This document shows, piece after piece, positions 1-64,000 of a stretch of DNA of 64,000 bases (the stretch's first letter is position 1; each line of letters starts with the position of its first letter). The stretch is from Cyclobacteriaceae bacterium (lineage in GTDB: Bacteria > Bacteroidota > Bacteroidia > Cytophagales > Cyclobacteriaceae): positions 1 to 64,000 of the forward strand of contig CATQIH010000033.1 of the NCBI GenBank assembly GCA_958296015.1, read 5' to 3'. The translations under genes and the position numbers were made by a program. The notes below the pieces were generated by a model. That model saw only the letters and a list, made by a program, of their open reading frames with translations. It was not told the origin of the DNA and did no database searches.

Positions 1-1
1 A

Positions 2-919
2 CCATATACTAAATTACAGATTGGCGGCACCTTTCAATACGATACGTATTTGAATGGATACGCTCAAAACGAAGCTACGGGCGTTGCTTATCTGAATAAG
101 GTAGTGCCCGGAAAAAGCCGTATGGTCAATTATGGCATTCATTTTTCACCTATTGTTTATGCTTTCGGAGGTAAGTTAAAATCTTCTGCCACTCTCCGAA
201 CCGACTATCTGCAACGCTACAACAAGGTTCATGTATCGTATCAGTTGGGGGCTTTGTACAAACTAAGCAAAAGGAGTTTGTTGCGGAGTATATTCAGTAC
301 AGGCTACCAGCCTGCCTCTCTGATGCAATACCAGTATGCTGAAAACATAGCAGCCGAATTTCAGGCCGATCTGCACACGCTTGCTTATGAAAGCTACAAC
401 TATGAGATAGGATTCAGGACCAAACCTGTCAACGAACTGTCGGTTGATCTGACTTTGTTTGACAACGAAGGGCGCAGATACAGCGTAGTGGAGCAGGAGG
501 CTCTGGATTTCACCCGCAGAGGCTTTACGCTGAGTACTGCCCTTAGTTTGAGTAAATTTAAGGCAAGAGGTTTTCTAAGCTATTTGTATACCAACGCTTG
601 GAGCGACCAGGTTTCGGAAGCCTTTAAGCTGCATCCGGATATGACGGGAGGAATATCTTCCAGCTATAGCATGTTTCTCAACAAACTGGTAGTTGGTGCT
701 AATGCCTACTTTTACGACCAGTATGTATTTCAAGAACTTGACCGTAACATAGCTTTGCCTGGTAAGACACTGTTAGATTGCAGGATAAGCTACAATATCT
801 TTGGAGAGTATACCATTTATGCTACCGGAAAGAATATACTGTATGATACTGGTAGAGAATTTCCTTATGCAGATCAGGTAGGGCGGACATTTTTAATAGG
901 CGTTGATCTTGTTTTCTGA
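2..919 (+). CDS. TonB-dependent receptor-like outer-membrane protein, C-terminal part (5' end outside window)
   Basis: The reading frame is open from base 2, so the gene starts upstream of the window; only about 305 C-terminal residues are visible. The protein is a run of amphipathic beta strands with aromatic ends and finishes on a terminal Phe, as outer-membrane beta barrels do. The last strands, with a 'GKNILYDTGREFPYADQ'-like stretch, resemble the end of TonB-dependent receptors, where a 'KNLFD..Y' motif precedes the last strand. The plug domain is not visible, so the ligand cannot be inferred. The next gene starts 2 bp after the stop, so the two are probably cotranscribed. The barrel call is firm; receptor rather than another barrel type is likely. 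Confidence 0.7.
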   Translation, partial: PYTKLQIGGTFQYDTYLNGYAQNEATGVAYLNKVVPGKSRMVNYGIHFSPIVYAFGGKLKSSATLRTDYLQRYNKVHVSYQLGALYKLSKRSLLRSIFSTGYQPASLMQYQYAENIAAEFQADLHTLAYESYNYEIGFRTKPVNELSVDLTLFDNEGRRYSVVEQEALDFTRRGFTLSTALSLSKFKARGFLSYLYTNAWSDQVSEAFKLHPDMTGGISSSYSMFLNKLVVGANAYFYDQYVFQELDRNIALPGKTLLDCRISYNIFGEYTIYATGKNILYDTGREFPYADQVGRTFLIGVDLVF

Positions 920-921
920 AA

Positions 922-3558
922 ATGAAAGAATTTTATCCACATAGCATACTATCAGCAAAGCTTGGGAAAAGCATTGGAATAGGGCTGTGGTTGCTTTTTT
1001 GGTTGCCGCTGTTGCATAAAGCCTATGGACAAAGCGTACAGGATAGCATAGCCAGCGTGGAAAAGATCAGAACCATGCTTACCACTTCACAAGAGTATCT
1101 GCAACAGCAAATGCCTGAAGAGAGCATGGTATATGCCGAACATGCGCTGAAAGCATCGCAAGGGATCAACAACTTGTATAAAGCCATGAGCCTCGGACAG
1201 ATCGGACGTTGCTTCCACGATCTGCACAACAATGCTGCGGCCCTGAAATATTACTTCTGGGCAATCAGGATATTCGAAACAAATAATGAGCAGGAAAAAA
1301 TAGCAGACTATTACCGCGAAATAGGGTTGCTTTATATGGAAGAAGATGCTTATAAAAAAGCAAAAGAATATTTACTGCTGTATGATAAGACCAAGAAAAA
1401 AGCCGGAGGTGTAGTTTCCAACCAGACTGAGTTTGTGCGGAATCTGGCGTTCATCAGTTTACAACTGGGAGAATACGAAGAGGCGGTCGCGCTTTACAAG
1501 AGCTTGCGCGACATTTACAGTGCTCAATATGATACGGCGCGTTTGATTGATACCTATGAACAGTTGTCTATGCTGGCCAAGCAGCAGGAGTTGTACGACC
1601 AGGCATTGTTGTTTAGTCATGAGTTGCTTAAAATTTATCAGCGGCAACGGGATGTCGTCAGCATAAGCAATGCTTATAACAACTTAGGGTATTTATACAA
1701 AAAGACCAACAACCTGAAAGATGCCATAGAAAGTTTTAACCAGGCTATTAAGATCAATGAAAGCTATGCGGATAACCAGCCTGATGACCGGCGAACTATT
1801 TTGCTGACCAATATGGGTATAGCGTATACAAACCTGTCTGCATTTCTTAAAGCTAAAGAATATTTTACGGAAGCACTCAAAATCAAAGAACGGCAAGAAG
1901 ACGGGGTAGGAAAAGCACACATCCACAACCATCTGGCTTCCAACTATCTGATTAGCGGAAAGATATCGCTGGCACTCAAAGAAGTGATGAGTGCCGTTGA
2001 ACTGGGGCTGACCTACAACGCCAAAGACGTGCTGGCTACAGGTTATAAGATACTTTCGCTTGTCTATGAAGCGGATAATAATCCGTCTAAGGCCAAGCTG
2101 TTTGCTGAAAAACAGGCAGAAATAAGCGACCAGCTAAATAATGCCAAGAATAATAAGACAAAAGATTACCTTCAGAAACAGATTGCTATAGAAAAGAAAG
2201 AAGATGAAATTAAAGCATTGCTGGTTGAGCAGGAGCAGAACTTAATAGAAAAAGAGCGAAGAGAAAGCGAACTCAAGCTCAAAGAGAAAGAGCTGGCCAT
2301 ATTGAGGCAAGACCAGAAACTCAAAGTAATAGCCTTGCAGAACCAGCGGCTGGAAAAGGATAAAGCTGAGCAGGCATTGGCACTAGCCTACCAGGAACTA
2401 CAGGTAGAAAAGAGAAACAGGGCACTGAGAGAACTGGAGAAATCCAAAGAATTGCAGGAACTGACACTGAATCAGCAGAAGCTTGAGAAGGAAAAACAGG
2501 AAAAAACCATTGCCTTGCTGGAAGCTGACCGCAAACTAAAAGACCAGAAGATTCATGATGAAGTGGCCAGAAGAAAGTATGCCTATGGTATTATCGCACT
2601 TTTTATCCTCATCTTTGGCGTAGCAGGATTTAGCTTCAGGCAAAAGCAAAAGGATAATATAAAACTCAAGAAAAACCAGCTGCTCATCCAGGAACAAAAT
2701 GTACAGCTAATCAGTGGTGAGCAGGAATTGAGAAGCAACATGGTAGCACTTCAGCACACGCAGGAAGTACTGGGCAAGCAAAAGACAACACTTGAGATTG
2801 AGTACCGAAAAACCCAGGAAAGCATAGAGTATGCCAAGAAGATACAGGCATCTATCTTGCCTGGCGAAGAGCAATATCATCAGGTCTTTCAGGATATTTT
2901 TATCATTTACAGACCCAAGGATATCGTGTCGGGAGATTTTTACTGGATATCACAAAGCGGCGATAAAGTGATTGTGGCTGTGGTAGATTGTACAGGGCAC
3001 GGCGTTCCTGGTGCGCTGGTATCGCTGATTGGCAACAACGCCCTGAACGAGGCAATCAACGAAAATGGTATTGTAGATCCGGCGGAAATATTGCAGTATA
3101 TTGATGTTAAAGTTACGCAACAGCTCAACAAAGGAGGCAGAGAGTTGAATGATGGCATGGATTTAGGAATATGTTTGATGGAACCCCTGGATCAGGAGCA
3201 TATCAAGCTTACTTTTGCAGGAGCCAAGAATACATTGTTTGTTATGACAGATGGCAGCCTGGTCACCTTGAAAGGCGACAGAAAATCTATTGGAGGAGCA
3301 AAAGAAAATTTCCGGTTCTCCACACAGGAAATGATACTTAACAGAGGTGACCTGATATATATGACAACGGATGGCTATATTGACCAGGCCAATCCGAAGA
3401 GAGAACGGTTTGGATCAAAAAGATTTAAAGCGATGATTGAAGATATTCATTGTATTGATATCGCCGATCAGAAATGGGTTTTTGAAAAGGCACTGGATGA
3501 TCATCAGTTGGACACAGAACAACGGGATGATATTAACATGATAGGCTTAAGAATATAG
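922..3558 (+). CDS. TPR-repeat membrane protein with C-terminal SpoIIE/PP2C serine phosphatase domain (SiaA-like)
   Basis: This 878-residue protein has a signal peptide (about 1-36), a row of TPR repeats (about 60-400), a long charged coiled coil (about 415-545), one membrane segment (about 552-572), a second coiled coil, and a PP2C-type SpoIIE phosphatase domain (about 633-878). Metal-binding acidic residues are visible: Asp672 in 'SGDFYW', Asp689 in 'VVDCTGHG', Asp817 in 'TTDGY' and Asp869/870 near the end. The TPRs should lie in the periplasm and the phosphatase in the cytoplasm. The next two genes are SiaB- and SiaC-like, so its likely substrate is the phosphorylated SiaC-like protein, as for SiaA in Pseudomonas aeruginosa. 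Domain call firm; substrate inferred from neighbours. Confidence 0.88.
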   Translation: MKEFYPHSILSAKLGKSIGIGLWLLFWLPLLHKAYGQSVQDSIASVEKIRTMLTTSQEYLQQQMPEESMVYAEHALKASQGINNLYKAMSLGQIGRCFHDLHNNAAALKYYFWAIRIFETNNEQEKIADYYREIGLLYMEEDAYKKAKEYLLLYDKTKKKAGGVVSNQTEFVRNLAFISLQLGEYEEAVALYKSLRDIYSAQYDTARLIDTYEQLSMLAKQQELYDQALLFSHELLKIYQRQRDVVSISNAYNNLGYLYKKTNNLKDAIESFNQAIKINESYADNQPDDRRTILLTNMGIAYTNLSAFLKAKEYFTEALKIKERQEDGVGKAHIHNHLASNYLISGKISLALKEVMSAVELGLTYNAKDVLATGYKILSLVYEADNNPSKAKLFAEKQAEISDQLNNAKNNKTKDYLQKQIAIEKKEDEIKALLVEQEQNLIEKERRESELKLKEKELAILRQDQKLKVIALQNQRLEKDKAEQALALAYQELQVEKRNRALRELEKSKELQELTLNQQKLEKEKQEKTIALLEADRKLKDQKIHDEVARRKYAYGIIALFILIFGVAGFSFRQKQKDNIKLKKNQLLIQEQNVQLISGEQELRSNMVALQHTQEVLGKQKTTLEIEYRKTQESIEYAKKIQASILPGEEQYHQVFQDIFIIYRPKDIVSGDFYWISQSGDKVIVAVVDCTGHGVPGALVSLIGNNALNEAINENGIVDPAEILQYIDVKVTQQLNKGGRELNDGMDLGICLMEPLDQEHIKLTFAGAKNTLFVMTDGSLVTLKGDRKSIGGAKENFRFSTQEMILNRGDLIYMTTDGYIDQANPKRERFGSKRFKAMIEDIHCIDIADQKWVFEKALDDHQLDTEQRDDINMIGLRI

Positions 3559-3587
3559 ATATTTGGTGCTCTAAGAACAAAATAGAT

Positions 3588-4130
3588 ATGATATCTGACA
3601 AGAAAATTTTAGACCGTCTGGTAATTATCAAGGATAAGCGGATGCTGATTTCCTATAAAGGCCCCGTCACACCCGAAGTGATGGCCACGATTACAACAGA
3701 CATACAGCAAAAAATTACAGATAATTCAAAAACCTGCAGAAGAGTAATGTCTGTGTTTATTGAACTGGTTCAGAATATTCTGTATTATTCTGTAGAAAAG
3801 ATCGAGTATGCCGGACGCACGGAAAGTGTGGGTATGTTGCAGATTATAGACATGAATAGCTATTACCTGTTTACCTGTGGCAACACAATTACCAAAGCAG
3901 GTACGTACTCGCTGCTCAACACCTGTAGCATCATCAACAACATGAACAAGCTCGAGCTGCGTAAGCTAAAAAGACAGCATCGTCAGCAGCCGGTTGGCAA
4001 AGACAGCAAAGGTGCGGGTTTTGGCCTGGTGCAAGTGGCTATATTATCAGGGTATCCACTCGATATATACATACACGATGTCAACAGCGAGTATTCTTTT
4101 TATACATTGGGGGTTAGAATCAATAAATAG
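3588..4130 (+). CDS. SiaB family protein kinase (GHKL-type)
   Basis: This 180-residue protein has a histidine-kinase-like ATPase fold: an N-box with Glu59 and Asn63 in 'IELVQNILYYS', and a glycine-rich lid 'SKGAGFGLVQVA' near residues 140-152. These are the features of SiaB-family kinases, which phosphorylate SiaC on a threonine. It lies 29 bp after the SiaA-like phosphatase and 4 bp before the SiaC-like gene, completing a kinase/phosphatase/substrate set. It has no signal peptide or membrane segment and should be cytoplasmic. Family assignment rests on motif and context; the kinase activity is not shown by sequence alone. Confidence 0.85.
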   Translation: MISDKKILDRLVIIKDKRMLISYKGPVTPEVMATITTDIQQKITDNSKTCRRVMSVFIELVQNILYYSVEKIEYAGRTESVGMLQIIDMNSYYLFTCGNTITKAGTYSLLNTCSIINNMNKLELRKLKRQHRQQPVGKDSKGAGFGLVQVAILSGYPLDIYIHDVNSEYSFYTLGVRINK

Positions 4131-4134
4131 ACAT

Positions 4135-4527
4135 ATGGAAAAGACTAAATTAACAGATTTGGAGATAACAGGAGAAAAAGGCACTTTTTTCGTGCCTCAT
4201 ATCCGTTTTGAGGCATCAGGTCAATGCCTGATGGAAGGAGAGTCTTACCTGGAAAACACATGGGAGTTTTATCATCATCTGTTGGAATGGTTGAAAAACT
4301 ACACTGAAACCTGTCAGCCTATTGTGTTTGACTTCAAACTGACCTACTTCAACACAAGTTCATCCAAAGGCATCCTGGAGATTCTACAGTTTCTCAAAGA
4401 GTACGAAGACAAAGGTTATGAACTCACCGTCAATTGGTACTATCCGGAAGATGATGAAGATATTCTGGAGGAAGCCGAAGATTTTATAGAAGACACCCAA
4501 CTAAATATCCACCTGATCGCTTATTGA
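4135..4527 (+). CDS. SiaC family regulatory phosphoprotein (DUF1987)
   Basis: This 130-residue acidic protein matches the SiaC/DUF1987 family: 'TYFNTSSSKGIL' (about 70-81) corresponds to the region phosphorylated in P. aeruginosa SiaC, making Thr74 the expected phosphosite. The reading frame is open from 3994, but the ATG at 4135, 4 bp after the kinase stop, gives the family's usual length of about 125-130 residues; the longer version would overlap the kinase by over 130 bp. In Pseudomonas, unphosphorylated SiaC binds and activates the diguanylate cyclase SiaD. No cyclase follows here, so the target is unknown. Confidence 0.87.
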   Translation: MEKTKLTDLEITGEKGTFFVPHIRFEASGQCLMEGESYLENTWEFYHHLLEWLKNYTETCQPIVFDFKLTYFNTSSSKGILEILQFLKEYEDKGYELTVNWYYPEDDEDILEEAEDFIEDTQLNIHLIAY

Positions 4528-4620
4528 TTTACCTGCTTGTAGGATTGATGATATTTGCCTGCCAATAAGCTGCGATTAACAAGAAAAGGAGCAATTTTAC
4601 ATTTAAGATAAAGATTTTGT

Positions 4621-5766
4621 ATGGCGCAATACGTAAGGTCGCTGGATGGTATACGTGCCATTGCTGTTATTCTGGTGATGCTGTTTCATTATCGTATTTA
4701 TGATTTTGGATCGGCAGGAGTAGGCGTTGGTTGGATTGGCGTTCAGCTATTTTTTGTGCTGTCCGGGTTTCTCATTACCCGCATTCTGCTGGAAGATAAA
4801 CATACTGATTTTAAGTTTTATCTGAAAAGATTCTACTGGCGCAGATCGCTGCGTATCTTTCCGCTTTATTTTGGCTATCTGGCAGCTATCTCGCTGTTAT
4901 TCTTTGCGACCCGGCAACCCTCTTTTCTGGGTGATATGCTTCCCTTTTTGTACACCTATACTTTCAATTTTACCCGGCTGTTTCCCGACTGGCAACACAG
5001 TCCTTTGTATACACACTTATGGTCATTGTCAGTGGAGGAGCAATTCTACCTGTTTTGGCCTTTTCTGATTTATATGTGCTCACAGAAGCAACTCAAAGTA
5101 GCCATCATTATCATTTTGATAGGATGCTTCATCTTCCGATTTGGATTTGGGTATTACCTGCTTCATTATAGTAACCTGCACACAGAGGCCGCCGGTGAGG
5201 CTCTTTACTGGTTTACACTAAGTCACCTGGATGCTTTTGCCATAGGCGGTGCGATCCCTGTCTTCCGGTTACACGAAAAAATACCAAAGCCTGGCAAGTG
5301 GCTGATAGGCTCTGTGGTGGTGCTTGCTATGGCCTGTGGGCTGAATGCTTGGGCACTAAGCGGCCATCAACCCAACTTCGACTTCTCTAGCCTGGGGTTG
5401 CCAATAGGAGGGATGGGCTACAAGCAATATGTATGGTCTTATACGCTGTTAAATACATTTTTTGCCTTGCTTGTTTTATACCTGCTTACCCGAAAAAACA
5501 GCAAAGGATTTCTTACACATCCAATCATGGTTTCTATTGGAAGAGTATCTTACGGTATCTATCTTTTTCACTGGGCCATACTGGCAGCTTTTAGCGTATT
5601 GGTAGAAAAACTGCCCTTCATAGTGCCCAGTATTATATTGTTTGTCACCTACTTTCTGATTGTTTATGGCGTAGCCCTTTTGAGCTTTAACTATTACGAA
5701 AAGATTTTTCTCAAGCTTAAAGACCATGTCTTTACCAAAAAAAAGGACAGTAAAGCCCCTTTATAA
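4621..5766 (+). CDS. acyltransferase 3 family membrane protein (OafA/YrhL-like)
   Basis: This 381-residue protein has about ten hydrophobic spans typical of integral membrane acyltransferases that put acetyl or other acyl groups on O-antigen, peptidoglycan or exopolysaccharide. Family marks are the N-terminal 'SLDGIRAIAVILVMLFHYR' with the conserved His23, a basic loop 'KRFYWRRSLRIFPLY' (about 69-83), and 'WSLSVEEQFYLFWP' near residue 140. No periplasmic SGNH domain is attached. It stands alone after a 93-bp gap from the SiaC-like gene and converges on the metallophosphoesterase. The acceptor molecule cannot be told from sequence. Confidence 0.85.
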   Translation: MAQYVRSLDGIRAIAVILVMLFHYRIYDFGSAGVGVGWIGVQLFFVLSGFLITRILLEDKHTDFKFYLKRFYWRRSLRIFPLYFGYLAAISLLFFATRQPSFLGDMLPFLYTYTFNFTRLFPDWQHSPLYTHLWSLSVEEQFYLFWPFLIYMCSQKQLKVAIIIILIGCFIFRFGFGYYLLHYSNLHTEAAGEALYWFTLSHLDAFAIGGAIPVFRLHEKIPKPGKWLIGSVVVLAMACGLNAWALSGHQPNFDFSSLGLPIGGMGYKQYVWSYTLLNTFFALLVLYLLTRKNSKGFLTHPIMVSIGRVSYGIYLFHWAILAAFSVLVEKLPFIVPSIILFVTYFLIVYGVALLSFNYYEKIFLKLKDHVFTKKKDSKAPL

Positions 5767-5790
5767 ATCTAACAACACATAAAACAAAGC

Positions 5791-6765
5791 TTATTTTTTT
5801 CGCAGGGTAAACAAAGCTATCTCTCCACGGCAATTGAACCTGATCGGGAGACCGGAAGTGCCGCAACCGGCACTGGTGTATCCCAGCATATTACCTTCTT
5901 TCCAAAAATTAGAAACCAGGTGTTTACCTTTGTTCAAGTGAGAAATCAAAGGCGCGCCCGAAGGCAGGCATACCTGTCCGGCATGAGTATGACCACACAG
6001 ATAGAGACTATACTGATTTTCCGCCGCCTCTTTGTAGAGTTCCGGACTGTGAATCAGAGCGATTTTGAAGCCGGTTTCTTGCGTACGCAGGGTTTCTGCC
6101 ATTTTGTTGGTATAATAAGCATAAGGATCATCCGTGCCGGTAATGATCAACTGTTCTGAGCCTCTTTTGATGTAAGTTGTTTCGTTGGTGAGCACGGTCA
6201 TGCCCATTTCTTCCAATGCTTCCACTGCCTGGTGCGTATCATGGTTGCCCAAAGTGGCATATATACCATCGCGGGCATGGATCGCCTGCGCAATTTGGCT
6301 AAGTGGTTGCACAACCTGGGCACCGTAAGCCCCATAACTTCCCAGGCGATAATCGCCGGTAAATACACACATATCATATTCTAGTGCTGCAATCATACGG
6401 CAGATAACATGTTCGAGCCCCGGCAGACAGTCGATATGTGGGTCTGATATATGCAAAATTTTATACCCATCGAAGCTTTGCGGTAGATTGTCAAAATAAA
6501 GCTCATGCTGCTTCAGCGATATATTCAGAGCATTTTTATAACCTCTATCATAAATTCCGATGGTCTTAAGCCCAGCAGTAAGATAGGGAATCAGATGATC
6601 GAGGAGCGTGAAACGGCCTGTGGCTTTTGCTTTTTCACTTACTTTATTAAAGCGCAGGGCTTCCAATTTCCTACGGTTAGAAAGCCATTCCTTGCGTACG
6701 TTACTGTGGATAGAATCAGGCGCAACCGCTGGTATATCCATATAATTGACTAAAGACATATTCAT
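5791..6765 (-). CDS. metallophosphoesterase (calcineurin-like, YaeI-type)
   Basis: This 324-residue protein carries the full set of calcineurin-like phosphoesterase motifs in order: 'HISDPHID', 'TGDYR', 'GNHDTH', 'IALIHSPE' and 'CGHTHAGQ', which bind two metal ions. The spacing and final 'GHTHAGQ' resemble the YaeI/YkuE group, which includes UDP-2,3-diacylglucosamine hydrolases and phospholipid phosphodiesterases; the substrate is open. The reading frame runs to a TTG at 6780, but the ATG at 6765 is preferred (6759 is also possible). There is no clear N-terminal membrane anchor, unlike many YaeI proteins. It is convergent with the acyltransferase, 24 bp apart. Confidence 0.83.
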   Translation of the reverse strand: MNMSLVNYMDIPAVAPDSIHSNVRKEWLSNRRKLEALRFNKVSEKAKATGRFTLLDHLIPYLTAGLKTIGIYDRGYKNALNISLKQHELYFDNLPQSFDGYKILHISDPHIDCLPGLEHVICRMIAALEYDMCVFTGDYRLGSYGAYGAQVVQPLSQIAQAIHARDGIYATLGNHDTHQAVEALEEMGMTVLTNETTYIKRGSEQLIITGTDDPYAYYTNKMAETLRTQETGFKIALIHSPELYKEAAENQYSLYLCGHTHAGQVCLPSGAPLISHLNKGKHLVSNFWKEGNMLGYTSAGCGTSGLPIRFNCRGEIALFTLRKK

Positions 6766-6876
6766 TGTTTGATAACACAAAAAACAAAGACATTGCTTTG
6801 TTAAACTTGATAGGCTATGTCAAAAAATGTGCAATTTTGATCACAAATAGGAATGTGTTTGTAAGCAAGACAAAAT

Positions 6877-6910
6877 AAAAGCGCAATACTCATAGAATAC
6901 TGCGCTTTTT
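6877..6910 (-). terminator. rho-independent terminator after tRNA-Leu
   Basis: A perfect 9-bp inverted repeat, AAAAGCGCA and TGCGCTTTT, is separated by a 15-base loop. Read on the - strand, the GCGCA/TGCGC core is followed by a T-rich run (TTTTATTTTG), as expected of an intrinsic terminator. It lies 43 bp downstream of the tRNA-Leu 3' end and upstream of the metallophosphoesterase start, so it should separate the two transcripts. Confidence 0.65.
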
Positions 6911-6952
6911 GTCAAATTTCAACGTCTTAAATAATAAACCTTTGAAGGTATG

Positions 6953-7036
6953 TGCTAAAGGTGGGAGTCGAACCCACACGAGAAAACTCTCACACGCCCC
7001 TGAAACGTGCGCGTCTACCAATTCCGCCACTCCAGC
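6953..7036 (-). tRNA. tRNA-Leu (anticodon CAG)
   Basis: Read on the - strand, 84 bases fold as a class II tRNA. The acceptor stem GCTGGAG pairs with CTTTAGC (two G-T pairs) and the discriminator base is A. The anticodon loop TTCAGGG gives CAG (codon CUG). There is a long variable arm (GAGAGTTTTCTC) and a T-arm GTGGG-TTCGACT-CCCAC. The 3' CCA is not encoded, so it must be added after transcription. It is the only tRNA seen in the window. Confidence 0.95.
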
Positions 7037-7046
7037 ATTAGTCTTA

Positions 7047-7077
7047 CAAATATGAATTAGTTTTTACTTTCTTACAA
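7047..7077 (-). promoter_or_regulatory. candidate promoter of tRNA-Leu
   Basis: On the - strand a TTG (7075-7077) is followed after 20 bases by CATATTTG (7047-7054), which matches the Bacteroidota -7 element TAnnTTTG at all but the first base, with the usual -33/-7 spacing. The box ends 10 bases before the mature tRNA start. Pattern match only. Confidence 0.4.
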
Positions 7078-7117
7078 TGGTAAAGCTTAAAATTTATAGA
7101 ATAAAACTTACAGATGA

Positions 7118-7134
7118 ACTGACAATGAGTCAGT
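7118..7134. repeat. perfect short inverted repeat at the stop codon of the 7130 gene
   Basis: ACTGAC-AATGA-GTCAGT is a perfect 6-bp stem with a 5-base loop covering the stop codon of the unknown gene that ends at 7130. There is no T-run after it on the - strand, so it is at best a weak transcript end or 3' stabilising hairpin. Confidence 0.3.
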
Positions 7135-7669
7135 GAAAGAGCTTTTGCAGACATATCCACAGGCTTTTCTTTTTATATGGGTCATCTGCCAGTTGCTGTA
7201 GCGTATCTGCCAGCAGTATTTGCCTATCCGTATCGTCAGTACTCACGGCATACTTCGTAAAATACCGGCATATAGGCCATGCAGGCACAGTAGCACCAAA
7301 GGAGATTAGTGTAGTAAAAGAAGTTTTCTCCAGTGCCCGGATCAGCGCATCAGGAGTAATGTTGTTTTGCGCTATGTTCACCAGCCTGATGTCATCTATA
7401 GAAAGATGGACAGATTTCAGGATATTTATCAGCAGTTGCAAATTTTCCTGCCTGATCGGCCCGTCACCATCTTCTTCCACCAGGGCCAGTATCTTTTTTC
7501 TGTTTTCTCCCATAGCGGCAAGCTCAATCGTGGGTTCTTCTAGGGGAGCCGCTGCCGCCTTGTCATCCTGTAATGCAGCAATGATGTGCTCGCAGGCTGG
7601 TTCTTCCGGCACGTAGACAGGCTCTGTGATCAACAGATGTAAAAAGCCCAGGTCTTGATCTTCCTCCAT
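7130..7669 (-). CDS. hypothetical protein
   Basis: This 179-residue soluble protein is not recognised with confidence. It has an acidic, Ala/Pro-rich N-terminal half and a compact C-terminal half (about 90-179) ending in 'DPYKKKSLWICLQKLF'. That ending loosely recalls small proteins with a 'K..LW..L...F' tail, such as the polymerase III psi type, but the match is too weak for a call. A GTG at 7675 overlaps the thioesterase stop by four bases and is an alternative start; the ATG at 7669 is chosen as the more usual codon. It is the last gene of a pcm-thioesterase-unknown operon, so it is probably translationally coupled. Confidence 0.65.
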   Translation of the reverse strand: MEEDQDLGFLHLLITEPVYVPEEPACEHIIAALQDDKAAAAPLEEPTIELAAMGENRKKILALVEEDGDGPIRQENLQLLINILKSVHLSIDDIRLVNIAQNNITPDALIRALEKTSFTTLISFGATVPAWPICRYFTKYAVSTDDTDRQILLADTLQQLADDPYKKKSLWICLQKLFH

Positions 7670-7671
7670 GA

Positions 7672-8199
7672 TCACTTGCTTTTGATGTCAAAAATAGATT
7701 TCAGTTCGTGTGCATCTTCGGGTTTCATCCTTCCGGCCAATACCAGCCTGAGTTGTCGCCTGCGCAGCGCACTCTCATACAACGACTTTTCCTCTGCTGT
7801 TTCCGGAACCAATTCCGGCACCCTGATCTTGTTTCCTTCCAGGTCGACGGCTACCATAGTGAAGAATGCCCGGTGGCTTTCTACAACCTTCCGGTTGGGC
7901 ACGTCTTCTGCCACTACTTCAATATGTACTTCCATAGAGCTGTTGAAGGCGCGGGTGATTTTAGCCTTGAGCGTTACTACATTCCCGATTTTAATCGGTT
8001 GTGAGAAAGATACATTATCTACGGAAGCAGTCACTACAAAAGCGTTGGCGTGTTTTTGTGCGGTAATCGCCGCTACAATATCCATCCAATACAGCAATCG
8101 CCCTCCCATCAAACCATTCAGGCCGTTGGTGTCATTTGGGAAAACCATCTCTGTCATCGTCGTATAAGACACGCTGACCGGTTTACTTGTTTGCATCAT
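7672..8199 (-). CDS. acyl-CoA thioesterase (hotdog fold)
   Basis: This 175-residue protein has the single hotdog domain of acyl-CoA thioesterases: 'NGLNGLMGGRLLYWMD' carries the helix and the acidic residue of the active site, and 'VTASVDNVSFSQPIKIGNVV' is the central beta sheet. It should hydrolyse acyl-CoA to free fatty acid and CoA in the cytoplasm. The frame is open to 8247, but that would overlap pcm; the ATG at 8199 lies 7 bp after the pcm stop and is preferred (a second ATG follows directly). A tail after about residue 130 is rich in charged residues. Chain-length preference cannot be predicted. Confidence 0.87.
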   Translation of the reverse strand: MMQTSKPVSVSYTTMTEMVFPNDTNGLNGLMGGRLLYWMDIVAAITAQKHANAFVVTASVDNVSFSQPIKIGNVVTLKAKITRAFNSSMEVHIEVVAEDVPNRKVVESHRAFFTMVAVDLEGNKIRVPELVPETAEEKSLYESALRRRQLRLVLAGRMKPEDAHELKSIFDIKSK

Positions 8200-8206
8200 A
8201 TGTTTA

Positions 8207-8890
8207 TTAGGAATTTTGCCAGCCGTGGTCTCCCAGCAGCGGAACAAAGCTAAAATTATTGAAGGTTTCTTTCATAAAAGATCCATCCGCCTGTTTATGA
8301 ATCAGTAGCATGTTTTGCGACTTTCGGTCTCCTACCGGAATCACAAGCCTTCCTCCGGGTCTGAGCTGCTCGATGAGTGCCAGGGGTACGGTAGGAGCAC
8401 CTGCTGTCACGATAATGGCATCGTAAGGAGCATGTTTGGGTAACCCTTTTGAACCATCACCATGAAAAGTATGGGCAGTTTTGCCTAGCTTATGCAGTGT
8501 TTTTTGTACGCGCTGATACAATATCCAATTGTACTCGATGGTGTATACCTTGGCCCCTAACTCCAGCAGCACACAGCACTGATAGCCGGAACCGGTACCT
8601 ATTTCCAGTATTTTATCACCCGGCTGCACCTGGAGCAGTTGCGTTTGAAAGGCTACCGTAAAAGGCTGAGAGATAGTTTGCCCTTCTCCTATCTGAAAAG
8701 CTTTATCCTGATAAGCGTGCTCCAGGAAGGCGTTATCCAGAAATACGTGCCTGGGAACCGTATTCATTGCATGTAATACGCTTTCGTCTGTAATGCCTTT
8801 TGCATGAATTACCTTCACCAAAGCACGGCGCATGCCTTTGTGTTTATAGCTATCCTCAAACAAATTCGTACTTCTTTTTGGTAGCTGCAT
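8207..8890 (-). CDS. pcm: protein-L-isoaspartate O-methyltransferase
   Basis: This 227-residue protein repairs damaged proteins by methylating L-isoaspartyl residues with S-adenosylmethionine. The sequence shows 'GEGQTISQPFTVAFQTQLL', the signature of PCMT substrate-binding loops, followed by the SAM motif I 'LEIGTGSGYQ', the motif 'AIIVTAGAP' and 'LRPGGRLVIPVG'. The length matches the family. It is first in an operon with the thioesterase and an unknown gene. The ATG at 8890 is the only sensible start. Confidence 0.93.
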   Translation of the reverse strand: MQLPKRSTNLFEDSYKHKGMRRALVKVIHAKGITDESVLHAMNTVPRHVFLDNAFLEHAYQDKAFQIGEGQTISQPFTVAFQTQLLQVQPGDKILEIGTGSGYQCCVLLELGAKVYTIEYNWILYQRVQKTLHKLGKTAHTFHGDGSKGLPKHAPYDAIIVTAGAPTVPLALIEQLRPGGRLVIPVGDRKSQNMLLIHKQADGSFMKETFNNFSFVPLLGDHGWQNS

Positions 8891-9032
8891 CGTGATTATT
8901 TGTCGTGTTATGACTGCAAATATACAAGTAAGCTTAAATAATAGTACTTAATTCGGACAATAAGCAATATTTTTTGTAAGTCAACTGCAAAAACATATCT
9001 TTAAACAATATAGTTGGATATTAAACAAAGTA

Positions 9033-9473
9033 ATGGGTAACAAGAAATTAAAAGTAGACAATAGCCTGAGTGTACTTTTAGCAAAAGCCTCCCGGTTGCT
9101 GAGCAACCGCCTGAGTAAAAACCTGGCTGATCATCATGTTACCTCCGAACAGTGGACTATTCTGGCTAGTTTGTGGAAAAAAAACGGGCAGACACAGCAG
9201 AACCTGGCCAATATCGCTAGTAAAAACAAAGCCAGTATCACGCACCTTATTGACAACCTGGTCAAAAGGAACCTTGTGTTTCGGCAGTCTGATGAAAAAG
9301 ACCGCCGCAATAACTTCATCTATCTCACTGACGAAGGAAAAGAACTGAAAACCTCACTCAGCAAAATCGTCAAAAAAACAATCAAAGAAAGTACCAACGG
9401 CATTGACAAGAAAGAGCTGAAAGCAAGCAAAAAAGTCCTGAAAAAGATTATTGGCAATATCCTGACTGATTGA
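9033..9473 (+). CDS. MarR family transcriptional regulator
   Basis: This 146-residue protein is a winged helix-turn-helix regulator. The recognition region 'TQQNLANIASKNKASITHLI' is followed by the wing 'RQSDEKDRRNNFIYLTDEGKEL', the classic MarR 'D.RD.R...L T..G' pattern. It should bind DNA as a dimer and respond to a small ligand, which is unknown. It is divergent from pcm (142 bp apart) and followed by a 464-bp gap before the giant esterase gene, so either could be a target. The extended lysine-rich C-terminal helix is ordinary for the family. Confidence 0.9.
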   Translation: MGNKKLKVDNSLSVLLAKASRLLSNRLSKNLADHHVTSEQWTILASLWKKNGQTQQNLANIASKNKASITHLIDNLVKRNLVFRQSDEKDRRNNFIYLTDEGKELKTSLSKIVKKTIKESTNGIDKKELKASKKVLKKIIGNILTD

Positions 9474-9937
9474 CGCAAAGGATATTGAGCGATATGCTTT
9501 TATCATAATATATAAAACCTTCCCTCTAGCTTCATAGAAAAGCATCCTTCTTCTGCATATCTCCTGTTATCTAATCTGTGCCTGTCTTTAACATACACAA
9601 TAGCGGCTTTTCTTGTATTAGTCAGAACCAGTTTTTTTCAGCATAACTGTGGTATAAAGGACAGGCTGTTCACAGAAAGGTACAACTTGTATAACACCAT
9701 TGTTATATTATTTTCCTGTACTTTATTAAATACTGTGATCGGATTTATCTGTATTTCAGAGAATATATAATTTAATTTATTCAATAAATATTTTAACTAT
9801 TCAAATTTTACATTATTTTTGTATAAATTATTATTCAAATATTACATAAGTAATAAAATGTCTACCTGGCTATCCTGGGAATGACAAAGAGAATAATAAA
9901 GACATAATTTTTAGAATAGTCTGAAATATAGCGTAGT
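9474..9937. other. 464-bp AT-rich intergenic region upstream of the giant secreted protein
   Basis: No coding frame with start and reasonable composition was seen. The second half (about 9710-9930) is very AT-rich and holds a TAnnTTTG box (see 9814). No terminator hairpin was recognised after the MarR gene. The region probably serves as promoter and leader for the 9938 gene. Confidence 0.5.
9814..9821 (+). promoter_or_regulatory. candidate -7 box upstream of the giant esterase gene
   Basis: TATTTTTG is an exact match to the Bacteroidota -7 element TAnnTTTG and lies 116 bp upstream of the ATG at 9938. A T-rich stretch about 20 bases upstream (TTTT at 9791) could serve as a weak -33 element. 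In AT-rich DNA such a match can occur by chance. Confidence 0.3.
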
Positions 9938-12900
9938 ATGACAACAAGACTTCTACTGTTTTCACTTTTCGTCATAGTTCTTATCAGTAGTGCTTCACAG
10001 GTTTTTTCTTCTCCAAATCCTGGTGCTGTAGCTGCTGTCACCGTAGACCTTGGAGCGGATTATCTGCTTGTGCCCAATAATACAACCACACGGATCAGCA
10101 GCAATGTGACCGGTGATGTCAGCACGTACGATTGGGCGCAGATCAGCGGACCCACTACGGCAAGCCTGGATGGTAAGACATCAGCCGTGCTTATTGCCAG
10201 AAGTATGAAGGTTGATAATACTTATAGTAGCCAGAGCAGGCCTGAAGGCTATGTATTCAGGCTGACCGTGACAGATGCTCAGGGTAATACTGCCTTCGAT
10301 GAAGTGAATGTGAAACTGGGTACTCCTGCATATTCCGGCTCAAAAATTCAGGCAACGACTTATCAAAAACGTGTTACAGGCTGGGATACATCGCCTTACC
10401 TGTCGTACAAATTTGTTCCCAACGGAAATCCAGACTACTATATGCCTTTCAGAATATTGTATCCTAAGGGCTACGATTCCAGAGGTGATGGTAAGAAATA
10501 CCCGCTACTGCTTGTGATTCATGGTAGGGGAGAACGCGGCACAGACAATGACTTCCAGTTAAAGAACGGTGGGAAAATCCACCTGGATGCCGTTAATAAT
10601 GGTGATTTTGATGGATTTGTTGTTTTTCCCCAATACCCGGAATATCCTAATTCCACCTTGCCTTCCTCCAACGATGTAGACAGAATGCACGGTATTGTAC
10701 AAGAACTGATTGCCCGTGAAAAAGTAGATGTCAACCGGGTGCATGTGCATGGTTTGTCTACCGGAGGAAGAACCACCTGGGAAATTATTTCTCTGTATCC
10801 GCAGACGTTCGCTGCTGCCATGCCGCTGGCCTGGTCTGAGCCTAAATATGAAGCCGCCAACAGGCTAAACAGATTCAAACATATGCCTTTGTGGGTTTCG
10901 CAGGGCGGACAGGATGCCGTAGCACCGCCCGAAAGAGGAAATAGTATGGTCACCAAACTGCGCTCTGAGGGAGCCAATGTCCGCTATTTGTATTTTCCGA
11001 CAAAAGGACACAACGTATGGGATGCTACCTACCGCGATCCTGACTTTTTCCCCTTCTTTATGCGGCACCATAAAACAGATATTATGGTGTACTACGGGCA
11101 GACTTCCTTCTGTGAAGACGATGTGATCAAGGTGAAACTGGGTGTTACCGAGAAATTCAATAGCTATGAATGGAGAAAAGATGGTAATCTGATCGCTACA
11201 GATGTCAACGAAATCGTGGTAATCACCGTAGGGAGCTATACGGTCCGCTTCAAAAGGGGAGATGAATGGACTCCATGGTCAGTTCCTGTAGAGATCAACC
11301 GAAACCGGGATCCGTCACCGACACCCGCACTTTCTGCCAACAAAAAGAGCGTACACCTGCCAAGCCTCGACGGACGGGATGAGGTAACCCTTCATGCCGG
11401 TACAGGCTACGCTCAGTATTTATGGTATAAGAATGGACAATTGATTGATGGTGCCACACTATCCCGCTTTACTACAGGTGAGGCTGGTACCTATACTGTT
11501 ACCGGTGTAGAAGCCGGACCAAAAGCACCAGGCATTATTCCTGCTGAGTTTCGTCCCGAACCTGCTCGTTGCGAAAGTTTGCCTTCCAAACCAATTGTTG
11601 TCACAACCAAGAAGGGGCCGAATGCACCACAGGCACCCTCCAACCTGTTTGCCCTGACACGGTCTGCTACCAGTGCCGAACTGAGGTTTAATGATCAGGC
11701 CAATAACGAGACCGGGTTTGAAATCTACCGTGCCACACAGCCCGGAGGACCGTATGTGATCTTGGATATTATCACAGAAAACAATGCGGCAAACCCTGCT
11801 TATTACTTGGATAAAACACTGAAAAGTGGGACGCAATATTATTACAAGATCAGAGCGATCAACGATGATGGCGGCTCGGATTATTCTAATGAGGCCAAAG
11901 TAACCACACCAGCAGACACGCAGGCTCCTTCTGCCCCTCAAAACCTGAAGGTAGTGCAGACTACACGATCTGCTATCAGCATTCAATGGGATGAGGCTCA
12001 GGATGATACCAAAGTGGCAGAATACCTAATCTATCAGAATGGGCAGCTGATTGCTACGACAGATAAAAAGGTCTATACGGCAGAAGGTCTGGTGGGCGCA
12101 ACGGCTTACACCTATATGGTACGTGCCAAAGATGAAGTCGGTAATATATCTTCACCCAGCAATCAGGTAACAGGCGCAAGTGTCAACAACGGGCTATTCT
12201 ATTCTTACTATCATGTAAGCGGCATTGGTACTGTCAATGATATTGTGGAGAAAGGGGTGCTGATAAAAACAGGGTATTTGGATAATTTTTCGTTAAGTCC
12301 TAAAGAACGTAATACAGATTATGCTTTTATTTATGAAGGATTCATCCATATCGAAACCGGTGGAGAGTATACTTTCTTCCTTTCTTCTGATGATGGCAGT
12401 CGGCTGTTTATAGGCGGAAATGAAGTGATAAATCACGATGGAGATCACGCTTGTGATGAGAAATCTACTACGATCAGTCTTTCTCAGGGTTCTTATCCTA
12501 TCAAAGTGCTGTTTTATCAAAAAGGTGGCGGAGACTGTCTGAATGTAAAATGGAAAGCCGCAGGCATTGCAAAAGCACCAATTCCTGATGAGGTACTTAG
12601 AGACGACTTTACCTATCCTCAAGCTCCTGCTACTCCTGCCAACCTACTGGCAACAGCCGGTTCGTTTAAGCAGATCAACCTGAACTGGGTAGACAAAAGC
12701 AGTGATGAAACCGGGTTTGAGATATATAGAGCCGTAAATTCAGGGGGGCCTTATGAGATCGTGTATACGGTTCAGGCTAACAGCACATCGTACAGCGATA
12801 CGACGCTGGCAGGTAACAAAACCTACTATTATAAGGTCAAAGCGGTCAATGCAAAGAGTACGTCGAGTTTCTCCTCTGTTGCATCTGCCATGACCCAGGC

Positions 12901-15900
12901 TTTGCCTGCTCAGCCTGACAAACCTGCCAACCTGGTAGCAAGCGTATTCAACCCATCGGCTATACAACTGAACTGGTCTGACCAGTCTGACAACGAAACG
13001 GTGTTTGAATTGTGGAGAACAACTTCTGCTACGGGTAATGGGTTTACGCTGGTGAAAACCCTGAAGGCTAATGAGACAACCTACACTGATCTTGGCCTTT
13101 CAGGAAATACAAGCTTGTATTATAAGCTAAGAGCAAAAGGAGATGGTGGTTATTCAGACTTTACAGAGGTGGTGAGTGCCACAACTTCCAACAACAATCC
13201 TGAATTACAGGAAATTCTTAGCCGCACCGTGAGGTTTAACACCACTTTGTCGTTTGACATTTTTGTTAAAGATAACGACCAGCGCGATTCTACTAACTTT
13301 GTAATCACAGGATTGCCAGCTTTTGGCGGGCTTAAGAACAACAAAGACAGAACGGCTACTTTCACCTTTTCACCAAAAAGTACGGATGGCGGAAGTTATA
13401 CCATACAGGTGAAAGCTGTGGATCAATTTGGTGGAGAAAGCAGCCGTAGCTTTACCATAACTGTCAACAACAACTACACCCCGGAGATTACGGCTATTAG
13501 CAACCAACTGGTCAATCAGGGCGGTATGATCGCTGTCAATGTCAACGCTATGGATGGGGATGGTAATGCGTCGCTCAAACTGTCGCTTTTCAATCATCCT
13601 TCCTTTATCACACTCAAAGACAACGGAACCGGAAAAGGTGTGATTACGATCAAACCAGGGATGTTGCAAAAGCCTGGTCTATATGAGAATATTCAAGTCA
13701 TGGCAGAAGATCAACAGGGAGGCATCGGAACCAGTACTTTTGATGTCACTGTGAAAGCCGTAGACAAAGATTTTACGGTCTATATTAACTTCAGTCATGG
13801 TAACTATGCGCAGTTTCCCTGGAACAATACCGGTGACGCTTCGGCAACCAATGTGTTGATGGAAAAACTGGTGGATGAAGAAGGGAAGCAGACCGCCATC
13901 AGCCTGAAACTAAAAGCAGACAGTGAAAATTCGTGGAAATCAATAAGGGAGACTGTAAACTCAGATTTCTATACGGAAGATGTAAGAGATACCCGTTACT
14001 GGCTGTACGGAGGTTCAAGAACACTGACTTTAAGTGGTTTAAATCCTAACCTGAACTACAACTTTACCTTCTTTGGCAGCGAATTTACGGATAACGACAA
14101 AAGCATTGTGGTGCAGTACAGCATCGGTACGCAACGGGCAGAGATTCAGACCAAGAACAACAGCGATCAAACAGCTGTGCTCACCAACATCAAGCCTGAC
14201 CAAAATGGGCAGATTGTCATCCAAGTAGCCAGAAAAGGCAGCGACTGGAAAACCATTATCTCATCGATGATCTTCCAGGGATATTACGATGACGGCAGCG
14301 CACCGGTGGCTCCTACCAACCTGTCGGGTAAAGCAGTATCCGCCTCTGAGGTGGCACTGAAATGGGTGGATAATGCCAAAAGTGAATCCGGGTTTGAGAT
14401 ATTGAGAGCTACCAACAGCAACGGCCCGTTTGCCGTAGTTGCCACTACCAGTGTGAACATCACCCGCTATACGGACAGCGGACTGGCAGGTAGAACCACT
14501 TACTTCTATCAGGTGCGCGCTTACAGCAACAACGGCCTTTCTGCAAGCAGTAATACGCTGACGGTAATCACGCCAAACAGTGCTCCCCGCTTAGAAATGC
14601 CAAATGGATTTGTGGTGAAAGTAGGGACTACACAAAAAATAACGATCAAAGGTATTGATCCAGAAGGTGATCCGGTGACGTTGAAAGCCACAGGTCTGCC
14701 ATCGTTTGCAAGCTTTACAGATCGTGGAGATGGAACCGCTACACTGGTGCTTTCGCCTTTTACCAACAAAAGTGCTGGTAACTATGACCTTACCTTTACC
14801 GCTACAGACGACAGAAGCGATATTGGAACGAAGAAAGTGATCGTAACAGTGATCAGTGACGAATTTGACAATGCCGTATACATCAACTTCGGGCAGAGCG
14901 ATGCCAGTGCACCCTGGAACAATACCAGTAGTGCTCCTGTCAGCAACCAGACAATCAGTAACCTGAAAGATGCCTTTGGCAACGCAAGCCAGGTTACACT
15001 GACCCCGGTAAGTGGTTGGGATGGTGCCGATAAGCTTGGCGTAAATACTGGCAACAACTCCGGCATTTATACAGACTCTGTGATGCGCTCCTACTGGTAT
15101 TCCAACAGCACAGCAAGCATCACACTGAACGGACTGGCTACGGACAAAACATACAATCTGGTGTTCTTTGCCAGCCATCAGAACACACAGGAGGGAACAA
15201 CAGCGTATACGATCAATGATGATACAGTACAACTGAATGCGGCCAGCAACAGCCAGCAAACCGTGCAGCTCAATGGCCTTATACCCAACAGCAACGGGCA
15301 ACTGGTGTTGAGTGTCAGTAAAGGGCAGTATTCGTCGGGCGCGTACCTGGGAGCTATTGTGCTACAGTCGTACGCTACTCAGGCACCTGTGTCTCCGGTA
15401 AACCTGAAAGCACAGGCACAGTCACAGACAAAAGTAAAACTAACCTGGGCTGATCAGGCAGGCAATGAAACAGGATATCAAGTGTACCGCTCACTGTCAC
15501 GTTATGGTTCCTATGCACTGATTGCATCGCTGGCAGCCAATACGACTAGCTACGTTGATCACTCAGGGACAAAAAATACGACGTATTTCTATAAAGTGCA
15601 GGCGGTAACCAATATGGTCACTTCCGATTACAGCAATACTGTAAGTACTACCACCTATGAGTATATGTTATACATTAACTTCGTGGGAAATGATACAAAA
15701 TATACCTATCCTGGCTCACCCTGGAACAATACCAAAGCGTCTCCATCTACCGGATTATCTTTTAATAACCTGAAAAACAGCGATGGAAATACAACTTCTG
15801 TTGACCTTGTACTTACCGAATGGGAAACTGCCGGATTTGACAATAACCTAGGAATGAACACTGGCAATAATAGCGGTATTTATCCTGATGCCGTACTGGA

Positions 15901-17521
15901 AAGTTTTTACTTTACAGAGGGGGGCGAGCATGTTAACCTGACTGTGAAAGACCTGAATGCCAGCTATCAATACAGTTTCATCTTCCTGGGAAGCGGCAAT
16001 CCAAATGACGGCCTGTTCCAATCAGCCGGAAACCTGACTACACGATATACCATTGGTCAGCAGTCGGTGCAGCAGAATGCGCTGAACAACAGCCAGGAAA
16101 CTGTACAGATTGATGGTATTATTCCTGGCACCGGCAACGATGTGTTGATAGACATCAGGCCAGAATCTTATGCCAACTATGCCATCTTCAATGCTATGGT
16201 GATCGGTGCGTATACGGCTCCACAGCAGATCGTGGACAATGAAGCACCATCAGCACCTTCGCAACTGGTGGCTTCCGAAATAGCACCGACCAGCATCACC
16301 CTGAGCTGGAACCCTTCCAGTGACAACAGCGGAGAGATTGCTTATTATGAAATCTATCAAGGTGGCCAGCTGGTCAAGAAAGTGGACGGAAACAAAACAT
16401 CGCAGATGATTGGAAACACTTCTACAAGTGTGGACTATCAGTTCAGCGTACTAGCGGTAGATGGAGCAGGCAACAAATCGCCTAACAGCGAAGTGCTTAA
16501 CATCACCTACGAAGTTTTCAAAGGGTTGAACTATGTGTATTACGAGGGCAATTGGGCAACCATGCCTGATTATCAGCAGGAAATATCCAAAAAGACTGGC
16601 TTTGTAGATAACTTCTCGCTGACCCCAAAAGAGAGAAACGAAAACTTCGGATTCCGTTTCTATGGCTATCTACAGATTGATAATCCTGGTGATTATACTT
16701 TCTATACCAAGTCAAATACCGGTAGCAAGCTCTATATAGATAACCGGGAAGTGGTCAACAATGACTACGCGAACGATGTCACAGAAAGATCAGGCAGTGC
16801 CTATAAGCTGAGTGCCGGCAAACATGCCATCATGGTTGATTACAGGAACGCCACGGAAGCCGATCTGCTGGAAGTAAGATACGCTGGTCCTGGTGTGAAC
16901 AAAATGACCATTCCAGACAGTAAGCTTTATCGTACAGATACGGTGAAACCGGTGAGCCAGCCTGTTGAGTTTCTGGAAGTAACGGCTTCTCAGGTCTCAG
17001 AATCGATTGTCATCAACTGGTCTACCGCCAGCGAATACGATAATGAGAAATTCACTATAGAAAAGTCTTACAATTTGGATACTTTTGTTTCCATTGGTGA
17101 AGTTGCAGGAGCAGGGAATAGCCAGGAAATCAGGGATTACTCCTTCACTGATACGAATCTGAAAGCAGGCAACGTTTACTATAGAATCAGACAGACTGAT
17201 TTTGATGGACATGGAAAACTTTCTAAGATAGTTAGTATCCATGTAAATACTTTGAATCAGTTGTATGATGTCAGGCTGTTTCCGAATCCTACAGAAAGTG
17301 ACAACATCAATATAAAGGTTTTGAGTGATGATTATAGCAGTCCTGTTCAAATCACCATCGTTGATCTGAGCAGCAGAACTATCTCAGTGCTTACGTTGCC
17401 AGGTAGCGATCTTGGCGTGAACAAGAAGCTGGATGTGGCTTCTATGCTACCGGCAGGAACCTACATCATCAACTTTACACAAGGGCACCATACCGTATTT
17501 CGCAGGGTAATTATCAGATAA
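9938..17521 (+). CDS. giant secreted alpha/beta-hydrolase with FN3, PA14 and repeated modules, T9SS type A sorting domain
   Basis: This 2,527-residue protein has a signal peptide (1-24), a PKD-like domain (about 35-128), and an esterase-type alpha/beta-hydrolase domain (about 150-390). The likely triad is Ser274 in 'GLSTGG', Asp326 and His358; 'IHGRGERG' forms the oxyanion region. Then come Ig-like and several FN3 domains, PA14 domains at about 751-887 and 2196-2331, cadherin-like segments, and three copies of an unnamed module starting near 1281, 1647 and 1911, each opening with 'YINF' and 'PWNNT'. The end (about 2442-2527, 'LFPNPT...') is a T9SS type A sorting domain. It probably acts at the cell surface on an esterified carbohydrate. 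An acyltransferase gene follows 13 bp downstream. Confidence 0.87.
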   Translation: MTTRLLLFSLFVIVLISSASQVFSSPNPGAVAAVTVDLGADYLLVPNNTTTRISSNVTGDVSTYDWAQISGPTTASLDGKTSAVLIARSMKVDNTYSSQSRPEGYVFRLTVTDAQGNTAFDEVNVKLGTPAYSGSKIQATTYQKRVTGWDTSPYLSYKFVPNGNPDYYMPFRILYPKGYDSRGDGKKYPLLLVIHGRGERGTDNDFQLKNGGKIHLDAVNNGDFDGFVVFPQYPEYPNSTLPSSNDVDRMHGIVQELIAREKVDVNRVHVHGLSTGGRTTWEIISLYPQTFAAAMPLAWSEPKYEAANRLNRFKHMPLWVSQGGQDAVAPPERGNSMVTKLRSEGANVRYLYFPTKGHNVWDATYRDPDFFPFFMRHHKTDIMVYYGQTSFCEDDVIKVKLGVTEKFNSYEWRKDGNLIATDVNEIVVITVGSYTVRFKRGDEWTPWSVPVEINRNRDPSPTPALSANKKSVHLPSLDGRDEVTLHAGTGYAQYLWYKNGQLIDGATLSRFTTGEAGTYTVTGVEAGPKAPGIIPAEFRPEPARCESLPSKPIVVTTKKGPNAPQAPSNLFALTRSATSAELRFNDQANNETGFEIYRATQPGGPYVILDIITENNAANPAYYLDKTLKSGTQYYYKIRAINDDGGSDYSNEAKVTTPADTQAPSAPQNLKVVQTTRSAISIQWDEAQDDTKVAEYLIYQNGQLIATTDKKVYTAEGLVGATAYTYMVRAKDEVGNISSPSNQVTGASVNNGLFYSYYHVSGIGTVNDIVEKGVLIKTGYLDNFSLSPKERNTDYAFIYEGFIHIETGGEYTFFLSSDDGSRLFIGGNEVINHDGDHACDEKSTTISLSQGSYPIKVLFYQKGGGDCLNVKWKAAGIAKAPIPDEVLRDDFTYPQAPATPANLLATAGSFKQINLNWVDKSSDETGFEIYRAVNSGGPYEIVYTVQANSTSYSDTTLAGNKTYYYKVKAVNAKSTSSFSSVASAMTQALPAQPDKPANLVASVFNPSAIQLNWSDQSDNETVFELWRTTSATGNGFTLVKTLKANETTYTDLGLSGNTSLYYKLRAKGDGGYSDFTEVVSATTSNNNPELQEILSRTVRFNTTLSFDIFVKDNDQRDSTNFVITGLPAFGGLKNNKDRTATFTFSPKSTDGGSYTIQVKAVDQFGGESSRSFTITVNNNYTPEITAISNQLVNQGGMIAVNVNAMDGDGNASLKLSLFNHPSFITLKDNGTGKGVITIKPGMLQKPGLYENIQVMAEDQQGGIGTSTFDVTVKAVDKDFTVYINFSHGNYAQFPWNNTGDASATNVLMEKLVDEEGKQTAISLKLKADSENSWKSIRETVNSDFYTEDVRDTRYWLYGGSRTLTLSGLNPNLNYNFTFFGSEFTDNDKSIVVQYSIGTQRAEIQTKNNSDQTAVLTNIKPDQNGQIVIQVARKGSDWKTIISSMIFQGYYDDGSAPVAPTNLSGKAVSASEVALKWVDNAKSESGFEILRATNSNGPFAVVATTSVNITRYTDSGLAGRTTYFYQVRAYSNNGLSASSNTLTVITPNSAPRLEMPNGFVVKVGTTQKITIKGIDPEGDPVTLKATGLPSFASFTDRGDGTATLVLSPFTNKSAGNYDLTFTATDDRSDIGTKKVIVTVISDEFDNAVYINFGQSDASAPWNNTSSAPVSNQTISNLKDAFGNASQVTLTPVSGWDGADKLGVNTGNNSGIYTDSVMRSYWYSNSTASITLNGLATDKTYNLVFFASHQNTQEGTTAYTINDDTVQLNAASNSQQTVQLNGLIPNSNGQLVLSVSKGQYSSGAYLGAIVLQSYATQAPVSPVNLKAQAQSQTKVKLTWADQAGNETGYQVYRSLSRYGSYALIASLAANTTSYVDHSGTKNTTYFYKVQAVTNMVTSDYSNTVSTTTYEYMLYINFVGNDTKYTYPGSPWNNTKASPSTGLSFNNLKNSDGNTTSVDLVLTEWETAGFDNNLGMNTGNNSGIYPDAVLESFYFTEGGEHVNLTVKDLNASYQYSFIFLGSGNPNDGLFQSAGNLTTRYTIGQQSVQQNALNNSQETVQIDGIIPGTGNDVLIDIRPESYANYAIFNAMVIGAYTAPQQIVDNEAPSAPSQLVASEIAPTSITLSWNPSSDNSGEIAYYEIYQGGQLVKKVDGNKTSQMIGNTSTSVDYQFSVLAVDGAGNKSPNSEVLNITYEVFKGLNYVYYEGNWATMPDYQQEISKKTGFVDNFSLTPKERNENFGFRFYGYLQIDNPGDYTFYTKSNTGSKLYIDNREVVNNDYANDVTERSGSAYKLSAGKHAIMVDYRNATEADLLEVRYAGPGVNKMTIPDSKLYRTDTVKPVSQPVEFLEVTASQVSESIVINWSTASEYDNEKFTIEKSYNLDTFVSIGEVAGAGNSQEIRDYSFTDTNLKAGNVYYRIRQTDFDGHGKLSKIVSIHVNTLNQLYDVRLFPNPTESDNINIKVLSDDYSSPVQITIVDLSSRTISVLTLPGSDLGVNKKLDVASMLPAGTYIINFTQGHHTVFRRVIIR

Positions 17522-17534
17522 ACAATCAGGAAGT

Positions 17535-18653
17535 ATGCAACATAGGGGTAATTTTGTACTAGATCACAGTGCCAGTCAAACAATGCAAACTAAACCGAAG
17601 TCGTCGTTTTTGCAGTACATTCACTACTTTCGGGCTATAGCCATCGTAGGGATTGTCGCTGTACACTGTAAAAGCTCCTTCGGATGGAAAAACCACCATG
17701 AAGAACAATTCTGGTCTTCCATCCTGGTATACAGTACGATCCTCTTTGTCTTTATTGCCGGGTTTCTGTTCCAGCATATCCAGGGCAGGCGGTTTGACTA
17801 CGGAGACTATCTGCGCAAAAAGGCAAGCTATGTCATTTTGCCTTACCTTTTTGCTTCCATACCGGCTATTCTTGAGAAGCTTTTTCTGAGCCGGGCAGAT
17901 ATGATGAGCTTTTTGCCGGACTATCTCAAAGTAAGTCCTGACATTCTCAAAGTCGTATACATGCTGTTGACAGGCAAGCATTTTGGTCCGTTCTGGTTTA
18001 TTCCCATGATCACCCTGGTGTACCTGATCTCGCCACTGCTGATCTATCTCGACAAACAATGGTGGTTTTACAAGATCATTTTTCCAATCATCTTCTTGGC
18101 CGGTCTGTTTACATTTAACTTTGGGTTTGAATTTACGACCATAGAATCCTTTGTATTCTTCATTCCGATTTATATCTTCGGCATGTGGGCCAGTCGCCAG
18201 AAAGAGTACCTGACAACGCTGCGGTGGAAGCTCATTGCACCTTTGGGGATACTGCTTGCTTTGATGGTCACCCTGGAACTGACCGGCGTGATCGCTCTGG
18301 ATACATCTTACGGAGCTTACCGCCCGGAAGAAACGTACTACCTGCCTTTCAACTTCGGTAAGCTGAAGATGTCAATTCTTTGTCTGGTACTGCTCAACAG
18401 CCTGTATCTGGTGAGGCAGAAAGATTTTCCGCTGCTTGGTTTTTTGGCGGATTATAGCTTTGGCATCTATTTCGTACACCTGTATATCATCCGTATTATT
18501 GAAATGCTGGTACACAAGGCAGGTATTAACTTCGAGTTCAATTCACTGTACTTCATCCTGCACGTCTTGCTGATTACTTTGCTGTGTAGCATCCTGCTTA
18601 TCGCGGTCAAGAAAATACTGGGTAGCAGGAGCCGGTATGTGATCGGAAGTTAA
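17535..18653 (+). CDS. acyltransferase 3 family membrane protein
   Basis: This 372-residue protein has about ten membrane spans. The opening 'YIHYFRAIAIVGIVAVHCKS' carries the conserved His of acyltransferase 3 proteins, and 'FLFQHIQGRRFDYGDYLRKK' corresponds to the basic cytoplasmic loop. It should transfer an acyl group to a surface polymer across the inner membrane. The first ATG (17535) gives an unusual polar leader of 16 residues; the ATG at 17583 would start nearer the first span and is an alternative. The gene follows the giant esterase by 13 bp and is likely cotranscribed. Confidence 0.84.
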   Translation: MQHRGNFVLDHSASQTMQTKPKSSFLQYIHYFRAIAIVGIVAVHCKSSFGWKNHHEEQFWSSILVYSTILFVFIAGFLFQHIQGRRFDYGDYLRKKASYVILPYLFASIPAILEKLFLSRADMMSFLPDYLKVSPDILKVVYMLLTGKHFGPFWFIPMITLVYLISPLLIYLDKQWWFYKIIFPIIFLAGLFTFNFGFEFTTIESFVFFIPIYIFGMWASRQKEYLTTLRWKLIAPLGILLALMVTLELTGVIALDTSYGAYRPEETYYLPFNFGKLKMSILCLVLLNSLYLVRQKDFPLLGFLADYSFGIYFVHLYIIRIIEMLVHKAGINFEFNSLYFILHVLLITLLCSILLIAVKKILGSRSRYVIGS

Positions 18654-18802
18654 TGTATGCTTGAAATAGGAGGTTAATTTCCTTTCATTTGTATTAAGTG
18701 TAGCATAAAAGTCTTATACGTATTAATAGAAATGCTATAAACAGAACTGTCTTCTGAGGTTACAAAAAAACTTTTTCATTGTCTAACTATTTAGTCAGAT
18801 CG

Positions 18803-19423
18803 ATGTCTTTGATTAAAAGACCTATGAATATGTTCTATATTGTTCTAGCCGTTCTTGCCTTAACATTTGCATCATGTGAAGCTGATGTGTCTTTTTTTAA
18901 TGAAGAAAAACCGTTTACTCAAAAAGGTGGAATCTGTATAAATTCTACAAATGCTATCTGCTTTTTCTACGAGACATTAGATACCACTGGCAAACCGAAG
19001 ACAGCTTTTGAGGAAGGAGAAAACTTTATGCTTAGCTTTCGTATAGAAAACAATACAGATCAGGACATAGTAGTACACGATCTTCCAATATTTGCTCCCG
19101 GCTATATGGAAGTGTTTCGACGAGATGGGACAAAAGTAGCCAGTTTAGGTGGAGTGTATACGCTTCAGAGAGGTACTACCGTATTTAAAAATGCTAATCT
19201 TAGCATCAATATTCAATACTATCAGGATTCTACAGAAACGGAGCGTACAATATTAGTCAATGGTGTGTCTACCTATGTAGGACAAGCCTTGAAACCGCAA
19301 CCACACTTACCCTCGGGGCAATATTTTAGTGGTTTCACATCAAAGTTCATCATATATGTAGGGAGCCAGGAGGAGAAGATAGAAAAAGAGATTACTGCTA
19401 AAGCAGAATTTGATATTCAGTAA
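18803..19423 (+). CDS. hypothetical lipoprotein
   Basis: This 206-residue protein has a lipoprotein signal with lipobox 'TFASC' (Cys25), so it should be anchored in a membrane. The mature part looks all-beta, with 'FMLSFRIENNTDQDIVVHDLPIF' suggesting an immunoglobulin-like sandwich. No known family is recognised. The frame is open from a TTG at 18779, but the ATG at 18803 gives a normal signal peptide (ATGs at 18824 and 18830 are less likely). It stands alone and converges on the HAD gene, 37 bp apart. The short gap to the acyltransferase (149 bp) has no clear terminator. Confidence 0.7.
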   Translation: MSLIKRPMNMFYIVLAVLALTFASCEADVSFFNEEKPFTQKGGICINSTNAICFFYETLDTTGKPKTAFEEGENFMLSFRIENNTDQDIVVHDLPIFAPGYMEVFRRDGTKVASLGGVYTLQRGTTVFKNANLSINIQYYQDSTETERTILVNGVSTYVGQALKPQPHLPSGQYFSGFTSKFIIYVGSQEEKIEKEITAKAEFDIQ

Positions 19424-19460
19424 CCTTGAAATATCATATAAACTATCTTTATCTACTACG

Positions 19461-20114
19461 TCAAAACAAACGATAGTTTTTGCGATGAGCTATGGCCAGC
19501 ATATCGTGATCTCCACGGCTATCGCCATAGCCATGAATTTCCTGAAAATCTTCAAGAGCAAGCAAGGTTTTGATCCGGTTTACCTTTTCTTTTCCATAGC
19601 AGTTCGGGCCCTCAAGCTTTCCGGTTACTTTGCCATCTTTAATTTCCAGTTTGGTTCCGATCAGCTCGATGTCCAATGACTGGCACCAGGCGAACAACCA
19701 GTTTTCTGCCGAGGCAGATACCAGATACACTTTTTCGCCTTTTTGGATATGCTCTTTGAGCCTTTGTAGTGCTTTAGGACGTACAATTTCCGGAATACGA
19801 TTGGTGCCGTAGTTGTCGCAGATCGCCTGGAACTTTTCCAGAGATTCTCCTTCAAAAAAGTAAGTCAACACCTGCTCTTTTGCCTTCCAGTTTGGAATTA
19901 CTTTGGCCTTGTACAGCAGCAGGGTAGGGAAGAGGCGCACAAAGCCTTTGATAAAGCGTACATTGCCATGATAGTATTTGATAAAATCAATGAAAGAATC
20001 ACGGCGGGTAATAGTGCCATCAAAGTCAAAAAGTACCAGAACCTGATTTACAGCTTCATCTTTTTGAAAATTCCTTCCGGGATCATTTTGATGATGAACA
20101 TGATGAGTCTCCAT
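19461..20114 (-). CDS. HAD-superfamily phosphatase (HAD-IB type), third gene of a UbiA/SDR/HAD trio
   Basis: This 217-residue protein has the HAD motif I 'FDFDGTIT' (nucleophile Asp30, Asp32), a lysine in the middle region and motif 'GYGDSRGDHDML' for Mg2+ binding. It belongs with the phosphoserine-phosphatase-like HAD-IB group. The only ATG (20114) makes it overlap the SDR gene by 67 bp; a shorter non-ATG start near the SDR stop is possible, as the HAD motif begins right there. By position it may remove the 5-phosphate from a polyprenyl-phosphoribose made by the UbiA enzyme, the step done by a different phosphatase in mycobacteria. That role is inferred. Confidence 0.82.
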   Translation of the reverse strand: METHHVHHQNDPGRNFQKDEAVNQVLVLFDFDGTITRRDSFIDFIKYYHGNVRFIKGFVRLFPTLLLYKAKVIPNWKAKEQVLTYFFEGESLEKFQAICDNYGTNRIPEIVRPKALQRLKEHIQKGEKVYLVSASAENWLFAWCQSLDIELIGTKLEIKDGKVTGKLEGPNCYGKEKVNRIKTLLALEDFQEIHGYGDSRGDHDMLAIAHRKNYRLF

Positions 20115-20779
20115 ATGGCTAATACGTAAAGGACATTCTTTTTCTTCTTAATAGCAGAAAAAACACTGCTGGCCACCTGTGCAGGCTGTGCTGTCAGCAT
20201 TTTTGGTAAGTCAAGTCCGGCAGTCATACTGGTGTCTACAAAGCCGGGCTTAACGGTAATAACGTGTACGTTGCTGCCCGCCAGCCTGTTTCTCAAACCG
20301 GAGAGGTATGCCGAAAAGCCTGCTTTGGCACTGCCATACACATAGTTGCTTTGCCTGCCTCTTTCGCCAGCCACCGAACTGATGCCTATGATCACGCCGC
20401 GTTGTTTTTGTTCAAAATCATTGGCAACAATGTTGAGGATAGAAACGGCACCTGTATAGTTGGTGTCAATAATTCTTTTGCTTTCTTGCCAGTCGTTTGC
20501 TGCCACTGACTGATCGCCCAGGTAACCAAATACGCAGATAACGATGTCAGGCTTTACTTCCAGCGACTGATAAAAATCCTGGTGCGTATCAAACCGGGTA
20601 GCATCAAAGCTACAGACCTTTACGTCTACCTGATACCTGATTTCCAGGTCTTTTTTAAGAATTTGCAGAGAATCAGGGTTTCTGGCAGCCAGTTGAAGAT
20701 CGGCACCAGAAGCACCAAATTTGTGGGCAAGGGCAATAGCTATATCAGAGGTAGCTCCAAGGATGAGTACTTGTGGCAT
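20048..20779 (-). CDS. short-chain dehydrogenase (DprE2-like)
   Basis: This 243-residue protein is a classical SDR: the dinucleotide motif 'ILGATSDIAIALA' at the N terminus, a catalytic Ser in 'GISSVAGERGRQ', and 'YVYGSAKAG' with the Tyr-x-x-x-Lys pair. The N-terminal 'GATSDIA' and the 'SSVAGERGR.SN..YG..KAG' block closely recall DprE2, which reduces a 2-keto-polyprenyl-phosphoryl sugar to the arabinose form. The C-terminal hydrophobic stretch suggests membrane association. It sits between the UbiA and HAD genes, 26 bp after UbiA, which supports the DprE2-like reading. No DprE1-like FAD oxidase is in the window. Confidence 0.85.
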   Translation of the reverse strand: MPQVLILGATSDIAIALAHKFGASGADLQLAARNPDSLQILKKDLEIRYQVDVKVCSFDATRFDTHQDFYQSLEVKPDIVICVFGYLGDQSVAANDWQESKRIIDTNYTGAVSILNIVANDFEQKQRGVIIGISSVAGERGRQSNYVYGSAKAGFSAYLSGLRNRLAGSNVHVITVKPGFVDTSMTAGLDLPKMLTAQPAQVASSVFSAIKKKKNVLYVLAIWRLIMFIIKMIPEGIFKKMKL

Positions 20780-20805
20780 ATGGTGTTGATAATTGTGGCG
20801 TAAGA

Positions 20806-21702
20806 TTAGTTAAAATAAATGATGATAAAAAAGCTGGCGATCCAGCCTATGAGCGTGAAGCGCACAAAGTTGTCAGAATATAAGAGCTTTGTAGGTGAAC
20901 CGCTGTTATTTTCCACCAGTGCTATCTGCATATAACGCATTAGCCCGGCAATGACGAAAATACTGGTAAAGTACAGGTTGTCGCCCAGGCGATGGACAAC
21001 TTCATCTGAGATGGTATACATCAGGTAGGCCACAATGATGATTCCGGATAGCATGGTAAGACACGCATTGGCAAAGTCGAGATTGTAGTGCTCTACAGAC
21101 TTACGCATCAGCTTGCCGGATTGCATACCAATCACCAGGTCATCCCTTCTTTTGGCCAGGGCCAGGAAAAGAGCCAGCAGAAAGATCATGATCACAAGCC
21201 ATTGGGAAATAGGTACGCTGGCCACTACGCCACCCGCCAGGGTTCTGAGTAAAAACCCGGAAGCAACAATCATAATATCCAGGATAGATATGTGTTTTAA
21301 ACCAAAGGAATAACCCAAATTTAAACCAATGTAAACCAGCAAAATGCCCAGAAATGCTATGTCTATCCACCAGGCAAGTGCGAGTGCTGCCATAAATAGC
21401 GCAATCATAGCGGTGATGCCTTGCGAAGGCAACACTTCTCCTGAAGCCAGGGGGCGATGACGTTTTTCCGGATGGTTTCTGTCGGCCTCAATGTCTCTGT
21501 GATCGTTGATGACATAGACACCACTGGCCGCAAAACAGAAGGAAAAGAAACCAAGCGAAACTTTGAGCAGGACTTCAAAATCAAACAGTGCCCCGGCAAA
21601 GAATGCGGGTATAAACATAAACAGATTTTTGATCCATTGTTCAGGACGCAGAAGCCTGATCAGGGAAATAAAAAAGCTTTTTTTTATTGTAGTTGCCAGC
21701 AT
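20806..21702 (-). CDS. UbiA family prenyltransferase, decaprenyl-phosphate phosphoribosyltransferase-like
   Basis: This 298-residue protein has about eight membrane spans and the aspartate motif 'NDHRDIEADRNHPEKRHRP' (Asn66, Asp67, Asp70, Asp74), near-identical in pattern to mycobacterial Rv3806c, which joins phosphoribose diphosphate to decaprenyl phosphate. Quinone-type UbiA enzymes lack the 'HPEKRHRP' extension. The downstream SDR and HAD genes fit the later steps of a polyprenyl-phosphoryl-pentose pathway. The product could donate pentose to a surface glycan. The assignment from motif is strong; the exact lipid and sugar are inferred. Confidence 0.86.
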   Translation of the reverse strand: MLATTIKKSFFISLIRLLRPEQWIKNLFMFIPAFFAGALFDFEVLLKVSLGFFSFCFAASGVYVINDHRDIEADRNHPEKRHRPLASGEVLPSQGITAMIALFMAALALAWWIDIAFLGILLVYIGLNLGYSFGLKHISILDIMIVASGFLLRTLAGGVVASVPISQWLVIMIFLLALFLALAKRRDDLVIGMQSGKLMRKSVEHYNLDFANACLTMLSGIIIVAYLMYTISDEVVHRLGDNLYFTSIFVIAGLMRYMQIALVENNSGSPTKLLYSDNFVRFTLIGWIASFFIIIYFN

Positions 21703-21830
21703 CGTAATATTTGTTTTATACTATACTATACTTTTGTCTTGATTCTGGTAGGTGACGACCTAGGAAAATAAAAATCAAGCCCTATGTAATATTTAATGTA
21801 AAATTATGAAATAATGTGATAATATAAAAG

Positions 21831-21838
21831 TACTTTTG
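21831..21838 (+). promoter_or_regulatory. candidate -7 box upstream of the 21902 gene
   Basis: TACTTTTG matches TAnnTTTG exactly and lies 63 bp upstream of the ATG at 21902, in the 199-bp AT-rich gap between the divergent UbiA and membrane-protein genes. No good -33 TTG is at the usual distance. Confidence 0.3.
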
Positions 21839-21901
21839 TGATATAATATTAACTAATATTGAAATAATTACATAAAAGAGATATTAAGGCATCAATTCCT
21901 C

Positions 21902-23131
21902 ATGAATTTGGACATAAAGTTATTAATATTTATTACAATTGTTATCACAGGTATATTTTTTATAGACAATGCCTATTGGGGTGGCTACTTAGGTTCGCCC
22001 GATCATGGCTTGCATAATGAGATCAGTGCTCCTTCAGATGCTATGTATGAGTGGAATTTAGTCAATAAACCGCCTTTCAAATATAGAATGTTGTTTCCGG
22101 ACATTGTAAAAGGTAGCTGGTCATTACTGCCCGATCATTTACGCAACAACAATACTTTTTACGTACTATACAAAAGCTGGAGTCTACTATTTCTAATAAC
22201 ATCAGTTATTTCTTTTTACGTGCTTTTAAGAGTTATTGGGTTTTCTGAGTTATGGACATTCGCCGGTTGTGTTGCCTACATGATTAGTGCACCCGTACTG
22301 CTGGCGTATTCATTGCCGGTGCATACTAGAGAAGACACATTGGCATATACCCTGCTGTGCATAGGATTAGTTTGTTTGCTCAAACATCGGATTCTTGCGT
22401 TTTTGCTGATCGCAGTAGCTGGCGTTTTTTGTCGCGAAACCTTGCTGCTACTGCCTTTTATCTTGGTATTTTATTACTCTTACCGCACTTTCCTCTATCG
22501 GAGCTTGCTGGCACTCTTGCCCGTAGCCACTTGGTTGGCCATCAGAATATGGCTTGGTGGAGATGACTACGATCCGTGGGTGGGCCTCAAATGGAACATA
22601 GCCAACCCAGGACAGGTTGCAGGGTTTGCTTATGTGAGTTTTGGTTTTCTCTGGCCATTATTTCTGTATGGACTATTTAAAAGAAAAGCACTGTCCAGAC
22701 AATCAGTAAATACATCCATGAGCTTATTCTACCAGTCTGGCTGGATGGTGCTGTTGCTTATCCTGACCACTACTTTTGTGGGAGGCATTTATAACGAGAT
22801 TAGGTTGCTGTTTCTGATGTTTCCCTGGGTTATTGGCATATCATTGCATGTGCTTAGCTTAAACCAACATACATTACGTCTGGTCTTGAAAAACAAAAAA
22901 TATCAGCTATACGCGGGGTTTAATATTTTGCTGTTTTTGCTGCTTTCGTGGATAAGTATCCATGAGTTTATGCAATATTTTGAAAAAAGCATATACAACA
23001 TACGTTTTGATGCCTGGATCATCCTAACGCTATTCAACATCTTCATGACTATTCTTTTTATTCCCATATTTATCAGAATTTTTAGCCGGACGGCTCATTC
23101 AGGCGATAAATTTGCTAATCAATTACTTTAA
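21902..23131 (+). CDS. multi-span membrane protein of unknown function (possible GT-C-like)
   Basis: This 409-residue protein has about ten membrane spans and a first extracytoplasmic loop with acidic residues. 'FVDNAYWGGY'-like sequence after the first span is followed by 'KPPFKYRMLFPDIV', a 'P(F)xYR.L.P' pattern that recurs in hypothetical membrane proteins of glycan loci. No sugar-transferase motif is certain. The next gene (22 bp away) is also multi-span, so the pair may work together, and the surrounding genes concern a polysaccharide. A GT-C glycosyltransferase is the best guess. Confidence 0.6.
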   Translation: MNLDIKLLIFITIVITGIFFIDNAYWGGYLGSPDHGLHNEISAPSDAMYEWNLVNKPPFKYRMLFPDIVKGSWSLLPDHLRNNNTFYVLYKSWSLLFLITSVISFYVLLRVIGFSELWTFAGCVAYMISAPVLLAYSLPVHTREDTLAYTLLCIGLVCLLKHRILAFLLIAVAGVFCRETLLLLPFILVFYYSYRTFLYRSLLALLPVATWLAIRIWLGGDDYDPWVGLKWNIANPGQVAGFAYVSFGFLWPLFLYGLFKRKALSRQSVNTSMSLFYQSGWMVLLLILTTTFVGGIYNEIRLLFLMFPWVIGISLHVLSLNQHTLRLVLKNKKYQLYAGFNILLFLLLSWISIHEFMQYFEKSIYNIRFDAWIILTLFNIFMTILFIPIFIRIFSRTAHSGDKFANQLL

Positions 23132-23152
23132 AATTATTACCCTATCATTAGT

Positions 23153-24763
23153 ATGTTAGATAAGCATATCTCTGAAAAGCAACTGCTCTATATAGAAATA
23201 ACCATTGCTTTGCTCTTTAGCCTGGCTCCGTTGTTTGTTACTTTTCCGTTCCGGATCAACCTATTTCTAGCCTGGGAAGGAGCCTATAGGCTGTCAGAAG
23301 GTCAGGTTCCGTTTCGCGATTTCGGTATGCCGCTTGGATATATATTCTGGGTTGTACCGGCTATATTCTTTAAAATATTCGGGCCTTACATGTATACCCT
23401 GATCATTGCCCAGGTATTTATCAATCTGGTATCCATTTATTTTTTTAGGTCTATTCTCAAGCTGTTTGAGGTGCCTGCGGTGTATATGCTGTTCTCCGTT
23501 TTTGTGTTCTGTCTTTCATTTTCCTTTATCAATTTCTGGCCCTGGTACAACCATACTGTATTTGTGTACGAGCTGATCGGGTTATATTTCCTGTTTTGCG
23601 CTTTACTCAAAAACAACAAGCCTTCCAGGTTTTACCTCTACTTGGTATTGAGTAGCTTGTTTGTATTTCTGTCCTTTTTCACCAAGCAGGATGGCGGTGC
23701 GCTGGCATTGGTATTGTCTCTTGCCCTGTTGCTCTACATCAGCATTGTAGACAAGAGTATCAAGACCTTGCTAATATTTGTGGGTGCTTTTGCCGTGATA
23801 GCGGCACTTTTTATCGTTCCACTTCTGCAATATGATTTCGCTTACTGGTTCAACTACGGACAGCCTCCACATTACTCCAGGCTCAACCTCATGGATTTTT
23901 TGAATGAGATATTTCTGCGTTCCATCTGGGAGAAATTTTATCTGGTGGTAGTAGTGGTGATCGGTATCAGTAAGCTCAATAGTATACCAGGTTTTCTGAC
24001 CAACCGCAGAGCAATGCTTTTTCTGCTGCTGACGCTGGGTATTCTGGTGCAGGCATTGCTGGTGCAGGTAACAAGCTATATACCCCACAACGTAAATGTG
24101 TATTTCCATAGTTTTGCCTTCGCCTACATCATCAGCAATGCCCACTTTAAGCTGGATTTTGCCAAACCTGTATTGTTAATTGCTGGTCTGGCATTCATCT
24201 TCTTCTGGTGGTCAGCCGATTACTGGAAATATGGAGAAAGGATTGTCAGAAGGATACTACCTGCAAAAGAGGTACAAACAGAAGATGTGGTTTCTAAAAA
24301 TACATGGCAGTTAGCACAGGACTCTACCTTTGCCGATCGTTCCGAATGGGTGCTTTCTGAGTACAAGGCTTTCCAAAAAATATACATGCCCAAAGAAACA
24401 GTGCTGGGTATAGACACGATCATGTCTATGGACATTATCAAAAAGAAAGACCTGAAAGTACTGAACATGACCGAGCTGACGCCGCTTGCCTATGAGATTG
24501 GATACGAACTGGAAGCCAATCCGCGATATTCGCTCTGGTTTCACCAGAATGTGGCCTTTTTTGACAGAGAAGTAGATTATTTTTGCGAAAAACTGAATAA
24601 AGAGACATACGATCTGGTACTTTTTCAGGACATCCCCAACCTCAACAGCTTTTTTTCCTATGATGTGCGAGACTGTATCCTAGAGCATTATGAGATGAAA
24701 CACCGGTTTCTAGCCCCACGAGAGATCCCTAACTCATACATTGAGGTGTATGAAAGGAAATAA
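23153..24763 (+). CDS. multi-span membrane protein, probable GT-C-type glycosyltransferase
   Basis: This 536-residue protein has eight to ten N-terminal spans and a C-terminal soluble part of about 150 residues. The first loop 'AWEGAYRLSEGQVPFRDFGM' fits the 'E...L.EGQ.P.RDF..P.G' motif of dolichyl-/polyprenyl-phosphate-sugar-dependent GT-C enzymes, where the Asp/Glu acts as general base. It would transfer a sugar from a polyprenyl-phosphate donor on the outer face of the inner membrane. The nearby UbiA/SDR/HAD trio could make such a donor (inference). It is convergent with the beta-helix gene, only 9 bp apart. Confidence 0.65.
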   Translation: MLDKHISEKQLLYIEITIALLFSLAPLFVTFPFRINLFLAWEGAYRLSEGQVPFRDFGMPLGYIFWVVPAIFFKIFGPYMYTLIIAQVFINLVSIYFFRSILKLFEVPAVYMLFSVFVFCLSFSFINFWPWYNHTVFVYELIGLYFLFCALLKNNKPSRFYLYLVLSSLFVFLSFFTKQDGGALALVLSLALLLYISIVDKSIKTLLIFVGAFAVIAALFIVPLLQYDFAYWFNYGQPPHYSRLNLMDFLNEIFLRSIWEKFYLVVVVVIGISKLNSIPGFLTNRRAMLFLLLTLGILVQALLVQVTSYIPHNVNVYFHSFAFAYIISNAHFKLDFAKPVLLIAGLAFIFFWWSADYWKYGERIVRRILPAKEVQTEDVVSKNTWQLAQDSTFADRSEWVLSEYKAFQKIYMPKETVLGIDTIMSMDIIKKKDLKVLNMTELTPLAYEIGYELEANPRYSLWFHQNVAFFDREVDYFCEKLNKETYDLVLFQDIPNLNSFFSYDVRDCILEHYEMKHRFLAPREIPNSYIEVYERK

Positions 24764-24772
24764 ACACGCATC

Positions 24773-26071
24773 CTAAAACTCCTGCGCCCCAATGTCACAG
24801 GCATTGCCCTTGGACCGTGGCTTTCCGAAATAGTCGGTAAAGATGCGGAATTCTGAAATATCCGTGCCTTTGTCTGCCAGATTTAAAAAACAGCGGGGAG
24901 CAGGCAACAGGAAGAATGTCTTCAAGACAATTTGCGGTATGATGGTAGAAAAATAATTATGAGAGGCATGTAGAGCGTCAGTAGAAGCTATAAACTGCTT
25001 GTTTGATTGTACGATCCAGTTATTGCAAAAACTGTTGGCTTTTTTGGGTAAGCTGTTGACTTTCAGGCCATAACCACCGGGTACTACAATGGTATTGTTT
25101 ACTATGGCGTAGCCAAAGCTTTTGTTGTGGCCTTCCTGCACACTTTTGCAGAAGATGCCATCTTCTCCGGCATAGAGAATCATGTTGTTGTACACCAGGT
25201 TTTCCCCGGAGCCGAATAGCTGGATGCCACTGCCTGTGCCGGTACGGATCAAGTTATTGTACAGCCTGCCGGTGGTTTCTCCACCGATCACAATGCCCGC
25301 CTTCTGCCAATTCTCGTTTTTCTCACCATAATAGGCGACCTGGTTATTGTATATCTCACAGTTTTTGGTAGCCCGCGACACTTGTATGCCATCCCAGCCG
25401 GTATGTGTAATATTATTATCAAATATCTGTATGTTCTCTATATTGTGCGGTTTTATGACCATTGACTGACCGTTGCAATCCAGCTTTCTTTCGCTTTTGG
25501 TGTAGCCTACATAGATTCCTTCACCACCCGTGTGGTGGATGTAATTGTGATGGATACGTATATTTTCCATCACAAAATTTTCCTGCCATGAATCCGGATT
25601 GCAGTTAGGGTCAATCTTTGCCATGATGCCTGCAAAGCCGGTATTAGCTACTTCTATGTGGTTGACATCAAAGTCTGATGCACCCAGCGCCAGCCCAGTG
25701 GCACCTTTCTTCGTCTGGTTGATCCTGATCCCATAATCATAACAGGCATCGCCGGTACCGGTCAGGACGAAATGTTCGCTTTGGTCTATGACCAGCCCGA
25801 AATGCCAGGAAGGATCGCCGATCTCTACCAATCCTCCCTGGTTGATCAGGATAATCGGTGCCTGGCTGGTGCCACGAAAATTAAAAAGCTTCAGCGATCT
25901 GCGCTGGCCAGCTTTGATGCAGATCGTATCGCCAGGCAATGCACTCAGTTTTTTGCCATCTACAAAGGTTTCTTTGAGCGTAATGTACTTGTCGCAATGA
26001 CATGCCTGTGCAGTAACAGGTTGCTGGCTTGCAGTCAAAAATGTCAGCACAAAGAAAATCATATTTTTCAT
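24773..26071 (-). CDS. secreted right-handed parallel beta-helix protein
   Basis: This 432-residue protein has a signal peptide (about 1-22, cleavage after 'VTAQA') and a long series of short repeats with Asn ladders such as 'IFDNNITHTGWDGIQV' and 'IYNNQVAYYG', typical of a right-handed beta-helix like pectate lyases, epimerases and periplasmic lyases. Such proteins cut or modify polysaccharide. Catalytic residues cannot be picked out. Its ATG overlaps the sulfotransferase stop by four bases (ATGA), so the two are coupled. It is the last gene of the - strand polysaccharide operon. A role in trimming or modifying the exported polymer is inferred. Confidence 0.8.
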   Translation of the reverse strand: MKNMIFFVLTFLTASQQPVTAQACHCDKYITLKETFVDGKKLSALPGDTICIKAGQRRSLKLFNFRGTSQAPIILINQGGLVEIGDPSWHFGLVIDQSEHFVLTGTGDACYDYGIRINQTKKGATGLALGASDFDVNHIEVANTGFAGIMAKIDPNCNPDSWQENFVMENIRIHHNYIHHTGGEGIYVGYTKSERKLDCNGQSMVIKPHNIENIQIFDNNITHTGWDGIQVSRATKNCEIYNNQVAYYGEKNENWQKAGIVIGGETTGRLYNNLIRTGTGSGIQLFGSGENLVYNNMILYAGEDGIFCKSVQEGHNKSFGYAIVNNTIVVPGGYGLKVNSLPKKANSFCNNWIVQSNKQFIASTDALHASHNYFSTIIPQIVLKTFFLLPAPRCFLNLADKGTDISEFRIFTDYFGKPRSKGNACDIGAQEF

Positions 26072-27024
26072 AGGCTTAGCTTCCAGATACTCAAATCTCT
26101 ATCGATCAGTTGAGATAGCTTGGCTACATCTTCCCGAAAAACTTCTTTCAAATCAATTACTGGCTTTTCCTGAGTAGGGTCTAATTTGCTGAGGTTTACC
26201 TGGTTGATCTTATGGAAAATCTGCTCTCGGGTTTTTTCATCAAATAATTTTCTGGCAATCGGCCTGACCAGTTGCCGCAGCGATGCTTCATTGCCCAGCA
26301 TATTATGTAACCAACGGGATTTAGGCACCCCAGAAATGTTATGCTTCAACGACAGATCAAACCCAAACGTGTTGTCTACTTCCAGAAAGTCCAGTATATC
26401 TTGCAGGGCTTCCTGCGGATGTTGTTGCAAGTCTTCATTCAAAATAATCTTTACCTGGTCAAAATTTTCCAGATATGCCTTCACCTGCTGGTAATACAGT
26501 CCTACAGCTTGATAAAAATAGATCAGCTCCCAGTTGTTGTTCATTCTGATAGACTCCTGTGCCAGCCCATCTTCAAAACTTAGTGTTTCCCGATGGTCTC
26601 TGCGCAGGTGCTGGTAGGCAGAAAAAGCCCGTCTTACCGGATCACGGAGCAGGACGATGATCTTAGGGTTGCCAATGTACGCTTTGATATGTGGAATAGC
26701 ATCTTTATAAAAGTAAAGGTTGTCTGCGCTGGCTTCCCCTACAACTGCATAGCCTTTTGCTTCAGCAAACAGCTGAACGTATGCCTCATACTGCTTCACA
26801 TACCAGGCTTCTACCTTATCATCGCCCGGCCCATTCAACGGAAAAGGCATAAACTGACTGGTGATAAACCTGGGTTCCTTCACTTTGCTCATGAACACCT
26901 CCGGATGCTGCGTGAGGTATTGATATAGCGACGAGGTGCCGCATTTGGCAGCACCCACGATCATGAAATTGGGGAGCACGGTTTGCTGTTTCCCAGCCGG
27001 AATGCGATATGTGATAGTCTTCAT
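26068..27024 (-). CDS. sulfotransferase domain protein
   Basis: This 318-residue protein has both PAPS-binding motifs of sulfotransferases: the 5'-phosphosulfate loop 'VGAAKCGTSSLYQYL' near residue 23 and the 3'-phosphate region 'IIVLLRDPVRRAFSAYQHL' near residue 125. A C-terminal basic helix is present. It should transfer sulfate from PAPS to a sugar hydroxyl, fitting a sulfated surface polysaccharide. It lies 5 bp after the O-antigen-ligase-like gene. No PAPS synthesis genes (cysD/N/C) are in the window. Confidence 0.84.
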   Translation of the reverse strand: MKTITYRIPAGKQQTVLPNFMIVGAAKCGTSSLYQYLTQHPEVFMSKVKEPRFITSQFMPFPLNGPGDDKVEAWYVKQYEAYVQLFAEAKGYAVVGEASADNLYFYKDAIPHIKAYIGNPKIIVLLRDPVRRAFSAYQHLRRDHRETLSFEDGLAQESIRMNNNWELIYFYQAVGLYYQQVKAYLENFDQVKIILNEDLQQHPQEALQDILDFLEVDNTFGFDLSLKHNISGVPKSRWLHNMLGNEASLRQLVRPIARKLFDEKTREQIFHKINQVNLSKLDPTQEKPVIDLKEVFREDVAKLSQLIDRDLSIWKLSL

Positions 27025-27029
27025 AGGTC

Positions 27030-28502
27030 TTACTGGTTTACAATTTTTTGAGCCTTTGTATCAAATTTTATCAGTTGCGGCATGAGTATGTAAATAGCAT
27101 ACAATACAAACCCATAGGGCAGCTGCGAAATAGATGCCTGTGCGAAGTTGGCCACCGTCAGGGCAAAAAAGATGCTGATATAGGCCGCGTATAAAGCCCT
27201 GATGTGCGGATCTTTTGCTTTGAAATAATTGCTGATTCCTGTGACGATGATGACAAAATAAAGCGTGAAAACAATTATCAGTCCTACCCATCCTGTCTCC
27301 AGCGTCACTTTCAGATAGCCACTGTCCGGAGGAAAGCCTGCCAGTATATGATTGGGCGAGAATCGTACGCCGTCAGGCCCTGTGGTGGTCAGACCACCGC
27401 CAAAAGGGTGTGCATAGATGTAAGGCTGAATTCTGGCCCGGTTAACTTCTCTGACGTTCATAGAAGCGTCTTGGGTAGGCACAAAGGCCGACCTGATCCT
27501 GTTGATAGTGCTGTTATGCACAGGGGCGGTGAGAATAGCAATAAAAAGGAATAAAAACGTAGCACCTGCCAGTAGCGTTTTTTTACGATTCAGCGTCAAG
27601 AAGGCATAGACCAGGAAACCAGCGGGAATCATGGCATAGGCCGTACGGGTACCGGAATAAGACATGGATAAAAGCATCAGCAGGCTACTGATTAAAAGCA
27701 GCAACTTCTTCCGTCGGCTGTAGGGGCCCAGCAGCAATATGGAACAAAAGATACTACTAATTGCCATAAACATACCAAAAGCAGTACAGTCAGACAGAAA
27801 CGACCACTTGCGCCATCTGCCTTGAATAAAGTTCAGGCCAATGAGTTGCTTGGTGCTGGTGACCCAGGCCAGGTCATAGCTGGGTAGTCCGGCAAATTCC
27901 TGGTATAACCCGTAGATCGCTGCCAGCAGTGCGATACCCAACCATACTTTTGTGAAAATATTAACAAAATTCAGAGAATCGAAAACATGCATCAGAATGA
28001 TGTAGGTAAAGAACATATTGAGGATGCCCCGCGCTCCAAAGAGCCAGCCCGCCATAGAGGTAGCATTTGGGTTCAGTGCCTGTATCAGCAGGTACAACAA
28101 CCATATGCCCACCATAAAGGTGATAGGGTTTTGAAAAGTATGGTACATAGCTTTCCGTTTGATCAGTACGCCTATGAAAGCGGCGTATGTGAGCACTTCG
28201 GGAATGATACCAAAAGGAGCATCTACAAATCTTTTAGCAACAAAAACAAAAGAAGATACCAGAAAAATCGTGATAAAACCTACCTGTAAATCAATAATAC
28301 ACAATACGAGAAAGGGAATTCCTACAATAGCTCCCAGTAGCAAGATGCCTGCTTTGATGCCTAAAAACGCGATTACATAGGCAAAACCTACCGAGCATAG
28401 CGACAATGCCAGCATCAGCAAAAGCTGGCTGTGCTGATCAATCTGTTTGATCAGAGAAGTGAGCTGAAGAGTTAGTAGGGTCTTTTTACCGGATATATTC
28501 AC
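27030..28502 (-). CDS. O-antigen ligase / polymerase (Wzy/WaaL-like) membrane protein
   Basis: This 490-residue protein has about 11 membrane spans and a large periplasmic loop (about 330-410) containing 'AHPFGGGLTTTGPDGVRFSPNH', the region seen in Wzy/WaaL ligase and polymerase families ('H..YL...G..G'). It should polymerise repeat units or ligate polysaccharide on the periplasmic face. The start is GTG at 28502; no better start was seen. It comes after the 34-residue peptide gene and before the sulfotransferase. Wzy versus WaaL cannot be separated. Confidence 0.8.
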   Translation of the reverse strand: MNISGKKTLLTLQLTSLIKQIDQHSQLLLMLALSLCSVGFAYVIAFLGIKAGILLLGAIVGIPFLVLCIIDLQVGFITIFLVSSFVFVAKRFVDAPFGIIPEVLTYAAFIGVLIKRKAMYHTFQNPITFMVGIWLLYLLIQALNPNATSMAGWLFGARGILNMFFTYIILMHVFDSLNFVNIFTKVWLGIALLAAIYGLYQEFAGLPSYDLAWVTSTKQLIGLNFIQGRWRKWSFLSDCTAFGMFMAISSIFCSILLLGPYSRRKKLLLLISSLLMLLSMSYSGTRTAYAMIPAGFLVYAFLTLNRKKTLLAGATFLFLFIAILTAPVHNSTINRIRSAFVPTQDASMNVREVNRARIQPYIYAHPFGGGLTTTGPDGVRFSPNHILAGFPPDSGYLKVTLETGWVGLIIVFTLYFVIIVTGISNYFKAKDPHIRALYAAYISIFFALTVANFAQASISQLPYGFVLYAIYILMPQLIKFDTKAQKIVNQ

Positions 28503-28532
28503 AGAACGGAAAGTTAGTGGTACATAGGTTTA

Positions 28533-28637
28533 TCAGAAGAACATGATTTTTATAAATAGCATCAGGTACACCATACCAACAAAAGCGATGGTGAAGAATT
28601 TGATGATGTTTTCCGTATCAAATTTTTTGTATCTCAT
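28533..28637 (-). CDS. 34-residue single-span membrane peptide
   Basis: An ATG at 28637 opens a 34-codon frame ending TGA at 28533-28535. The product has a charged N terminus ('MRYKKFDTENIIKFF') and one hydrophobic span ('TIAFVGMVYLMLFIKIMFF'). It overlaps the end of the glycosyltransferase gene by 20 bp and lies 30 bp before the O-antigen ligase-like gene, so it fits the operon spacing. The + strand frame in the same place is likely a shadow. No family is recognised; it could be a small partner of the polymerase. Expression is unproved. Confidence 0.45.
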   Translation of the reverse strand: MRYKKFDTENIIKFFTIAFVGMVYLMLFIKIMFF

Positions 28638-29862
28638 GGTATTTAGCATTCAAGTTTTCTTCAATCAATTGATAGAGCTGGCTGGTGCGGTGCTCCCAGG
28701 TGTTTTTTCCGGCTTCTTCAACCCTTCTGGCCTTCAAGTCAGCAGCATCCTCATCAATAGCTCGCTGGATATTCTTTATAAACTGCTTGCCAGATTCCGA
28801 TATATAAGCCAGGTCGGCAAATGCCTGAATATCTTCGGAAAAAGAGGTGGACACCACAGGAAGCCCGGCCGCAAGATATTCATTGATCTTAAGCGGGTAG
28901 ATGCTTTCAGTCAGTGTATTACACTTAAAAGGGATGATGGCACATTTGGCTGATTGCAAATAGCCAGGCAGTTCTTCGAGTTGCTTTTTGCCGGTAAAAA
29001 CAATATTCTGATAGGTTGCCAGTCTTTTTGTTTCTTCTTTCTTTAAAGAATTCGGACCAACCAGTAACAGTATTTTTTCAGGGTAGGTGATGGCGATCTG
29101 CTCAAGCAACAGCACATCTATTCTTTGGTCAAGATGACCGGTGAAGATGACAATGTCCTGGTCTTGCAGTGGCATATCTTTGGGCATGGGCAGATCGCCC
29201 GAAAGTGCTGTATGGAAGATAGCGGTATCAGCCGCGTTGGGCAAATAGTATACTTTTTGGGTGTCCTGTTCTTTCAGCTTCTTTAATTTCAGCGAAGTGA
29301 CAAGCGTAAAATCAGCCCTTTGGCTTATTTCTTTTTCCAGTCTGCTGCCATGTTTCTGCACATAGCTGGCCTCACTGATGTCGTCTACCGTATGATAAAT
29401 GAACAGACTGGGCTTGAAGTTCGCCGGAAAAGAGCGGACGTAGAAAGGATTAAAAGAGTTGATAAAGATATACTCCGTGAGCTGATGATCTTTGACGATA
29501 CTGCTCAGCACTTTGCTCACCAGCTTGTTATTTAACTTCGACAGCATATCGTATACCTGATCATTTTCTACCCAGTTGATCGGGGCGACCAGCCGGGGTG
29601 TTACGATGGTGAGGTCGCTGCCCGGCAGGTTGAGCGGATGGTAGATGTTTCTGCCGAAAAGCAGAGCAGCAGTGCGTGCCTTCACACGGGGCTGCTGGTA
29701 CTGCCACAGGAAATCTTTGACTGTAAAAGGATTATCGATATAAAAGACCGGATGCGATTTTGCAATTTCTTTACATAGTGAGAAAGAAGTAGAGGCATAT
29801 TCCCCGTCCCACCTGGGCAAAGCCAGCATAATGAACGCCGTATCTTTATTGAGTTTCTTCAT
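28618..29862 (-). CDS. glycosyltransferase family 4/1-like
   Basis: This 414-residue protein has the two-domain GT-B shape of nucleotide-sugar glycosyltransferases: an N-terminal half with 'DNPFTVKDFLWQYQQP' and 'IYHTVDDISEASY', and a C-terminal half with 'DIVIFTGHLDQRID', a 'LVGPNS' strand, 'KCAIIPFKCN' and the donor-binding 'YLAAGLPVVSTSF' motif that includes a Glu. It should add a sugar during repeat-unit synthesis at the inner membrane. It lies 18 bp after the flippase stop. The sugar cannot be told. Confidence 0.85.
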   Translation of the reverse strand: MKKLNKDTAFIMLALPRWDGEYASTSFSLCKEIAKSHPVFYIDNPFTVKDFLWQYQQPRVKARTAALLFGRNIYHPLNLPGSDLTIVTPRLVAPINWVENDQVYDMLSKLNNKLVSKVLSSIVKDHQLTEYIFINSFNPFYVRSFPANFKPSLFIYHTVDDISEASYVQKHGSRLEKEISQRADFTLVTSLKLKKLKEQDTQKVYYLPNAADTAIFHTALSGDLPMPKDMPLQDQDIVIFTGHLDQRIDVLLLEQIAITYPEKILLLVGPNSLKKEETKRLATYQNIVFTGKKQLEELPGYLQSAKCAIIPFKCNTLTESIYPLKINEYLAAGLPVVSTSFSEDIQAFADLAYISESGKQFIKNIQRAIDEDAADLKARRVEEAGKNTWEHRTSQLYQLIEENLNAKYHEIQKI

Positions 29863-29880
29863 CTTTTTCTATGACTCCTA

Positions 29881-31239
29881 TTACTTCTTAAACTGGTTGA
29901 GGCTAAGCGTGTATAGCTGCATATAAGCCTGGATCGCGTGCCGTATCACGTTGACCAAGCGAACATGCAAGGCGCGGTACAGGTAAAACTGGTTGTATAC
30001 CGTACTTACGGTGTAAGTGAGCAGTGTGCCATAGGCAGCCCCGATCACCCCAAATTCCTGGATAAACAGATAGTTGAATACAATGTTCATCAGCGCATTG
30101 CGAACCACAAACCGGAAGTTCAGTGAGGCTTTTCCGATAGCTTCCAGGGTCACGCCCAGCTGTCTGTTCAACGGTAACAGCAAGCTGTAGAGTACTGTGA
30201 TTCTTAAAATGGGAGCAGCTTCCAGATAATCTTCACCGGCAATCAGTACCGTGATAGGCTCGGCAAAAATCAGGACGATGAGCACCACCGGTAAGACACA
30301 GCAAAGAATAGTGCCTACTGATTTCTCATACAGATATTTCGCCGACTGATTTCCTTCTGTGGCTACTTTTTGTGTAAGCTTGGGAAACAGTATGGAAGAA
30401 ATAGTGAGTGCAGGAATTTCCAGCAGATTGGCTATCCTCAGCGCAGGATTATAAATGGCAACAGCCAAAGGATTCATCATCCTACCCAGCATCCATGTAT
30501 CGGTATTTCGCATGAACATGGCACTCACGCTACTGCCAAACGTATATTTTCCATAACCAAACAGCTTGGTCACCCAATGCCATTCTGTGCTGAAAGAAAG
30601 CATCATATACCGGCGTGCATACACAAAGGAGATGCACACACTCATGCCGATAGCAGCTACCTGAAACCAGGCAAGATGTATTAGTGTAAGCGGCTGACCG
30701 GTGATATAACAGGTAAGAATACATGCCAGAAAGATGCCTTGTCGGGTAGCTTCGCTAAACAGAGAACCTTTAAAGTTCAGGTTTGCCTGCTGTACATAGT
30801 CAAAATGGTGGAGCAATACGAGTAGTAACAAGGCAATGAGATATATATCAAACAGCGGCTCCAAACCCGGCTGATCCCAGAAGATGCTTAGTCCTTTGGA
30901 AGAAATGAACAGTAAAAAACCAATAACCAGCGTGATTAGTAAATTTAGGATCAGAGAGGCATTCAGTACTTTTGCTTTGTCTTCGTCTTCCTGGTAATAT
31001 TTGATAAGGGGATTTCTGATAAAGCCTGCTTTGATTAGCTCAATGACCGTAGCCACGGAGATAAACAGCATCCAAATACCGTATTCCACCTGCGTCAGCA
31101 TACGTAACAGCAAAAAGAAACTGGCAAAGCCGAACAGCGACACCGACAAACGGTTAAAAAGGATCAACAATCCGGATTTTATCCAGTATGATCCTTTTGC
31201 CTTTTCCCATATGCTGTTTATCTGTCGGGTCATAAGCAT
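29881..31239 (-). CDS. polysaccharide flippase (Wzx-like, MATE/MOP family)
   Basis: This 452-residue protein has about 12-14 hydrophobic spans and the layout of oligosaccharide flippases such as Wzx and RfbX: 'ILFNRLSVSLFGFASFFLLL' at the start, 'GYGKYTFGSSVSAMFMRNTD' in the middle, and 'VLYSLLLPLNRQLGVTLEA' later. It should move lipid-linked repeat units across the inner membrane. The ATG at 31239 overlaps the TolC-like stop by one base; a second ATG at 31233 is also possible. No ABC exporter genes were seen, so a Wzx/Wzy-type pathway is likely. Confidence 0.85.
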   Translation of the reverse strand: MLMTRQINSIWEKAKGSYWIKSGLLILFNRLSVSLFGFASFFLLLRMLTQVEYGIWMLFISVATVIELIKAGFIRNPLIKYYQEDEDKAKVLNASLILNLLITLVIGFLLFISSKGLSIFWDQPGLEPLFDIYLIALLLLVLLHHFDYVQQANLNFKGSLFSEATRQGIFLACILTCYITGQPLTLIHLAWFQVAAIGMSVCISFVYARRYMMLSFSTEWHWVTKLFGYGKYTFGSSVSAMFMRNTDTWMLGRMMNPLAVAIYNPALRIANLLEIPALTISSILFPKLTQKVATEGNQSAKYLYEKSVGTILCCVLPVVLIVLIFAEPITVLIAGEDYLEAAPILRITVLYSLLLPLNRQLGVTLEAIGKASLNFRFVVRNALMNIVFNYLFIQEFGVIGAAYGTLLTYTVSTVYNQFYLYRALHVRLVNVIRHAIQAYMQLYTLSLNQFKK

Positions 31240-31952
31240 TAGAGTGCAGATTCTAAGGACACACCAATATATGACTCTAATCGTGCTTTTTCTATTTTCG
31301 CCTGCATTTCCTGCTGAAGTAACGTAGCTCTTACTATGCTATAGCTGTTGGTGATCTTGTTGTATTCATCCAACGTAGCTTCGCCTATCTTGAACTTCTC
31401 AGAAATAGTCAGAAAATTGGCGTAGGTATCTTCGTTTTCTTCTGTGCGTATCTGCAAGAGCTGATTTGCCAACTGATAGTTATAATACTGTTCCAACACC
31501 TCAGCCCTTACTTTGAGTTTCTGCGCGTTCAGCATCTGTCCTGCAATAGTCACTTCTTTTTTAGCAATCTTTATGCTGGTTGGCGTAGTAATAATGTCGC
31601 CTAAGCTAACACCCAGCGCAATGTTATATTTGGGATAAGCCAACAACCTGCCAGTGGCGTTCGGGTCTTGTGCAGGGCCGGAGCCTAAGGTGTTGTCGTT
31701 GATATTATAGACAGCTCGCATGTTTTTTGTCCAGCCCCATTTAGACAGAGATACATTTTTTTCAGCAATCTCCACCTGGTCCTGATAGGTTTCATTCATC
31801 GGATGGTTTTGCCAGGCGAGCCTGACCAGTTTTTCCTCTACTGCATTGTCCCCGTCATATTCTTTTGGTGTGATGATCTTGTTATAATCAACAGTTTGTG
31901 CCATACTTACGGAAGTAAGCAGGAGCATAAAAAATACATTCGCTATTTTCAT
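31239..31952 (-). CDS. half-length TolC-like outer-membrane protein
   Basis: This 237-residue protein has a signal peptide (about 1-19, 'SMAQ') and one TolC-type repeat with the helical hairpin 'KLKVRAEVLEQYYNYQL' and the terminal 'LESYIGVSLE', which matches how TolC proteins end. Normal TolC subunits are about 430-490 residues with two such repeats, so this is about half size. The frame is intact. A TTG at 31961 is rejected for the ATG at 31952. It follows the Wzc-like gene by 29 bp, where a Wza-type pore would be expected. Confidence 0.75.
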   Translation of the reverse strand: MKIANVFFMLLLTSVSMAQTVDYNKIITPKEYDGDNAVEEKLVRLAWQNHPMNETYQDQVEIAEKNVSLSKWGWTKNMRAVYNINDNTLGSGPAQDPNATGRLLAYPKYNIALGVSLGDIITTPTSIKIAKKEVTIAGQMLNAQKLKVRAEVLEQYYNYQLANQLLQIRTEENEDTYANFLTISEKFKIGEATLDEYNKITNSYSIVRATLLQQEMQAKIEKARLESYIGVSLESAL

Positions 31953-31981
31953 ATCAATCAATATTAGAAATACGTTCGATG

Positions 31982-34142
31982 TTAAAGATTTTCCGGGCTC
32001 ACTTTATTCAAAATCACCGCCACGGTATGCTGCTCCATGCTTTTTAGGTATTCAAGGCCGTCCTGCGATAGGTTATTCAGGCTGGTTTCCGCATCAAAAA
32101 CCTGGATGATCTTGTCTGCATAGTGCATGAGTTCTTTTGTGTCGGCATATTCTACCAAAGGTGCACCTTCTATAAAAATGTACTGGTATTTCAACAGCAG
32201 CTTTTCTAGTAACCCTTTGAAGTCCACTTGGGCAAACACTTCAGAGGGGGAATAAGGGCCACCCTCGCAGCCTAAGATGTCGATGCCCTTGTGGGCTGTG
32301 CCAGAGACCAGCTGCTCTGGATCAATGTTGCTGCCCGTCAGGTATTTTTCCAGCGCAGGTTTGGCTCCATACGTTTTGGTGAGGCCATTGTGCTTAAAAT
32401 TGGTATCAATGAGCAATACCTTTTTCATGTTTAGGCTCAGAGAATAGGCTAATGATAACATGGCAGAGGACTTTCCTTCTCGAGTATTTAGGCTACTGAA
32501 CAACAGCACCCTGGCACCCGAATTTTCGATCTCGTGTCTGATCTTTCGCAAATTCTCTCTGTAAAGTATCAGCTCACTACCTGCCTCGCTGGAAAGTGAC
32601 TCCAGGTTGATAGACTTAGGCTTGATTTTGTTCAGATAGCCCATAGCTTTTAGTTGCGTAAACTCCTCGAGTAGTTCCGGATTTTTAGGTTTTCGGTTAA
32701 AAAATTCCATGCCAATGAAAGCAACACTGGAAAGGCAAGCACTCAAGGCACCGGCCAGCAAGACAATCAGTATTTTTTTGGACTTGACAGGCTCATCTGC
32801 CGGGTAGCCGAGTTCTACCTGGCTCAGCGTGTTGCCCACATTCCGGGAAGTAAGCCTGGTGCTATTGAGCTTGTCGAGTAGGCTAAGATAAGCATCCTGT
32901 GCCACAGAAATTTCTCTTTCCAGTGCCGAAATCTGAGCCTCTTTGGAAGCAAAACCTGAAATACTGCTTTTCAGCCTGTGGATTTCATCTGATAGCGAAG
33001 CGGCACTGGCCGTAGCAATTTCCAGTTCCACTTCGTTGTTGATCTTGTTGTTGACGAGTTCGCGTTTTGTATTGTTGCTGCTCATGGCTGAGTTGCTGGT
33101 TGAGTTGCGAATCTGGCTTTGCAGTTCTTTTCTCAGGTCTTCCAATTGCGCTTTGAACTGTGCATTTTTGGGCTGATCAATCAACTGCTCGTTGAGTTTG
33201 CTGATTTTGTTCTTCGTATCCAGAATCTGTGCATTGATCACTTCTGTCTGGTTCTCCAAATAGTTGAGGTCCTGACCGCTGAGCTGCGTGGTCAGTCGTT
33301 TGTTGGCCTGTTCCAGACCGATAATCTTTTTCCGCTCTTCCTCTCTTTTTACCTCAAGCTCACGAATCTGGTCGATGATGGATTGGCTTTGCACATCCAG
33401 ATTGACCACTTCGTTGTATGACTTGAAGTTTTTCAGGGCATTTACTTTTTCATCCAGTTCCTTCTTCTTATCATCAGACAATTTTGACAGAAACTCTACC
33501 GAGTTGGTAGAGCGTTCACTGCGGATGGTGATGTAGTACCGGATAAACTCTTTACATAGCGTATTGACAGCAAAAGCTGATAACTTCGGATCTTCTGAGA
33601 TGAACTCGAATTTAATATAGTCGGTGCTGGGAATACGGTAGATAGTGAGGTCTTCCTTCAGCGACTTGTTATCGTATTTCATGTCTTTTAAAAAGTCCAG
33701 GTACACAAGGTCTGCCTCTTCGGAAGAAGACAACACTTTGATAGAATCCAGTTTGTTTTTAAATACAGCTTTTGCCTGCTGAAGAAATTGTGCTGAGTAT
33801 TTTTCTTTGATATCCTCATCAAATGGCCGAAAGGGCTTCTTTGCTTCCAGGTCATGCAAGATGATACGATAAGAGAGCAGGCTCAATACCTGGCGCGAAC
33901 GGATGTTCTCTACCAGGTTACTGAACTTATTTTCTGTAGAAAAATAGTTGTTGACTTCGGCGTTGTCGCTCAGAGAAACTGCCTGCTGATCGGTGATACC
34001 TGTGGCCAGCTGTGCTGTGGATATATAAGAATTGCGAACAGACAGCGAAAAAAAAGCCGGCAGCTACCACTGCAATTGAGGTGATCAGCATGATCAACCA
34101 CTTTTTTCTGTAGAGTATCTTGAATAAATTGACCAGCTCCAT
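31982..34142 (-). pseudogene. Wzc-like polysaccharide co-polymerase / tyrosine kinase, split by a one-base frameshift
   Basis: The ATG at 34142 opens 'MELVNLFKILYRKKWLIM', the first membrane segment of a Wzz/Wzc protein, but the frame stops after 71 codons. The rest continues in another frame from 'SLSVRNSYISTAQLATG' at 34048. An 8-T run (coding strand; 34048-34055) joins them; 7 Ts would give one 719-residue protein. The remainder has the coiled-coil periplasmic region, a second span, Walker A 'REGKSSAML', Walker A' 'VLLIDTNF' and 'IFIEGAPL'. The C terminus lacks a tyrosine cluster. It should set polymer length with the exporter. The break may be sequencing error, a phase-variable tract, or a dead gene. 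Confidence 0.88.
34048..34055 (-). repeat. homopolymer run (8 T on the coding strand) at the frameshift
   Basis: Eight A on the + strand (T on the coding strand) follow the codons for Ala28-Gly29. Seven would restore the frame of the Wzc-like gene. The run sits just inside the first membrane segment. It is a good site for polymerase slippage in replication or sequencing. Confidence 0.8.
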
Positions 34143-34347
34143 ATTATATTTGCATCATATATTATAAGAATAATTATGCAAATTAACAGAAAGTATTTCA
34201 TTTGTGAAATAAAAAGTATAATTAATTTAATATAAAATGTAAAAATAGCTATTCAATGCTATAGATACTGTTTTGTATTATTGCCAGCCGATAAGCGTAG
34301 CGTTTTTCGATGTAACATATATGGATAAACTGTAAAGTAATGGTCTA

Positions 34348-35760
34348 TCAGAATGAAAAGAAGCTGATTTCAACCCTTCTGTTTTTGGCTTTTCCTTCTG
34401 CTGACTGATTGTTGGAAGCAGGTTGAGTAGCCCCTTTTCCAAAGGTGATGATTCTGCCTTCATCAATGCCACCATCAGTCAGGAACTTTTTGATAGCCTG
34501 CGATCTTCGGATAGAAAGCTTCAAATTATAGTCACTGCCTCCTGTATCATCAGCATGGCCTACTATTTTGGTATTGAGGGTAGGGTTCTGGTTCATACGG
34601 CTGAGTAGTTGATCAAGGTTTTGCTGTGCAGCTTGTGTCAGATCATCGGCATTGAGGTTAAAGTAAACAACTTCCATATCGCTGGCATCGTTACCATTCT
34701 GGTTGCCAGTAGATTTTCCTTTCTTAAATGCTTCGAGCAGTTTTTGTGTTTCAGAGATCAGTGCCTGTGTTTCTGTGGAAGTGCTGTCTTCTTTTTGAAT
34801 AATCTTGGAGAGGTTCCCTCTGTTTTGAATCCTGTTGGCTAGTGCATCTTCCCTTTCCTGCTGGCTTATAGCTTTTGCATAATAAACATCCGCTGATTTG
34901 CCAGCGCGATTGCTAACAAAAAACGCCTCGTTGCTGCCATTGATGGTCAGGTAGGCATCAAATCCGATAGAGTTGATACCATCGCCCAGGTTTTCGGGTT
35001 GTGTCCATTGCGTCCAGGTACTATCCAGGCGGGTAGTGTAAAATATATCGGCATTGCCGTAGCCGGGATGTCCATTACTTGAGAAATACAAAGTCTTTTT
35101 ATCTTTTGATAGAAACGGAGAAATTTCAAAGCCCGAGGTATTGATGACAGGGCCAAGGTGGAGTAGTTCAGACCACTGGCCGGTCTGCGGGTCTTTCAAA
35201 CTAACAAAAAGGTCTTCCTGCCCCAGCGACTGGTCATTTTGCATAGATACCAGGGCTATATCTTCGGTAGCTGTGATGTATATGCTATAATAATTCCCCA
35301 GTTTGGAATCCAGTCCAGGAATGACCAGTTGTTGGGGAGCCTGCCATTGGTTTTCCCTATACAATGAAAAAGCAAGGCCAGGGCTGGTTTCTTTTGCTCC
35401 ATAATCATTGAGTGCGTAGAGCGTTTTTCCAGAGGCTGATACCCCAACCACCGCATTGTTGTCTTTATTATTAAGGTTTGGCAGGTTGTTTTTTGGTATT
35501 TCCCACTGATCGTTCCCGCTTCGTTTGCTGTACCAGATATCCTGGCCCGATATTTCGCCTCCTGTATTTTCTGCATATAGTGTGCGGACAAAATAGAGGG
35601 TATGGTCACTATCAGAATAGATAGGGAAACTCTCTTCAGACTGGCTGTTGATGGTATCGGAGAGCACGACCGGCTGCCCAAAAAACAACCGTTGACTAAA
35701 AGCCTCATGATGCCAGCTGCTGATGAAAATAAGTGTAAGAATCGTAATGAAAGATCTCAT
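34348..35760 (-). CDS. OmpA family protein with N-terminal PD40-type beta-propeller
   Basis: This 470-residue protein has a signal peptide (about 1-22), PD40/WD40-like blades such as 'DKKTLYFSSNGHPGYGNADIF' and 'FDAYLTINGSNEAFFVSNRA', and a C-terminal OmpA domain (about 355-468) with 'VVYFNLNADDLTQ', 'IVGHADDTGGSDYN' and 'LSIRRSQAIKKFL' for peptidoglycan binding. It would link the outer membrane to peptidoglycan at the cell surface. It is the last gene of a four-gene operon with PorP/SprF and two giant surface proteins; PD40-OmpA proteins with PorP/SprF are common T9SS accessory sets in Bacteroidota. Confidence 0.88.
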   Translation of the reverse strand: MRSFITILTLIFISSWHHEAFSQRLFFGQPVVLSDTINSQSEESFPIYSDSDHTLYFVRTLYAENTGGEISGQDIWYSKRSGNDQWEIPKNNLPNLNNKDNNAVVGVSASGKTLYALNDYGAKETSPGLAFSLYRENQWQAPQQLVIPGLDSKLGNYYSIYITATEDIALVSMQNDQSLGQEDLFVSLKDPQTGQWSELLHLGPVINTSGFEISPFLSKDKKTLYFSSNGHPGYGNADIFYTTRLDSTWTQWTQPENLGDGINSIGFDAYLTINGSNEAFFVSNRAGKSADVYYAKAISQQEREDALANRIQNRGNLSKIIQKEDSTSTETQALISETQKLLEAFKKGKSTGNQNGNDASDMEVVYFNLNADDLTQAAQQNLDQLLSRMNQNPTLNTKIVGHADDTGGSDYNLKLSIRRSQAIKKFLTDGGIDEGRIITFGKGATQPASNNQSAEGKAKNRRVEISFFSF

Positions 35761-35778
35761 AATGCAATTGTGTAGTAT

Positions 35779-36798
35779 TTACCAAAGATAAGGAGATGTG
35801 TCCTTATGGTTAAACAGCATAAACCCTAATACTATTTCATGTACATTGGTTGAAAAGTTGCCAGTTTGGGCAATGCTATAATCGTAAGAGTAATTGACGT
35901 TGATAAAATCGCTGATCGTGATGCCCGCCATACCTGCCAGTGTTTGCGTATTGCGGTAAGAGGCACCCACCCAGAGCATGTTGTTAAACTTGAACCGAAG
36001 GTTTGCGTCGAACAGCAAAGGCTCTATACCATTGTATCTGGCAAACAGGCCCGGCAGCATCACAACGTTGTTGCTGAGCGGCACAATAAGCCCGGCTATT
36101 GCATAATGGTTCAGGCTTTGCTTTCCTGACAAATCAGATGTAGCACCTACCTGGTTTTGCAGCAGGCGGGTGGCTGAGTAGCCAGCATAAAATTTCTTTC
36201 CATACAAAAATAGCCCGGCATTCACATCCAGGTCAGTCGTGCGTCCTTGTTGCGATAGGTAAGCTTCCAGTACGTTATCCTGCTGATCATCTCCAAGGTT
36301 GATACCACTGGCATCTATTTTTCGGCTGTTGAGTCCGGCAGAAAGACCCATTGAAAGCGTGAGGTCGTTGGACACTGCCCAGTGAAAGGCATAACTGGCA
36401 AAAACTGACTGCTGCGAAAAGATGCCCTGCCGGTCGCTGACAATATAGCCGCCCAACCCATGGTGAAAAGGATTGAGCTTTCTGGCACCACCTTCGTTCT
36501 GAAAACGAGTATACATGTTTGGGTCACTGACACGCAAAGAATTGTTCTGGTAGGGAAATTCGTTTTCTTTTTTCGATAAGGCACTGTGTACGCTGACAAA
36601 AAAAGTCTCCGGTGCACCTTCTATACCCGACCATTGCTGGCGATAGCCCAGTTTCAGGTCCATAAATTCTTCAGTGCCTGTGATAGCCGGATTGAAAGTG
36701 ATCGCGTTCTGAAAATACTGGCTAAACCGGAAAGGCTGCTGCGCCAGCAAAGTCAGTGGCAATGCCAGGAGTATGCAAATTGTAAAAAATTTCTTCAT
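35779..36798 (-). CDS. PorP/SprF family type IX secretion membrane protein
   Basis: This 339-residue protein has a signal peptide (about 1-19) and the beta-rich pattern of PorP/SprF: 'FRFSQYFQNAITFNPAITGTEEF' right after the signal, 'LGYRQQWSGIEGAPETF', and a C-terminal 'INVNYSYDYSIAQTGNFS...HEIVLGFML'. Members are outer-membrane barrels that help particular T9SS cargo cross or attach to the surface, as SprF does for the adhesin SprB. Genes for two giant T9SS cargo proteins lie directly upstream, so they are its likely cargo. The stop-to-start gaps (18 bp on both sides) support one operon. Confidence 0.9.
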   Translation of the reverse strand: MKKFFTICILLALPLTLLAQQPFRFSQYFQNAITFNPAITGTEEFMDLKLGYRQQWSGIEGAPETFFVSVHSALSKKENEFPYQNNSLRVSDPNMYTRFQNEGGARKLNPFHHGLGGYIVSDRQGIFSQQSVFASYAFHWAVSNDLTLSMGLSAGLNSRKIDASGINLGDDQQDNVLEAYLSQQGRTTDLDVNAGLFLYGKKFYAGYSATRLLQNQVGATSDLSGKQSLNHYAIAGLIVPLSNNVVMLPGLFARYNGIEPLLFDANLRFKFNNMLWVGASYRNTQTLAGMAGITISDFINVNYSYDYSIAQTGNFSTNVHEIVLGFMLFNHKDTSPYLW

Positions 36799-36816
36799 AT
36801 AAGTGATGCAGTATGT

Positions 36817-39800
36817 TTATCTTAAAATGGTCACCGAACCTCTGAAAATCCTGGCACTCTGTTCTACGTTGACAATATAGTAATAAGTGCCGATAGGTAG
36901 CTGTTTTCCGTTGAAAGTACCATCCCAGGGTGTGGTGTACACCCCAGTGCTATACACCCGCTGGCCGGAACGGTTAAATATCTGTATTACCACGTCTTCT
37001 ACATACTCAATACCACCAATTTGCCAGGTATCATGGTTGCCATCGCCGTTGGGTGTAAAGCCAGAAGGTATGTTGAGATCTACGACGCTGCAATCTACCC
37101 TTGATACATTGATTGTATCCAGGTTGCTGATGATGCCATTGGCATCTGTTACCTGTACATAGTAGCTCACAGAACCAGACGGGGTAATGGTGAGTTCGTT
37201 ATATGTCTGCTGCTGTATTTGGCAGTCTTCCTGGTTGCACGTCCAATAGTAGACATACGGAGCTACGCCGCCGGAAATAGCACCTGCACTGAGTATAATT
37301 GGTTCGTTATGGCACACTTCAACATCCTTGCTTGCTGCAAGAGTAGTATAATAAGGCACTATCTTAGCAGTAAACTTGGTTTGTGACTGTTGCTGATCAT
37401 CGGCCACTGTCAGGGTGATATGGGCAGTACCGGAAGTATTTTTTCGTGTATCCACCACCAGAGTTCGGTTGGTGCCAGTGCCACTTAGCCGGAGCTGGTC
37501 GTTAGCAATAAGGGTTTGGTTATCTGAAGTTACATAAATCTTCAGGGTGGCTGCATCTGTTTCAACATCACTCGCCGTGAAAGTAAGGGGGGCAGAGGAG
37601 GCCCCTGCTAACAATGTGATGTTTTCCAGGGCTGAGATCTGGGGCAAATCATTCACTGCCAGAATATCCAGTCTGATGTAAGCGGATGCATCAGAGAACT
37701 GCTTCCCGTCGGTAGCGTTCCACATCAGGCTGTCTACACCAAAATAATTAGAATCCGGCGCATACACCAGTTGGTCTACGTTGCTTAGGTTGATTACCTG
37801 ATTTTGGGTGACAGGAAAATCACCGATCTTTAGCCTACCATGCATAGGCAGAGACTCAACCCGAATGGCCTGTAGGCTGGCATCAGGATTGCCATAGTTA
37901 TTGAGAAAGTATTCGGATGCCAGGCTGAGAGGTTCATCTTCGTTGAGGGTGAGCCTGAAATCAGCCACACCAATGCCTACGATAATAAAGGCTGTGGCAG
38001 TTTCAGACATGGCAGTGCCATCGGAAGCGTTCCAGACAAAGGCATCTTTTACACCCATACTGGCATCATGGCGATATATCAGTTCGCTGATCATGTTTGT
38101 CGTAAGCTTGGTGCCTGCCACAACAGGTGCATTGCTGAGCAGCAACTGACCGGCAGTTGGCAAGGTTGCTATCGTGATAAAAGCCAGCGGATCGTTCTCC
38201 ACATCTAAGTAATTGTTGGTAAAGTCGCTGGACGAAAAACGAATATCTTCTCCGTCGGCAGTAGCTTTGGTAAAGGTCTGAATTATCGGGGCATCATTTA
38301 CGGGTAACAGGGTGAGCAACACACTGGCAGCTTCTGCTGAGGGCTGCTCACCATCGGAAGCAGTCCAGGTAAAACTGTCGTTGCCATTGTAATTTTTTGC
38401 CGGAATATATATCAGTTTACCAATATCTTCGGCACTGATTTCTGTGTTGGCTGGTATACTAATACCGTTCAGCAGCAGTGTTCCCTGAGCAGGCACCGTG
38501 CGGATAACGATCTTTTGCAGCGGTTGAGCTTCTACATCTGTGTAAGCGTCTGTGAACTGTGTGAGTGCAAATTGTAATGTATCCTCTTCGTTTAGCCTCA
38601 GCGATAGGTCTTTCACTACAGGAGCATCATTCACCGGCGCGATCGTAATGATTAGCTGCCTGGCCTGTTCGGCGTACTGGGCACCATCAAAGGCATTCCA
38701 GGTAAGGCTGTCGTTGCCAAAATAATTACTTGCCGGAACGTAAGTGAGTCCGGCCAGGCTATCTTTTGGAATTTCATAGCCATTGCTGCCATTGTCTACC
38801 ATGGCTTGTGTGAGCGTATCTTTGTTTGCGACCAGCCTGCCATGCAGGGGCAGCGTGAGAATGGCAATACGTGCAAAGCCATCAGCATCCGGAAAATTAT
38901 CGGGGTCCTGGTATTTTCCCAACACACTGAAATCTTCAGCGGTAACTACCACGGGCAAGTCTTCATTAGTTGCTTTGCTGAAATCAGCAATTATTGGCGG
39001 CTCATTGATGACAATGGCGATGCTGCGGGAAAGCACATTACTGGCTACCTCGCCATTGAATGCCTGTAGGGTGAGCGTGCGCAGGGTAGGATCAGGTGCC
39101 TCGCTGGTATTACGATACTGTACCTTGCGGAGTGCTGTTGCATATTCCTCCAATGTGGCTGTACCTTGCAAAGTGAGTACACCGGCAGCTATATTCCATT
39201 GTGTGCTGATATTGCCTGTACCGTCAAACAGCAACTCATCCTGACCAGCCACATAGGTGCCTTCAGCCAGTGCCACAACGGCACCGGTAAGGTTTTCGCT
39301 GTCTATATCACCCACACTGACGCTGCCTGAGATACTAACCGGGCTGCCAAACTGAACGAAGTTAAGCGTTTGCGCTTCCAGATCAGAAAGCACCGGCGGA
39401 TCATTCACACTGACAACTTGTATGGTACGGGTAGCAATCTCGCTGGTGGCTCCTTGTTCATCAGTTAGTTGCCAAGTAAGCAGCCTGTTTTGTGTAGAAG
39501 GCCGCTGACTGCTGTTTTTGTAGGTAACCGATCGCAGCACCTGCTGATAATCTGCCACGATGGCTTTTCCCTGTAGCACCAGTAGGCTACCCTCACCCTC
39601 TACCGTGGCAGTGATGCCTTCTTTGGAAGAAAAGCTGAGGCTGTCCTCACCGGCCACAAAACCTTCACTGACGCTGATAGTAGCTTTTACGATACTGCCC
39701 TGATCATCACTGACTACCACTTCGGGTACAATAGCTATAGGCGCAGCGTCTTCAGTATAGGTGACGGGTTCTAAAGAAATACCGCTAAGTATTGGAGCAT

Positions 39801-41055
39801 CATTGGTTTCCGTGACCGTCAAAGCTATAGTAGCACTCACCGACAAAGCATCTCCTCCCTGAATGCGGTCGCTCACCTGAATGATGAGCTGGTCTGCTCC
39901 GGCATAGTCGGGGTCAGAGAGGTAGGTAAGACCAGCCAGTGCGGTATTGAGGTTATCCACTGTGCTGCTGAAAGACAGTATCTTATCAGCTTGCCCGTCG
40001 CCCTGGAAGAAATTCAATCCGGCCAGCAGGTTTTCCGGCAGCGAGAGCGTACCGTTGGCTACGGTGAGCGTCACGTCGAGTGCTTCGTCATCCACATCAC
40101 CGACTGAAATACTGGTTAAAGAAGCTACGCTGTCTTCAAAGATACCAGTAATGGTAGCAGGAGCGTTGATCATCGGAGCATCGTTTACTTCGGTCACCAC
40201 AAGGTTCACCAGGGCATCTGAGGTAGCCAGGCCGGTACCATCAAAGGAGTTCCATACAAAAGCATCGTTGCCGCCATAATTGGCAGCTGGCTGATACACC
40301 AACTGGCTGATACCTGCGGACTCTATTTTGAAGCTGCCGCCACTGCTCACAATAGCATCGCTGGTGATGGTATTTCCCTGGTACAATAAGTTTCCGTGCT
40401 CTGGAAGGTTACTGATATTGATGCCGGTAAACCGGGAAGCGTCCGGCTGGTAGTTGTTCTGAAAATCTGATACACTGAAGCTCAGAGACTGATCTTCCAG
40501 GGTGGTTTTTTCAAGATCCTGCAACCAGGCAGGAGTATAGGGCGGGTTTTTGATAGCAACGTACCGGATGACTGCTTCACTCACATTGGCACCGTCGCTA
40601 ACGGTGATAGCCACCTTGTTGACCTCTGAAGTAGCAGAAGAGAAGATGTCTCTGAATTCGTATACTACATTTCTAATGGCTGTCTCATAACCGGCCTTGG
40701 TTTCTTGGCCACTTAAAGTAAGCACACCAGTAGCACCATTCCAACTGGCTGTGATGTTGCCTGCAACCGGCAGCAAATACAATCTGTCGTAATAAGCATC
40801 ATAAGTATCATCCACAAATCTGATGTCAGCACCAGTCATCGTTTCACTGTCAGGGTCTTCAATAAGAAGACTTTCAGTAAGGCGGGCATTGCCGGTTGCG
40901 GTAAGGGTAATGACATTTCTTTCCATGTTTCTGATAACCGGCGGAGTATTGTTTTGTGCCAATGCACAATGGCAAACAAGGATCAGCCATAGCAGCAAAA
41001 AAAAATTCCATACGCTGCACGGTATATAATATCTATATAGAATGCTGTTGATCAC
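36817..41055 (-). CDS. giant cadherin-like surface protein with T9SS type B (CHU_C) sorting domain
   Basis: This 1,412-residue protein has a signal peptide (about 1-33, 'CALAQ'), about ten beta-sandwich repeats of roughly 100 residues with the 'VNDAPV' linker typical of cadherin-like and VCBS-type adhesins, and a final 'SGFTPNGDGNHDTW' module of about 87 residues. That is the gliding-motility-associated CHU_C / T9SS type B sorting domain. It should be exported by T9SS and held at the surface as an adhesin. The start is GTG, overlapping the upstream gene's TGA stop by four bases, so the two giant genes are coupled. Repeat boundaries are approximate. Confidence 0.87.
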   Translation of the reverse strand: MINSILYRYYIPCSVWNFFLLLWLILVCHCALAQNNTPPVIRNMERNVITLTATGNARLTESLLIEDPDSETMTGADIRFVDDTYDAYYDRLYLLPVAGNITASWNGATGVLTLSGQETKAGYETAIRNVVYEFRDIFSSATSEVNKVAITVSDGANVSEAVIRYVAIKNPPYTPAWLQDLEKTTLEDQSLSFSVSDFQNNYQPDASRFTGINISNLPEHGNLLYQGNTITSDAIVSSGGSFKIESAGISQLVYQPAANYGGNDAFVWNSFDGTGLATSDALVNLVVTEVNDAPMINAPATITGIFEDSVASLTSISVGDVDDEALDVTLTVANGTLSLPENLLAGLNFFQGDGQADKILSFSSTVDNLNTALAGLTYLSDPDYAGADQLIIQVSDRIQGGDALSVSATIALTVTETNDAPILSGISLEPVTYTEDAAPIAIVPEVVVSDDQGSIVKATISVSEGFVAGEDSLSFSSKEGITATVEGEGSLLVLQGKAIVADYQQVLRSVTYKNSSQRPSTQNRLLTWQLTDEQGATSEIATRTIQVVSVNDPPVLSDLEAQTLNFVQFGSPVSISGSVSVGDIDSENLTGAVVALAEGTYVAGQDELLFDGTGNISTQWNIAAGVLTLQGTATLEEYATALRKVQYRNTSEAPDPTLRTLTLQAFNGEVASNVLSRSIAIVINEPPIIADFSKATNEDLPVVVTAEDFSVLGKYQDPDNFPDADGFARIAILTLPLHGRLVANKDTLTQAMVDNGSNGYEIPKDSLAGLTYVPASNYFGNDSLTWNAFDGAQYAEQARQLIITIAPVNDAPVVKDLSLRLNEEDTLQFALTQFTDAYTDVEAQPLQKIVIRTVPAQGTLLLNGISIPANTEISAEDIGKLIYIPAKNYNGNDSFTWTASDGEQPSAEAASVLLTLLPVNDAPIIQTFTKATADGEDIRFSSSDFTNNYLDVENDPLAFITIATLPTAGQLLLSNAPVVAGTKLTTNMISELIYRHDASMGVKDAFVWNASDGTAMSETATAFIIVGIGVADFRLTLNEDEPLSLASEYFLNNYGNPDASLQAIRVESLPMHGRLKIGDFPVTQNQVINLSNVDQLVYAPDSNYFGVDSLMWNATDGKQFSDASAYIRLDILAVNDLPQISALENITLLAGASSAPLTFTASDVETDAATLKIYVTSDNQTLIANDQLRLSGTGTNRTLVVDTRKNTSGTAHITLTVADDQQQSQTKFTAKIVPYYTTLAASKDVEVCHNEPIILSAGAISGGVAPYVYYWTCNQEDCQIQQQTYNELTITPSGSVSYYVQVTDANGIISNLDTINVSRVDCSVVDLNIPSGFTPNGDGNHDTWQIGGIEYVEDVVIQIFNRSGQRVYSTGVYTTPWDGTFNGKQLPIGTYYYIVNVEQSARIFRGSVTILR

Positions 41056-44000
41056 CTCAAAACTGTTAATGAACCCTTCTGTGTTTCCGCCCCGTCAGCT
41101 AAGTTGATGACATAATAATAAGTACCGACAGGCAAGTTCTTACCCTGATAGGTAGCATCCCACGGCTGATACTGATTTTCTGCATAAAATACTCGCTTTC
41201 CATACCTGTCGTATACCTCTATACTAAACCTGGCATACGTTTCAATATTACTGATGATCCAGGTATCGTGCCTCTCATCTCCATTGGGTGTGATACCAGT
41301 AGGAATAGATAGCGGCTGGTTTCCGCACGAAACAGCCTGTATGGTCAACGTATCGGTGGTAGTAACATTGCCTTTTGTATCTGTCACCGTCACAATATAG
41401 GTAGTGGTTATATCAGGGCGTGCTGTAGTAGTCTGGCTTTGGCTATTATCCAATCTGCAATCATCCTGGTTGCAGGTCCAGAGGTACTGGTAACTGCCGG
41501 AGCCTCCCGTTGCACTGGCTTCCAGGGTAGTCTCCTCACCTGCGCAAATCTCCATATCTTCACCGGCTTCAGCTGATATTTTCAGTATGCGTAAGGTGCG
41601 GCTTACCTCGTTGCTTACCAGCAGGTTGCCAAAAATTTGTATACCAATCTTGCGGTTGTCCAGTGTGACAGTTCCTGTTGCTTTATGAACATACTCCACA
41701 GAGCGTAACAACGTCGTATAACTTTCGGCAGGTAGGTTTCCTTCCAGTGTCAGGGAGCCTGTATTACTGTTCCAACTCAGGCTGCTTCCTTCCGGCAGGT
41801 TGATCATCAGCGACAAAGAATCTTCGGCGGGTATATAGGTATTGTCCAGAAACCTGACAACAGCCCTTTGAATGCTCGTGCTGGTCTTTTGAATGGATAC
41901 GCTGTTGGTAATATTGATAGACGCACCATCTACAAAATAATCGACAGGTGTGTCTTCTATGTTTGCCAGTACCAGCCTGGCCGCATCGTCTACAATCACT
42001 GGCAACACATACCTGCTGGCAGACTGGCTGATGCCGTTGTTAGCATCCGTTACCTGGAATGTGGCAGTACGGGGCAGTGGGTTAGGGGTGGCACTGGAAT
42101 TTTCGTAAGTAACCGAGCGGAGCGCCTGTTGGTAATCTGCCGGACTTGCCTTACCAGAAAGCGTAAGGCTGTTGCCGGAAGTTTCCACGGAAATCTGATC
42201 GGTACCCGAAAAACTAAGCAGGTCTTCCGCAGCCAGGTAGTTATCTGTAATAGTAATGGTGGCGGCAATAAGGCTGTCGCTATCGGTATCAGAAACCTCG
42301 ATGGTTGCAGTCACCGGAACGGCTCCACTGCCCTGCGCATATACCAGCGTATCTGACTCGATGCCGGACAGCACAGGGAGATCATTGGTGGAGTTGATGA
42401 TAATCGGCACATTTGTTTCCACAGTTTTTGCTCCCCCGGCACCTGTATTACCCAAGTCAGACACTTTGATATTCAGGTTATCTGTAGTGGCATTGCTGCT
42501 GCCCGTTGAGTAAGTGAGGCTGCCTAGTGCTCCATTGATATTTTCCTGGCTGGCCTGAAAAACCATACTGGCATCATCCGTGCCATCTCCTGCCGAGAAA
42601 GACAGTGCAGTCAGGATACTGCTGTTGCTGATGCTCAGGGTGCCTTCTGTTACCGACAAAGTAACCTGCAAATCTCCGGTGCCGACATCGGTATCGCTGA
42701 CAGAAATGTTGGTAAAAGCAAAAGGCGTATTTTCAGCGACAGTTACATTAGATGGTGCTGAGATAACGGGTGCGCTGTTGATATTTGAGATAATGAATGA
42801 TACGAGTGCTTCATTGGCGGCAAGGCTGTTGCTATCCGAAGCCGTCCATTTAAAACTATCATTTCCCGCATACATCTGCTCAGGCGTATAAACCAGCTTT
42901 GAGATATTGTTTGAAGAAACAGCCAGTCCTGCAAAGCGGCCTAAAACCGAAGGAGCGTTCAGAATATCTTCATTTTTTATCACTACACCATCAAGAATAA
43001 GGATGCCATGTGCAGGTATTGAGCGGATATAAGTGCCGGTGAAAGGGTCTTGGTTCTGGTCCTGGTAATTGTCTGAGAAGTCATTGGCAGAAAAAGTATA
43101 AGACTGATCTTCGTCAATTTCTCTGGTAAAAGAACTTACGACGGGCGGTAAGTTTGGACTGGAAACAGCAATGTATCTGGTTAGTGTATTGCTTTCATTT
43201 TCATCATCTTTCACAGCAAAGGCAAGCTGGCGCAGGCCCTGAGTAGGATTATCAACCGTATTACTGTATTGCAGGCTCCTAAGTAGTGTCTGATAATCTG
43301 CCAAAGAGGCTGCCCCTGTAAAGGTCAGTACGCCGGATGCCGCATCAAAGGCAGCTTGCACCCCGATAGTATTAGTATAGGTCAGCATATCTTCGTCCTG
43401 CTTGTAAATAGCACTGCCTTCTTTGGTAAAGCTAATAGTGGCTGACTGAAGCTGTTCATTATCTAAATCGCTGATTTCCAGCGTGTTAGTTACGATTTGG
43501 GCAGCATCGCCCCGATTGAAAAATACCGGTTCTGTCTCAATCTTGCTCAACACCGGCAGGTCATTCACCGAATTGATTGTCAGCGTAAAAGTTTGTATAG
43601 CCGTATTACCATCACCTGCATCGGCAGTTACGGTAAATTCCTGGGTGCCAAACCCGTTAGCAACAGCTGAAATGCTGATGGTTTTGGTAGATGCATTAAG
43701 GCTGACGTTGGCAAAGTCTACACTGGCAGGAGCAAGGCTGTAAGTAGCAGGCGGTGTATCAGCATCCGGACTAATAGTAATCGTGGTGGTTCCGGTAAAA
43801 TCTTCCTGTAACGCTACGGAATTTGCACTCAACGTGAAAGCTGGAGGCACTACTACTGCTTCACTTACTGTGATGGTGAAGTTCTGCGCAGCACTTTGGT
43901 TATTATCTGTCCCATCATCCTTGAGCACCACCGAAAAAACAGCCGTTCCGAAGCTGCCTGGTGCTGGCTGGTAGGTCAGCGTACCGTTGGTCGCATTGAT

Positions 44001-45731
44001 AGCTGGTTCTTGGGTAAAGGTCAGCGAACCACTGATTTTGCCTACTGCAAACGTAAGCGTCTGTCCTGCATCACCACCATCGCTGATGTCGGCAGCAAAG
44101 TTAGCTACTGTTTGTGCTCCGGCATCCTGTGCCACGGTAGGCGGATCGCCACTCAACGTAAAGCTTGGTATATCATTAATGGCAGTTACTGTCAGGTCAA
44201 AGGTTTTCGTAGCCGTATTACCACCTCCGGCGTTGGCGGTAATGGTAAAAGTCCGGCTACCGGATGCGTTGGCTTTAGCAGTAATAGTGACTTTTCCATC
44301 AGTAGCATTGATACTGACATTGGCAAAGGTCACACTGGCAGGAGTAAGGCTATAGGTAGCGTTCAGCGTATTGTCGTCCGGGGTGACAGTTACCGTAGCG
44401 GTTTCTGTGAAATCTTCTTGTAGGGTTACGGAATTCGGGTTCAAAGCAAAGGTGGGAGCTAGTACTGCTGCCTGGCTGATCATGATACTGACTTTGGCTT
44501 CGTTACTACCGGTCTTCCCATCGCTTGCTTTGTAGGTAAAGCTATCCGAACTGCTCTGGTTTTCATCAGGTGTATAAGTAATCACATTGCCTAGTGCTGC
44601 TGTCAGCGTTCCATTATCAGGATTGTTCACAATACTGTAAGTCAGAGCATCATTTTCAGCGTCAGAGGCATCCAGAGTAATTTTTACAGGCTGGCCTTCC
44701 TCGGTAGTGACCGTAACATCTTTGGCTACGGGAGCCGTATTGGTGGAAGCTACGGATACTGTCAGCACAAAAGTATTGCTGCTTGCCTCTCCGTCACTGA
44801 CGCTCACATTGACCGGTAAATCACCGGTGAAGTGGGCATTTGGGGTGATGTTGGTGCCCGAGACGGTGTAGTTGCTGCCTGCTGACACTGTAAGGGTAAA
44901 ATCATCAGGATAAGTATTGTCAGGATCAGTCACCGTTAGGGCCTCAAAAGGAATAGGTAAACTTTCTCCTTGGTTTACAGCCAATGGTTTGGCCTGCGTA
45001 GTGATTACAGGAGCATCGTTGATGGCGTACACGGTCAGGGTGAAAGACTGTGTAGCCGTATTGCCTTCACCTGCATCAGCAGTTACTGTAAATTCTTGTC
45101 GTTCAAAGGTGTTTTTAATGGCTTTGATCGTGATGGTGCCGTTCTGGCCGTTGATACTGACGTTGGCAAAGTCTACACCGGCAGGAGTAAGGCTATAAGT
45201 AGCAGGCGGTGTATCAGTATCCGGAGTAACTGTCACTGTCTTTGTTTCGGTAAAATCTTCACCTGCTTCAACTTCGCTGGCACTCAGTGTAAAAGTGGGT
45301 GGGGTGTCGACCGCTTTTTTGGTTATGCTTACAGTAGCCACATTGCTGCTGTCTGTCATGTCAGATACTTGGTAGGAGAAAGTTGCTGTACCCTCAAAAT
45401 TATTTTCCGATGTATAGGTCACTACATTTCCTGTCACTGCCGACAAAGAACCGCTTTCGGGTTCATCTACCACAAAATAGGTGAGTTCATCGCCATCAGC
45501 ATCTTCTCCCTGCAAAGTAATATCTACCGATTGCCCCGGCTGTATGGTTGTCTCAATGTCTTGCACTGTGGGAGGTGTATTGACAGAAACCGGCAATTTG
45601 CCAGAAACCTTTGCCTGTACGGATGTAAAAAACAGTAGCAAGGTGCTTACAATGACCAGCGTAGTCTTTAATCTCCAAGTGTTTGAGCCTTTAATATATG
45701 TGTGGTGGTAAGATAAGGTAGCCTTTTTCAT
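41052..45731 (-). CDS. giant cadherin-like surface protein with T9SS type B (CHU_C) sorting domain
   Basis: This 1,559-residue protein is the partner of the downstream giant gene and shares its plan: signal peptide ('LLLFFTSVQA'), many Ig/cadherin-like repeats with 'NDAPVI' and 'TGTAT..' variants, and a C-terminal 'PTGITPNGDERHDTW' CHU_C domain. The frame is open to 45815, but the ATG at 45731 starts a normal signal peptide. Some adjacent repeats look very similar (for example the repeats near 44200-45300), suggesting recent duplication. The last three domains match those of the downstream protein. It probably forms a surface fibre or adhesin with it; the partner PorP/SprF may handle both. 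Confidence 0.87.
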   Translation of the reverse strand: MKKATLSYHHTYIKGSNTWRLKTTLVIVSTLLLFFTSVQAKVSGKLPVSVNTPPTVQDIETTIQPGQSVDITLQGEDADGDELTYFVVDEPESGSLSAVTGNVVTYTSENNFEGTATFSYQVSDMTDSSNVATVSITKKAVDTPPTFTLSASEVEAGEDFTETKTVTVTPDTDTPPATYSLTPAGVDFANVSINGQNGTITIKAIKNTFERQEFTVTADAGEGNTATQSFTLTVYAINDAPVITTQAKPLAVNQGESLPIPFEALTVTDPDNTYPDDFTLTVSAGSNYTVSGTNITPNAHFTGDLPVNVSVSDGEASSNTFVLTVSVASTNTAPVAKDVTVTTEEGQPVKITLDASDAENDALTYSIVNNPDNGTLTAALGNVITYTPDENQSSSDSFTYKASDGKTGSNEAKVSIMISQAAVLAPTFALNPNSVTLQEDFTETATVTVTPDDNTLNATYSLTPASVTFANVSINATDGKVTITAKANASGSRTFTITANAGGGNTATKTFDLTVTAINDIPSFTLSGDPPTVAQDAGAQTVANFAADISDGGDAGQTLTFAVGKISGSLTFTQEPAINATNGTLTYQPAPGSFGTAVFSVVLKDDGTDNNQSAAQNFTITVSEAVVVPPAFTLSANSVALQEDFTGTTTITISPDADTPPATYSLAPASVDFANVSLNASTKTISISAVANGFGTQEFTVTADAGDGNTAIQTFTLTINSVNDLPVLSKIETEPVFFNRGDAAQIVTNTLEISDLDNEQLQSATISFTKEGSAIYKQDEDMLTYTNTIGVQAAFDAASGVLTFTGAASLADYQTLLRSLQYSNTVDNPTQGLRQLAFAVKDDENESNTLTRYIAVSSPNLPPVVSSFTREIDEDQSYTFSANDFSDNYQDQNQDPFTGTYIRSIPAHGILILDGVVIKNEDILNAPSVLGRFAGLAVSSNNISKLVYTPEQMYAGNDSFKWTASDSNSLAANEALVSFIISNINSAPVISAPSNVTVAENTPFAFTNISVSDTDVGTGDLQVTLSVTEGTLSISNSSILTALSFSAGDGTDDASMVFQASQENINGALGSLTYSTGSSNATTDNLNIKVSDLGNTGAGGAKTVETNVPIIINSTNDLPVLSGIESDTLVYAQGSGAVPVTATIEVSDTDSDSLIAATITITDNYLAAEDLLSFSGTDQISVETSGNSLTLSGKASPADYQQALRSVTYENSSATPNPLPRTATFQVTDANNGISQSASRYVLPVIVDDAARLVLANIEDTPVDYFVDGASINITNSVSIQKTSTSIQRAVVRFLDNTYIPAEDSLSLMINLPEGSSLSWNSNTGSLTLEGNLPAESYTTLLRSVEYVHKATGTVTLDNRKIGIQIFGNLLVSNEVSRTLRILKISAEAGEDMEICAGEETTLEASATGGSGSYQYLWTCNQDDCRLDNSQSQTTTARPDITTTYIVTVTDTKGNVTTTDTLTIQAVSCGNQPLSIPTGITPNGDERHDTWIISNIETYARFSIEVYDRYGKRVFYAENQYQPWDATYQGKNLPVGTYYYVINLADGAETQKGSLTVLR

Positions 45732-45831
45732 TAAACAGATTTTATTCAGTATTAGGCGTATATTTGTTACATAGCTGGTGAAAATGTTTTCTAACAGAAC
45801 CTTGAGTATGTGCATAAAAATTTGGAATATA

Positions 45832-45860
45832 CAAAAATATTGATTTTTATTACAAAAATA
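45832..45860 (-). promoter_or_regulatory. candidate promoter boxes for the giant surface-protein operon
   Basis: On the - strand, TATTTTTG occurs twice (45832-45839 and 45853-45860), each an exact TAnnTTTG match. They lie about 100-130 bp upstream of the ATG at 45731. Neither has a TTG at the ideal -33 distance. Confidence 0.3.
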
Positions 45861-46103
45861 GTAATATAAATAAAATTAGTTACATCACAACTGAAACTTA
45901 TAGTTTGTCTGCAATTTAAGTAATTATTCATTAGAATGGGTGAAAATTACCTGAACACTTATGTTTATTCTAAAAATTTATGAATTTGTAAAAGTGAATT
46001 TGATGGTTATAATCTTTTTGTAATAGTTATACGTTTTTAACAGGCAGGTAAGATTTATGCACTGGCAGAAGATATTTCGTACCAGACTCCCTGCGTATTT
46101 TCC

Positions 46104-46111
46104 TATTTTTG
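46104..46111 (+). promoter_or_regulatory. candidate -7 box of the GT2 gene
   Basis: TATTTTTG is an exact TAnnTTTG match ending 22 bp before the ATG at 46134. A TTTCG at 46075-46079 is about 24 bases upstream and could be a weak -33 element. Confidence 0.4.
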
Positions 46112-46133
46112 CCCCAAATTAATTAATCGCACA

Positions 46134-47300
46134 ATGTCAGGTCTATTCTGGACGAGCTTGTTTGTTGTTGTATACACTTACGCTGGGTATGGTGCATTGC
46201 TGTATATTCTGATAAAAATCAAGCAAAAGATGCATCCTGCCCAAAACTCCCCTGAAGACTCATCAGCATTGCCTGAGGTTACTTTATTCATTGCTGCCTA
46301 CAATGAAGAAGACTTTATTTGTGAAAAAATAGAAAACTCTCTTTCACTCCTCTATCCAAATGATAAGCTGCACATTGTGGTGGTGACGGATGGTTCGGAA
46401 GACCAAACGCCACAATTGGTGGAGCAATATACTGGCGTAAGCCATTTCCACCAGCCCGAACGCCGGGGCAAGATCGCTGCCGTAAATCGGGTGATGCCTT
46501 ATGTCAGTTCACCGGTAGTCATTTATACCGATGCCAATACACTGCTCAACAAAGAGGCGGCAATGGAGATAGCCAGGCATTTCAACAATCCAAAGGTAGG
46601 AGGCGTGGCCGGAGAAAAGCGGGTGCATATGAACGAAAAAGACACAGCCAGCGGTGCAGGTGAAGGGCTGTACTGGAAATATGAGTCTGCACTCAAGCAA
46701 TGGGATTCTGATCTTTATTCTGTGGTAGGGGCTGCCGGTGAGTTGTTTGCCATACGCACGGCACTGCATCAAAAGGTGCCGCAGGATACCATTATCGAAG
46801 ATTTTTATACCACACTCACCATTGCCAAAAAGGGCTACAGGGTAATATACGAACCCAAGGCGTATGCTGTGGAAGGTCCTTCGGCTTCTGTAAAAGAAGA
46901 ACTGAAACGAAAAATCCGCATTGCTGCCGGCGGCATCCAGGCGATTGTACGCCTAAGAGCACTTCTGAATATCTTTAAGTATGGCACACTGAGCTTTCAG
47001 TACATTTCTCATCGTGTGCTGCGGTGGACTATCACACCCTTTGCACTGATCGCCCTGCTGGTGAGCAATGCCTGGATTTTGCATAGCGGACAGCTGTTTT
47101 ATGCTGTATTTTTTGCCGGACAACTGCTTTTCTACCTCATGGCGGGTGTAGGCTATTTGCTGGAAACCAGGCAGATCAAACGCAAAATATTCTTTGTGCC
47201 CTATTACTTTTTTATCATGAACTACGCCGTGGTGGCTGGCATCATCAGGTATATCAAAGGGGCACAATCTGTTGTCTGGGAAAGAGCCAGACGTGCCTGA
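46134..47300 (+). CDS. glycosyltransferase family 2 membrane protein
   Basis: This 388-residue protein has an N-terminal span, a GT-A fold GT2 domain and C-terminal spans. Motifs in order are 'LFIAAYNEEDFI', 'VVTDGSEDQT', 'VIYTDANTLL' (metal-binding DxD-like), 'GAAGELFAIR' and 'EDFYTTLTIAK', a layout of processive GT2 enzymes such as poly-beta-1,6-N-acetylglucosamine synthases, but the 'QxxRW' motif is not clear. It probably makes or extends a surface polysaccharide. It stands alone before pyrG and is not obviously part of the main polysaccharide locus. The product is unknown. Confidence 0.8.
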   Translation: MSGLFWTSLFVVVYTYAGYGALLYILIKIKQKMHPAQNSPEDSSALPEVTLFIAAYNEEDFICEKIENSLSLLYPNDKLHIVVVTDGSEDQTPQLVEQYTGVSHFHQPERRGKIAAVNRVMPYVSSPVVIYTDANTLLNKEAAMEIARHFNNPKVGGVAGEKRVHMNEKDTASGAGEGLYWKYESALKQWDSDLYSVVGAAGELFAIRTALHQKVPQDTIIEDFYTTLTIAKKGYRVIYEPKAYAVEGPSASVKEELKRKIRIAAGGIQAIVRLRALLNIFKYGTLSFQYISHRVLRWTITPFALIALLVSNAWILHSGQLFYAVFFAGQLLFYLMAGVGYLLETRQIKRKIFFVPYYFFIMNYAVVAGIIRYIKGAQSVVWERARRA

Positions 47301-47406
47301 GAGAAAGTTTTGCTAGTAAATCCCTCATTGTTAGTGATTTAGCTGTGCGCTGAAAAGCATTCCTGCTTCATGCTTGTTTTTTCTTAAATAATCCGATTAA
47401 TATCTT

Positions 47407-47414
47407 TACCTTTG
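47407..47414 (+). promoter_or_regulatory. candidate -7 box of pyrG
   Basis: TACCTTTG is an exact match to TAnnTTTG and ends 21 bp before the ATG of pyrG at 47436. No TTG was found at the ideal -33 distance. Confidence 0.4.
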
Positions 47415-47435
47415 CATCCCATAAGCACACAACTT

Positions 47436-49058
47436 ATGGGTTTAGTAAAATATATTTTTGTAACAGGAGGCGTAACTTCCTCACTGGGTAAAGGCATTAT
47501 TTCTGCTTCTCTGGGCAAACTACTACAGTCGCGTGGCCTGCGCGTCACCATTCAAAAGTTTGACCCCTACCTCAACATCGATCCGGGCACCATGAATCCC
47601 TACGAACATGGCGAATGCTATGTAACAGATGACGGTGCCGAAACCGACCTGGACTTGGGCCATTACGAGCGGTTCCTCAACATCCGCACCTCACAGGACA
47701 ATAACATTACCACCGGACGCATCTACAACAACGTTATCACCAAAGAACGGGAAGGAGCTTTTCTTGGCAAAACCGTGCAGGTAGTCCCCCATATCACCGA
47801 CGAGATCAAAGACAATTTCTACAAGCTGGGCAACACCGGCGACTACGATGTGGTCATCACCGAGATAGGAGGGTGTGTGGGTGATATTGAGTCGCTGCCG
47901 TTTATAGAAGCACTGCGGCAGGCACGCTGGGAACTGAGTACACATGATATTGCCGTCATTCACCTGACGCTGGTACCTTATCTGGCTGCTGCCAAAGAAC
48001 TGAAAACCAAGCCAACGCAACATTCCGTGCAAAGGCTTTCGGAAGCAGGCGTACAGCCCGATATCCTGGTCTGCCGGTCAGAAAGGCACCTGCCTGCCGA
48101 GATCAGGAAGAAGATAGCCCTGTTTTGCAACGTCAATGTCAACTCTGTGATTGAAGCGGTAGATGCAGACACTATTTATGATGTGCCATTACTCATGCGC
48201 AAAGAGCGGCTGGACGAAAGAGTGCTGACCAAACTTAAGCTTCCTTTTAAAAAGGAGCCGGACATAGAGCAGTGGAAAGAATTTTTGGGCAGGCTGAAGA
48301 ATCCGGTCGGGGAAGTCACTATTGGCATTGTGGGTAAGTACGTGGAACTACCTGATGCATACAAATCTATTGTTGAAGCCTTTGTCCATGCTGGTGCCGA
48401 AAATGAGTGTAAAGTCAACGTGTCGTGGATATCTTCTGAAAATATCAATGAAGATAATCTGGCAGAGCAACTAGGGGAGCTGGACGGTATTCTGGTAGCA
48501 CCTGGATTTGGTGAGCGGGGTATTCCGGGTAAATTGCTGACAGTAAAATATGCCCGGCAAAACAACGTTCCTTTCTTTGGTATATGCCTGGGTATGCAGT
48601 GTGCCGTGATAGAATTTGCCCGCAATGTACTTGGATTGCCCAACGCATATTCTACTGAGATGGACGAGCATACGCCCGACCCGGTTATTGCCCTGATGGA
48701 AGATCAAAAAGACATCACCACCAAAGGCGGCACCATGCGGCTTGGTGCTTACACTTGTCAACTAGCCAAGAAAAGTATTGCCTACCATGCGTATGGCAGG
48801 TCCAAACAGGTTCAGGAACGGCACCGCCACCGGTATGAATTTAATAACAAATACCTCAAGCAGTTTGAAGAAGCAGGCATGATGGCAACGGGCATTAATC
48901 CGGATTCCGGACTGGTGGAGATCGTAGAACTCAAAGATCATCCCTGGTTTGTAGGCACCCAATACCACCCCGAGCTTAAAAGTACGGTGCTCAATCCGCA
49001 TCCGTTGTTTGTACGCTTTTTGGAAGCTGCCAGAGACTATCGTGAGCAAAAAGCATAG
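47436..49058 (+). CDS. pyrG: CTP synthase
   Basis: This 540-residue protein converts UTP to CTP with ATP and glutamine. The N-terminal synthase domain begins '[16 protein letters not shown]' and contains '[17 protein letters not shown]'. The C-terminal glutaminase domain has 'FFGICLGMQ' with the catalytic Cys and 'VGTQYHPEL' with the His-Glu pair. The frame is open from 47412, but the ATG at 47436 begins the conserved N terminus and gives the usual family length. It precedes yidC. Confidence 0.97.
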
Positions 49059-49183
49059 GACAGTCGAGGTTTTATCATCAATGTTAGGATATAAGGTCGT
49101 TTACCTCTTAATATTGTGGTTTGGAATTCAATACGACGATTTTCGTGTTGATGAAATAAATAGTTGCAGAACGAACATTTGAT

Positions 49184-51004
49184 ATGGATAGAAATCAAGC
49201 TATTGGCCTTGTATTGTCAGGTTTATTGCTCATCGTATATTTCCAGTTTTTTGCCCCCGACGCTCCTCCACCAGAAACACAGCTTGCGGAAGATACGGTG
49301 AGTGTGGCAGACACCCGGCAGCAGGCGGCAGTGCAGGAAGATACGGTAGCAACTGACTCGGTGCAGAGAGCTGCCAATGAGAAAAAATTTGGTGCCTTTG
49401 CCTCGGTAGCCAGTGGCGATGCCCGGGAAGTGACCATCAACACAGAAGACCTAAAAGTGAGTTTTAGCACACAAGGCGGTAAAATCAGTGAGGTTGAGTT
49501 GAAAGATTACAAGACTTATGATAAAAAGCCTTTGATCATCATAGACCGGCAAAGCAGCCGCATGGATATGCTGGCCGATACGCCCAATGGCAAAATTGAC
49601 CTCAGAGACTTATATTATCAGTCGGAAGCCCAGAGCAAGGCCATTTCGGCAGGCGATACGCTCAAGGTTTCATTTGTAGCCGACCTGGGCAACGGCAACA
49701 CCCTCACACAGGTGTATGCCATTCCCGGCAATGGCTATGAGATCGGTTATGACCTGCAAATCAGCCATCCCAAAAGTATGCTTACCTCAGATGAACTGGC
49801 ATTTAAGTGGAAAGAAGAGCTGAAAGACCTGGAACAAGACATCAAAGAAAGCCGCAGAAGAACCGAACTGAACTATTATACGGCCAACAACGATGTGGAG
49901 AAGTTCAACGCACAGGGTGAAAATGATACCAAAACAGAAGAAGTGAGCGAAAACCTGCAATGGATCACCATGAAGCAGCGTTTTTTTAGCTCAGCCATTA
50001 TTGCAGACAGACCCTTTAAAAGTGCGGTACTCACCATAGATAATCCGGCTGAAACTGCCAGGGTGGTGAAAACAATGACTGTAGACACCAAGATACCCAT
50101 CGTGAACGGAGCCGCAAGCTTCAGCTATTATTTTGGTCCCAACGACCTGCGGCTGATGCGTAAAGTAGCTCCTGGCTTTGAGGAAAACATAGACTTTGGC
50201 TGGATGATCTTTGGCTGGATTGGTCGCTTTGTGATTGCCCCGCTGTTTCATTTTCTGGAAGGTTTCATCAGCAGTTATGGCCTCATCATCATTCTTCTGG
50301 TGCTGATCATCAAAACGGTGCTTTTTCCGCTGTCGTACAAGTCTTATATCTCCATGGGTAAGATCAAGGTACTCAAACCTGAGCTGGACGAAATCAAGGA
50401 GAAGTATGGCGATGATATGCAGAAAGCTCAGACCGAGCAGATGCAACTCTACAACAAAGTAGGAGTTAATCCGCTGAGCGGCTGTGTGCCCACGCTGCTG
50501 CAAATGCCGATCCTGCTGGCGATGTTCAACTTCTTTCCCAATTCTATTGAACTGCGGCAGGAGCCTTTCCTGTGGACTAACGACTTATCCACCTACGATT
50601 CTATCTTACAATTGCCATTTACCATCCCTTTTTATGGCGATCACGTAAGTTTGTTTGTATTGTTGATGACGGCCTCCACCATTTTAATTACCTGGTCTAC
50701 CAACCAAACCAGTACGGTGCAAGGCCCGATGAAGTCTATGCAGTATGCCATGCCATTTTTCTTCATGTTTCTGCTCAATTCGTTTCCCGCAGCACTGAGT
50801 TTTTATTACCTGATTTCCAACTTAGTGACGTTTGGGCAGCAGACGATCATCAGGAGGTTTGTAGATGATGGTAAGATCAGGGCCATCCTGGATGAGAACA
50901 AAGTACGCAACAAAAACAAGAAAAAGTCTAAGTTCCAGGCACGATTGGAAGACGCCATGAAGGCCACCGAAGAAGCAAAGAAAACACGTAAAGGGAAGAA
51001 ATAG
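49184..51004 (+). CDS. yidC: membrane protein insertase YidC
   Basis: This 606-residue protein inserts and folds inner-membrane proteins. It has an N-terminal span, a large periplasmic beta domain (about 80-335) and a C-terminal group of spans with 'YGLIIILLVLIIKTVLFPLSYKSY', 'NPLSGCVPTLLQMPILLAMF' and 'PFFFMFLLNSFPAALSFYYLISN', all typical of the YidC/Oxa1 core. A lysine-rich tail is usual in Bacteroidota. It lies between pyrG and ftsX. Confidence 0.96.
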   Translation: MDRNQAIGLVLSGLLLIVYFQFFAPDAPPPETQLAEDTVSVADTRQQAAVQEDTVATDSVQRAANEKKFGAFASVASGDAREVTINTEDLKVSFSTQGGKISEVELKDYKTYDKKPLIIIDRQSSRMDMLADTPNGKIDLRDLYYQSEAQSKAISAGDTLKVSFVADLGNGNTLTQVYAIPGNGYEIGYDLQISHPKSMLTSDELAFKWKEELKDLEQDIKESRRRTELNYYTANNDVEKFNAQGENDTKTEEVSENLQWITMKQRFFSSAIIADRPFKSAVLTIDNPAETARVVKTMTVDTKIPIVNGAASFSYYFGPNDLRLMRKVAPGFEENIDFGWMIFGWIGRFVIAPLFHFLEGFISSYGLIIILLVLIIKTVLFPLSYKSYISMGKIKVLKPELDEIKEKYGDDMQKAQTEQMQLYNKVGVNPLSGCVPTLLQMPILLAMFNFFPNSIELRQEPFLWTNDLSTYDSILQLPFTIPFYGDHVSLFVLLMTASTILITWSTNQTSTVQGPMKSMQYAMPFFFMFLLNSFPAALSFYYLISNLVTFGQQTIIRRFVDDGKIRAILDENKVRNKNKKKSKFQARLEDAMKATEEAKKTRKGKK

Positions 51005-51079
51005 GAAATTTCAGTAGCGTTTATTTCTATTGATTTCCTTATTTCAATGAATCTCCTAATTTCTATCAGTTTTTAATAC

Positions 51080-51985
51080 ATGCAAGACGTAAAAGAAGTC
51101 AAGATTAGAAAGAAAAAAAAGCTGGGGAGCTATCCATACGTGAGCGTGGTGTTTAGCATTTCGCTGGCACTTTTTGTGATCGGGCTTTTTGGACTACTTA
51201 TTTTACATGCCAGCAAACTCACCCAGATCATCAGGGAAAATATTGAGATACAGGTTTACCTCAACCAGACTATCTCAGACAATGACCAGATCAAGGTGCA
51301 GAAGACCCTGGCCGGTAGAGATTACATTGCCATTACCGAAGATGGTACCCCAAAAGTTCGCTTTATCTCCAAAGAGGAAGCAGCCGAGAGCTTTATTGAC
51401 CAGACCGGTGAAGATTTTATCCAGTTTCTGGGTGAAAACCCGCTGCGGGATGCTTATGTTATCAATATCCGCCCTGAGTTTTACGACACCAAAGAGTTGC
51501 AGAAGATCAAGCTGGATATAGAGCGCATCAATGGTGTCTTTGAAGTGACATACGTTGAAAGCCTAATCAATTCTATCAACAAAAATATTGCAAAGATTAG
51601 CCTTGTACTGATGGGGTTTGCCGTGCTGCTGGTCATCATCGTAGCGGTGCTGATCAACAATACGATACGGCTGGCATTGTTTTCTCAGCGGTTCCTGATC
51701 AGGAGTATGCAGCTGGTGGGTGCCACGCGGGGTTTTATCAAAAAACCCTTCCTGTTTCGCTCGCTCATCCACGGCATTGTGGCTGGCATTTGTGCTGCTT
51801 TATTGTTATTATTACTGCTGAACTACGCCAACCAGCAGATAGAAGACCTGGATAAGCTCCAGGAACCCGCGAAGATCACCATCATGCTCATTGGGCTGCT
51901 GCTGATTGGCGGCTTTATGGGGCTTTTGAGTACTTATCGTGCAGTGAATAAATATTTAAAAATGTCGTTAGACGAACTTTATTGA
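51080..51985 (+). CDS. ftsX: cell division protein FtsX-like permease
   Basis: This 301-residue protein has an N-terminal span, a periplasmic domain (about 55-175) and three C-terminal spans ending 'TYRAVNKYLKMSLDELY', the layout of FtsX, the membrane partner of the FtsE ATPase that controls septal cell-wall hydrolysis. 'NNTIRLALFSQRFLIRSMQLVGATRGFI' is characteristic of FtsX. No ftsE is in the window; in Bacteroidota the two are often apart. One base separates its stop from the DUF3098 start. Confidence 0.92.
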   Translation: MQDVKEVKIRKKKKLGSYPYVSVVFSISLALFVIGLFGLLILHASKLTQIIRENIEIQVYLNQTISDNDQIKVQKTLAGRDYIAITEDGTPKVRFISKEEAAESFIDQTGEDFIQFLGENPLRDAYVINIRPEFYDTKELQKIKLDIERINGVFEVTYVESLINSINKNIAKISLVLMGFAVLLVIIVAVLINNTIRLALFSQRFLIRSMQLVGATRGFIKKPFLFRSLIHGIVAGICAALLLLLLLNYANQQIEDLDKLQEPAKITIMLIGLLLIGGFMGLLSTYRAVNKYLKMSLDELY

Positions 51986-51986
51986 T

Positions 51987-52196
51987 ATGGATAATCAGGA
52001 AAAACTTCCGTTTGGTAAAAAGAATTACATACTGATGCTGGCAGGCATTGGGCTGCTTACTCTTGGCTTTACGCTCATGTCAATGGACGATCAGCCATAT
52101 GGCTTTGGCTTTCTGGGGATCACCCTGGGACCTATCGTAGTCATGTGTGGTTTTATTATAGAAATCTTTGCCATCCTGATCAAGCCGGAGGAGTAA
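51987..52196 (+). CDS. DUF3098 family membrane protein
   Basis: This 69-residue protein has two membrane spans and the pattern of DUF3098: 'LPFGKKNYILMLAGIGLLTLG' followed by 'SMDDQPYGFGFLGITLGPIVV'. It is short, conserved in Bacteroidota and usually sits beside ftsX, as here. Function unknown. Its position suggests a link to cell envelope or division, but this is inference. Confidence 0.88.
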   Translation: MDNQEKLPFGKKNYILMLAGIGLLTLGFTLMSMDDQPYGFGFLGITLGPIVVMCGFIIEIFAILIKPEE

Positions 52197-52233
52197 TCTG
52201 CTGTCTGATGCCTGTTATTTGAAATTTCAACCC

Positions 52234-52917
52234 ATGAGCCATACATATGACTTTCAGGCCGGAGAAGTGCTGTTGATTGATAAGCCTGTTGGCTGGACCT
52301 CCTTCGATGTAGTCAATAAAATCCGTTACCAGATTAAAATCAAAAAAGTAGGCCATGCCGGCACGCTTGATCCGCTGGCAACCGGCTTGCTGATTCTCTG
52401 TACCGGTAAAAAAACCAAGTCTATTGAGCAATATCAAGCGCAGGAAAAAGAGTATGAAGGCACCTTTGTACTGGGAAAAACTACTCCTTCGGTAGACCTG
52501 GAAACAGCGTTTGACAGCAATGTACCAGTGCATCACCTGACAGCAGCAGATGTAGAAGCTGTCAGCGCACAGTTTACTGGAGAAATCAGCCAGGTGCCGC
52601 CCATGCATTCTGCCGTGAAAATCAATGGAGAGCGGGTGTACAAAAGTGCCAGAAGAGGAGAAACCGTGGAGATCAAGCCGCGTACCGTAAATATCAAAAG
52701 CTTGGTTTTTGAACAGATTACCCTGCCTGAAGTTCATTTTCGGGTGGTTTGCTCTAAAGGAACCTATATTCGCAGCCTGGTGCGCGACCTAGGCGAAGTG
52801 TTGGGTGTAGGTGCTTACCTCAAAAGCCTGCGCAGAACCCGCATCGGCAACTTTCACGTAGATCAGGCATACCAGCTTACCACCTTCATCGATCAGATTA
52901 AAGCAGCAGATGTATGA
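52234..52917 (+). CDS. truB: tRNA pseudouridine(55) synthase TruB
   Basis: This 227-residue protein makes pseudouridine 55 in the T-arm of tRNAs. Motifs are 'LLIDKPVGWTSFDVVNKIR', 'VGHAGTLDPLATGLL' with the catalytic Asp, 'YEGTFVLGKTT', and 'RVVCSKGTYIRSLVRDLG'. The frame is open from a TTG at 52219, but the ATG at 52234 is preferred. It overlaps the start of ribF by four bases (ATGA). In many Bacteroidota an uppP gene lies between DUF3098 and truB; it is absent here. Confidence 0.95.
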   Translation: MSHTYDFQAGEVLLIDKPVGWTSFDVVNKIRYQIKIKKVGHAGTLDPLATGLLILCTGKKTKSIEQYQAQEKEYEGTFVLGKTTPSVDLETAFDSNVPVHHLTAADVEAVSAQFTGEISQVPPMHSAVKINGERVYKSARRGETVEIKPRTVNIKSLVFEQITLPEVHFRVVCSKGTYIRSLVRDLGEVLGVGAYLKSLRRTRIGNFHVDQAYQLTTFIDQIKAADV

Positions 52918-53861
52918 TCATTCATGACGGGAGCGAAGAGGCAGTTATTGCCCTGAAGCGGCCACATTCAGCCGTTGTCGCCAGCGGCACCTTCGACGGT
53001 GTGCATGTGGGCCATCAAAAGATTCTCAGCAGGCTGTGCGAACTGGCCAGGGAGCGTAATGGAGAATCGGTGGTAGTGACCTATTGGCCGCATCCACGCT
53101 TTGTGCTGCAAGCCAATAAGCCTGACCTCAAACTGCTGTCTACTTTCGAGGAAAAAGCGGATTTATTTGAGCGAGCTGGGGTAGATCACCTGGTTAGGAT
53201 ACCCTTTACCAAAGCATTCTCCCGACTTAGTTCCCATGAGTTTATCATCAATGTTCTGGTCAACAAGATCAGTACCCGCTACCTTGTTATCGGATATGAC
53301 CACCGGTTTGGCAAAAATCGCGAAGGCAGTTTTGATTACCTGAAAGAACACGCCCAAGAATATCGCTTTGATGTAGAAGAAATACCGCGCCAGGACATTG
53401 ACCATATCGGTGTGAGCTCTACCAAAATACGCAAAGCCATCAGCGAAGGCGATATGCATACGGCCAATGAATACCTGGGCCGCCCCTACAGCATGACAGG
53501 CATAGTTGCCAGCGGACAAAAGATAGGCCGTAGCATTGGTTTTCCTACGGCCAACTTGCAGGGAATTGCATCCTATAAGCTTATTCCTACCGATGGGGTG
53601 TATGCTGCCAGAGCAAAGGTGGGCCAGCAGTGGTACAATGGCATGATGAATATTGGCTTTCGCCCAACCGTCAGCGGAATTGCCCACAGCATAGAAGTGC
53701 ACCTCTTTAACTTCGACCAGGATATTTATGGTGCCATGCTGCCTGTACATATCTACAGCAGGATCAGAAGCGAGATCAAATTTACTAACCTGGATGCCCT
53801 TCAGGCGCAACTCAAAGAGGACTGTAGGAGCGCAATGGATATATTATCCCAACATTTGTGA
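52914..53861 (+). CDS. ribF: bifunctional riboflavin kinase / FAD synthetase
   Basis: This 315-residue protein makes FMN from riboflavin and then FAD. The N-terminal adenylyltransferase domain has 'ASGTFDGVHVGHQKIL', 'TYWPHPRFVL' and 'VIGYDHRFGKNREGSF', and the C-terminal kinase domain has 'GRSIGFPTANL' and 'GMMNIGFRPTV' with 'IEVHLFNF'. The ATG overlaps the truB stop. A toxin-antitoxin pair starts close to its end. Confidence 0.96.
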   Translation: MIIHDGSEEAVIALKRPHSAVVASGTFDGVHVGHQKILSRLCELARERNGESVVVTYWPHPRFVLQANKPDLKLLSTFEEKADLFERAGVDHLVRIPFTKAFSRLSSHEFIINVLVNKISTRYLVIGYDHRFGKNREGSFDYLKEHAQEYRFDVEEIPRQDIDHIGVSSTKIRKAISEGDMHTANEYLGRPYSMTGIVASGQKIGRSIGFPTANLQGIASYKLIPTDGVYAARAKVGQQWYNGMMNIGFRPTVSGIAHSIEVHLFNFDQDIYGAMLPVHIYSRIRSEIKFTNLDALQAQLKEDCRSAMDILSQHL

Positions 53862-53926
53862 TGAAGTCTGTGATTTCGTATCTTTTTGCTCATAAATATA
53901 CGTTGTATAACTTAAACACGCAGGTC

Positions 53927-54145
53927 ATGGAAGCAATACATCTTGAAGATAAGGATAATCAGTTTTTGATTAGCATTAGTAAAGAGGCTATCGATAAGGG
54001 AACACTGATAAAACTTTTAGAGCAAATAAGGATCGAGTTTCTTAGTGGAAAGGCTAATCTCAATAAAAGTGCTGAACAGATAGGAGAAGAAATCAAATCG
54101 GATTGGTGGAGTAATAACAAAGCGAAATGGATTAAAGAGGTATGA
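53927..54145 (+). CDS. putative antitoxin of a PIN toxin-antitoxin pair
   Basis: This 72-residue acidic protein lies directly before the PIN gene and overlaps it by four bases (ATGA), as antitoxins of type II pairs do. The N-terminal half 'LEDKDNQFLISISKEAID' suggests a short beta strand and DNA-binding helix, the C-terminal half an amphipathic neutralising helix. It matches no family recognised here. The frame is open back to 53858/53861 (the ribF stop), but the ATG at 53927 gives the usual antitoxin length. The longer form cannot be excluded. Confidence 0.65.
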   Translation: MEAIHLEDKDNQFLISISKEAIDKGTLIKLLEQIRIEFLSGKANLNKSAEQIGEEIKSDWWSNNKAKWIKEV

Positions 54146-54558
54146 ATATAGTTGTTGTTGATACAAATATTCTTTTTGCTGCATTACAGAAAAGCCAATC
54201 CTATATTCGCCGACAGCTGGAAAAAACTGATATTCAATATTGTGCTCCACATTTTCTTATTGTTGAAATCTTTAAACACAAGGAGCGCATTATCAAAATG
54301 TCTAAAGCTTCACCAGAAGAAACTTATGAGCTTCTTACACATATATTGCATCAGGTAAACTTTGTTAATGAGAGTGTCATCTCAATAGGAGATATGATAG
54401 CAGCATACCGTTTATGTAATGATATAGATGAAAAAGACACTCCATTTGTAGCCTTAACGATTGCTCTTGAAGGCGATTTATGGACGAGGGATGAAGTCCT
54501 AAAGCAGGGACTGATAAGAAAGGGATTTAACCGGTTTTATGATGATGCTACTCTATAA
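54142..54558 (+). CDS. PIN domain protein, putative VapC-like toxin
   Basis: This 138-residue protein has the PIN nuclease fold: acidic residues Asp7 in 'VVDTNI', Glu42, Asp99 in 'KDTPF' and Asp117 in 'LWTRDE' are in the right order to bind metal. Such toxins usually cut tRNA or mRNA when free of their antitoxin. It is coupled to the small upstream gene. The following gene begins 20 bp inside its end. Located between ribF and a DUF6702 gene, the pair interrupts a housekeeping region. Confidence 0.82.
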   Translation: MNIVVVDTNILFAALQKSQSYIRRQLEKTDIQYCAPHFLIVEIFKHKERIIKMSKASPEETYELLTHILHQVNFVNESVISIGDMIAAYRLCNDIDEKDTPFVALTIALEGDLWTRDEVLKQGLIRKGFNRFYDDATL

Positions 54559-55039
54559 TCTGCTATTAAACGTAACACTGCTTTTTCATCCTTTCCACGT
54601 CAGTGTGTGCACCATGCACTACGCCGAACAGGATCAAAGTATTCAGATTACGCTCAAGCTTTTTGCCGATGATCTGGAGGAAACCCTCAACAACAAAACG
54701 ACAACACAAAGCCAGCAGACCTATATTGATGTGCTGAATCCAAAAGATAAGGCAGCAATTACGGCTATCATTTCAACATACATCGGCCAGCATCTGAGGG
54801 TTTCTGTCAATGGTAAACCGGTAGAAACAGCCTTTCTGGGTTATGAGATGGAAGACTTTGCCATGTGGTGCTACCTGGAAATTACAGGCATTGCGCAGAT
54901 TGATCAGATGGAGGTAGAAAACACGATACTCACCGAAAGTTTCGACGATCAGACCAATATTGTGCAGGTGGATTACAAAGGTGATGAAAAAAGCATGAAA
55001 CTTGCTATTGACAATCCAAGTGATGTGCTTACGTTTTAA
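54539..55039 (+). CDS. DUF6702 family protein
   Basis: This 166-residue protein has a hydrophobic N terminus and then 'LLFHPFHVSVCTMHYAEQDQSIQITLKLFADDLEE', the opening of DUF6702, a Bacteroidota family of unknown function often near M48-type metalloproteases. The C-terminal half is beta-rich. The first ATG (54539) overlaps the PIN gene by 20 bp; two further ATGs follow directly (54542, 54545). An M48 lipoprotein gene follows 21 bp later, and the pair may act together. Confidence 0.8.
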   Translation: MMMLLYNLLLNVTLLFHPFHVSVCTMHYAEQDQSIQITLKLFADDLEETLNNKTTTQSQQTYIDVLNPKDKAAITAIISTYIGQHLRVSVNGKPVETAFLGYEMEDFAMWCYLEITGIAQIDQMEVENTILTESFDDQTNIVQVDYKGDEKSMKLAIDNPSDVLTF

Positions 55040-55060
55040 CCTTCTAAAATCAACCTGTTC

Positions 55061-55861
55061 ATGAACAAATTTCTTGCTACGCCATTGTATTTTATGCTAT
55101 GCCTGGCGTGTATTACGCTCATGCTTTCTGCCTGCGAAAAAGATAGTGCACTTCTTATCTCACCACGTCAACAGGTGCAACTGGGGCAACAACTGGATTC
55201 CAGTGTGAGAGCCAACCCATCTGAGTATCCGCTGCTCGATTCTGCCAAAAACCCTCAAGCCTACCAACACCTTTACGGCATCTTTGACAAAATTGTTAAT
55301 TCCGGAAAGGTGCGCCATACGGAATTTCCCTGGCAGATCAAGATCATTGCCGATGATTCTACGCTCAATGCTTTTGCCGCACCCGGTGGTTACACGTATG
55401 TATACACCGGTCTGATCAAATATCTGGACAAAGAAGACGACCTGGCAGGCGTGCTGGGTCATGAGATTGCCCATGCCGATCTGGAACATTCCGCCCGCTC
55501 CATAGAACGAAGCTCTGCCGCTGACCTGGTGCTAGATTTTTTGCTGGGCGATAATTCTCTGGCCGGACAGGTAGCCGGGCAACTCACTGGGTTGAAGTTT
55601 AGCAGAGATTTCGAAACACAGGCAGACCTGCAATCAGTAGAGTATCTGGCTGAAACAAACTACAATTGTGCTGGGGCAGCATCTTTCTTCAAAAAGCTGG
55701 ATGAAAGAGGTGACGGCGCAAATTTGCCGGAATTTTTCAGCACACACCCCAAAAGTGCGGATCGTTTTGCCAAGATTGATGCTGAGGCAACGAAAATAGG
55801 CTGCGATACCACAGCACTGAACCCAGCCAGTTATCAGGATTTTAAGAAGATGTTGCCCTAA
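55061..55861 (+). CDS. M48 family metallopeptidase lipoprotein
   Basis: This 266-residue protein has a lipobox 'MLSAC' (Cys25) and the zinc motif 'LGHEIAHAD' (His134, Glu135, His138) with Glu185 in 'FETQADL' as third ligand, the marks of M48 proteases related to BepA/LoiP. It should be tethered in the periplasm and process or degrade misassembled envelope proteins. There is no C-terminal TPR domain. A hairpin lies just after it (see 55892). Confidence 0.93.
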   Translation: MNKFLATPLYFMLCLACITLMLSACEKDSALLISPRQQVQLGQQLDSSVRANPSEYPLLDSAKNPQAYQHLYGIFDKIVNSGKVRHTEFPWQIKIIADDSTLNAFAAPGGYTYVYTGLIKYLDKEDDLAGVLGHEIAHADLEHSARSIERSSAADLVLDFLLGDNSLAGQVAGQLTGLKFSRDFETQADLQSVEYLAETNYNCAGAASFFKKLDERGDGANLPEFFSTHPKSADRFAKIDAEATKIGCDTTALNPASYQDFKKMLP

Positions 55862-55891
55862 GGCAATCGCATTTACTGTATCATTTATTAT

Positions 55892-55928
55892 GCCTCTACG
55901 GGTCTCGTGACCCGCAGACAAAAGAGGC
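55892..55928. repeat. two-level hairpin between convergent genes
   Basis: GCCTCT (55892-55897) pairs with AGAGGC (55923-55928), and inside lies a perfect 6-bp stem CGGGTC-TCGT-GACCCG with a tetraloop (55899-55914). It is placed between the M48 gene and the - strand nuclease gene. It could be a bidirectional terminator or one member of a REP-like family. No T-run follows clearly on either strand. Confidence 0.5.
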
Positions 55929-55957
55929 GAGAGCCTGTCAAGTCTGAATTACACTCA

Positions 55958-56995
55958 TTATTTCTCCACCAGTTCGATATACACGGGCAAATGATCGCTG
56001 TACCCGCCCAGATATTTATTACCCGCATAAGTGCGATTAGGATGACCTGCGTACTTTCCGCTTTGCTGTAGCAGCATCGGGTCATTGAAAATATGCGCCG
56101 ACTCTGGACGATAATAAATGTCAGTGCTGCTGGAGGAAAGCAACGGCTGCGACATGATGATCTGATCCAGCATATTCCATTGGTTGCGGAAGCGATACGA
56201 GCCTTTTTCCTGACGCTGGAGCGCATACATCGGATTAAACAAATCGTTTGCATCCAGCGTAGGTTCTTTGCCATTGGCCTCCAGCACCCTGAACAGACTA
56301 GCGTCCGTAGGTTCATCGTTGAAGTCCCCCATGACAATAATTTTGGCATTAGGATGCTGGGCAGTCAGGTCATCTATGCCCTTCCGGGCTGCTGTAGCGG
56401 CCTTTTTTCTTTTAGGTGCTGATGCCCTTTCTCCACCACTTCTGGAAGGCCAATGGTTGACCAGCAAATACAATGTATCATTTTCAGTTCCTAACATGCC
56501 GCCTACTTCCAAAATCTCACGGGTATAATCGTTTCCGCCCAGGTCTACTTCCAGACTTTTCTCCAGAAAAGGCGTGAAAAATGCAGGTTGATACAGCAAA
56601 GCTACATCAATGCCCCGCTCATCGGGCGATTCATCGTGCACAATGCGATATTTGCCTTTCAGACTTTCCTGTGAAATCAAATCTTGTAGTACCTGCTCAT
56701 TTTCTACTTCTGCTACGCCCAGAATGGCAGGATAATCCATCGCAGCAATGACTTCCGCCAAGTGGGCCAGCTTTTGGTGGTATCGTTCTTCTGTCCACTG
56801 CTTCGGGCTGCTGGGCAGAAAATCCGCATCATTGGTGGTCGGATCATCATGGGTATCAAACAGGTTTTCCACATTGTAGAAAGCTATTCTTATACCAGTG
56901 GGTGGTATAGCAGTTTTGATCTCTTCTGAAGGCTGGCTCTGGCAGGCAAACAGTAAAAGTAGGAACACGGCAAAGTATTGGCTCTTTTGAAACAT
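55958..56995 (-). CDS. endonuclease/exonuclease/phosphatase family lipoprotein
   Basis: This 345-residue protein has a lipobox ('LLFACQ') and the EEP fold of DNase I-type enzymes: 'IRIAFYNVENLFDTHDDPTTND', 'ILGVAEVENEQVL', 'LLVNHWPSRSGGERAS', 'IIVMGDFNDEPTD' and 'SDHLPVYI'. It would bind metal and cut phosphodiester or phosphoester bonds, probably outside the cytoplasm. The frame is open to 57052, but the ATG at 56995 begins the signal peptide. Substrate unknown. It is convergent with the M48 gene and divergent from gldC. Confidence 0.88.
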   Translation of the reverse strand: MFQKSQYFAVFLLLLFACQSQPSEEIKTAIPPTGIRIAFYNVENLFDTHDDPTTNDADFLPSSPKQWTEERYHQKLAHLAEVIAAMDYPAILGVAEVENEQVLQDLISQESLKGKYRIVHDESPDERGIDVALLYQPAFFTPFLEKSLEVDLGGNDYTREILEVGGMLGTENDTLYLLVNHWPSRSGGERASAPKRKKAATAARKGIDDLTAQHPNAKIIVMGDFNDEPTDASLFRVLEANGKEPTLDANDLFNPMYALQRQEKGSYRFRNQWNMLDQIIMSQPLLSSSSTDIYYRPESAHIFNDPMLLQQSGKYAGHPNRTYAGNKYLGGYSDHLPVYIELVEK

Positions 56996-57105
56996 AGATA
57001 TATAAGCTTTTGTACGTGGCTGAAAATAGCTAATTTTGAAATGAATAAACATATCAGAAAACTACGCAACGGTACTTTGTGCTGAATTTGCAAAAAGTAA
57101 AGACT

Positions 57106-57444
57106 ATGAAAAGATCGGAAATAAATTTTGGTATTGAACTTGATAACCAGCAGGTACCCGAAAAAATCGTTTGGAATGCCACCGACAGCGACAATAATAA
57201 AGTGACAGAGACGCGCGCCATCAGCCTGTCTATCTGGGATTATCTGGAGAAAAACACCCTTAGAATAGACCTCTGGACCAAAGAAATGCCGGTAGAGGAA
57301 ATGAAACGCTTTTGTGTAGATACTATCGGAGGCTTATCACAAACTATCCTGAGTGCCACCGGCGACCAGTACATGTCAGATGAAATGAACGCCCTCTGCG
57401 ACAAACTGGTCAAGCACCTGGAAAAAGAGATGAAGAAGAAGTGA
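57106..57444 (+). CDS. gldC: gliding motility protein GldC
   Basis: This 112-residue protein matches GldC of gliding Bacteroidota: it opens 'KRSEINFGIELDNQQVPEKI', continues with 'AISLSIWDYLEKNTLRIDLWTK' and 'MPVEEMKRF', and ends with a basic helix. It has no signal peptide. GldC is needed for full gliding in Flavobacterium johnsoniae, but its precise role is unclear. The frame is open from 57079; the ATG at 57106 gives the family's usual length. No gldB was seen next to it. Confidence 0.92.
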   Translation: MKRSEINFGIELDNQQVPEKIVWNATDSDNNKVTETRAISLSIWDYLEKNTLRIDLWTKEMPVEEMKRFCVDTIGGLSQTILSATGDQYMSDEMNALCDKLVKHLEKEMKKK

Positions 57445-57445
57445 A

Positions 57446-57508
57446 ACGGAGACAGGAAACTGGAAACCGTAAAAATTTAGTCTCCCATTTCCCGTTTCCA
57501 TTCTCCGT
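57446..57508. repeat. imperfect inverted repeat after gldC
   Basis: ACGGAGA (57446-57452) pairs with TCTCCGT (57502-57508), and GGAAAC (57455-57460, and again at 57462-57467) pairs with GTTTCC (57494-57499). The region alternates purine- and pyrimidine-rich stretches. It could form an imperfect stem, but the many GGAAAC-like copies look like low-complexity spacer. Kept as a possible terminator or REP-like unit. Confidence 0.3.
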
Positions 57509-57584
57509 AGATATTGGTGTAATCTTTGTTGATGGTTCAGAGAATCTTTTTGCTGAAGGTTTTGTTGAGCAGTAAATCCTAAAA

Positions 57585-58088
57585 ATGACAAATATGAATA
57601 AAGTAGCCTATACATTTGCCTTGCTTTTGACCCTGATAGGGTTTTCTTCTTTTTTGGTATCTCCGCAAAACAATGCCATTGAGGAGCCGGAAAAAATCAA
57701 TTGGCTGACCCTGGAAGAAGCGCAGAAGCTATCTGAAAAAGAGCCACGCAAGATCATCATGGACGTGTATACCGACTGGTGCGGCTGGTGCAAAAAGATG
57801 GACAAAACCACTTTTTCAGATGCAGAAGTAGCCAAATTTGTCAACAAGCACTTCTATGCCGTCAAGCTGAAGGCAGATAGCAATGACAAGCTCACCTTCA
57901 AAGGGCAGGAGTTTACCAATGCCCAGTTTGCGCAGGCCCTCCGTATTTCCGGTTATCCAACAGTGGTTTTCTTTGGCGAGAATTTCTCCAAATTTCAGCC
58001 TGTTAGTGGCTACCGTCAGGCCGGTGAGTTCAAAGAGATTCTGGAAGTCTTTCTCAATGCTGATGACAGCGAAGAAGCTGGTAAATAA
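57585..58088 (+). CDS. thioredoxin family protein
   Basis: This 167-residue protein has a signal peptide (about 1-25) and a thioredoxin fold with the active site 'DWCGWCKK' (Cys66, Cys69), followed by 'FSDAEVAKFVNKHF' and the cis-Pro region 'GYPTVVFF'. The 'CGWC' site and the 'MDKTTF.D..V..F.N..F' stretch are those of secreted DUF255/thioredoxin-like proteins that assist periplasmic disulfide chemistry. A second ATG is at 57594. It stands between gldC and mnmE, each with a gap over 90 bp. Confidence 0.9.
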   Translation: MTNMNKVAYTFALLLTLIGFSSFLVSPQNNAIEEPEKINWLTLEEAQKLSEKEPRKIIMDVYTDWCGWCKKMDKTTFSDAEVAKFVNKHFYAVKLKADSNDKLTFKGQEFTNAQFAQALRISGYPTVVFFGENFSKFQPVSGYRQAGEFKEILEVFLNADDSEEAGK

Positions 58089-58180
58089 ATAGTTAGCCAA
58101 ACATCACAAAGCGTCACATTTCCTGGGTTGTGAGTAATCCGTTAACTTTACAGTTATAACGATTCCTGACAACTTTTTTT

Positions 58181-59551
58181 ATGCAGCATCATGTAGAAGA
58201 TACTATCGTAGCACTTTCCACGCCGGAAGGCATTGGTGCCATTGCCGTCATCCGCTTGTCGGGCAAAGATGCTATACCCCTATGCAATGCCGTGTTCAAA
58301 GGCAAAGACCTCACACAGGCCGCTACACATACCCTGCACTTCGGAACCATCCGCGATGGAGAGAAAACCCTTGATGAGGTAGTGGTCGCGCTGTTTAAGG
58401 AACCCAATTCCTTCACCAAAGAAAACGTGGTGGAGATCAGTTGTCATGGTTCGCCTTACATTGTGCGGCAGATCATCCAGCTAATGCTGAAGCAGGGAGC
58501 ACGACTTGCCAGCCAGGGAGAATTTACCAAGCGTGCCTTCATGCACGGTCAGTTTGACCTGGCACAGGCAGAAGCCATAGCCGACCTGATCGCTGCTGAC
58601 TCGGAGCTGTCTCACAGAGCGGCCCTCAACCAGATGCGCGGCGGCTTTTCTTGGGAGATCAAAGATCTGCGTACACAATTGGTTCATTTTGCTTCTATGA
58701 TAGAACTGGAACTGGACTTTGTAGAAGAAGATGTGGAGTTTGTCAGTCGCGATGATCTGCGTAAGCTGATTGACGAACTGCTGGCTGTAATCAACCGTCT
58801 GGCAGATAGTTTCAGCCTGGGTAATGTCATCAAAAATGGCGTGCCTACTGTCATTGCTGGCAAGCCTAACGCCGGAAAATCCACGCTGCTCAACGCATTG
58901 CTCAACGAAGAAAAGGCCATCGTGTCTGACGTTCCCGGCACCACCCGCGATTTGATAGAGGATGAGATCAGCCTGGGGGGCATCAGCTTCCGTTTTATTG
59001 ATACGGCCGGCCTGCGCGAAACCACCGACAAAGTAGAAGCCATTGGCGTAGCGCGCACTTATGCTAAAATGAAGCAGGCTTCTCTGATTGTTTTTCTCTT
59101 TGACCTCAGCAATGACAATATCACTGATATACAACTGGAAATCAACCGGTTGAAAAATATGGGTATACCCTTTATCAAGGTCGGCAACAAAATAGATGCT
59201 GCGCAGCCCGCCTTGCTGGAAGCTTTGCAGCATATTTCGGACGTTGTGTACATTGCTGCGGAAAAGAAAGAAAACCTGGAAGGGCTGAAAGAAGAAATCA
59301 TGCGCATGGTAGACCTGAACAGGTTCAGAACCAGCGGCACCATCGTCACCAATGTCCGCCACTACGAAAGCCTGATCCAAACCAGGGAAGCACTGCACGA
59401 CGTGATCAACGGCCTGGAAAACAACATCTCACACGACTTCCTGGCGCAAGACATCCGCCTGTCGCTGCACTACCTGGGCGAAATTACCGGTGAGATCACC
59501 ACTGATGACCTGCTGGGAAATATATTCAGCAAATTTTGCATCGGAAAGTAG
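58181..59551 (+). CDS. mnmE: tRNA uridine-5-carboxymethylaminomethyl(34) synthesis GTPase
   Basis: This 456-residue protein, with MnmG, modifies U34 in the wobble position of tRNAs. It has the formyl-THF-binding N-terminal domain ('STPEGIGAIAVIRLSG', 'SCHGSPYIVRQII'), the helical 'TKRAFMHGQFDLAQAEAIADLI' region, and the G domain: 'GKPNAGKSTLLNALL', 'DVPGTTRD', 'DTAGLR', 'NKID'. The tail 'FCIGK' carries the catalytic Cys. Length and order match the family. Confidence 0.97.
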   Translation: MQHHVEDTIVALSTPEGIGAIAVIRLSGKDAIPLCNAVFKGKDLTQAATHTLHFGTIRDGEKTLDEVVVALFKEPNSFTKENVVEISCHGSPYIVRQIIQLMLKQGARLASQGEFTKRAFMHGQFDLAQAEAIADLIAADSELSHRAALNQMRGGFSWEIKDLRTQLVHFASMIELELDFVEEDVEFVSRDDLRKLIDELLAVINRLADSFSLGNVIKNGVPTVIAGKPNAGKSTLLNALLNEEKAIVSDVPGTTRDLIEDEISLGGISFRFIDTAGLRETTDKVEAIGVARTYAKMKQASLIVFLFDLSNDNITDIQLEINRLKNMGIPFIKVGNKIDAAQPALLEALQHISDVVYIAAEKKENLEGLKEEIMRMVDLNRFRTSGTIVTNVRHYESLIQTREALHDVINGLENNISHDFLAQDIRLSLHYLGEITGEITTDDLLGNIFSKFCIGK

Positions 59552-59737
59552 GTGCTTGATTTCTTTGGACTGTTTTACCCGACTGGTCTGCCGCTGCGGT
59601 TGCTTAGATAAAATCAAAATGGCATGTATTCATCGATGTTTGCAGTGGAGTTTCATGAAACCAGTCAACAGGTATTTTCCAAAAGGTAGTCAAGGAGGAA
59701 CAGGCAGATAAAATTATTAGAATGCATTATAATTATC

Positions 59738-59745
59738 TATTTTTG
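59738..59745 (+). promoter_or_regulatory. candidate -7 box upstream of the flavin reductase gene
   Basis: TATTTTTG is an exact TAnnTTTG match 75 bp upstream of the ATG at 59821, in the 269-bp gap after mnmE. No convincing -33 element was seen. Confidence 0.3.
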
Positions 59746-59820
59746 TGCTGAAATAGTTATTTATCCTAAGTAGAAGGGATTGAACCTGACCTTACGGATA
59801 AAATTTGATACAATACCTCT

Positions 59821-60351
59821 ATGAAAGTACTCATCTTTAACGGTTCTCCTGAAAAACAACCTCATTCTGTTGGCAATACACTGACCGGATTCTTTACTGC
59901 TGTGCTACAGAAAAAGGGTGTTGATGTGGTTACTTATGCCATCACTGAGGCAGAAATTCCCTTGCTTGACCTTACCACTACTAACGTCCCGCCGGTCGTA
60001 AAACAGATGTGTGAGATATTCACCCAGGCCGACGCACATATCTGGCTCACACCACTTTATCATGGAAGTATGACGGGCGTTATGAAAAACTGCCTTGACT
60101 GGCTGGAACTCACCAGCAAATGGACCGTTCCTTATCTTACTGATAAAAAAATAGGACTGGTATGCTGGGCCGACGGTATGCAGGCCATGCAAGGTATCAA
60201 CACGATGGATGCCGTAGCCAAATCGCTAAGAGCCTGGACATTGCCCTATGCTATTCCTATTGCCCGTTCGCATCTTTACGAAGAAGAATACACGCTGTCT
60301 GCTGAATACACTACCAAGTTTGAGCGGATGATCACGTTGTTGATCAAGTAG
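59821..60351 (+). CDS. NADPH-dependent FMN reductase family protein
   Basis: This 176-residue protein has a flavodoxin-like fold with the phosphate-binding opening 'ILIFNGSPEKQPHSVGNTL' and 'LTPLYHGSMTGVMKNCLDWL' of NADPH-dependent FMN reductases and quinone reductases such as ArsH/SsuE-like proteins. It would bind FMN and use NAD(P)H in the cytoplasm. Partners are not evident; GC-rich repeats follow it. Confidence 0.88.
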   Translation: MKVLIFNGSPEKQPHSVGNTLTGFFTAVLQKKGVDVVTYAITEAEIPLLDLTTTNVPPVVKQMCEIFTQADAHIWLTPLYHGSMTGVMKNCLDWLELTSKWTVPYLTDKKIGLVCWADGMQAMQGINTMDAVAKSLRAWTLPYAIPIARSHLYEEEYTLSAEYTTKFERMITLLIK

Positions 60352-60411
60352 TTATTCCAGCCAAGAGAGCAACATTCAGCTGCCGGAAAGTTGTGTGGAT
60401 TACTATAACTA

Positions 60412-60512
60412 CGGTACATTTCCGGTTTGTAGGACCGGGCCACGGCGGCACAGACTGGGGTATAAATCTGTGGCCTGGTTCCACAGCCCAATTTCAGACA
60501 AATGTATTGTAT
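60412..60512. repeat. GC-rich structured repeat, copy A
   Basis: The unit begins TTTCCGGTTTGT (60419-60430), has a palindromic core GGACCGGGCCAC near 60432-60443 with an inverted partner GTGGCCTGGTTCC (about 60470-60482), and ends with TTTCAGACAAATGTATTGTATTA. The core stem is about 12 bp. A second, longer copy follows at 60599-60775. GC content is well above the surrounding DNA. Confidence 0.6.
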
Positions 60513-60598
60513 TATTCTTTAGTCTGCTAAAAAATATTGTAACTAAAATTATGTTAAACTAGAAAAGATAATTTTGTAAGTAACGTTATACCACAATG

Positions 60599-60775
60599 CA
60601 TTTCCGGTTTGTGGGACACAAATCGGGGTGCGGGTCGGCCCCTATTTCCTGTTTGTGAGTCCGCGCCACGTTGGCACAAACCAGGGTATGGAAGCCGTGG
60701 GCTGTCCGGATCGGCCCGCGCCACCGTGGCCCGGTCCCACAGCTCACTTTCAGGCAGATGTACCGTATTAGTAGA
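60599..60775. repeat. GC-rich structured repeat, copy B (with a truncated copy at its left end)
   Basis: A truncated unit (60599-60642) starts with TTTCCGGTTTGT, like copy A, and is followed by a full unit from 60645 that begins TTTCCTGTTTGTG and ends TTTCAGGCAGATGTACCGTATTA. Internal segments CGCGCCACGTTGGC and CGCGCCACCGTGGCCCGG are inverted relative to each other and to copy A's core. By eye about 70-75 % of aligned bases agree with copy A. Looks like a MITE or REP-type element. Confidence 0.6.
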
Positions 60776-60870
60776 GCAACATTTAAAAGTTATAACAGGT
60801 CAAAGAGAAGAGCAGCTGCATAAACTATCTTGCATCTCCTGATGTTAAATAGCAAAACAATACAGTCTCT

Positions 60871-61962
60871 ATGAGTAAGATTAGCTACTATCAGGATACT
60901 TTTTTGGACAATATGCGCCAGCTGGCAGACCCGCTGGCAGATCAGGCCGTGCAGGCTATTTTTGACATAGGCACCGGTAGTGAGCAATGGAGGGCGATGC
61001 TTGGCGCACTCAACAAAAACAATGAGGCACTGCCAGATGGCCTGCCCAAACCAGTCGTACAGTTTTTTGAACAGTCGTCACAATTGCCTGTATGGGCAGA
61101 TAAAAAGCGTATGCAGGCAGGAGCCAGGTTCTTTGCCAAATATCAGAACGATTTGATGCTGATGCTGGGCATGCTTTCTTTGCCCTACGACTATGCCGCC
61201 GTGAAAGGAGTGCAGGTGCTTTACCAGTCGCAAAGGCTTTATAGCAATCCGGCCAGGCGGTTGATGGAGACCGGTCAGTATGTGATGGATGTGACCGCCA
61301 AGGATGCATTTTCTCCGCAGGGTAAAGCCATCAGAAGTATTCAGAAGGTAAGGCTGGTCCATGCTTCTATTCGCTATCATATTGGCAAAACAGGGCAGTG
61401 GAATCAGAAGGACCTGGGCGTACCGATCAATCAGGAAGACATGGGTGGCACCAATATGTCTATGTCGATGCTGCCGGTGAGAGGGTTGCGTAAGCTCAGC
61501 CTGAATATTGCGGTAGAAGAGGCCGAAGACTATCTGCACTTATGGAATGTGGTGAGTAATATGATGGGAGTAGACGAACGGCTGCTGCCCAACACCGCCA
61601 AGGAAGCTTACGTGTTCGAGAAAATGATCCGGGAGCGGCACCACGGGCCTTCAGAAGCCGGGCAGGTGCTCACCAAAGCCTTGCTGGATTTTATCCGAAC
61701 GCAGGTAGATAGCAATGCAACTATTGCTTTAACGGCCTATATGCGCTATCTGTTGGGCGATCAGATTTCTGACTACCTGGATATTCCCCGCTACAACATA
61801 TCCGGTGATTTTGTGATCAAAGCTGCCAGAAGCCTCAACCAACTTAGAAATATCTTTCCATCTCTGACCCTACCCGTTGCTGGTAAGGGGGCAGCTGGGC
61901 CTCCTTTTCAGTTGGTGCAGGAAGCTAGCCTGTTTACTATGCCTTCAGGTTTGAGTACATAG
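60871..61962 (+). CDS. DUF2236 / MpaB-family oxygenase-like protein
   Basis: This 363-residue mainly helical protein fits the DUF2236 (MpaB/Lcp-type oxygenase) family: 'GARFFAKYQNDLMLMLGMLSLP', 'KVRLVHASIRYHIGKTG' with the family's Arg-x-x-x-His pattern, and 'HLWNVVSNMMGVDERLLP'. Known members bind heme b and oxidise rubber, side chains or meroterpenoids. No signal peptide was seen, so it is probably cytoplasmic or membrane-associated. Substrate unknown. Confidence 0.8.
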   Translation: MSKISYYQDTFLDNMRQLADPLADQAVQAIFDIGTGSEQWRAMLGALNKNNEALPDGLPKPVVQFFEQSSQLPVWADKKRMQAGARFFAKYQNDLMLMLGMLSLPYDYAAVKGVQVLYQSQRLYSNPARRLMETGQYVMDVTAKDAFSPQGKAIRSIQKVRLVHASIRYHIGKTGQWNQKDLGVPINQEDMGGTNMSMSMLPVRGLRKLSLNIAVEEAEDYLHLWNVVSNMMGVDERLLPNTAKEAYVFEKMIRERHHGPSEAGQVLTKALLDFIRTQVDSNATIALTAYMRYLLGDQISDYLDIPRYNISGDFVIKAARSLNQLRNIFPSLTLPVAGKGAAGPPFQLVQEASLFTMPSGLST

Positions 61963-61977
61963 CAGTACCGTCTCTTG

Positions 61978-61997
61978 CTAAAATAGTAGTATTTTAG
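61978..61997 (+). terminator. hairpin after the MpaB-like gene (weak terminator)
   Basis: CTAAAATA-GTAG-TATTTTAG is a perfect 8-bp AT-rich stem with a tetraloop, 16 bp after the stop codon. Only a short TTG follows, so it is a weak intrinsic terminator or merely a 3' hairpin. Confidence 0.35.
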
Positions 61998-62196
61998 TTG
62001 TCCCATTCATAAAAACATACATATGGTTACACAGCAAAGAGACTATATAAAAGGACTTATTCTTAAATTTTAGTTATATTTTTACAAACTCTCTTGGTTT
62101 TCTGTATTTTTTAGAGTTAATTCGTTGAATAAAGTAGTGATTTTTCAATATTAACTTACATGTCCCTTTGTTAGCACAAAGCAAACTGAAACATAC

Positions 62197-62409
62197 ATGA
62201 AAAACAAGAATACTAATCTGGTAGATGCATTAAAAGAATATAACAAATCGCTTTCTGAACAAATTAACCGCATCAAGTCATTTATTGACGAAATAGACAA
62301 ACAACTAGCACAGCACAGGCAGAAAGAACATCCGCCCCGGGCAAAGACCATTGATACATCTTTCTCCCGCGATTATCTGGTCAAAAAGGCTAAGCAAAAT
62401 AGTAATTAA
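62197..62409 (+). CDS. small coiled-coil hypothetical protein
   Basis: This 70-residue protein is charged and helical, 'KEYNKSLSEQINRIKSFIDEIDKQLAQH' forming a probable coiled coil, followed by a basic tail. No family is recognised. It has an ATG start, a plausible 5' region and good spacing (33 bp) to the DUF4268 gene, which it may accompany. No signal peptide or membrane span. Confidence 0.6.
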   Translation: MKNKNTNLVDALKEYNKSLSEQINRIKSFIDEIDKQLAQHRQKEHPPRAKTIDTSFSRDYLVKKAKQNSN

Positions 62410-62442
62410 CGAAAAAACCAGTGATCATCAGTAACTTTGGTC

Positions 62443-62904
62443 ATGTACACCAAAGAACAGGCTTCACAAATCAGGCAGGCTTTCTGGACGGCCTTCGGGC
62501 AATATATGGCTTTGCATCCTTCTGTTGAAGGCTATAAAGTTAATTGGATCAACTACAAAACAGGACTGAAGCACGTGTACTTCAGAATGAACGCTGAAAA
62601 AAACGCCGCCTCTATTGCGATAGAAATTATTCACCCTGACATAGAAATTCAGCAGTTGTTCTATGAACAGTTTTTGACACTGAAACTGATGCTGGAAGAT
62701 TACCAGCAGGAAACCTGGGAATGGGTATTGCATACATCAGACAATAATGGCAAAACTATCAGCCGGATTTGCAAAGAACTGCCCAATGTCAACGTATTCC
62801 GGCAAGACGACTGGCCAGCCATTATTTCCTTCCTGAAGCCACGCATTATTGCCCTGGATGCTTTCTGGGGCGATGCCCAGTTTTCCTTTGAGAGCCTGAA
62901 GTAA
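62443..62904 (+). CDS. DUF4268 domain protein
   Basis: This 153-residue protein matches the DUF4268 family, related to nuclease-like proteins: 'QIRQAFWTAFGQYMALHPS', 'GLKHVYFRMNAEKNAASIAIEI', and 'FWGDAQFSFESLK' at the end. Function is unknown; related domains occur with restriction-like proteins, but no defence genes are visible here. The frame is open from a TTG at 62437; the ATG at 62443 is preferred. Confidence 0.8.
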   Translation: MYTKEQASQIRQAFWTAFGQYMALHPSVEGYKVNWINYKTGLKHVYFRMNAEKNAASIAIEIIHPDIEIQQLFYEQFLTLKLMLEDYQQETWEWVLHTSDNNGKTISRICKELPNVNVFRQDDWPAIISFLKPRIIALDAFWGDAQFSFESLK

Positions 62905-63073
62905 CATTTATTCCACCCTATACAAAAACACGTAGCACTATTTGCCAGTACGAGAGACAAACTTGGTAAGCGATTGTTTGTAATTTTGGTAACAAACCTT
63001 TTGGTTGGTTGTTAAAATACAAACAGTAGTACTGCATAAAAATCTTGATCATTTTTTTCAAACCAACACAGTT

Positions 63074-63685
63074 ATGAGTTCAAAAAGAAAAATAAGCGGC
63101 GTAGTCATTGCCGTTGTTATAGGGTGCGGCATATTTGTAGCTAATCAGTATTTTATGGCTAATTCCAGTCGTCAGGCACTCAAAGAAGAGGGCAAGCAGG
63201 AAAAGGAGTCCAATACGTCTGATGTACCCGAAAACAATAATACACAGTCTCTAGCTCAGGTGCCTGAAGTAAGAAGCTATGTAGCGTATGTACACAACAA
63301 CCAACTCGACAGTATGTCGGGCGGTGCCTTCGTAGATGAAGCAGCAGTGCAACTGGTCAACGCCTTGAGCACGCTGGCCTATGATAACATCGCGTTGGTA
63401 GATGGTGTGGAAATAGAAAACCTGCGCACCCAGCTAAACAAATATGAGTCGACACAATCTGTAGAAAAGCCCAGACAGCTTAAAAACCTGATTACAACGG
63501 CTACCGGGGTTTTGCAGAAAATGCAGACCAAAGACAATATTGCATTGGAAGAAAAGCTACAACAACTGCGCAGCGATGCTGATGCTATCAGCGAAACTGT
63601 AGCAGCAGAAAAACAATCTAAAGGTCTGGAGAAATTTTTTGAGCAGGCAGCTGTTGTACTGGAAGGAGCAGAAAGCAACATTTAA
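63074..63685 (+). CDS. hypothetical single-span membrane or secreted protein
   Basis: This 203-residue protein has one N-terminal hydrophobic segment ('GVVIAVVIGCGIFVANQYF'), an acidic linker, and a helical part with 'LVNALSTLAYDNIALVDGVE' and 'KLQQLRSDADAISETVAAEK' likely to form a bundle. No family is recognised. The frame is open from 63005, but the ATG at 63074 gives a short basic N terminus before the span. A TAATTTTG box (62981-62988) lies 85 bp upstream. Confidence 0.68.
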   Translation: MSSKRKISGVVIAVVIGCGIFVANQYFMANSSRQALKEEGKQEKESNTSDVPENNNTQSLAQVPEVRSYVAYVHNNQLDSMSGGAFVDEAAVQLVNALSTLAYDNIALVDGVEIENLRTQLNKYESTQSVEKPRQLKNLITTATGVLQKMQTKDNIALEEKLQQLRSDADAISETVAAEKQSKGLEKFFEQAAVVLEGAESNI

Positions 63686-63893
63686 TGTGCTTTTCTAAAA
63701 AGGGTCGTACATGATAGCTTAAAAAGATACCATCGTAACTTATTTCTATAATAAAGCGTGCTATTTCATACCTCTTTTTGCTTCAAATATGCGCTATTGA
63801 CCCAAACAATACTTGTTCTAAGTGTGACTGCAATTTGGGTCATCACAGTACAATGCAATGAGTAGTTTTGCTGAAAAGCCAAAACTACCATTG

Positions 63894-64000
63894 ATGTCAA
63901 AGATACATTTATTGCTTTTCCTAATATTATTGAGCAATGCTATATGTGCACAACCTATTCACCAGGATGCGCAGGTTTTGTGGGGACAAAAAACAAAGGC
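63894..64000 (+). CDS. secreted protein, N-terminal fragment (runs off the window)
   Basis: An ATG at 63894 opens a frame that is still open at the last base. The first 19 residues are a clear signal peptide ('KIHLLLFLILLSNAICAQ') with an 'AQ' end usual in Bacteroidota. Only about 35 codons are visible, too few to name the protein. Confidence 0.65.
   Translation, partial: MSKIHLLLFLILLSNAICAQPIHQDAQVLWGQKTK

Follow-up and report, generated by a model that had tools for sequence, protein, structure and literature searches.

In the window, a stretch of 64,000 nucleotides from a contig of a Cyclobacteriaceae draft assembly, the gene for a Wzc-like protein is broken by a single frame change at a run of eight T on the coding strand. 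This break is probably a one-base length error at the T run in the assembly consensus; similar breaks in unrelated genes of this assembly now make that reading the best supported one. The initial annotation, made from the letters of the window, had proposed a phase-variable switch, recent inactivation or a sequencing error as the cause of the break. Its interpretation is partly supported: the anatomy that it described (a one-base break, a healthy downstream frame and a clean join) is supported, the phase switch is not, and sequencing error, the last of its options, has become the favored one.

Results

Structure of the broken gene

The run of eight T was read directly from the sequence of the minus strand, and the features on either side of it are given in Table 1. 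A reading frame starting at the ATG at 34142 crosses the run and stops after 71 codons, and alignments confine homology with relatives to the first 31 of these, which rules out the 71-residue product as a separate gene and limits the earlier description of an N-terminal piece of 71 codons to a genuine N-terminus of 31. The Pfam Wzz model (PF02706) matched residues 2-32 of this N-terminal piece slightly under its cut-off (5.9e-5; 23.7 bits against 25.5), and the GNVR model (PF13807) matched the long piece, also slightly under its cut-off (26.6 bits against 27.7). The second frame is already open just upstream of the T run; it encodes 685 residues from 34039, or 693 from stop to stop, with zero internal stops, and ends at the stop at 31982. 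A start at the TTG at 33886 was rejected as that of the main product because the protein would lack the first membrane helix kept by homologues, although a minor product could still arise there.

Frame-tolerant alignment against the 722-residue ORF of a sibling genome required one frame change, which was placed at the T run, and revealed no further lesion in the Wzc-like gene. The sibling residues around the join match both frames of the window gene. These data bear out the earlier statements that a T run splits the gene, that the two frames join cleanly at conserved residues and that the downstream frame has not decayed.

Table 1. Features of the Wzc-like gene and its locus in the window, and frame-broken genes elsewhere in the same assembly (G000)
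Feature	Position	Strand	Evidence
T8 run, point of frame change	34048..34055	-	Direct reading and frame-tolerant alignment to sibling protein
71-codon ORF: codons 1-31 form the genuine N-terminus (Wzz-type, with the first membrane helix), remainder out of frame	33927..34142	-	ORF list, Pfam Wzz, homologue alignment
Rest of the Wzc-like coding sequence, with an open, conserved frame (GNVR domain and altered nucleotide-binding domain)	31982..34039	-	Sibling identity, GNVR, sub-cut-off NCBIfam Wzc/Eps matches
Gene for an outer-membrane efflux-type (OEP) protein, immediately downstream of the Wzc-like gene	31239..31961	-	Pfam OEP 8.3e-16
Wzx-like polysaccharide flippase gene, same locus	29881..31239	-	Pfam Polysacc_synt_3 9.9e-26
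Glycosyltransferase group 1 gene	28618..29862	-	Pfam Glyco_trans_1_4 8.8e-12
Wzy/O-antigen ligase-type polymerase gene	27030..28502	-	Pfam Wzy_C 1.2e-12
Cyanophycin synthetase, three successive frames, seamless joins	L085 15913-18595 (G000 C30)		TIGR02068 positions 1-648, 641-707, 706-861
2-Hydroxyacid dehydrogenase, frame-broken, seamless	G000 C9		NF006263 1-181 then 182-309
Wzt-like ABC ATPase, frame-broken, seamless	G000 C33		NF010065 68-162 then 161-251
GDSL hydrolase, frame-broken, seamless	G000 C33		PF13472 3-72 then 71-178

Comparison with relatives

The genome from which the window comes (G000; 5.9 Mb, 66 contigs, completeness 95.05) was compared with its sibling (G001; completeness 100), the only genome of the same genus in the comparison, and a search for Wzc-like genes over 59 genomes, G000 included, gave a match in 50. 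The sibling orthologue (G001:C9:138223-140277; 71% identity, E=0) is intact, forming a single open frame of 724 codons that is joined at the same residues as the two frames of the window gene. Outside G000, every one of the 15 matches scoring above 100 bits, the sibling's too, has an open frame (724-782); this comparison serves as the check that is free of open-frame selection. Among the lower-scoring rows outside G000, two had open frames below 700 (G015:C84, 616; G022:C96, 554).

A T run of seven or more occupies the homologous place in 2 of 29 distinct homologues, a set drawn from open frames of 550-900 residues, so that broken homologues are excluded by construction, and in which L006 and L016, being the same record, were counted once. 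This low count rules out a conserved slippery site at the T run, and it also makes it more likely that the run represents phenylalanine codons of a membrane helix rather than a conserved signal. The run at the homologous codons of the sibling is also T8, but lies in frame there because the preceding codon differs from that of the window gene.

Frame breaks elsewhere in the assembly

The sample examined for other frame breaks comprised about 1.2 Mb of G001 and, with the window, about 1.0 Mb of G000. A first, crude classifier put down 130 of 133 frame changes as gene boundaries; being too permissive, it was replaced by a coding-frame HMM with a score of boundary against frameshift, applied to the first-fetched parts of the sample. 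One of the three frame changes flagged by the crude classifier, at 20063 of the window (20051-20114, minus strand), is an ordinary gene overlap, since two genes overlap at the same place in the sibling. The HMM gave 21 frameshift candidates in 784,655 bases of G000 against 2 in 390,951 bases of G001 (conditional binomial P 0.007), the 21 being an upper figure because several look like ordinary overlaps by eye (e.g. C9:37710, C20:108973, C20:120601). At a stricter score the counts were 7 and 0, a difference that is not significant (P 0.059). The HMM itself did not pick up the break in the window, the N-terminal piece probably being too short for it.

We also took a census of orthologues in both directions. 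When 294 ORFs of G001 were compared with the G000 sample, 2 of 63 orthologue-like matches had frame changes, and in the reverse comparison of 605 ORFs with G001 there were none among 66; the contrast runs in the same direction as that of the HMM and is not significant alone (P 0.11-0.23). The shortness of the N-terminal piece caused the window break to be missed here as well. The window is otherwise clean, with 20 orthologues mapped at 1057-36741, the Wzc-like gene included, and no frame change flagged by the census. A second census matched 111 and 109 ORFs, of which 25 and 19 were aligned with frame tolerance and one query of 2841 residues was left out on account of its size; its rule of 95% coverage counted the window gene as whole and assigned a TonB receptor on contig C20 to a paralogue. 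This second census backed breaks in a Wzc gene on C9, in the gene next to the C20 receptor and in an ABC gene on C33. Its marks at C20:319904 (first codons) and C20:30350 (45% identity) were not counted. Nor were the sibling events of its reverse direction counted as sibling breaks, these being mirror images of truncated G000 ORFs, or three further sibling events that came from an antisense ORF (G000_C20:276884-277468).

The four frame-broken genes listed in Table 1 have parts that join seamlessly in the matching family model. The breaks in the Wzt-like ABC ATPase and GDSL hydrolase genes (L044 2811-4065 and 6629-7409) lie on the same contig as the window, C33, 23-28 kb past its end. A cluster of breaks was found on C20 at 341498-346473 (L095), where within approximately 5 kb the TonB receptor gene carries seven one-base breaks and its neighbour two, both genes being otherwise well conserved; the pieces are 46-70% identical to the sibling. 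All nine breaks are insertions (two-sided P 0.004 under equal odds). Pseudogenes usually do not decay by insertions alone. The finding of nine insertions and zero deletions in two adjacent genes suggests that this stretch is probably a poorly covered region of the assembly.

Counts for two multi-copy protein families point the same way. Frame-tolerant alignment placed one break in an AcrB gene on C32, and of the AcrB family loci that pass the cut-off, 2 of 10 in G000 and 0 of 15 in G001 have broken frames. Open frames shorter than 400 residues were found for 4 of 50 TonB barrel rows in G000 (on C20, on C18, on C27 below the cut-off, and on C33, where the contig start truncates the gene); in G001 none of 80 is that short, the smallest open frame having 643 residues. 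The C14 AcrB and the C18 and C27 TonB fragments have overall identities of 22-32%; no frame change was found in the C18 fragment, and the several in the C27 fragment are individually uncertain. The AcrB-type pump on C14 (L102; 146500-150500) is in three pieces, with model positions of about 277-722 unmatched and an extra frame change near its end. Similar breaks thus lie in several unrelated genes of this assembly and are far fewer in the sibling examined alike. Most of the confirmed breaks elsewhere are clustered and lie at short runs or at none, not at T8.

Runs of eight T are not exceptional in this genome. Across 445 long ORFs of G000 (584 kb) we counted 10 T8 runs on the coding strand, where synonymous shuffles give a mean of about 20, and 35 A8 runs, for which they give about 45. 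The T8 at the break site is no more than chance gives and nothing special in G000. The HMM placed a frame change near one other (candidate C20:117155) of the 39 A/T runs of eight or more in HMM-coding G000 sequence, not flagging the break of the window among them, and near none of the 34 such runs in the coding sample of the sibling.

Other Wzc-like genes

Three of four Wzc-like genes are broken in G000, the window gene included, against 0 of 5 in G001 (Fisher P 0.048), a comparison with a tiny count that was made after one gene had been seen to be broken. The Wzc gene on C9 has one isolated frame break, at 187180, and is 69% identical to an intact sibling copy. The Wzc-like gene on C30 (L041 1-1443), which lies at the contig start, has one isolated break near 930; errors are common at contig starts. 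If breaks fell at the average load (27-60 per Mb), the probability that at least two of the other three genes would be broken is 0.014-0.06. This excess over the average load hints at something specific to these genes.

Locus and predicted function of the Wzc-like protein

On the same strand, the Wzc-like gene is followed by genes for an OEP protein, a Wzx-like flippase, a glycosyltransferase and a Wzy-type polymerase (Table 1), which together make up an exopolysaccharide locus. In Wzx/Wzy systems an inner-membrane polysaccharide co-polymerase cooperates with the flippase and the polymerase (Wzx and Wzy) and with an export protein of the outer membrane. From this background and the content of the locus, the Wzc-like product would by family be the inner-membrane polysaccharide co-polymerase.

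Wzc-type BY-kinases are defined by a Walker A' motif D-x-D, a Walker B aspartate and a C-terminal tyrosine cluster. We aligned the window gene with 21 homologues (L002-L005, L007-L009, L012-L025), and all 22 clade members carry D-x-N at Walker A' and E at Walker B, whereas the aligned PDB Wzc shows D-x-D and D; three rows outside the clade (L003_+_11664, L005_+_582 and L107) were left out of the count. A C-terminal tyrosine cluster was found in none of the 22, the C-terminus ending soon past an LNKV-like motif, and the last 30 residues hold one or two Y in the 10 members listed. The 685-residue part lacking the N-terminus scored below the NCBIfam cut-offs for TIGR01007 (63.6 bits against 108.05) and TIGR01005 (66.2 bits against 411.7). 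A literature search on the altered domain listed a single paper, a review of phosphorylation in oral bacteria. The conservation of this altered kinase domain in 22 of 22 aligned sequences argues that the Wzc-like protein of this clade is probably not a tyrosine kinase, and the clade itself probably represents conserved non-kinase co-polymerases of Cytophagales and relatives.

Discussion

These observations are explained most economically if one-base consensus errors burden the assembly as a whole, the T8 break being one among them. We infer the membership of this particular break in that class from the breaks in other genes. The completeness of 95.05 for G000, against 100 for G001, is expected if indels break genes. 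According to the authors of a GeneTack survey (PMC3711429), singleton frame breaks with BLASTp validation should be sequencing errors and not genuine indels, and short indels at homopolymers are given as the main long-read error in PMC12007338. The living cell thus probably has an intact gene for a Wzc-like inner-membrane protein of roughly 719 residues and of the polysaccharide co-polymerase type, and this protein would act with the OEP, Wzx, Wzy and glycosyltransferase products of the neighbouring genes in exopolysaccharide assembly and export, a role predicted from the locus and from known Wzx/Wzy systems.

A genuine recent and non-programmed indel that inactivated the gene, arising for example by replication slippage at the T run and perhaps favored in laboratory culture where exopolysaccharide is dispensable, is the serious second explanation, although on balance rather unlikely. 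It is to be taken seriously because the other orthologues of the window are unflagged and because the break site is isolated; the isolated breaks in two of the three other Wzc-like genes also speak for it. Against it are the occurrence of the same kind of break in genes unconnected to exopolysaccharide and the lack of any other decay in the Wzc-like gene, and the force of the Wzc comparison is lessened by its post hoc nature and by the position of the C30 gene at a contig start. It is improbable that the three Wzc breaks are real and not independent, the strain or culture having repeatedly switched off its co-polymerases by single-base indels, with the T8 site reversible.

Phase variation, in which frequent gain and loss of bases in the T run would leave only a fraction of the cells making the full-length protein, might be expected of a gene within an exopolysaccharide locus, a usual target of switching, and the sibling too has T8 at the homologous codons. 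Yet the sibling run is in frame, runs of at least seven T occur in only the two homologues, and the gene is unbroken in all 15 strong matches from other genomes. With T8 not enriched in coding sequence and just one other long A/T run flagged by the HMM, we find such a switch improbable. A homopolymer-switched wzc was named in no title or abstract opening found by our literature search. The earlier suggestion that slippage could rescue the gene fares worse still. In principle, some full-length protein could be restored at the U run by slippage in transcription or, rarely, by a +1 event on the ribosome (a -1 ribosomal shift would not do so, the earlier arithmetic on this being correct). Poly-A/T runs are capable of slippage, as described for the 11 A of C. 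rodentium tssM in PMC4256274, and according to PMC1088944 some apparent pseudogenes are rescued in this way and the effective length varies among bacteria. PMC1088944 also puts this length at nine bases for a large share of genomes and classes 8 A as non-slippery; moreover, the off-frame arrangement is conserved in 0 of the 15 strong matches. Rescue by slippage is thus highly improbable, and we retain a consensus error as the probable cause of the frame break.

The distinction matters for how this genome is used. If the break is an error, frame breaks in this genome are not readable as biology, and any other finding from the window or the genome that depends on a broken frame should be checked likewise; if it is real, it would represent a simple switch or loss of exopolysaccharide assembly in a little-studied lineage of Bacteroidota.

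The situation resembles known cases in several respects. Like the gene-fragmenting consensus indels of draft genomes described in PMC12007338, one-base breaks are found here in otherwise intact unrelated genes, some at homopolymers, along with lower completeness; unlike them, the site in the window is isolated, not clustered. As in tssM of C. rodentium (PMC4256274), a membrane-protein gene that is intact elsewhere has its frame break at an A/T run, but the run there is 11 A against 8 T here, and slippage there was shown by RNA and protein. With Wzc and the BY-kinase co-polymerases (PDB 7nhr, 7ni2; phmmer 9.1e-19) the protein shares a C-terminal P-loop domain and, with Pfam matches slightly under the cut-offs, a putative Wzz-type N-terminus and GNVR region, and the clade differs from them by its Walker A' D-x-N, its Walker B E in place of D and its C-terminus without the tyrosine cluster.
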